Shown in pieces: positions 1 through 25,406 of a DNA stretch of 25,406 nt. Below the pieces are notes generated by a model that was not told where the DNA came from, did no database searches, and saw nothing but the letters and a program-made list of their open reading frames with translations. This DNA is from a virus. How positions within the stretch are numbered: position 1 is the stretch's first letter; every line of letters begins with the position of its first letter. The stretch covers positions 1 to 25,406 of the IMG/VR virus record IMGVR_UViG_3300046169_000019. One strand, 5' to 3'. The position numbers and the translations under genes were made by a program.

Positions 1-253
1 CTGCTGAAGTCGCAGTGGCTGCATTACCAGTACAAGTTCCTGCTGTAGTAGCTGAGCCTGCTGTAGCTGCATGGGTAGAATCTAGCTGTGCCTGGGTTTT
101 CGTTACTGGACCAGTGATGTTCGGGAACGTCTGCTTCAAGACACGCTTAATGTTTCTTATGTGGTCATCAGCCTGGGACAGGGGGTCTGTGGCTGTAGGG
201 TCGGTTGCAACAAGGTCATCAATGTAGTCGGGGGTGGGATTCTCTATGCCCAT
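1..253 (-). CDS. Tail fibre / tail protein, N-terminal part (runs off the window)
   Basis: Reading from an ATG at 253, the frame stays open for 84 codons to the window edge, so the 3' part is missing. The N-terminus begins MGIENPTPDYIDDLVATDP and continues with DDHIRNIKRVLKQTFPNITG. From established knowledge, this 'DHIRNIKxxLKxTFPNITG' block is a recurring N-terminal signature of phage tail fibre and tail-collar proteins, thought to attach the fibre to the virion. After it comes an Ala/Thr/Gly-rich stretch, typical of an extended fibre shaft. An AAGG Shine-Dalgarno-like sequence lies about 12 nt before the ATG. It is the first gene after the 1.17-kb gene-free region and would be transcribed from the promoter-like motif at 957-984. 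It is distinct from the 749-residue fibre at 17435-19684. Confidence 0.85.
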   Translation of the reverse strand, partial: MGIENPTPDYIDDLVATDPTATDPLSQADDHIRNIKRVLKQTFPNITGPVTKTQAQLDSTHAATAGSATTAGTCTGNAATATSA

Positions 254-491
254 AGGTATGTACCTTCAAGTGTATATTCTATTGTGTATTCTAATGTATG
301 TACTGTTGTGGTTCTGAGGTGGTCTTGTGTTGACAAAGGCCTGACAACAACAACAACAACGAAAGGGTTTAACGGTATTTTTGAATCCATTGGCATTTAG
401 ACCCATTGGGGGTCGTTTTCTAGGGCAGGAGTCCCTGGAATCATAGGTCTATCTGCTGTAACCCGCATGAACACTGGGTTTCTTAGGTCAA

Positions 492-506
492 TCGATATAA
501 TATCGA
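492..506. repeat. Inverted repeat with arms TCGATA/TATCGA
   Basis: Perfect 6-bp arms separated by TAA, in an A+T-rich part of the gene-free region. This could be an operator for a dimeric DNA-binding protein or a cruciform-prone site. No regulator can be assigned. Confidence 0.5.
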
Positions 507-589
507 CTGCTTATTTATTCTTTGGTGTTGGACATTAGACATTTGAATCTGAAAATTGTTAGGACTAGGGTATTTCTCTTTGTTGAAAA

Positions 590-680
590 AAGGGATGTAA
601 ACCACCTAAGACCACCAGGGTAAACCTAAGACCACCAGGGTAAACCTAAGCCCACCACAGTCCACCTAAGCCATCCTAAG
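590..680. repeat. Tandem 20-bp repeats carrying CCTAAG
   Basis: Two identical 20-bp units (605-624 and 625-644, starting CCTAAGACCACC) are followed by degenerate copies. CCTAAG recurs at 605, 625, 645, 665 and 675, so the first four are exactly 20 bp apart, close to two helical turns. A decayed copy (AGGGATGTAAACCA) precedes the array. T7 and T3 carry arrays of the related heptamer CCTAAAG next to their terminal repeats; that is established for those phages. The parallel here is inference, and in this window the motif lies on the strand opposite to the genes. Confidence 0.85.
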
Positions 681-956
681 CTCGTCTACTGCCTAACCAT
701 TGTCTGTCCATTGCGACTCAACCTGAGAGCCACTACAGCCGTCTAAAGAGCTAATCTTCAGCAGCAACAACAGAACACTGTTGAGGGAGACATGAGTTCT
801 GAGGTTGCTACTGAAGGCTAACTACTGAGGGACGGTAGATACCACTATTGTTCTTCTTATGGTCTTATTCTTATGTTCTCGGATGTTTTCGAGTCAGGCA
901 GTGTCAGTGTCATTAGCAGCACTGTAATCCAGTGTGTGACGGCTCGTGCCTGTAGG

Positions 957-984
957 TATCTCTAAAGGGTGGACAAAACTGTTT
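957..984 (-). promoter_or_regulatory. Phage RNA polymerase promoter-like motif upstream of the tail gene
   Basis: The minus strand reads AAACAGTTTTGTCCACCC followed by TTTAGAGA, matching five other intergenic copies in the window with one inserted T in the downstream box. It points toward the tail gene at 253. The CACCCTTAGAGA core resembles in layout the CACTATAGGGAGA core of T7-family promoters, with a melting/initiation segment after CAC. Promoter function is inferred. Confidence 0.65.
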
Positions 985-1248
985 TATCTTAAGTAATAGC
1001 TTATGCCTCTGAGTAGACCCCAGGTAGAACCTAGGTTGACTCAGTGGTCACACTAATAGTGGCTATTGTTATACGATGGGAGTAATGTGCTAGGTGGTGT
1101 TGAGATGGACAGTAAGCAATCCTAGGAGACCTCGCTGTCTCCACTAGTGGATGCTACTGTCCTCTCTTCACCTCCACTAACTTCTTCTTATCATCCGTGA
1201 ACAGCAAAGTAAGACAGCTACCATACAACAATGATTATCACCTGTATC

Positions 1249-1264
1249 TAATACTTAAGTATTA
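1249..1264. repeat. Perfect 16-bp palindrome TAATACTTAAGTATTA
   Basis: An uninterrupted palindrome in the gene-free region about 160 bp downstream (in transcription sense) of the DUF3310 gene. A related half-palindrome (TCTTAAGTAAT) occurs near 987-997, just before the promoter motif. A dimeric regulator site is plausible, but nothing in the window identifies a binding protein. Confidence 0.5.
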
Positions 1265-1424
1265 CTTAGGTTATTTACTGCAATAATGCATAACTAATAT
1301 AGCTATAAGTCATGTGTTCTTAGGTCTCCTCACCAGTAAAATATGCACTGTGTCAATCCTGGCATAAACCACTGAATAAGGAACCCAAGAACACCTATGA
1401 ACTATATGCTCACCTTCACTATCT

Positions 1425-1772
1425 TTAGTCTACTTTTGATTGCAATTGATAGCTTGCGATTAACCTCGTCAGATACCAATCGGCCTTCTGGAGGTCTTCC
1501 AAGGACTTCCCTTTCCTCTCGTACCTCCACAGATACTTGAGGCAGTTACCCTTACAATAACCATTGAATGCTTCAGGGGTCATTGATTCTTCAATAGCCT
1601 CTATGCACTCTATCTTGCCACTGTAGTGGTCAGGGTGGTTGACCATGTCTACTTCTGTATGGCTGCCACCCTCTTCTTCCTCGGCTACCAGGGCTTCATA
1701 CTTTGATGTTATTGCAGGGAATTTCTTTCTTAGGTTATCCCAGTCTTGTGGGGTTGCATCGTTGATACTCAT
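1425..1772 (-). CDS. DUF3310 protein (T7 gp1.7-like, possible nucleotide kinase)
   Basis: This 115-residue protein carries the DUF3310 signature in its second half: VNHPDHYSGKIECIEAIE, then GYCKGNCLKYLWRYERKG and DLQKADWYLTRL. The family is widespread in phages and includes, as I recall it, T7 gp1.7, a nucleotide kinase active on dTMP/dGMP. The first 45 residues, including a run of glutamates, are unlike the core and may be a flexible extension. The ATG overlaps the TGA of the upstream gene in an ATGA arrangement, with AAGGAG just ahead, so the two are translationally coupled. It is the last gene before the gene-free region. The family assignment is firm; the enzymatic role here is inferred. 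Confidence 0.85.
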   Translation of the reverse strand: MSINDATPQDWDNLRKKFPAITSKYEALVAEEEEGGSHTEVDMVNHPDHYSGKIECIEAIEESMTPEAFNGYCKGNCLKYLWRYERKGKSLEDLQKADWYLTRLIASYQLQSKVD

Positions 1773-2047
1773 ACTAATCGACTCCTTAATCTTTCTTGGG
1801 AAAGGACATCAGCTTTAGTTTCTAACCTGGGCCAGACTGTTGCTCTGTTAGGTTTTCTAGGTACCTTCTCTTTGATTTGTGTTCTGTATATCAAGTCATC
1901 AGTAACTATGTCGTGCTTGTATATCCTGTTCTTTAGAGTGTTGTAGACGATGCCAGTGATGTTTGATATCTCTCTGTAGGTATAGAACTCACCGTCCTCA
2001 AACCTAGGGTCATCGCCTTCATATTTGAATTGTCTTGTAGCTGCCAT
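1769..2047 (-). CDS. Hypothetical small protein, possible DNA-binding fold
   Basis: A 92-residue protein with no family I recognise. Residues about 22-50 (TYREISNITGIVYNTLKNRI) read like a helix-turn-helix, where 'REISNITG' and 'YNTLKNRI' would be the two helices. The C-terminal third is rich in Arg/Lys. A strong Shine-Dalgarno (AAGGAG) precedes the ATG at 2047, and its stop overlaps the start of the DUF3310 gene by 4 nt. It belongs to the replication-module operon. A DNA-binding role is a guess from the residue pattern only. Confidence 0.7.
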   Translation of the reverse strand: MAATRQFKYEGDDPRFEDGEFYTYREISNITGIVYNTLKNRIYKHDIVTDDLIYRTQIKEKVPRKPNRATVWPRLETKADVLSQERLRSRLV

Positions 2048-2071
2048 GTATTGCTCCTTAATAACATGGGA

Positions 2072-2281
2072 CTAACTGCCGCAGCTATCACACTGCTGCA
2101 GCATTAGCCATTCTTCTTCTGTGATGCCAGTCATGATGAACTCACGCTCTGTGGCTGTTAGGTGTGGACATACATCCTGGATAAGCTCACCTGCTTTCCA
2201 TCGCCTTAGCTGCTCAGTGGTTATGTCGATATCACGTTTATGTAAGGCACCAGTGACCTTTGACTGTCTCTCGATAATCAT
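2072..2281 (-). CDS. Conserved small phage protein of unknown function
   Basis: Starting at the ATG at 2281, which overlaps the exonuclease stop as ATGA, this gives 69 residues. A start 15 nt further upstream is possible but less likely. The segment LTATEREFIMTGITEEEWLML, with 'T..EREF.M.GIT.EEW', is a pattern I associate with small proteins common in many tailed phages, with no established function. The C-terminus has CDSCGS, a lone CxxC pair. It sits directly behind the 5'-3' exonuclease and ahead of two other small genes, so it likely belongs to DNA metabolism. Confidence 0.75.
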   Translation of the reverse strand: MIIERQSKVTGALHKRDIDITTEQLRRWKAGELIQDVCPHLTATEREFIMTGITEEEWLMLQQCDSCGS

Positions 2282-3036
2282 CGTCCTGGCTCCCACATAT
2301 TGATAACTTCATTGTCTGCATCCCAGTCGCACCACCTAAGTATTCTGGCGCATCTGCTCTGGACTATTGCATCCTCTCTGGTAAGCCCTGCCTTGATGTA
2401 AGCCTGTGCTACAAGCTCCCAACTAGGGTGATTACCTAGGACCTTCTCAGCGGTCTTAGGACCTATCCTGGGGCATCCTGAGTAGCCATCTGTAGCATCA
2501 CCCATCAGACACTGCATATAGAACCAATGGTCTGCTTCCAGGTCTTTAACCTGTAGCATCTCATCAGCCATAGGTCTGTAGAGTTTGCCTGGGATGGTCT
2601 TCATATCTTTGTCATCACTGACGATGACTGTAGGCTTAGTCTTTGCAGACTGAAGAATACCCATGATGTCATCAGCTTCTAGGGTGTCTTGCCAGTGGCA
2701 TGGATAGTTCTCCTTTGCCCACTGGACCAGGGCTTTGTAACCGACTGGTTTTCTGGTCTTCTTTCTGTTGCCTTTATAGTCTGGCAGCACAGTCTTTCTG
2801 AAGTTGCTGCCTTCGGTTAGGCACACCAGTATTTCATCGCTGCCTAAGCGTTCCTGGAACTCTTTTATCCTGGAGGCAAACATTCGTTTTGCAGCAGCCA
2901 GGTCAGTTGTCAGGGACCATATGTCATCACCCCAGTCGACCTCTTCTTCACAAGATGAGCAAGCCTGGTACAGGTAGATATCACCATCGATGAGCAGCGT
3001 TGTTTTGGTGTCACATAAGTTGTTCAATACGTTCAT
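2278..3036 (-). CDS. 5'-3' exonuclease, T7 gp6-like (FEN-type)
   Basis: A 252-residue protein of the PIN/FEN-type 5' nuclease family. Acidic metal-binding residues appear in order: LLIDGDIYLYQA (residues ~14-25), TLEADDIMGI (~119-128) and VIVSDDKDMKTIPG (~138-151). The helix-hairpin-helix-like GCPRIGPKTAEKVLG follows at ~187-201. In T7 the homologue removes RNA primers and degrades host DNA during recombination and replication. Its start overlaps the upstream gene by 26 nt and AAGGA lies just before the ATG. It lies downstream of the DNA polymerase, as in T7. The family call is strong. Confidence 0.93.
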   Translation of the reverse strand: MNVLNNLCDTKTTLLIDGDIYLYQACSSCEEEVDWGDDIWSLTTDLAAAKRMFASRIKEFQERLGSDEILVCLTEGSNFRKTVLPDYKGNRKKTRKPVGYKALVQWAKENYPCHWQDTLEADDIMGILQSAKTKPTVIVSDDKDMKTIPGKLYRPMADEMLQVKDLEADHWFYMQCLMGDATDGYSGCPRIGPKTAEKVLGNHPSWELVAQAYIKAGLTREDAIVQSRCARILRWCDWDADNEVINMWEPGR

Positions 3037-3376
3037 CTAACCCATCCTTAAAATCTAAGCCTTCTTCAGTAATCATCCACTGGTTACTAAACATCTCGTA
3101 GTCGACTTCGGTTGTTATTAGTCCACGACTAGCGCAGACAGCGATGTGCCAGGCAGCTTTCCTGGCTATGTTTGATTTGACTGTGAACGGTTCTCTGGAT
3201 GCTTTGTCTAGGACAATCCAGAACGCCATGAGCTGCTCTAAATCGTTTTCTAAATCACAGTCATCAGTGGGTGTCGCTCCAAGTTGCTCCAACGGAAAAT
3301 TCTGCTTCGATTGGGAGTTGGATGTTGAAAGCTCTTCCTGTTTCTTCCGCCATTCTTCTAGTGATATCACCGACAT
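3011..3376 (-). CDS. Hypothetical protein overlapping the 3' end of the DNA polymerase gene
   Basis: A 121-residue protein beginning MSVISLEEWRKKQEELS. Its first 113 nt overlap the end of the polymerase gene in another frame. A GAGGT Shine-Dalgarno-like sequence about 11 nt before the ATG supports this start. No second ATG near 3264 gives a well-supported shorter form. The C-terminal part (residues 45-121) has a hydrophobic, helix-like pattern and an acidic tail that reads into the exonuclease start. I do not recognise a family. The long overlap may reflect an extended N-terminus added by overprinting. Confidence 0.72.
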   Translation of the reverse strand: MSVISLEEWRKKQEELSTSNSQSKQNFPLEQLGATPTDDCDLENDLEQLMAFWIVLDKASREPFTVKSNIARKAAWHIAVCASRGLITTEVDYEMFSNQWMITEEGLDFKDGLDERIEQLM

Positions 3377-5045
3377 GGTTTGCTACCTCTTCAGTTCTAC
3401 ACGCAATCTGAACCTCGTCATGAATCCAACCCATGATGTAGGCATCAATCTTTTGTGTAGTAAGTTCTTTATCCACCAGGGCAACCCATTGCTTACATAG
3501 GATTGCACCTGCTGACTGTAGAAGTTGAGACAGACATCGATGCTCTGACCTCACGAACAGCTTTCTGCCGTCCATGCCTTTGAGATATCCACGCTGATAT
3601 GCTGTGTTCAATTCTTGTTTTAGTTTTTTAAATGCAGGTACGTTCTTATCAAAGTCAGCCTTTAGACGTTTACCGTCTTTTGCTGTACCTCCGACAATCT
3701 TGCCTATAAGACCATCCCCACCCCCATAAAGAGTGGCATAGATAAATGTCTTGGCTTCGTCCCTTGTCTTGAGTCCTGCTGCTTTTTGGTTATAGGTATG
3801 AATGTCACCTGAGAGTATCTGCTCGGCATACTCACCATCATCCTGTAAGTAATGTGCCAGGCACCTAAGCTCTAGACCAGAAAGGTCAGCACCTACCAGG
3901 CACCATCCTTTAGGAGCAGTGAATAGGTCTCTACACTTCTTACCGAAGGCTGCCCTGGTACTAGGAACTTGGGCGAGGTTAGGATACCGATGACTTGCTC
4001 TACCGCTGACAGTACCACCACTGACAATACTGTGTCGCAGCTTACCGTCCTTACCACAGACCTTCATCCATGCCTGGCTACCTTCTGCTAGTTGAGCTAT
4101 TCGCTTTTGTACCAGGAAGAACTTTGCAAGCTTCTGTGCTTCTGGATATGGCAGCTGTGATAAGACAGTCTCGTCTACCTTAGCTTCTCCACTGGGGGTG
4201 AAGGCTTTAGGTTTCCATCCATATTTCTTAACCAGGCAGAAGTGGATATGCTTTCTAGAGTTAGGGTTGAACTCGACTACCTTAACCTTAGTAAACGGCT
4301 CTCCTTTAACGTATCCACGAGTCTTGTTGTTTACCTTGGGGATGAACTCTGTACGTATCTCCCAGGGCTCAAACAGCTCGTCAAGCTCCTTCTCAAGCTC
4401 AATACGAATAGAGGCCAGTTCTGCATATAACTCACCTGCTGCCTTAACATCGAATGTCCAACCATTGTTACCAATACGATTACACACCTCAGCTAACTCA
4501 TGCTCCAAGTCAATAGAACGACCAGAGAAATCCTTACTGTCTTTCATAAGCTTTTTGTAGAGCTCATAAGTCACTCTTACATCTTGCTCACAGTAGTCGA
4601 GCATATCCTGGTTACACTCTTCCCAACCGCCTTCATAGTCACCCTTCATGGTTCCCATACGAAGACCCCAGGCCTTGAGTGAATGGCTGCCCCACATACG
4701 TTTTTGAAAGCCATCTGGCAGCGATACTGAAACAGCATCATCATTCATCAAGTCAGCTGAAACCAACCTGGATAGAACCAGGGTGTCAGTTATAGTGCCT
4801 TTAGGCCGCCAACTTGGGTAAACCTTTTGTAGTGCAGGGATATCAAAGTTAATGATGTTGTGACCAATGATTTCATCAGCTTCTGCAAGTAGCTCTAGTG
4901 CAGCAGCAATGCCTTCTGGTCCGTGGTAGATTTGTGAAGCGTTTTTACGTCTATCCCCAGTTTCCGTGTCAAGGATAGCGATGCAATGAATAGTGTCTAA
5001 TTGGTCGAGTAGTCCATTACTCTCCAGGTCAAATACTAGGCTCAC
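3264..5045 (-). CDS. DNA polymerase, family A, T7 gp5-like
   Basis: A 593-residue polymerase. The N-terminal 3'-5' exonuclease has the DxE pair (VFDLES, D6/E8), GHNIINFD (D68) and YCEQDV (Y151/D155). The polymerase domain shows motif A (GADLSGLELR), motif B (RDEAKTFIYATLYGGG) and motif C (MGWIHDEVQ). The C-terminus ends WSDTH, close to the T7 ending. T7 gp5 is 704 residues; much of the difference falls in the thumb, where T7 has a roughly 75-residue thioredoxin-binding segment. Here only about 35 residues link 'FEPWEIRT' to 'VVEFNPNSR', so host thioredoxin binding is unlikely (inference). The start is a GTG overlapping the upstream stop as GTGA, indicating coupling. Confidence 0.96.
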   Translation of the reverse strand: MSLVFDLESNGLLDQLDTIHCIAILDTETGDRRKNASQIYHGPEGIAAALELLAEADEIIGHNIINFDIPALQKVYPSWRPKGTITDTLVLSRLVSADLMNDDAVSVSLPDGFQKRMWGSHSLKAWGLRMGTMKGDYEGGWEECNQDMLDYCEQDVRVTYELYKKLMKDSKDFSGRSIDLEHELAEVCNRIGNNGWTFDVKAAGELYAELASIRIELEKELDELFEPWEIRTEFIPKVNNKTRGYVKGEPFTKVKVVEFNPNSRKHIHFCLVKKYGWKPKAFTPSGEAKVDETVLSQLPYPEAQKLAKFFLVQKRIAQLAEGSQAWMKVCGKDGKLRHSIVSGGTVSGRASHRYPNLAQVPSTRAAFGKKCRDLFTAPKGWCLVGADLSGLELRCLAHYLQDDGEYAEQILSGDIHTYNQKAAGLKTRDEAKTFIYATLYGGGDGLIGKIVGGTAKDGKRLKADFDKNVPAFKKLKQELNTAYQRGYLKGMDGRKLFVRSEHRCLSQLLQSAGAILCKQWVALVDKELTTQKIDAYIMGWIHDEVQIACRTEEVANHVGDITRRMAEETGRAFNIQLPIEAEFSVGATWSDTH

Positions 5046-5296
5046 AGAGCAAGCTCATGTTGTTTAGCGTTTGCTTTATGTGCCACGTTAGAATCAAGGC
5101 TCCAAGAACCAATAATGGTCGGCTTACCGTGTCTGTTAGTGACAGGTATGTCGTGCCTGACTACTGGGTAACCTTCTTCTTTAAGCTTGTGAATGACTGC
5201 TGAAATACGAGTAATACCCATGTTCTTAATGGCGTAAAAACTAGTAATGCTTTTGCCTGTTTCCAGGTATGTTAAAACTGAATCTTTCTGACTCAT
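5042..5296 (-). CDS. Winged helix-turn-helix protein (HTH_39-like)
   Basis: An 84-residue protein whose residues 5-46 (starting DSVLTYLETGKSITSFYAI and ending HKLKEEGYPV) match the small phage helix-turn-helix family in which a 'SITS..A...GITR....I..LK.EGY.V' pattern forms a winged helix. This domain appears in many phage early and middle regions, but its DNA targets are unknown. The remaining 35 residues are predicted as a short beta wing (THRHGKPTIIG-like) and a charged tail. GGGAG precedes the ATG, and the stop overlaps the polymerase GTG start. It may regulate or assist polymerase expression. Confidence 0.82.
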   Translation of the reverse strand: MSQKDSVLTYLETGKSITSFYAIKNMGITRISAVIHKLKEEGYPVVRHDIPVTNRHGKPTIIGSWSLDSNVAHKANAKQHELAL

Positions 5297-5335
5297 GATG
5301 TGTCTCCCTAATGTTTTTATATGAGGTATAAAAAG

Positions 5336-6247
5336 TTAATCGGCTGATAAGCCTTTGAAAATGTGTGCGATAACATCCACAGTCCATCCGTTGCCTAACA
5401 TCTTGTATCGCTGTGTGTTAGACACTCCTTCTGTGTAGTTGTCGGGTACAGTTTGTAGACGTTCGCATTCGATGGGTGTTAGCTTTCTGAAGTGTGAAGA
5501 GGGTCGGGATAATTTCGGCCTTAGAGTAGCCCTAGTGTCTTCAAAATAATTATAAGGAACACCTTTGTAGATATTTGCCGTTAAAGTAAAGGCTTTTTCT
5601 TTATCAGGTGTCTGTGTGTACCCATCAGCCCTGCGGCTACCTGCTTGGGCCCACTTGTCGTTACCTCTCTCCATGTATGCCACTGCTTTAGCAGAGTGGA
5701 AGTGTTCTGCACCTATCTGGTGATAGTCCTCAAGTATATCTTTGAGTAAAATACCCTTGTCATCTGGCTGCTCATCAAAAGGAATGTTAGTCCAGTACAG
5801 TCTCTGTCTATTCTGTGCGGACACAAGGTTACTGTTAATAGCGACTGGTTCGACACCAAGTATTTCTGTTATCACATCCTGTGACTCTTGTTTCATACTT
5901 ACGTTTTCTAGTAAGAAATACTTTGGCTTACACTCCTTAACTAATCGTGCAAATTCAAAAAACAATTTAGACCTAGGGTCATCAAAGTTGAGCCTCTGTC
6001 CTGCAAAACTAAATCCCTGACAAGGTGAGCCACCTATGATTAAATCAATCTTATGACCATCAAATGTCTCTGGATAAGACACATCCTGTACATCACCTAC
6101 ATGGATTATGTCTGGGTAGTTTTTCTTTGCTATCTCCATTGCGTACTTATCAATCTCAGATGAAAAATACTTATCTACTTTTATACCTAATTTTTCTAAT
6201 GCGATTCGCCCACAGGCCATCCCATCGAATAAACTCAATACGTTCAT
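5336..6247 (-). CDS. C5-cytosine DNA methyltransferase
   Basis: A 303-residue protein with the Dcm/HhaI-type motif order: motif I (LSLFDGMACGRIAL, residues ~4-17, SAM binding), motif IV (GGSPCQGFSFAG, ~73-84, with the catalytic cysteine), motif VI (LLENV, ~113-117), motif VIII (QNRQRLYW, ~146-153) and motifs IX/X (RKLTPIECERLQ; MLGNGWTVDVI). It methylates cytosine C5 in a short recognition sequence that cannot be read from the protein. No cognate restriction enzyme gene is adjacent, so it is an orphan enzyme, possibly protecting phage DNA from host restriction. A good Shine-Dalgarno (AAGGAAG) precedes the ATG. By eye it contains no CCWGG sites, unlike its flanking genes, which suggests later acquisition. 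Confidence 0.95.
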   Translation of the reverse strand: MNVLSLFDGMACGRIALEKLGIKVDKYFSSEIDKYAMEIAKKNYPDIIHVGDVQDVSYPETFDGHKIDLIIGGSPCQGFSFAGQRLNFDDPRSKLFFEFARLVKECKPKYFLLENVSMKQESQDVITEILGVEPVAINSNLVSAQNRQRLYWTNIPFDEQPDDKGILLKDILEDYHQIGAEHFHSAKAVAYMERGNDKWAQAGSRRADGYTQTPDKEKAFTLTANIYKGVPYNYFEDTRATLRPKLSRPSSHFRKLTPIECERLQTVPDNYTEGVSNTQRYKMLGNGWTVDVIAHIFKGLSAD

Positions 6248-6271
6248 ATATAACTTCCTTTGGTTCGATAT

Positions 6272-7879
6272 TTAGAAACGACTAGTATCGTTGTCGGTAT
6301 CGATTAACCGACCTGTGTCTCTGTTGTATTGGAGTCTCCCTGCCCAACCTACCTGGCCAGTGAAACGGTTTTTAAGGACTACAATGTCCCTGGTGTCATC
6401 TGTAGGGTCCTCAGCGTTAACCTGAAGGCCTAGACAGAAGTCTGCTAACTGAGCAATAGAGTGGCTGCCACGTAGCTGCGATAGCTTTACCTTGGCACCA
6501 TTCTCATGCCCATCACCCTGGGGACGTGTAAGGTGACTTACTAGGAACAATGTGATTCCTAGCTCCTGGACCATCGTCCTGAGTGTTGTCATGATTTGGT
6601 CGATAAGCCGCCTTTCGTCAGTGACTTGACCAGTGATACCTGAGACCAGAATGCTGATGTGGTCTAGGAAGATGTGAGTACAGCCCATAGCTTTTGCCAT
6701 GTACTGAATGCGGTTGACTACTACGTCTAATGAAGTTGAACCAAAGTGATTAAACAACTGAACATCGCCATCCTTAAACAGCTCGTCATGGCCTTGTAAG
6801 ACCTCTTCTTTGGTAGCGCACTCATAGTCTTGGACAATGTTCTTATCCAAGTGGAGACCAATGAGGCCTCTCACGGTGCGTTTGTTTTCTTCTTCTAGCA
6901 TTAACATACCGACCTTCTGTCCATTGTCATGAAGGTGGTAAGCGAACTCGGTTATCAAAGTACTTTTACCTACACCAGACCCTGCACAAATAGTTACCAG
7001 GGTGGCAGGTCGAATACCTTTAGTTATATCGTTGAGCTTTTTGTAGGGGTATCTGACCAGGGATTCCTCGTCAGTTTCTGCAATAGTATTTCTCAAGTCA
7101 GAAGAGCTAATGATGCCATCAGGTCTCCAGTCTTTAGCTCGCCAGATAGCATTGATAATCTCATGCTCACAGCCCTTCTGGAGTGCCTCATTTGCATCCT
7201 TATAAGGAAGCTTGGCAATCTTGACCTTACCTATAGGCATAGCCTCGGCACACTCTATGGCAGCCTTAGTCCCTGCATCGTCCTGGTCAAACATGAGGAT
7301 GATTTCCTCAAAGCCTTCTAGGTAGTCCCAGGCATTCATTAAAGCCTTCTTACCGCTCTGTGCACCGTTAGGTAATGAGACTACAGGCCACTTGTTCTTT
7401 TGTGCCTGGGAGACTGATAGACAGTCTATTTCGCCTTCAGTAATCACTAGCTTTTTACCAGTGTTCCAAAGGTGCTGTCCGAACAGTCCCATCTTCTTTG
7501 CTTCACCTAGGATGGTGAAGTTCTTCTCTGAGTCTCTTATCTTTTGTGCGACTACCTCACCATGCTCATTACGATAGTTGGCTATCTGAGCAGGACGGTT
7601 TTTGTATGTACCTATGGTGTAGTCAAACTTTCTACAGGTACTAATTGAAAGAGCTCTGGCACCAAGGTCGCTATGTGTTCCCTGGAGTAAATCTTTATTA
7701 AGTTTGCTTGGCAGCTTTTCCTGGTCCACCTGGTCAGTTGGTGGTGTATAGGTTTGGCAGCCGAAGCAGAATATGTGGCCATCGTCATAGACGGCAGCGT
7801 TGTCTTTAGAACCACAGTGTTCACACTCTGTGTGTCCTACAAAATTAGAGTCATCATGTGTATCTTGTATCAGTAACAT
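6272..7879 (-). CDS. Primase-helicase, T7 gp4-like
   Basis: A 535-residue bifunctional enzyme. An N-terminal zinc-binding domain has C19, C22, C38 and C41. The TOPRIM primase core shows VITEGEIDCLS (E148/E150) and LMFDQDDAG (D198/D200). The RecA-like helicase has Walker A GSGVGKST (300-307), Walker B IFLDHIS (D406), FLVSHLTRP (~445-453) and KNRFTGQVG. The tail is acidic and ends in Phe, as in T7 gp4, where this end contacts the polymerase. T7 gp4 is 566 residues. It unwinds DNA and primes lagging-strand synthesis. A GGGGG-rich Shine-Dalgarno follows a terminator directly upstream. Confidence 0.97.
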   Translation of the reverse strand: MLLIQDTHDDSNFVGHTECEHCGSKDNAAVYDDGHIFCFGCQTYTPPTDQVDQEKLPSKLNKDLLQGTHSDLGARALSISTCRKFDYTIGTYKNRPAQIANYRNEHGEVVAQKIRDSEKNFTILGEAKKMGLFGQHLWNTGKKLVITEGEIDCLSVSQAQKNKWPVVSLPNGAQSGKKALMNAWDYLEGFEEIILMFDQDDAGTKAAIECAEAMPIGKVKIAKLPYKDANEALQKGCEHEIINAIWRAKDWRPDGIISSSDLRNTIAETDEESLVRYPYKKLNDITKGIRPATLVTICAGSGVGKSTLITEFAYHLHDNGQKVGMLMLEEENKRTVRGLIGLHLDKNIVQDYECATKEEVLQGHDELFKDGDVQLFNHFGSTSLDVVVNRIQYMAKAMGCTHIFLDHISILVSGITGQVTDERRLIDQIMTTLRTMVQELGITLFLVSHLTRPQGDGHENGAKVKLSQLRGSHSIAQLADFCLGLQVNAEDPTDDTRDIVVLKNRFTGQVGWAGRLQYNRDTGRLIDTDNDTSRF

Positions 7880-7895
7880 TTACTTTCCCCCAGAC

Positions 7896-7930
7896 AAAAA
7901 AAAAGGGCCACCCCATCTCTGAGGTGACCC
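7896..7930 (-). terminator. Rho-independent terminator after the endonuclease gene
   Basis: On the minus strand an 8-bp stem (GGGTCACC with GGTGGCCC, one G-U pair) is followed by nine T's. It lies between the endonuclease I stop and the primase-helicase start, so primase-helicase expression needs read-through. Confidence 0.88.
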
Positions 7931-7950
7931 TGGCTCTCCTTAGCTACACT

Positions 7951-8400
7951 TTAGTTTCCTTCGTGTAACCACTCTTCAGGAATCGTCTTGTGTGAATACA
8001 CGAACCCATGCTTATCGCAATAAGCAGCGTAGGTTGTCTTCGACCCTTTATAGAGTTTTGAATTGCAATTACTAAATACAAACCTGATGTCTAGGTCTGG
8101 GTGTTGTCGTTTGATTAGCAAGTGTTTCTGCCTATCAGCAACATTCCAAATACCTTTTGTTTCGACATAAAAAAAGCCGCCTTTCTTTGGCAGCCTGAAG
8201 TCTGGGGTGTACTTAGCATTGCGTTCTGGTACTACATAGTTAACCTTGTCTGTTTCATATAAGAGTTCAACACCTGCTGCTTTAATCTGAGCAGCTGCCT
8301 TGTCTTCTAATCCACTTCGGTAACCATGTTTAATACCACGTTGTTTACTTTTAGAATCGGTCCGCTGATGCAGCCATTTCTTCTTTTGGTTCTTTGGCAT
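7951..8400 (-). CDS. Endonuclease I, T7 gp3-like Holliday junction resolvase
   Basis: A 149-residue protein from the ATG at 8400. A GTG at 8427 would add nine residues, but AGGA about 8 nt before the 8400 ATG favours the shorter form. It closely follows T7 endonuclease I: GYRSGLEDK, NYVVPERNAKYTPDFRLP, FFYVETKGIW, KHLLIKRQHPDLDIRFVFS, KLYKGS and a final IPEEWL. The catalytic acidic residues and lysine (E in SGLEDK, D in YTPDF, E and K in VETKG) are all present. It resolves branched DNA before packaging and, in T7, helps break down host DNA. Its start overlaps the end of the ssDNA-binding protein gene by about 50 nt. Confidence 0.96.
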   Translation of the reverse strand: MPKNQKKKWLHQRTDSKSKQRGIKHGYRSGLEDKAAAQIKAAGVELLYETDKVNYVVPERNAKYTPDFRLPKKGGFFYVETKGIWNVADRQKHLLIKRQHPDLDIRFVFSNCNSKLYKGSKTTYAAYCDKHGFVYSHKTIPEEWLHEGN

Positions 8401-8905
8401 CGAAAGTTTCCTGTAAGATATCTTCACCTACATAGCCACCCTCAATGGCATCAAATCCATCACCCGACTGGTCACCGCTAGTGACAGGGTTGATTACCTG
8501 GACTCTAGTTAGCTGTAGTTGGATGCCGTTTGCTCCAGACACTGTATAAGGTGCAATGTAGCCACCAATACGTAGTACTGAACCTGCCCATAGATTAGGC
8601 ACTTGCTTACCTACCAGGTTCTGTCCTTTGCTATCAAAGAAGTGCGGAGCATATTTAGACTTTGCATTGAATACAGTCTCACCAGTATCTTCATCAGTCT
8701 TAAATGGCATTCTTGCTTTCTTCCATTTAGGGCCAAACTCTTCACTGGCTAAGTCTTCAATTTGCGCAATCAGCTCTGCAGCATCTTCTACTATCAAGTT
8801 TGTCTTGTACTTAGGTTCACCACCAAAAGCAGTATCTGGTTCATTCAACCAGGGATATTGTGCTCTACCTGCTGTTGTTGTGAATTTAATCTTTGCTTGA
8901 GCCAT
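8351..8905 (-). CDS. Single-stranded DNA-binding protein, gp2.5-like
   Basis: A 184-residue protein matching the phage gp2.5-type ssDNA-binding family: KFTTTAGRAQYPWLNEPDT at the N-terminus, GEPKYKTNLIV, and the OB-fold strand region SVLRIGGYIAPYTVSGANGIQLQLTRVQV at ~107-135, shown by its IGGYI and LQLTRVQV ends. The C-terminal ~45 residues are acidic and flexible and end in Phe, as in T7 gp2.5, where the tail mediates contacts with the polymerase and helicase. AAGGAG precedes the ATG. The start overlaps the upstream 60-residue gene by 20 nt. Confidence 0.92.
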   Translation of the reverse strand: MAQAKIKFTTTAGRAQYPWLNEPDTAFGGEPKYKTNLIVEDAAELIAQIEDLASEEFGPKWKKARMPFKTDEDTGETVFNAKSKYAPHFFDSKGQNLVGKQVPNLWAGSVLRIGGYIAPYTVSGANGIQLQLTRVQVINPVTSGDQSGDGFDAIEGGYVGEDILQETFDAKEPKEEMAASADRF

Positions 8906-9068
8906 GCTCAGTCTCCTTAGTTTTAGTTGTTTCGTAGTTTCGTGGGGTTTTGCACGTTGGTAGGTCTACACCTAGTCGCAGTGCTTCATTGATTAATTTT
9001 TGTGTATAAGGCTCACCTCGCTGACGTAACAGTTCAGCAAGTCCTAAGACACGTTCTCGTGGATGCAT
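8886..9068 (-). CDS. Hypothetical small basic protein
   Basis: A 60-residue protein (begins MHPRERVLGLAELLRQRGEP) with an amphipathic helical first half and a Lys/Thr-rich tail. No family is recognised. It is the first gene after the promoter-like motif at 9085-9106, with GAGGT before its ATG, and overlaps the ssDNA-binding protein gene by 20 nt. That position and the ribosome site support it as real. Confidence 0.68.
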   Translation of the reverse strand: MHPRERVLGLAELLRQRGEPYTQKLINEALRLGVDLPTCKTPRNYETTKTKETEHGSSKD

Positions 9069-9084
9069 AGTTTTACCTCGGATG

Positions 9085-9106
9085 CTTCTCTAAGGGTGGA
9101 CAAAAC
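9085..9106 (-). promoter_or_regulatory. Phage RNA polymerase promoter-like motif ahead of the replication genes
   Basis: The minus strand reads GTTTTGTCCACCCTTAGAGA, an exact match to the consensus of six copies, 17 bp before the 60-residue gene. It would drive the ssDNA-binding protein and endonuclease I genes up to the terminator at 7896-7930. Function is inferred from repetition and placement. Confidence 0.75.
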
Positions 9107-9139
9107 GCCTACCCTCGATTGGCATTGAGATTTTGTTGA

Positions 9140-11647
9140 CTAGCTAAAGCAGTATTCTGATTCCAGGACCTGGTCTAAATCTAAATTACCTTTAGGTGGA
9201 ATCTCTATGTCTAACTTGTTACAGCCTTCATAGGTTAGTTGCTGCTTTGCTTGTTTCAAGACATCTTCATACAGACAGTAGTCTTTGTAGATTTCGACAA
9301 ATGATGCTCTGACAGCTTCGTACATTACATCGGTATCTGTGGGGGTGGTCCCAAATGAATCATGAATCAAAAAGAAATCATTCACGCCATTTTGTTTAGC
9401 AGTTAGAACCGTTAATAACAAATGTGCTGAATCCATAGAATGGATAATGTTGGGAGACACAGCTGCTTTAGCTTTCTTCTTGTCTATCCGCTTGTTAGCT
9501 TTCTCTCTCACGGATATCTGTGTTCTCTTTAAAACACCTGCTTCTCTATCGTGAAGGTATATCTTGACCTTCTTAACATCCCAGTAGGTGTACTTCTGTA
9601 TCACTGGAAAACCAACAGGGGTTACAAATCTAAATGGTTTACCTTCGTGAGCCAAGGCTCCTGCAACACTTTGGAAAAAAGACATACCTGCTGCTGCACT
9701 ACTTATGACTTCCTGGACAGACTCATAGTTCATACCTGCCAGGTGTCTAGCTGCAAGTTGCTGCTCTGCTTTATCACCAAATGGATGCTCTTTTAGCTCA
9801 CCTCTCATGACCTTGTCAGCTAGGGGTCTCATAGTGTCTTCATACAGCTGTTCGGCAAAACCAAACTTGGCACTAGAGTAGCCGTAGGTCATCGTATTAC
9901 GCTTTACAGTAGAGCGGGTTACACCTAGCTTTAACCATAGCCTAGAGAGCTCAGAATCGTCTTCTAAGAGCTTATCGTTAGTAGCTTGAGCAACCGCATT
10001 GTAAACGTCTTGAGGCTTCTCAGAAGGCACTAGATTAACCAGATGGCCATCGCCTTCATTGAGTGATGCTGCAGCATAATGTTGGACACCTGAGTTGGTT
10101 CCATCCAGGCATGGTGCTAAGGCAGATTCATACTCATTGCCGTAGTCCATGTAGTTAGCAAACTCATGACAGGCAGCCAGAAACTGAAAGGGTTTATCAG
10201 CGGTAGACCAGTAGTCAAAAGTAGCTTTGGCATCCCTACCAACATCGTAAATCTTTTCCTTGTTATCTTCTACCCAGGCAGCCCTAGCATCTAATGACTG
10301 CTTACTAATCTTGTCGAAGTCTCCGACATTAGCAATGTGGACGGCTAACCAAAAGGCTGCACTGTCATCCATCTTCTTAGTGTTCTTCATGTTAAACATA
10401 GCTTTGACGTGGTCATCTCTATGGTAACTAAAGTGTGGCACTGGATAGACACGTCCTCTGAAATCAAAGTTCCAAGGCAACCAGAATTGTTCAAAGTTGG
10501 CTAACTCATTTGCTGTTGAAAGGTCTTGCAGCATTAAAGCCCTAGCACCATCGATTTCACGGTTCTTAGTTCTTACTTCTCTAGCTTTTAAAGTCCATCC
10601 TTTCTTGTCATAGGTAGACAAAGACTCCCACTCGCCTGGTCTCTTTAAGTGCTCAATCTTTTCCTTACGTGGAAACTTACTGAAGACCTTCGCTTCATCC
10701 CATGCCCAGTTGACGGCATCAAGGACGTAGTGGTTTATTACTAGAGGTGTACTTTGGATTGCATTGATAGCCTCAACATAATCTGGGACCTCACCATTGT
10801 CTTTAAACTGGTGCTGTACTGCTTTACGTTGGGAGTGTGTTGTACCTCTAACCAGAGGAACCTGGGCAGCGGTAACATCATCGTAATAACAGCCAGAGTC
10901 AAAACTAGTCCAAGGCTTAGGCTCGATAATCATTGGGGCTAACATAGGTTCTTGCCAAGAAGAGTCAAAGTCCATGTCTGCAAGACGTTTGGATGCTTCT
11001 TCTGTAAGACCTATTCTTCTAATTGTGTTCTTAGGTTTCTTTTGTTCCCAGATGTCAAAGACACCACTGAACTCAAGTATCGCATTGATAACTGGAGTAG
11101 CTACTTTAACTCTTCGCTCTTCAGTCCACTTGGTTCGTTCGTATCCTGCTTTAGAGGCAATGATACGTGCAGCTTTGATTCTATAGCGGTCACTAGAGTG
11201 GTCCTTAGTGACCTTAGATTCAATCCTTCTTGATAAATTAACATCATGTTCCTTAAGACCTGCTGCCCAAGACTCTAGCTCTATCCTCTGACCAACCTTG
11301 GTAATTGCTGAGGTTAAAGACGAACCTGCAGCCACTGCATCCATGCATGAGTTGAGACCTAAGTACGCTAGTAAGTCAGTGTCTACAGACTTGATGTCTT
11401 TATACCAAGAATACTTTCGACCATCGCCCTTCCTGTCTTCTGATTCTATAGTGTTTCTAATGGCCTCTGACACATTGGGTAATGCATCAGTTATTAATCT
11501 ATGTGGGTTGTTCTGTGTGGAAGGCTTATTGTTATTCTCAAGCCTACTTAAGTATCTTTCACGTCCTTCTCTGAACATCTCCTGTTCACGTGCAATCTCT
11601 TCCTTGAGCAAATCAGATGCAATCTGCTCCATGCTAATGTCTCCCAT
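9140..11647 (-). CDS. Single-subunit RNA polymerase, T7 gp1-like
   Basis: An 835-residue polymerase (T7: 883). Motif A is CLDGTNSGVQHYAA with D515 (T7 D537). Motif B is VKRNTMTYGYSSAKFGF with K582 and Y590 (T7 K631, Y639). Motif C is IHDSFGTTP with D763 (T7 D812). The C-terminus (PPKGNLDLDQVLESEYCFS) aligns with the conserved T7 end. It should transcribe the phage genome from its own short promoters, and the repeated intergenic motif is the likely target. One motif copy ends 5 nt before this ATG, so the gene may be autoregulated. The ATG at 11632 (Met6) has a better ribosome site (GGGAG, 8 nt) than the one at 11647, so the protein may be 830 residues. Confidence 0.97.
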   Translation of the reverse strand: MGDISMEQIASDLLKEEIAREQEMFREGRERYLSRLENNNKPSTQNNPHRLITDALPNVSEAIRNTIESEDRKGDGRKYSWYKDIKSVDTDLLAYLGLNSCMDAVAAGSSLTSAITKVGQRIELESWAAGLKEHDVNLSRRIESKVTKDHSSDRYRIKAARIIASKAGYERTKWTEERRVKVATPVINAILEFSGVFDIWEQKKPKNTIRRIGLTEEASKRLADMDFDSSWQEPMLAPMIIEPKPWTSFDSGCYYDDVTAAQVPLVRGTTHSQRKAVQHQFKDNGEVPDYVEAINAIQSTPLVINHYVLDAVNWAWDEAKVFSKFPRKEKIEHLKRPGEWESLSTYDKKGWTLKAREVRTKNREIDGARALMLQDLSTANELANFEQFWLPWNFDFRGRVYPVPHFSYHRDDHVKAMFNMKNTKKMDDSAAFWLAVHIANVGDFDKISKQSLDARAAWVEDNKEKIYDVGRDAKATFDYWSTADKPFQFLAACHEFANYMDYGNEYESALAPCLDGTNSGVQHYAAASLNEGDGHLVNLVPSEKPQDVYNAVAQATNDKLLEDDSELSRLWLKLGVTRSTVKRNTMTYGYSSAKFGFAEQLYEDTMRPLADKVMRGELKEHPFGDKAEQQLAARHLAGMNYESVQEVISSAAAGMSFFQSVAGALAHEGKPFRFVTPVGFPVIQKYTYWDVKKVKIYLHDREAGVLKRTQISVREKANKRIDKKKAKAAVSPNIIHSMDSAHLLLTVLTAKQNGVNDFFLIHDSFGTTPTDTDVMYEAVRASFVEIYKDYCLYEDVLKQAKQQLTYEGCNKLDIEIPPKGNLDLDQVLESEYCFS

Positions 11648-11652
11648 GTTGT

Positions 11653-11674
11653 TTCTCTAAGGGTGGACAAAACT
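11653..11674 (-). promoter_or_regulatory. Phage RNA polymerase promoter-like motif ahead of the RNA polymerase gene
   Basis: The minus strand carries AGTTTTGTCCACCCTTAGAG then AAAC, ending 5 bp before the polymerase ATG. If transcription starts in the TTAGAGA segment, the leader would be only a few nucleotides, which favours translation from the internal ATG at 11632. Confidence 0.72.
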
Positions 11675-11713
11675 AAATGCGATTAGTTCTCACCTTAGAT
11701 TATCTTATTCTTG

Positions 11714-11740
11714 TAACAACAAAGGCCACCGAAGTGGCCC
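11714..11740 (-). terminator. Rho-independent terminator before the RNA polymerase gene
   Basis: A minus-strand GGCCAC-TTCG-GTGGCC hairpin (6-bp stem, UUCG tetraloop) is followed by TTTGTTGTT. It ends the integrase/small-gene transcript just before the next promoter motif. The interrupted T-tract makes it weaker than the others. Confidence 0.78.
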
Positions 11741-11760
11741 TATGCATATGTAAGTAGCAA

Positions 11761-12036
11761 TTACCTTGCCAGTTCTTTTTGTAGTGTCTCTAACAGGTGT
11801 GTTGCATCTTTAATTAACCTGAGACCATCATCGATACAATCGCCTAGAAGCTCTCTCTCGCCATTCATATGCTTAACGTGATGGACATCCTTCAAGTCTT
11901 CGTTAATGGCCTTAGAAAGCTTCTCTGTGGCTTTATCAACCCATCGCCTAATACGCTCATTGTCGTACTGGTCGCATAGGTATTCTGGGGTTGTGCATTG
12001 GACAAGGCTAAGGTGTTTTTTCCATTCGGTACTCAT
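11761..12036 (-). CDS. Hypothetical protein, helical
   Basis: A 91-residue protein (begins MSTEWKKHLSLVQCTTPEYL) with an amphipathic, largely helical pattern throughout and a C-terminal KDATHLLETLQKELAR segment that could form a short coiled coil. No family is recognised. AAGGAG precedes the ATG, which overlaps the upstream stop by 4 nt. It is the last gene of the integrase transcript before the terminator at 11714-11740. Confidence 0.72.
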   Translation of the reverse strand: MSTEWKKHLSLVQCTTPEYLCDQYDNERIRRWVDKATEKLSKAINEDLKDVHHVKHMNGERELLGDCIDDGLRLIKDATHLLETLQKELAR

Positions 12037-12230
12037 AGTATCTCTCCTTCTTCAAGACAGTCATCAAAGTGTGTCATGAGGTTTTGTAGGTTAGTTTCAT
12101 AAAAGGTTTGTTTTTGTATCGGAGGTATTTCATAGAACTTTCTGGCATCAAGCTCACGTTGGTACATGAGCTCGACATAGTATTGCCAGTCGTTCATTTT
12201 GCAGTTACTTGGGAAGACTGTAGTACTCAT
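12033..12230 (-). CDS. Hypothetical small protein downstream of the integrase
   Basis: A 65-residue protein (begins MSTTVFPSNCKMNDWQYYVE), aromatic-rich and acidic toward its end. No family is recognised. It overlaps the integrase stop (ATGA) and the next start (ATGA), so all three genes look translationally coupled, and GGGAGG precedes its ATG. Its place beside the integrase would suit an excisionase by analogy, but it is not basic and I see no helix-turn-helix, so I do not assign that. Confidence 0.7.
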   Translation of the reverse strand: MSTTVFPSNCKMNDWQYYVELMYQRELDARKFYEIPPIQKQTFYETNLQNLMTHFDDCLEEGEIL

Positions 12231-13077
12231 GATGCCTCCCTAGTTGCTTCAAGTTTAGACATGATGTTCTGGAGTGAACTAGGTTGTGCGTGGACATATT
12301 TAGCAGTAGTCGCTTGAGATTTATGTCCTAAGATTTTACCTAGTGTGATTGCATCAACATTGAACTCCATAGCTAACCTAGTTGCACAAGTATGGCGCAG
12401 TACGTGAAAGACATAATGTTCATCGCCCCTTGCTAGTGCATCCCTTGCTTCATTCCAAGTGTCGTAAAACTTTCTATGTGAGTAAAACTTTGATGGACAG
12501 TTGTCTAATTTAGATAATGCCTGTTGTGCCTTTATATTCAGCGGTACAAGCCTTTCGTCACCGTTCTTGGTGTTAGCAGTGTGATGAACTGACCGCAGTC
12601 AGAAAGCGTTCCTGATGTCTTCTTGGTATCTTCGTTGTTGATACCGACAATCTCACCTAACCGCATTCCAGTGTTCACCCCCAAGGTGACAAAGTCAGCC
12701 ATCCAAGGGTGGTCAGAGTCTGCTAAGAACTCTGTGAGGTCTTTGACTTCAGTATCACTAAAGAACCTAGGTCTACTGTTACGTGCCTTCTTCCATCGAA
12801 CCTTGGGTGCTTGGGTCATTATCTCTTGTTCTACTGCCATGCTAAAGACAACACTAAAGCAAGCTAAGTATCTGTTAATGGTTGTGTCTTTAAGACCTTG
12901 TTTAGACAGATGGTCCATAAAGGCGTAGATGTCAGAAGCCTTAAATTCATCTAAAGGTTTAGACTCAAAGTCTTCAAAGTTACTTAACCTTTGCACCATA
13001 AAGATACAATCGTTTAAGTATTTGTCTTTCCAAAGACGGTGTGCATTTTTCGCTAAGAATTTATTTAATGTTTCCAT
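12227..13077 (-). pseudogene. int: Tyrosine integrase, split by one frameshift
   Basis: Frame one runs from ATG 13077 to a stop at 12538 and holds an N-terminal SAM-like core-binding domain and the first catalytic Arg (TGMRLGEIVG, R139). After about codon 168 (near 12574) homology continues in another frame to TGA at 12227. That frame begins NTKNGDERLVPLN, then has FHVLRHTCATRL (H225, R228), LGKILGHKS (H252) and AKYVHA (Tyr261). Rejoined, the protein is 283 residues, a normal length, with every catalytic residue present. The join restores the strand ITLLNTKNGDER, consistent with one lost base. A sequencing error, a genuine inactivation or recoding could each explain it. No slippery heptamer is visible. 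The tRNA and repeats at 13543-13706 are its probable attachment region. Confidence 0.9.
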
Positions 13078-13111
13078 TGTTATAGCCCTCAGTACGTTGT
13101 TGCCTGTTTGA

Positions 13112-13138
13112 TTCTCTAAGGGTGGACAAAACTGTTTG
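13112..13138 (-). promoter_or_regulatory. Phage RNA polymerase promoter-like motif ahead of the integrase
   Basis: The minus strand reads AAACAGTTTTGTCCACCC then TTAGAGAAT, 35 bp before the integrase ATG. It shares the AAACAG extension with the copies at 957-984 and 14271-14295. Confidence 0.74.
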
Positions 13139-13166
13139 TTCCCTTGTTTAGGTTTCTTACAGGCAT

Positions 13167-13187
13167 AAAAAAAGCTCCCGAAGGAGC
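13167..13187 (-). terminator. Rho-independent terminator after the 91-residue gene
   Basis: A minus-strand GCTCC-TTCG-GGAGC hairpin is followed by seven T's. It lies 30 bp past the stop of the gene at 13218-13493 and just before the integrase promoter motif. Confidence 0.88.
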
Positions 13188-13217
13188 CTGTAGTTTTAAG
13201 ATTAAAATGTATGTAAT

Positions 13218-13493
13218 TTAGATTGCTTTTACCGTAATGCTTCTAGGACTACGCTCAAACAGTGAAGATGCACAACCGCCTTCCATATCAATTGGGTCTC
13301 CGTAGAGAGGACATACATCTTTAGCCTCTAAGACCTCTACAGCTTTGTACTCGCAACGATTATCAAATAGCTCTGTAATCTCTGCAATCCAAGTTATGTC
13401 TTGCTCATGGTGTGTACCATCTTTGTGTGTCCACCCCCGCTTTTTGTTAATCCAAAGTTTGTCGCCTACAGTTAAATCTTTAAATTTTTTCAT
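13218..13493 (-). CDS. Hypothetical protein between two terminators
   Basis: A 91-residue protein (begins MKKFKDLTVGDKLWINKKRG). The first half looks beta-rich, with 'F.DL.VGDKLW' recalling small barrel domains that start with a 'VGD' turn. The second half has three cysteines and ends SPRSITVKAI. I recognise no family. A GGGGGAAA ribosome site precedes the ATG. A terminator lies 20 bp upstream and another just downstream, with no promoter motif between, so it depends on read-through or a host promoter. It is a candidate lysogeny-stage gene because it is insulated next to the attachment region; that is inference. Confidence 0.72.
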   Translation of the reverse strand: MKKFKDLTVGDKLWINKKRGWTHKDGTHHEQDITWIAEITELFDNRCEYKAVEVLEAKDVCPLYGDPIDMEGGCASSLFERSPRSITVKAI

Positions 13494-13511
13494 GGTGTTT
13501 CCCCCAGTTAT

Positions 13512-13533
13512 AAAAAAACTCCCGAAGGAGCTT
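13512..13533 (-). terminator. Rho-independent terminator ending the gene-poor island
   Basis: A minus-strand AAGCTCC-TTCG-GGAGTTT hairpin (7 bp with one G-U) is followed by T's. It would stop transcription coming from the promoter motif at 13921-13940, leaving an RNA of about 400 nt. Confidence 0.82.
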
Positions 13534-13542
13534 AGTATTAAA

Positions 13543-13570
13543 CAATAGTTTCAATAGTTGTTTCAATCGT
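13543..13570. repeat. Short direct repeats, possible integrase arm sites
   Basis: CAATAGTT occurs at 13543-13550 and 13552-13559, followed by CAATCGTG at 13564-13571. The spacing and their place between the integrase and the tRNA would suit arm-type binding sites. This is only inference. Confidence 0.4.
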
Positions 13571-13629
13571 GGTTTCTAAAGCATAAAATCAATTGCCGTC
13601 TCTAAGTTTTTTTAGGTTTTTCAGTAGTA

Positions 13630-13706
13630 GGGCCCATAGCTCAGCTGGTTAGAGCAGTCGACTCATAATCGATTGGTCGTAGGTTCAAGTCCTACTGGGC
13701 CCACCA
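13630..13706 (+). tRNA. tRNA-Ile2 (anticodon CAT), with encoded CCA
   Basis: A complete cloverleaf: acceptor GGGCCCA/TGGGCCC, D stem GCTC/GAGC, anticodon stem GTCGA/TCGAT with loop CTCATAA, T stem GTAGG/CCTAC, discriminator A and CCA. A CAT anticodon could be Met or Ile2. The pattern GACTCATAATCG...TTGGTCG with loop TTCAAGT matches bacterial tRNA-Ile2, whose C34 becomes lysidine and then reads AUA. The G1-C72 pair rules out initiator Met. It is the only gene on the plus strand and lacks an evident plus-strand promoter. It is therefore probably part of the attachment site captured from a host tRNA gene, though it could also be functional. Confidence 0.93.
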
Positions 13707-13920
13707 TTAAAAAACCCTTAGAAACTACAATAGATTATCAATCGATATGATTCTAGAGTAGTGCCTTCGTGGCCATCCTGGCCTAGGGCTCTTTACCTTT
13801 GCTCGGTCCACCGTAGTGGGACTAAGGGGCTGTTGTCTGTAGTGCTGTAGGGAGCCACCCCGAATCAGTCAACCGACTGAACTCTGAGTGTATCTCTTAG
13901 GTGGCGTATAATCAAGTGAC

Positions 13921-13940
13921 TGATAAGGGTGGACAAAACT
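13921..13940 (-). promoter_or_regulatory. Phage RNA polymerase promoter-like motif with no protein gene downstream
   Basis: The minus strand reads AGTTTTGTCCACCCTTATCA, matching the consensus through CACCCTTA but diverging in the final AGAGA. Downstream, transcription would pass hairpins and the antisense of the tRNA and end at 13512-13533. Confidence 0.6.
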
Positions 13941-14045
13941 AACAAAAAAACACCGATTGCCTTTTACGACAACCGATGCAGCCTAAATTAGGCTTGACTA
14001 GCGTGACCACATAGGGGGTATAGGTCACGATTTCTGAGGAAACTG

Positions 14046-14237
14046 CTACTGTAATGCATCTTCTGGGCAGGGACAGTTATGGTTGTTTCCTGGGGTATCT
14101 GTCTCCCAGTACTGACCACACTTTTCACACTTCTTGTACTCTGGTTTTTGTTCTTTAGTACCAAAGATTGCATCATAGTTATCTTCATATTGTTTTCTGT
14201 TTGGGATGGGTCGTGGGGATGAACCTTTGCCAGACAT
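14046..14237 (-). CDS. Small zinc-ribbon protein
   Basis: A 63-residue protein from the ATG at 14237. A GTG six nt upstream touches the AAGGAG ribosome site, so it is less likely. The N-terminus is MSGKGSSPRPIPNRKQYEDN followed by YDAIFG, a block I associate with a small protein common in phages of unknown role. The C-terminal half has CEKCGQYW and later HNCPCPED, giving a possible Cys-rich metal site (CxxC plus H/C/C). The gene follows a promoter-like motif. It could be a small regulator or scaffold; no function is established. Confidence 0.82.
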   Translation of the reverse strand: MSGKGSSPRPIPNRKQYEDNYDAIFGTKEQKPEYKKCEKCGQYWETDTPGNNHNCPCPEDALQ

Positions 14238-14270
14238 AGACACTCCTTATTGTTATTTTTCTAGTTTGTC

Positions 14271-14295
14271 TCTCTAAGGGTGGACAAAACTGTTT
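14271..14295 (-). promoter_or_regulatory. Phage RNA polymerase promoter-like motif ahead of the zinc-ribbon gene
   Basis: The minus strand reads AAACAGTTTTGTCCACCC then TTAGAGAGA, an exact consensus match in the gap between the second holin-like gene and the zinc-ribbon gene. Confidence 0.75.
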
Positions 14296-14673
14296 CTACT
14301 TACTTTTACCAACACCTTTGACACGTTCCATTGTTCTAAGACCACCTAGCCCAAGCATCCCCATAAGCACTGGAAGCATGGTAGAAGTGTCTGCTTGTGG
14401 TACGGTAATACCAAAGGGTGCAGCTAGAGGTGATATAAGGAAGTTCACCATGAAGCCCAGTACACATACCCAGGCAGTCGCAGGTCTCCAAGAAGACTGA
14501 AACCAGTTACCCTTAGCTTCTTCTTTATTGACAGCTATCTGTGCCAGGGAAATCTCCTGAGCGTGTTTCTGAGCCATCGTTGATATGTCATGGGCTAGTT
14601 TTGACTTGAGGTCTTTGTCTTCAATGAACTTGTCTAGCAGTCCAGTCACTGGTCCAATTAAATTAGTCAACAT
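14296..14673 (-). CDS. Holin-like protein (GTA_holin_3TM type)
   Basis: A 125-residue protein from the ATG at 14673, 8 nt after AAGGAG. An upstream GTG is too close to that site. A charged, helical N-terminal half leads to SSWRPATAWVCVLGFMVNFL, a hydrophobic segment, then a second (MLPVLMGMLGLGG) and a basic tail. The 'W..SWRP..A' turn before the membrane segments is characteristic of the three-TM holin family found in gene transfer agents and phages. It would open the inner membrane for the lysozyme, whose stop codon it overlaps. With the small holin at 15051-15260, the cassette has two holin candidates; one may modulate the other. Confidence 0.82.
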   Translation of the reverse strand: MLTNLIGPVTGLLDKFIEDKDLKSKLAHDISTMAQKHAQEISLAQIAVNKEEAKGNWFQSSWRPATAWVCVLGFMVNFLISPLAAPFGITVPQADTSTMLPVLMGMLGLGGLRTMERVKGVGKSK

Positions 14674-15085
14674 CGTCACAACTCCTTATCATCTCAGCGA
14701 CTTCTAGTGCTCTATAGCCAACCTGGGTGGCATAGCGTGAATCCAACAGCTCATTGGCAGCCTTAGTAAACTTGTGCTCTCTTAAGAGACCTAGAGTCTT
14801 CCTAAACTGCATTAGCCTGGTGATGCCTAGGTTGAACGCTAGGTTAACCAGAGCCTCTTGAGCAGCTCCTGGTAACGAGTGAAAGAACGTGATGTTTCTC
14901 TCTAGGTCATCCAGGGCATCGTTGATATCTTCTTCAAGCATCATCGTTGCTACTCGCTTAGACACACCCTTCTCTTCCAGGTTATGTCCTACACCGATAG
15001 TCCAGACTCCTGCTGTACATTTGTACATATCCAGGACCAGGCCTTCGTGCTTAATCAGAGTCTCTTTTATTCTTTCGATATTCAT
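14663..15085 (-). CDS. Endolysin, GH24 lysozyme (T4 lysozyme-like)
   Basis: A 140-residue muramidase. The catalytic region is KHEGLVLDMYKCTAGVWTIG then VGHN, giving Glu14, Cys23 and Thr29, the E-8-D/C-5-T triad of GH24. Where T4 lysozyme has Asp20 this protein has Cys, a replacement seen in some natural GH24 enzymes and known to keep activity when made in T4 lysozyme. The rest (AQEALVNLAFNLG, FRKTLGLL, GYRALEVAEMI) fits the helical lobe. There is no signal peptide or SAR segment, so release needs a holin. It overlaps both neighbouring genes, fitting a lysis operon. Confidence 0.95.
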   Translation of the reverse strand: MNIERIKETLIKHEGLVLDMYKCTAGVWTIGVGHNLEEKGVSKRVATMMLEEDINDALDDLERNITFFHSLPGAAQEALVNLAFNLGITRLMQFRKTLGLLREHKFTKAANELLDSRYATQVGYRALEVAEMIRSCDDVD

Positions 15086-15260
15086 GTATGTTTGCTCTCG
15101 TTTTAGTTATTAAGTATTGACAGGTTTTAGTTTCAAATATTCTTATGCCTAGCCATATAATCGTGAACAGCGAAGCTGTGGGTGGCAGCCATGCTGCTAG
15201 GGATAGAACGCCAGTTGATGCTGCAGCAACATCCAGTACGTCTTTTTCTTGTAAAGCCAT
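15051..15260 (-). CDS. Small holin
   Basis: A 69-residue protein with a short soluble N-terminus (MALQEKDVLDVAAASTG), one or two hydrophobic stretches (VLSLAAWL, then TASLFTIIWLGIRIF) separated by two prolines, and a highly basic C-terminus (KTRANIHEYRKNKRD). This matches the layout of T7 gp17.5-type class II holins and of small holins in marine podoviruses. It lies directly ahead of the lysozyme gene, overlapping it by 35 nt, and AGGAAG precedes the ATG. It is expected to time lysis. Confidence 0.82.
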   Translation of the reverse strand: MALQEKDVLDVAAASTGVLSLAAWLPPTASLFTIIWLGIRIFETKTCQYLITKTRANIHEYRKNKRDSD

Positions 15261-15314
15261 AGGGGGACTTCCTAAGTTGTCTAGGTGGTTAGAAGGTGTA
15301 ATGTAAAGGGGGTG

Positions 15315-15791
15315 TTACTTGAGGGGATTTCCTAGATATTCTACTGCTTGCCAGAGGTCTGAAGCCTCAATTTTAAGCTTATCTAAAGTATCTTTTGAGT
15401 CAGCCATATCAGCGACAATTAGCTCTGCTTGTTTAACAGTACTCTTCATTGTCTCAATGTCTTTCTCTAGTGTGTTGACCTGGTTCTGTATGGTGAGTAG
15501 ACCAGTCTGTTGGTCCTTGATAATCACCAGGTTAGTCCCTAGTTCTGCTAGTTTGCCCTGGAGCTTAGATACGTCATTAGCCTTTAGTTCTTGCTCTATC
15601 AGCAGTACCTTTTCTTCCAGGGGAACAATGTCTGGGATAACTACAGCCTCAACCTTTTCTAAACGTCCATACAGGCTGCTTGCAGTCCAGACGAATGAAC
15701 CCAAGGTGGTCGCTAGTGATGCCACGAGGACAATGTAGATTCCCTTGAGCTTCACACCACCTATTGATAATTCAGTTTCTGCTAGATTCAT
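15315..15791 (-). CDS. Membrane-anchored coiled-coil protein, possible inner-membrane spanin
   Basis: A 158-residue protein with an N-terminal membrane segment (IYIVLVASLATTLGSFVW, residues ~19-36) and then about 110 residues of alpha-helical heptads (LEEKVLLIEQELKAND, VNTLEKDIETMKSTVKQAEL), ending WQAVEYLGNPLK. The N-in/C-out topology with a periplasmic coiled coil is that of an i-spanin, and it sits in the lysis cassette. No embedded or adjacent small lipoprotein (o-spanin) is evident, so the spanin call is tentative. Its start overlaps the upstream exported protein's stop (ATGA). Confidence 0.75.
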   Translation of the reverse strand: MNLAETELSIGGVKLKGIYIVLVASLATTLGSFVWTASSLYGRLEKVEAVVIPDIVPLEEKVLLIEQELKANDVSKLQGKLAELGTNLVIIKDQQTGLLTIQNQVNTLEKDIETMKSTVKQAELIVADMADSKDTLDKLKIEASDLWQAVEYLGNPLK

Positions 15792-16627
15792 ATGTCACAT
15801 TCCGTTTGATTCATGAAGCATTCGTAGCCTTGGGCTACTGGGCTTGTCTTAAAGAAGTCTGACTCAGCACCTGCTGCCAGAATGTCAGCTTCAGTGACAT
15901 AGAGGTCTAAACCAAAGTTATTACCATTGAGGTAGACAGCGGTAAGGTTTCTTGTGGTGTTGTAACCCATAGTCACCCACTGCTGATTAGCATCGTAGAA
16001 GATAGTGGTTTGCTCTGCTGTGGTGTTTGCGTTCTCCACAGACTGCTCAAGGAATGCCATTGCTTCAGGGTTAGCTGCTACACTCAAGTAGGCCGAGGCA
16101 TTATTTGCGTGTATCTCGACATCTGTGGTTGCCTGGTTAAATGTGTCCACCTCTGACTGGTCAATAGTCAGTACTTCAACATTGTTAGTTACAAAGGATT
16201 GAACCTCTGCTTCTTCATTGGGATTACCTTCAGCTGCTACAGCCATCTCTTGTACCTGGAGTGCTGTAGACATATCGACAACTACGGTGGTGAAGGAATC
16301 TATGGCTTGGTCCATAAGCTCAAGCTCGTCCATAGCTTTACTATGGAAGACCGACTGGAGGTCACCATGTGGCATATAGCTAGTGATACCATACAAAGCA
16401 TTGTTGTAAGCCTGTAGCTGCTCAGAAGTGATGTGAGCTGTCTCAGCCAGGTTACCTGATGACAATGAGCCTCCCTGGTGTGCATATTCTGTAGCAGCAC
16501 CTACCAGGAGGACACCCTGGGTAATTTGGTTAGCTATGGCTGCACTGGATTCTACTAGGTCATCATATTGGTCATTTGATAGAGCTGCGGAACTTAGCAA
16601 TAACAGAGATATTAGTGTCTTCTTCAT
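15788..16627 (-). CDS. Exported protein of unknown function (279 aa)
   Basis: A clear Sec signal peptide (MKKTLISLLLLSSAALSNDQ; likely cleavage after ALS) precedes a 260-residue, mostly helical, Ala/Thr/Asn-rich mature protein. The C-terminus has a closely spaced cysteine pair (YECFMNQTECDI), probably a disulphide in the periplasm. The start lies inside the preceding exported gene (56-nt overlap), so the pair looks translationally coupled. I recognise no family. Candidates are a periplasmic lysis helper, a superinfection-exclusion factor or a virion protein exported by accident of homology. None is demonstrated. Confidence 0.8.
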   Translation of the reverse strand: MKKTLISLLLLSSAALSNDQYDDLVESSAAIANQITQGVLLVGAATEYAHQGGSLSSGNLAETAHITSEQLQAYNNALYGITSYMPHGDLQSVFHSKAMDELELMDQAIDSFTTVVVDMSTALQVQEMAVAAEGNPNEEAEVQSFVTNNVEVLTIDQSEVDTFNQATTDVEIHANNASAYLSVAANPEAMAFLEQSVENANTTAEQTTIFYDANQQWVTMGYNTTRNLTAVYLNGNNFGLDLYVTEADILAAGAESDFFKTSPVAQGYECFMNQTECDI

Positions 16628-17213
16628 CGGTTTCTTCTGCTCCTATATTAAGTATGGTGTCATACCAGTCCTTGGTGTCTTTGTTGTAATCAGGTATGTA
16701 CACTTCAGGCTGCCTACGCATCATTAGAAACGCACGTTTACCTACGACTAACTTGCCATTAGATAACAGCGGACATGGTGTTGCCGAGACAAGCATAGCT
16801 TTCCATACAGATAGGTCCTGGCACATGAGTGCGATGGCAGGTATCTTCATAGAAAGGTCTGAAAGCAGCTTACTGTCACGCCTCCTGGTACACCCTTCAT
16901 CGATAGTGTAACCACCAGAGGAGAACCCTACGCTCAGGGTCTGTAGTGAACCTCCAGTACCTTTGAGACAGGTGTCCATACCAGAGCTCATGTACGAAGG
17001 AGATATAGCACTGCCTACTGGCATCTGGCTGCTAGACCCTGCTCCGTTGTATGTGTTCTGGGTTGTGGTTGATGTGTCTGTGGTATTGTTGTTGCTTGAG
17101 ACTTGGGCTCCGTCACCTGTGAAAGAATTAAGTGAGCCTTCTTGCTTTACTTCTGATTTAGCTAGAGAGCTTAGACATAGTAACAGGAGTAAAACTATGG
17201 TTTTTGTTACCAT
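16572..17213 (-). CDS. Exported protein of unknown function (213 aa)
   Basis: The N-terminus MVTKTIVLLLLLCLSSLAKS is a strong Sec signal peptide with a likely cleavage after SLA. The cysteine at 13 is not in a lipobox. The mature protein begins with a Ser/Thr/Asn-rich linker (residues ~25-60), then a compact domain with four cysteines (MDTCLKG, DEGCTRRRDS, ALMCQDLS, TPCPLL) suggesting two disulphides, and ends in an acidic, Asp-rich stretch. AGGAG sits 6 nt before the ATG. It heads the exported-protein/lysis operon after the fibre module. No family is recognised. Confidence 0.8.
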   Translation of the reverse strand: MVTKTIVLLLLLCLSSLAKSEVKQEGSLNSFTGDGAQVSSNNNTTDTSTTTQNTYNGAGSSSQMPVGSAISPSYMSSGMDTCLKGTGGSLQTLSVGFSSGGYTIDEGCTRRRDSKLLSDLSMKIPAIALMCQDLSVWKAMLVSATPCPLLSNGKLVVGKRAFLMMRRQPEVYIPDYNKDTKDWYDTILNIGAEETDEEDTNISVIAKFRSSIK

Positions 17214-17229
17214 GTTGTTCTCCTAAGAA

Positions 17230-17433
17230 TTATCGTGGTATTTCGTGTAATACGTTATAGTCAACTACGTCATCATATAGCTTCGTACCACGCAAAACTT
17301 GTTCAATAGTTTCATCGCTGACAGATGCCAAAGCTAATGCTTCTGCACCATCAATCGCTTCTTGTTTAGTAGCGTACTCTTGATGCTTAATAGTTTCATT
17401 TCCGCCAATAAGCGTATACCCAACTACATACAT
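17230..17433 (-). CDS. Hypothetical small protein downstream of the tail fibre
   Basis: A 67-residue protein (begins MYVVGYTLIGGNETIKHQEY) with an alternating beta start and an amphipathic helix (TKQEAIDGAEALALASV). The AGAGGAG ribosome site lies inside the last codons of the fibre gene and the stop of the fibre is 1 nt away, so it is tightly coupled to the fibre. Like the fibre it lacks CCWGG sites, so both may have arrived as one cassette. A fibre chaperone or assembly role is possible by position only. Confidence 0.72.
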   Translation of the reverse strand: MYVVGYTLIGGNETIKHQEYATKQEAIDGAEALALASVSDETIEQVLRGTKLYDDVVDYNVLHEIPR

Positions 17434-17434
17434 A

Positions 17435-19684
17435 TTAAAGCTCCTCTACGTCTGTAAATGTCACTGTTGTTCCTAAAACTTGCCCACTGTCGGCAGTTGT
17501 ATACTCTTTCATTTTTAATGTATATGATAAAGCGGCATCGTCATAAGATGTTTTAAACTTAAATGAGTGTGGCTGTGCGCCAACAGAAACATATCTTTCA
17601 TCTACCTCTTTAGTAACAGTTAAAGTTGCACCTGCGCTTTCAAAAGCATAAGGGCTGTAGTAGAAAGTATCGCCAGTGTTAAAAGAAACCCCCGGATTAT
17701 CGTAAGTCATTAGGTAAGTTCTATTGTTAACACTATCGTACTTCCATGCAGTAATTATACCTTCAGATGTTCCTGTACCTGTATTTATTCTGCCAAACTC
17801 AGTGAATAAATGCGTATAGTCACCAGAAACATAATACCAAGCAAAATTGGAATAACCATTATACTCAGGATTGTATGTGCTTTCTTTTGTAGCTGTACCC
17901 ATATTAGTAACTGTACCGCCACCTGTGGGTACAGTCATCTGCAACTGAAGAAATAAATCATTTGTGTTAGAGCTTACATAGTACCATTTGATTGCGATAT
18001 CTAAGTCTAAATATCTAGCACACTCTACAGGGGTTGCGGGATGCACTATAGTGTCGTAAAGACCTACGTTGTTATAACTTGTATTTAAAGCATATGCCTG
18101 ATTATCTGCTCTAAGCTGTGTGTGCTTAACTCTATGATAAGGAATAGTATCTAATCTAGCGCCATCTGTGGCTACATCTCTTCCATCAACAGTGCCTGTT
18201 ACTGTAATATCACCTGTTACACTTGCGCCACCATATAGGTAAGCTATCCCTGTTACAGAAAGATTTGCTGTTCCGCTTGGTAGAATACCTATACTTACAC
18301 CGCCAGTAAAGGTAGCACCTGATAAGTTTGCTTTACCTGAGATGTCTTGATGGGTTGTTAAGTAACCCACAGCATCATGGTCTCCCCAACTATAGGCTGT
18401 ATCCGCGCTAGTACCTTGTGCGGCTGTAGCATAATCAGAAGAATCAAAAGCCTTAACCTGTGCTAGGTTAGTTACTTCTGAATCCATTAATGCTCCTGCG
18501 GCAGTTACGTTAACTGTATCCGTTACGTCTGCGCTTGCTTCAATGCCGTCTAGTTTAGTGCCATCAGTAGCTACATCTCTTCCATCAACAGTACCACCTA
18601 CTGAGATGTTTCCTACTAATCCCATACTCCCGCTACAAGAGAATGTTGAGCCAGAGATTGTACTCCCTGACACTGTGTTTGTGGCAGAGACTGTAGCCCC
18701 TGACACTGTTCCTGTGCTTGTTGTAATGTCACCGCTAGATGTTACAAAGTTACCGCCTTGAGAGCTAATTCCGCCATACTGTGAGCTAAAACCTGTTGTT
18801 GAAGTAAAGTCATTTGCACTGATATCCCCTGTGCTTGATACGTTACCAGTAAAACTAGCACCTGATAAGTTAGCTTTGTCTGAAAGGCTATTAGTTACTG
18901 TGGTAGAGAAGTTAGCATCATCGCCTAATGCAGATGCTAGTTCGTTTAGAGTATCAAGGGTAGCAGGTGCAGAATCTACAAGACCGCTAACTGCTGTGTC
19001 TACATAGGTTTCAGTTGCGTAGGTGCTAGAGTCTACACTATAAGCACCTACACCATCGCGCTTCATTAATCCGTTGCTAGTGAAGTCTCCATCTACTAAT
19101 ACATCAGCATGGCTTGTTTCTGCTGTTAGATATGATTGCAGGTCGCTTATTTGTGACTCTGTAATACTTACACCTGCATTAATAGCTGATTGGTGCTGTG
19201 TTACGCTACTTTCTGTAATGTAGTCATCTGGGACATCATCCCATGTTACGGCAGTAGATAGATTGTTGGCTTCTGTATATGACGTTAGGAATCTACCATC
19301 TAGGTCTGTAGTAACTGTACCGCTGTTAGCTTTGGTAAGTGTTAATGTACCATCAGCAGTGTCAAATGATGCTGATGTAATCTCTAAGTTCTGTGCTGCA
19401 GTTGCAGATGCTAATGCGTTGGCTTCTGAGGTTGCTGCGTTAGATTCTGAGGTTAAAGCACTAGCTGCTGAACTGGATGCGTTAGTTTCTGAGGTTAAAG
19501 CATTAGATGCTGAACTAGCAGCATTAGTTTTTGAAGTTAAAGCATTAGCTTCTGAAGTTGCGGCATTAGTTTCTGAGGTGGCTGCATCAGCTGCAGACTG
19601 TGCTGCAGCATTAGCAGAACTTTCGACTGCATCGGCTTTCTCTGAGGTTATACCTGTACCAGAGTAAAAAGAAGTCTTAGGCAT
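17435..19684 (-). CDS. Tail fibre, 749 aa
   Basis: A long fibre with four visible parts: a short head (MPKTSFYSGTGITSEKAD); an Ala/Ser/Thr/Asn heptad repeat region (residues ~34-92) expected to form a trimeric shaft; a beta-rich middle with repeated modules (DKANLSGASFTGNVS and GKANLSGATFTGGVS; VDGRDVATDGTKLDGIEA and VDGRDVATDGARLD); and a C-terminal ~230-residue region rich in Tyr/Asn/Thr, likely the receptor-binding end. These modules are typical of fibres of marine phages. It would bind the host surface. GAGGA precedes the ATG. By eye it holds no CCWGG site in 2,250 nt while neighbours have many, which suggests recent exchange. Confidence 0.92.
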   Translation of the reverse strand: MPKTSFYSGTGITSEKADAVESSANAAAQSAADAATSETNAATSEANALTSKTNAASSASNALTSETNASSSAASALTSESNAATSEANALASATAAQNLEITSASFDTADGTLTLTKANSGTVTTDLDGRFLTSYTEANNLSTAVTWDDVPDDYITESSVTQHQSAINAGVSITESQISDLQSYLTAETSHADVLVDGDFTSNGLMKRDGVGAYSVDSSTYATETYVDTAVSGLVDSAPATLDTLNELASALGDDANFSTTVTNSLSDKANLSGASFTGNVSSTGDISANDFTSTTGFSSQYGGISSQGGNFVTSSGDITTSTGTVSGATVSATNTVSGSTISGSTFSCSGSMGLVGNISVGGTVDGRDVATDGTKLDGIEASADVTDTVNVTAAGALMDSEVTNLAQVKAFDSSDYATAAQGTSADTAYSWGDHDAVGYLTTHQDISGKANLSGATFTGGVSIGILPSGTANLSVTGIAYLYGGASVTGDITVTGTVDGRDVATDGARLDTIPYHRVKHTQLRADNQAYALNTSYNNVGLYDTIVHPATPVECARYLDLDIAIKWYYVSSNTNDLFLQLQMTVPTGGGTVTNMGTATKESTYNPEYNGYSNFAWYYVSGDYTHLFTEFGRINTGTGTSEGIITAWKYDSVNNRTYLMTYDNPGVSFNTGDTFYYSPYAFESAGATLTVTKEVDERYVSVGAQPHSFKFKTSYDDAALSYTLKMKEYTTADSGQVLGTTVTFTDVEEL
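19409..19585 (-). repeat. Heptapeptide-coding repeats in the tail fibre
   Basis: About eight imperfect 21-nt units encode seven-residue repeats of the type xTSExNA (for example ATSETNA, LTSKTNA, LTSESNA). The 7-residue period fits a coiled-coil shaft, and the DNA repeats make this a natural site for length change by slippage. Confidence 0.85.
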
Positions 19685-19702
19685 TAGTTGCTTCCTCGCA
19701 GT

Positions 19703-20305
19703 TTAAAGTTCGTAGGATGGTCGCATTCTTTGGAGTGTTCCTGAGAGTTCAGCAACATTGGCTTGTTCCTGGAGCTCAGTCATGAAGTACAGATATTTCT
19801 GGTCGAACACCTGGGCTCTTTCATCCAGGAAATAGTCTGATGCATAGACTAGGGCTGCATAGATAATCAAATCACTTGCAACTCGTGCCAGGCTGTTTTC
19901 GTCTGTGTCTGTAGCCATCTCAGGAAACTCTGAGTAATAGTTGATAGACACAGTTCCTTTAGCAGGTTCAGGACTCAATAGTATCTTGTTCCCTTGCCTA
20001 CAAAAGTAACGTGGGATGCCTGAGTTACCGTTGTCTTTTAGAGCTAACATATCGCCCAGGGGGACACGCTCAAGCTCATGTTTATCGTGGTATATGGATA
20101 TTGCTTCCAGGTAGTCATCGGGTACTACGATAGAATCTATGGTAGTTGTGACATTAAATTCGTATATCTTTTCCATGATAGGTATTCTTAGTGAACGCTG
20201 AATACGAACTATTCCCTGGTCTATGAAAGTGTCAGCCAAGGCATCTGTGATATCACTGCGGTTCAGCAGTGCTTTAAAGTGAGAGCGAATACTTCCATAG
20301 TTCAT
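19703..20305 (-). CDS. Head-tail adaptor / tail tubular protein A-like
   Basis: A 200-residue protein beginning MNYGSIRSHFKALLNRSDIT with an early helical pair, a central beta region (IYEFNVTTTIDSIVVPDDYLEAI shown by VVPDDYLEA at ~58-66), the pattern SGIPRYFCRQGNKILLSPEP (~95-114) and a C-terminal helix (AALVYASDYFLDERAQ). The 'VP.DYLE...' and 'R.GN.I.L.P.P' patterns are those of podovirus adaptor/TTPA (T7 gp11, P22 gp4-type) proteins, which bridge portal and tail. It lies in the head module directly before the fibre. The exact family is inferred. Confidence 0.85.
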   Translation of the reverse strand: MNYGSIRSHFKALLNRSDITDALADTFIDQGIVRIQRSLRIPIMEKIYEFNVTTTIDSIVVPDDYLEAISIYHDKHELERVPLGDMLALKDNGNSGIPRYFCRQGNKILLSPEPAKGTVSINYYSEFPEMATDTDENSLARVASDLIIYAALVYASDYFLDERAQVFDQKYLYFMTELQEQANVAELSGTLQRMRPSYEL

Positions 20306-20308
20306 TAG

Positions 20309-20611
20309 TTATACCTTCTTCTTAGTTGTCAAAAACCCATCGAGGCTTTCTTGTTTCAATCGAGCAACAATGGCATGGGCAGGTTCTTTCATGATGTCGA
20401 ACCCTTCAGTTAGCCATCTTTCGTATACCAGGGCGGGAACCTGGGCTACGCTCATCATCTCGCCTTCAAGTAGTCCGAATGAGTTCTCACGCTGCATCTT
20501 AATGCTGTTCATGAAGTCATCGGAGATATGCTGTTCTTTTTTAAAGTTGAAATTACGAGTATCTGAGTCCAGGATTAAACTGGTTTCTACTTCGTCAAAC
20601 TTTTTTTTCAT
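20309..20611 (-). CDS. Hypothetical structural-module protein
   Basis: A 100-residue protein from the ATG at 20611 (MKKKFDEVETSLILDSDTRN), with AGGACCTCCA just before it. A longer reading would start inside the terminator hairpin at 20626-20692 and is rejected. The middle has an amphipathic helix region (ISDDFMNSIKMQRENSFG) and YERWLTEGFDI, and the C-terminus ends in a run of lysines. No family is recognised. Its position between capsid and adaptor and its 3-nt gap to the adaptor suggest a minor virion or head-completion role. Confidence 0.78.
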   Translation of the reverse strand: MKKKFDEVETSLILDSDTRNFNFKKEQHISDDFMNSIKMQRENSFGLLEGEMMSVAQVPALVYERWLTEGFDIMKEPAHAIVARLKQESLDGFLTTKKKV

Positions 20612-20625
20612 TGGAGGTCCTATAG

Positions 20626-20692
20626 ATAAAAAAGCGGGCAAGGGAGTAGCGATTGTCAAGGAGAGCACAATCCAACCACCGCTCCCCTGCCC
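20626..20692 (-). terminator. Rho-independent terminator after the major capsid gene
   Basis: On the minus strand GGGCAGGGGAG pairs with CTCCCTTGCCC (11 bp, one G-U), and an inner GATTGT/ACAATC stem extends the hairpin. GCTTTTTTAT follows. It probably trims transcription after the highly expressed capsid gene while read-through serves the tail genes. Confidence 0.9.
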
Positions 20693-20710
20693 ACAATCAG
20701 TTAACCAGTC

Positions 20711-21894
20711 TTATGATGCTGCAAGACCAGTAATCTTTCCGCTATCAGCAAACGAGCTGTGCTTCAAGCTAACTTCACCCAATACAAAATGAGTGTCAGC
20801 ATCGCCAGTCTTAGCCAATAGAGTACGGCTGAACGGACGTAGTACACACTGCTTAAACATCGTTGGGTCAATCAGGTAAGCTTCAGTAGCTAATTGATTT
20901 CTGTTCAGAAGGACTCTGACAGTACCAAATGGAGTTATAAGTACCTCCACAGCTGAGGTTACAGATTTGCTGTTACCAAAGTCACGAGTTTTGCTTGAAC
21001 CTGTAGCAAAGTCTTTAACACCTAAAGCATCTTTAGGAGAAATCATTAGTACAGTTGGGTCAGAACCATTGGTGTAGCAGTTTTGGTGTAGAGACAATAC
21101 GTCTGCTTCAGTCAATGCATCATTTGAATCTGTACAAGCTAACGAAGTAGTAATCATGCTAGAAGCTGATTTCATTTGACGGTTTACTTCAGCAGCACCG
21201 CCATCGACAGCAGCAGAACCTGCAGCACCACCACCTGCGTGGCCAACCATAGCTGCTTCTACGTCAAGCTTAAGATTTTTTAAAGTCTTAGCTAGAGCGT
21301 ATGCAGTTTCTTTTGCACGACCATGGGTCTTAACAGCATCAACTGTACCTGCAATCTTGAATGCTTCGCTGATAATCTGAGTGCGGTTGTCACGTACAGT
21401 AGGCTGAGAAACAGCAGTTACAGAGGCATCGCCACCTTCTGATAATGTGTTTGAAGCCGACCCTGAACGCAATGTATCCTCGAGCCACTCGAATGTACGA
21501 GCAGATACTTTTTCACTCTTGATAAGAGTTTGGAAAGGGGTAGAACTCACTTGTGTTCAAATAGGCTCGTTAGTTCCTATTCCGTCCTTTAGGGACTGCT
21601 GTATGTTTCCATACAGGTCAGACTATATCTTCATCCTCTGTAAAAAGAGGAGCTAGGTGCTTCCACTCACTTGAGTGTACTCCCTTTCGGGATAGTCGTT
21701 GAACCTTCCTCATGATATGAGGCTCGGCTGCTGATTGTCGGCAGCTACCACGCTACTACGAGTTTCCAGCAATTCTCCTAGGTACAATCCCAGATTACTC
21801 TGAGACGGCCCATTTATTTAGGCGAGATAGATGCGATACTTTGCGAAACGTCTTCGGCAAGGCCCACGGTTTGGTAAGATTGTAATGTAGCCAT
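20711..21894 (-). CDS. Major capsid protein (SU10/DUF5309-like), split by a group I intron
   Basis: The coding sequence is exon 1 at 21894-21820 (25 codons) joined to exon 2 at 21547-20711 (279 codons with stop), giving 303 residues. Exon 1 reads MATLQSYQTVGLAEDVSQSI and ends ASISP. The join makes ISPSSTPFQT, matching the conserved 'ISPTDTPF' block at this place in DUF5309/SU10-type capsid proteins. Without splicing, exon 1 meets a TAA two codons into the intron. The rest (RTFEWLEDTLR, KTHGRAKETAYALAKTLKNL with KLDVEAAMV, TVRVLLNRN, YLIDPTMFKQCVLRPF) fits the family's HK97-like fold. AAGGA precedes the ATG. Both exons are required, so capsid production depends on splicing. Confidence 0.94.
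21548..21819 (-). ncRNA. Group I intron (IA-like), 272 nt, in the major capsid gene
   Basis: Helices read from the minus strand: P1, exon GCCU (21823-21820) with intron GGGC (21811-21808), giving the U-G pair at the 5' splice site; P2, CUCAGA/UCUGGG (21804-21789); P3, UGUAC (21786-21782) with GUACA (21680-21676); P4-P6 strands AAUUGCUGG and CAAUCAGCAGCC; P7, GACUA (21697-21693) with UAGUC (21625-21621) inside the conserved GUUCAACGACUA and AAGAUAUAGUC; an extra UCCC-GAAA-GGGA hairpin between P7 and P3, typical of subgroup IA; and P9, CUGUAUG-GAAA-CAUACAG. The intron ends in G (21548). It holds no homing-endonuclease gene. The join restores the capsid frame, which independently supports both splice sites. 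Confidence 0.96.
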
Positions 21895-21935
21895 AATAAA
21901 TATCCTTAATGGAAAATGAGATTAAATACAGTGCA

Positions 21936-23000
21936 TCACTGCCAGTTAGACATTAGCGCGTCTGCTATCACATCCAGGTCGTTACCATTTGCTTGCATTG
22001 CCTCGATTTTCTTTTGCTGCTCACGTTTTTTAACGGCAGCCTTTGTTGGAGGTGCTTTCTTGGAACGGAGGACTTTCTTAGCTGCCTTAGCCTTCTTCAC
22101 AGTGGCTACCTTCTTTGTCTGGTCAAACATACGTGCTTTATTCAACAACATAATGACGTTGGGGTCTGCGTATTGATTGACTGACTCTTCAGGTAGTCCC
22201 TGGGAAATAGCGTACTGTCGGATATCGTTATAAAGAGCATTGTTCCAATCTGGAACCTCACGCTGTAGCACTTGGAGACATTCTTTCGCCTCTTCAGCTT
22301 TAGCAGTCTTTTGTCTTTCTTGTACATATCCGTAGAAGTTATCAGCTTCTTCAGTTAGGAACTTATAATCGTCCTCGGCTTGCTTTGCCTCTGCTCGTAA
22401 CGCTGTAAAATCCTCTGCTGACATTTGCTTACTAGCAACTAACATATCAACGTCTTGATAAGGCTTAAATCGTTCTTGAGCTCGGTGGAGCATTGCCTGG
22501 AGGGATGCATCAGCTTTTTGTAGACTTTCTTCTGCCTCTTTACGCTGTGATGCAACTTCTTGAGACTTTCTAGTTAAAGATGCTTCTTGACCGTACAGTC
22601 TTTTTAGGTCTTTGACGGATGCCTGTTTGACTTCTCCATCGACAGATATCTCTACCAGGGTATCGTCTTCTAGTACGAGCTCTTCTTCTTGCTGCTCGTC
22701 CTCTTCTTCGACTGACTCTTCGGAGTCTTCGTCCTGGTCTTCATCTTCTTCGGTTTCGTCTTCTTCATTTACAGGGTCCTCATCGTCCTCTTCAGACTCA
22801 TACTCTTCAGTATCATCTTCAGTTTCGACAGATTCATCTACCTCAGTCTCAGCGGTAGTTTCTTCTGTTGCCTCTTGGTTCTCTTCGGATACCTCTTCAG
22901 GGTCCTCCCAGTTTCCAAGTATTGCTTCTGCAGCATCATCAACATTCAAGTCAGCTGCTTCGTTAGATTTGGAACTATCGTTGACGTTATCAAATGACAT
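21936..23000 (-). CDS. Scaffolding protein
   Basis: A 354-residue protein lying between the portal-linked small gene and the capsid gene, the usual place for a scaffold. Residues ~30-115 are almost all Glu/Asp (low-complexity), followed by a 'VDGEVKQASVKDLKRLYG' segment (~123-140) then long charged helices (~145-260). A basic Lys-rich stretch (VKKAKAAKKVLRSKKAPP and on, ~298-330) precedes the end LDVIADALMSNWQ. The 'V.VDGE.....V.DL...YG..A..TRK' pattern is common in phage scaffold proteins. It would direct capsid assembly and be lost from mature heads. No protease motif is seen. Confidence 0.86.
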   Translation of the reverse strand: MSFDNVNDSSKSNEAADLNVDDAAEAILGNWEDPEEVSEENQEATEETTAETEVDESVETEDDTEEYESEEDDEDPVNEEDETEEDEDQDEDSEESVEEEDEQQEEELVLEDDTLVEISVDGEVKQASVKDLKRLYGQEASLTRKSQEVASQRKEAEESLQKADASLQAMLHRAQERFKPYQDVDMLVASKQMSAEDFTALRAEAKQAEDDYKFLTEEADNFYGYVQERQKTAKAEEAKECLQVLQREVPDWNNALYNDIRQYAISQGLPEESVNQYADPNVIMLLNKARMFDQTKKVATVKKAKAAKKVLRSKKAPPTKAAVKKREQQKKIEAMQANGNDLDVIADALMSNWQ

Positions 23001-23003
23001 AGT

Positions 23004-23276
23004 CTATTCCTCTTCTTTTGAGCGGGTTTCGCTTTCATTTCTATTTGTAATTTCATCACGCACAGCAACACATTGTTTCAAGGTGTCGATAATTTCACGT
23101 AATGCACGGTACTGGTAGTAGACAGCCGTTCGGCCTTTGTCATCATCTGGGTTAGATGTGACGTAGGCTTGGAACGATTGTTCTACTAAGTTATTTACTA
23201 CCTGGTTAAAGGCTGTGCTGCTAAGAACAGTCTCAGCGGCAGTACCTTGGTTAACCATTTGCTCTTCTTGTGTCAT
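23004..23276 (-). CDS. Small acidic protein between portal and scaffold
   Basis: A 90-residue protein (begins MTQEEQMVNQGTAAETVLSS) with helical character (FNQVVNNLVEQSFQAYV, YRALREIIDTLKQCV) and a charged tail ending EEE. AAGGAGAG precedes the ATG and only 3 nt separate it from the scaffold start. Many podoviruses have a small conserved protein here, but its function is unknown. I recognise no named family. Confidence 0.8.
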   Translation of the reverse strand: MTQEEQMVNQGTAAETVLSSTAFNQVVNNLVEQSFQAYVTSNPDDDKGRTAVYYQYRALREIIDTLKQCVAVRDEITNRNESETRSKEEE

Positions 23277-23301
23277 TTACTCTCTCTCCTTACTTCTTGA
23301 T

Positions 23302-25338
23302 TTAGCCATTCGGTGATGCAATGGCAGTTATCTCTTCTGCTTGTCTAGCGAGTGCCAGTTCAGCAGCAGCGATTTGCTTCTTATGTCTTAGTTGTTCTTC
23401 TTTGAGGTCTAAGTTGTCAGATTGAATAGCGTGTTGGTTCTCAGTCTTAGCTTTCTCAAGCTGAAGTTTCATTTGTTTAATCTGAGCATCCATCTGTGCC
23501 TTCATCTCAGCAACAGCAGTTTGTCTTTCTTGGATTTCCATCTGCTTCTGAGCCATTTGCATTTGCATTTGCTGTGCCTGGTCAGGTTGCTCTGGGGGCA
23601 TTTGCTCAGGATTAGTCAGGTAAGATGCAACATCTTTGATACCAGAAAGCTCCATTACCTTAGACATCAATTGATACTGGTTCTGTGGCTGATACATTGA
23701 TTGCAGTGTTGGGTCAGTAGAGAACTGTTGGTGCATAGCCATATACTTCTGAGCTTCTCGTTCTTGCTCTCCGTAGCCCAGGTTAAGCTCGATGACAACA
23801 TCACGCTTCTCTTTCCAGGAACGTGGGTCACAGGCAACATACTTTCCGCTTAACTCAACAATGCGTTCTTCGTTCTCGTTTTCACAGACCAGTTGATAAA
23901 CTTCCTGGTATAGAGGCTTAACGAATTGAGTAGCAAAGTTTCTAGCGATAATCTTTTGTCGCTGTTGTGACATGGTCGCTAACTGCTCAACCATTGCTGC
24001 AGAGTTCTGCTTACTGACAGCATCTTTATTAAGGCCCTGAGATAGCTTAGAAACGCCTGTAGTGTCCTCTTTGTCTTCCCCTAGCATCTGTATTGTTTGG
24101 AAGATAAAAGGGTTTAGAGGGGCTTGTAGCATGGGAGAAATAGCATCTGGACGGCTGACATTAACAATGCCACCAACACGATTATCTATAAGCTCACGAG
24201 GGTTAGTTAAACCACCTTTGACCACTGTGTAACGTGGGTTAGTAGTAATCATTGCATGGTCCAGGATAGACCTGGTTAACACGGTTCTAGCGTTCTGTGT
24301 AGCAACTACTTTGTCTGCGAAATTGTTGCCATAGAAAGAATGAGGTACTGGTAGTGGTACAAAAGTAACAAAAGGTTTACGGCTGACTTTCTCTTTCTCT
24401 AGTAAGACATTACCTGCCTTGATAACACGGTAGAGTTCTGCAACACCTGTGCCTTCACAATCTATCATTATGTAGGCTTCATAGACCATTACGGTACGTA
24501 CCTGGTCCTGGTAACCATCACCAGTGGTATTCTTAAAGTTACCTACATTGTCAAACCTAGCGAGTAACTCAGGGTCTGTTTCAACATCAACATCAGTGTG
24601 GTCACCAATCTTGTCGATTAGCTTCTCTGAGTATCCTTCTAGACGTAGCTCTGAGATAGTTTTCTTTGTGCGGTGTGCACAGAAGTTAACATCATCCAGG
24701 CTCTTAGCTTGTGTCTCAATCAAGAACTCTTCAGGGGCAATGTTTTCTATTACGACCTTACTGGTATCTTGTTCAATACTAATAGTACCTGAGACTAGAC
24801 CTAGGCTATCTGTAGTGCTTTCTACAAGCTCCACATCATCCTGGGCCAATAGCATATCAAGCTCAGAATCAGTAATATCTTCAAAGTCTTCATAATCAAA
24901 CTCAGAAGAAGCTTCCCAGAACACCTTAACAACACCTGCACGAGCAATGAGACCATCGTGTATAGCGGTGGACATCACTGTGTAGAGGTCGTTCTGACGA
25001 TTGACTACATAGTCTGTGTATTCAGTGCAGACATTAGCTTTCTCTACGTCATCTGCGTTCTGTGGTGCGAAGCGTACTGTTTTGTTACCACTAGAGAAAG
25101 TTTCTAGTAGAGCAGCCTTAAGACTCTCAACTGAATCGTATACATCTAGTGATACGTACTTTGAGTTGCCATCATGAGCAGGTTTAGGAAGAGTACCGTT
25201 GTAGTAATCGATAATCTTTGCTCGTTCTGTACTGAGCTCTGAATCTGAATACCCTATAGATAGACTTACCTGGTCATCTACGAGTGCGACAATGTTGTTG
25301 TCTGACAGTTTCTTATAGTTCTTTCGCTTTTTTGCCAT
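23302..25338 (-). CDS. Portal protein (head-tail connector)
   Basis: A 678-residue protein placed upstream of scaffold and capsid. Residues ~30-110 (IGYSDSELSTERAKIIDYYN, SLDVYDSVESLKAALLETFS, FAPQNADD) follow the long-portal pattern 'ER....YYNG.....DG.S..V..DV.D.VE...P/L...F'. A DxxxAP/EEFLIE block (~190-205, NIAPEEFLIE) and RKPFVTFVPLPVPHSFYGN (~322-340) also match. The last ~130 residues are Gln/Met-rich and coiled-coil (MQMQMAQKQMEIQERQ), likely the barrel or crown end. Dodecameric portals form the DNA entry channel. Length is nearer P22-type (725) than T7 (536) portals. Confidence 0.92.
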   Translation of the reverse strand: MAKKRKNYKKLSDNNIVALVDDQVSLSIGYSDSELSTERAKIIDYYNGTLPKPAHDGNSKYVSLDVYDSVESLKAALLETFSSGNKTVRFAPQNADDVEKANVCTEYTDYVVNRQNDLYTVMSTAIHDGLIARAGVVKVFWEASSEFDYEDFEDITDSELDMLLAQDDVELVESTTDSLGLVSGTISIEQDTSKVVIENIAPEEFLIETQAKSLDDVNFCAHRTKKTISELRLEGYSEKLIDKIGDHTDVDVETDPELLARFDNVGNFKNTTGDGYQDQVRTVMVYEAYIMIDCEGTGVAELYRVIKAGNVLLEKEKVSRKPFVTFVPLPVPHSFYGNNFADKVVATQNARTVLTRSILDHAMITTNPRYTVVKGGLTNPRELIDNRVGGIVNVSRPDAISPMLQAPLNPFIFQTIQMLGEDKEDTTGVSKLSQGLNKDAVSKQNSAAMVEQLATMSQQRQKIIARNFATQFVKPLYQEVYQLVCENENEERIVELSGKYVACDPRSWKEKRDVVIELNLGYGEQEREAQKYMAMHQQFSTDPTLQSMYQPQNQYQLMSKVMELSGIKDVASYLTNPEQMPPEQPDQAQQMQMQMAQKQMEIQERQTAVAEMKAQMDAQIKQMKLQLEKAKTENQHAIQSDNLDLKEEQLRHKKQIAAAELALARQAEEITAIASPNG

Positions 25339-25340
25339 TG

Positions 25341-25406
25341 TTATACCATCTCTATGTAATAAGAGTCTGAACTCTCAACTGGTTCCCAGGCTCCCTGGTG
25401 GATATA
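25341..25406 (-). CDS. C-terminus of an upstream gene (partial)
   Basis: The last 21 codons of an open frame entering from the right edge end in TAA at 25341, reading YIHQGAWEPVESSDSYYIEM then V. The stop is 2 nt before the portal ATG, so the two genes are adjacent in one operon. In many phages the gene before the portal encodes a terminase subunit or a small head protein. Too little is present to tell. Confidence 0.6.
   Translation of the reverse strand, partial: YIHQGAWEPVESSDSYYIEMV

Follow-up and report, generated by a model that had tools for sequence, protein, structure and literature searches.

An apparently mobile, endonuclease-less group I intron in the major capsid gene of an uncultured tailed phage

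In an uncultured tailed phage, the gene for the major capsid protein is interrupted after codon 25 by a group I intron of IA type that carries no endonuclease. Comparison with capsid genes of related viruses suggests that the intron is mobile and that it spreads most likely via a trans-acting factor. To this reading as a whole, the group I intron included, we assign a probability of about 0.88. The window analysed here, taken from a virus record, spans 25,406 bases and is a fragment of a bacterial virus that has not been cultured. It carries a T7-like replication set on the minus strand (DNA polymerase A, primase/helicase, endonuclease I and single-subunit RNA polymerase), and a SU10/LUZ24-like head module surrounds the intron (SU10_portal, a scaffold-like protein, SU10_MCP and SU10 adaptor). 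The source is an uncultured tailed phage that combines these two modules. As an earlier note on this DNA had claimed, the interrupted gene is the major capsid gene (SU10_MCP, PF17236, E=2.2e-61). Its closest cultured relatives, Bruynoghevirus LUZ24 and kin, share only ~33% identity with it, and at least 80% of exon 2 is covered by one place in 270 of 277 cultured capsid-relative records. Megablast of the window against cultured phages gave only pieces of the intron and of a tRNA among the matches listed. A search of GTDB genomes with the portal protein gave one match, to a contig of a Gammaproteobacteria MAG (L167), which is too weak for naming a host.

The covariance search proposed in the earlier note matched Rfam Intron_gpI (RF00028) at 21830-21599 (-) over the full model (1-253), with 81.3 bits (E=1.7e-19), above the gathering score of 50. 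Splice sites were located by enumerating all U/...G/ pairs that keep the capsid frame (slashes mark splice sites). One solution was left, with U21820 as the last exon 1 base and splice borders at 21820/21819 and 21548/21547, exactly the 272-nt interval that the earlier note had given. The insertion is in phase 0 and lies inside a conserved motif. Removal of the intron yields ...SIASISP/SSTPFQT in the capsid reading frame, restoring the block ISPSSTPFQT as had been predicted, and the predicted spliced junction is ...TCTCGCCT joined to AGTTCTACC. A near-identical virus (L001, 99% in exon 2) is intronless and reads SIASISPSTTPFQT straight through; further intronless relatives are L003 and L005-L007. 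The same intron is present in L002 (99.6% identity) and L004 (96.7% identity). All testable defining features of a group I intron and of the IA layout are present, and we conclude that the element is a real group I intron. Coordinates are collected in Table 1.

Table 1. Positions of the exons, the intron and its predicted structural elements in the window.
Feature	Position	Strand	Basis
Exon 1, major capsid gene, codons 1-25, MATLQSYQTVGLAEDVSQSIASISP	21820..21894	-	ATG, AAGGA upstream; same reading in intronless L001
Candidate co-conversion footprint: TCGCCT at exon 1 end vs AGCCCA in the clade's intronless alleles	21820..21825	-	8/12 window/L001 differences
Group I intron, IA layout, 272 nt, no ORF	21548..21819	-	RF00028 match; unique frame-keeping U/G solution
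In-frame UAA, intron codon 2	21814..21816	-	Stop ahead of catalytic core
P1: exon GCCU + first intron A (21823-21819) / guide UGGGC (21812-21808); U.G at 5' splice site	21808..21823	-	Exon -4 covaries
P2, 8 bp, two-sided changes in 6	21787..21806	-	Forms in sequence, holds in 23 introns
P3 5' strand CUAGG, partner 21653-21657	21777..21781	-	As drawn, counted in 23 introns
P4 (21766-21771 / 21729-21734) around P5 (21738-21761)	21729..21771	-	As drawn, counted in 23 introns
P6 + P6a	21703..21728	-	As drawn, counted in 23 introns
P7 5' strand GACUA, partner 21621-21625; guanosine-binding region	21693..21697	-	Invariant in 23 introns
P7.1 hairpin, two-sided changes in 4/4 pairs	21681..21692	-	Counted in 23 introns
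P7.2 hairpin, two-sided changes in 4/5 pairs	21664..21677	-	Counted in 23 introns
P3 3' strand CCUAG	21653..21657	-	As drawn, counted in 23 introns
P8	21634..21651	-	As drawn, counted in 23 introns
P7 3' strand UAGUC	21621..21625	-	As drawn, counted in 23 introns
P9, 7 bp, two-sided changes in 6	21599..21616	-	Counted in 23 introns
P9.1	21584..21596	-	As drawn, counted in 23 introns
P9.2	21560..21581	-	As drawn, counted in 23 introns
Omega-G, last intron base, 3' splice site 21548/21547	21548	-	Frame-keeping splice solution
Exon 2, major capsid gene, SSTPFQT... to stop	20711..21547	-	SU10_MCP PF17236 E=2.2e-61

No reading frame was found within the 272-nt intron, in agreement with the claim that it lacks an endonuclease, and none of the homologues translates the 272 bases. 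In all 43 distinct capsid introns listed, an in-frame stop falls within the first 11 intron codons, before the core. An Rfam scan of the whole window matched RF00028 and one tRNA only; with no match to any group II model, a group II intron was rejected. IMG/VR was also searched for spliced cDNA, and the junction pattern TCGCCTA... matched the relatives L148, L162 and L164. All three differ from their intron-bearing kin at the flanks, and a different intron is retained in L162, so these matches look like DNA alleles lacking the intron and not spliced RNA. Annotators should be aware that a gene caller overlooks the 25 codons of exon 1 and places the capsid start at a GTG within the end of the intron.

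The P1-P9.2 structure was drawn by hand, including P7.1, P7.2 and the P3/P7 pseudoknot, and pairs were counted on 23 related introns. Across this set, 98.7% of cells are paired. Two-sided changes were found in 34 of 77 pairs, compared to a mean of 19 after column shuffling (0 of 500 shuffles as high), and the count dropped to 1-7 on sliding one strand. The fold z-score of the intron is -3.4. Most two-sided changes lie in P2, P7.1, P7.2 and P9. P3 and P7 are invariant and paired in 23/23 introns, the other helices either covary or are invariant, and the U.G pair at the 5' splice site is present in all 23. While all of the helices named in the earlier note do form, the single extra hairpin that it placed between P7 and P3 proved to be two, P7.1 and P7.2, which lie between P7 and the P3 3' strand and both covary. 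By these two hairpins the intron belongs to subgroup IA, with IA2 as the likely best fit among IA1, IA2 and IA3. Two points tell against the reading: P1 has just 4-5 bp, and a P10 is difficult to place.

Exon and intron bases also change together. At site 25, exon base -4 and the guide covary among alleles (G-C, A-U, G-U). At site 107 (exon ACN GCG U), all alleles listed have A, G or U in the guide opposite a threonine wobble N of U, C or A, respectively. It is difficult to account for synonymous exon positions that follow a base of the intron other than by pairing of exon and intron, suggesting that splicing is under selection. The intron is very probably functional, as judged from sequence. 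By the chemistry of group I introns, the late capsid transcript would fold into P1-P9.2, and the end of exon 1 (...GCCU) would dock on the guide GGGC. A guanosine held at P7 would then attack after U21820, and the freed exon would attack after omega-G21548 to give the joined exons ISP/SSTPFQT. The UAA at intron codon 2 may keep ribosomes off the catalytic core.

Within the window's lineage, introns at site 25 are more alike than the coding sequences that carry them in 89 of 91 pairs. This holds for every pair with coding identity below 80% (81/81), for which the medians are 87.6% in the intron vs 65.2% in the coding sequence, with third codon positions at 43%. L214 shows the same contrast, with 92% identity in the intron vs 72% in the capsid protein. 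The capsid tree shows at least 11 state changes at site 25 and at least 10 at site 107, and intron presence differs between near-identical phages.

The flanks of the insertion are consistent with transfer at the DNA level. The coding sequences of the window and L001 (909 nt) have 12 differences, 8 of them in an 18-nt stretch at the insertion (coding nt 70-87), and flank differences likewise cluster at the insertion sites of L041/L093 and L075/L148. The upstream serine codon is AGC vs TCG, one synonymous codon with three changes, and the intronless alleles of the window's clade have A instead of the required U at -1. These clusters are co-conversion-like, the trace expected if gene conversion carried a few exon bases. 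In T4, it is established that exon sequence is co-converted when an intron homes (PMC2988022). The differences could partly be changes in the intronless alleles, however, and the L001 3' flank also differs from L005/L007. Taken with the identity values, the flanks suggest a mobile element that has moved from one divergent capsid gene to another; the simplest route would be gene conversion at the DNA level, leaving short footprints in the exons.

The earlier note regarded the intron as exceptional in this family, but dozens of uncultured relatives carry one. Among contigs picked by their portal protein, blind to introns, 16 of the 46 with a complete capsid gene have one to three group I introns in it. 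Over all loci, insertions occur at eight positions (codons 7, 19, 25, 59, 107, 222, 224 and 225), each of which follows the U/G rule and has a guide that can be read. Lengths range from 240 to 320 nt among the distinct capsid introns examined, with no ORF in any. An RF00028 scan of 46 whole contigs (776,731 bases) gave 32 matches, all 32 of which lie in the capsid gene by coordinate comparison; some of these contigs were chosen for their introns, and the portal-chosen ones show the same capsid-only pattern.

Another 23 contigs were identified with a DNA pattern describing how introns of this type begin at the 5' end. Capsid proteins checked from these contigs are only ~35% identical to the window's but belong to the same Pfam family, and their genes have introns at homologous positions: codon 25 phase 0, after the P of I-S/A-P, and in some also codon 107 phase 1 and codon 222 phase 2. 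A third capsid lineage (L200/L221, 34-39% identity to the others) also has a codon-25 intron. A single lineage of all site-25 introns was rejected by the AU test (p=0.016), a result weakened by long branches. Since by this test the divergent introns at site 25 and those of the window's lineage fall into separate groups, repeated occupation of the position seems likely.

Group I introns in capsid genes are not essentially unknown, as the earlier note had it. In the mycobacteriophage LittleE, splicing of a capsid-gene intron was shown by RT-PCR and N-terminal protein sequencing, and the lactococcal phage Tuc2009, as cited in the same paper, also has a group I intron in a capsid subunit gene (PMC3706429). 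The LittleE element is likewise a probable group I intron in a tailed-phage major capsid gene, with U before it, G at its end, and intronless relatives. However, it is 819 bp long with a LAGLIDADG-like gene, whereas the window's intron has 272 nt and no ORF, and it occupies one site in one phage of a different type, whereas eight sites are occupied here across many alleles. For Tuc2009 the likeness, according to that citation, is the location in a capsid subunit gene. The intron of the BAKA/Optimus tail gene is also similar, being 265 bp long, endonuclease-free and in a virion structural gene (PMC3706429), but it is in a tail gene, at one site in two phages.

The nearest cultured matches to the window's intron are 71-79% identical over part of it. 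The genes that they occupy or adjoin encode thymidylate synthase, DNA polymerase, primase/helicase and RNA polymerase, and several of the matches come with HNH genes. T4 introns of the td/nrdB/nrdD type (IA2) share P7.1/P7.2, U.G at the 5' splice site and omega-G, but are in nucleotide-metabolism genes, not in capsid genes. The td and nrdD introns of T4 encode endonucleases. Exon co-conversion on transfer is a further likeness to the T4 introns (PMC2988022). Compared to homing group I introns in general, the window's intron lacks the endonuclease, and the signs of horizontal spread and flanking co-conversion are present.

The Pfam families HNH, HNH_3, GIY-YIG, LAGLIDADG_1 and T5orf172 were absent from the intron-bearing contigs searched, which are partial, and no free-standing nuclease of these five families was found near the capsid genes. 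The contigs are fragments, and a trans endonuclease may lie outside them or belong to another family. With no endonuclease in the intron and none of the five families on these contigs, spread would most likely depend on a trans factor, such as a free-standing nuclease encoded at another locus of the genome or by a co-infecting phage. Collaborative homing, in which an ORF-less intron is paired with a free-standing nuclease, has been described (PMC3984707). As in that system, the capsid intron is ORF-less and its site is conserved and could be cut by a free-standing nuclease, but no such nuclease was found near the capsid genes here.

We rank homing in trans first, ahead of reverse splicing, which is possible but rather unlikely. 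In reverse splicing, free intron RNA would use its 4-6-nt guide to insert behind a GCCU or CGU of the abundant capsid mRNA, and reverse transcription and then recombination would follow; the route, with its requirement for 4-6 complementary bases, is set out in a review (PMC3984707). Introns with a GGGC guide are found at sites 25, 59 and 224, all with exon GCCU, introns with mostly GCG.. guides are found at positions ending CGU (107, 222 and 225), and one change splits the two guide types in the tree of the window's lineage. The failure to find an endonuclease and the restriction of the introns to the gene expected to yield the most abundant late mRNA also fit. However, the guide could not dock properly on the clade's intronless alleles (AGCCCA, A for U at -1), and the intron arrived together with TCGCCT, as under DNA gene conversion. 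Furthermore, reverse splicing needs a reverse transcriptase, none of which was seen here, and the introns of most sites group in a clade of their own, so that movement from one site to another is rare. It is doubtful that SU10-type capsid genes are a dedicated intron trap, to which endonuclease-less introns are confined, with codons 25, 107 and 222 reused independently in lineages ~35% identical and further guide-matching positions colonised not by endonuclease homing but by a reverse-splicing-like movement that the guide directs within the late mRNA of highest abundance.

The lack of an ORF in every distinct capsid intron would also be expected of dying remnants, once mobile with an endonuclease and now merely inherited and being lost. 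We consider this improbable, as compensatory change maintains the pairs and the guide, indicating selection to splice, and recent transfer is evident. It is very unlikely that the intron persists because it serves as a regulatory switch delaying the synthesis of capsid protein. Its location in a late structural gene is suggestive, and both a phage-intron switch model and a T4 intron whose splicing is growth-dependent have been discussed (PMC11878797). However, only about one third of capsid genes carry introns, presence varies between near-identical phages, which argues against a conserved regulatory role, and introns at eight different positions would all have to play the same role. We found no evidence for the checkpoint on late capsid synthesis that the earlier note had suggested. 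Finally, metagenomic contigs are the sole source, but an assembly artefact or translated insertion can be dismissed given the in-frame stops, the intronless alleles and the recurrence of this intron at an identical base in contigs that are independent of each other (L002, L004 and others).

The intron is of a type already known, and it is the distribution that is unusual. A phage group in which all group I introns are capsid-only, endonuclease-less and at many recurrent positions was not found described in full-text searches of an open library, a weak negative. A 2025 survey reported that most split phage genes function in nucleotide or DNA metabolism and asked why; its switch and weapon models are built on enzymes and endonucleases (PMC11878797). 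The present phage group is an exception to this pattern, as the group I introns found are all in the capsid gene and none has an endonuclease. Near-identical pairs of phages with and without the intron, with covarying guides, make the movement and cost of endonuclease-less introns directly testable.

Three introns are present in one capsid gene of L054 and L061, and L082 has two and the start of a third; with L198 and L224, these genes have up to three group I introns each. The gene with three introns in Staphylococcus phage Twort is orf142. Exon skipping has been described for orf142, a tail tube gene, and a single gene of Twort has three introns (PMC11878797 and its reference 34). Both cases involve several group I introns in one late structural gene, but orf142 encodes a tail tube and not a capsid protein, is from one phage, and other Twort genes have introns too. 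By this analogy, the multi-intron capsid genes of L054, L061, L082, L198 and L224 are candidates for exon skipping.

Several other features were observed. The window has a tyrosine-integrase gene at 12240-13077 (-), in a phage with T7-like replication genes. Read by eye, its frame is broken near 12560-12600 and the C-terminal part runs on in another frame, indicating either a pseudogene or an assembly error. About 550 bp from this gene, on the strand opposite to the genes, is a tRNA-Met (13630-13706 (+), anticodon CAT) with 85% identity to Salmonella/Escherichia phage tRNAs, possibly an attachment site. In the intronless relative L168, an HNH protein of ~290 aa is encoded at 892-1758 (-), directly adjoining an integrase gene. 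This gene, the one match obtained with the five endonuclease families, lies ~10 kb away from the portal gene. It was considered as a mobiliser of the introns and not accepted, as nothing links it to them. A C-5 cytosine DNA methylase (PF00145) is encoded among the early genes of the window at 5336-6247 (-). Downstream (3') of the capsid gene, tblastn gave weak capsid-like matches (23-28% identity) in L094 (13725-14045), L103 (6074-6517), L123 (7199-7753) and L132 (14168-14638), perhaps a paralogue or chance. Intron-like 5' ends (GCCT/...GGGCCG...AGTAATYT) follow long reading frames of other genes in L175 (7051 (+)), L230 (4022 (+)), L174, L199 and L204.
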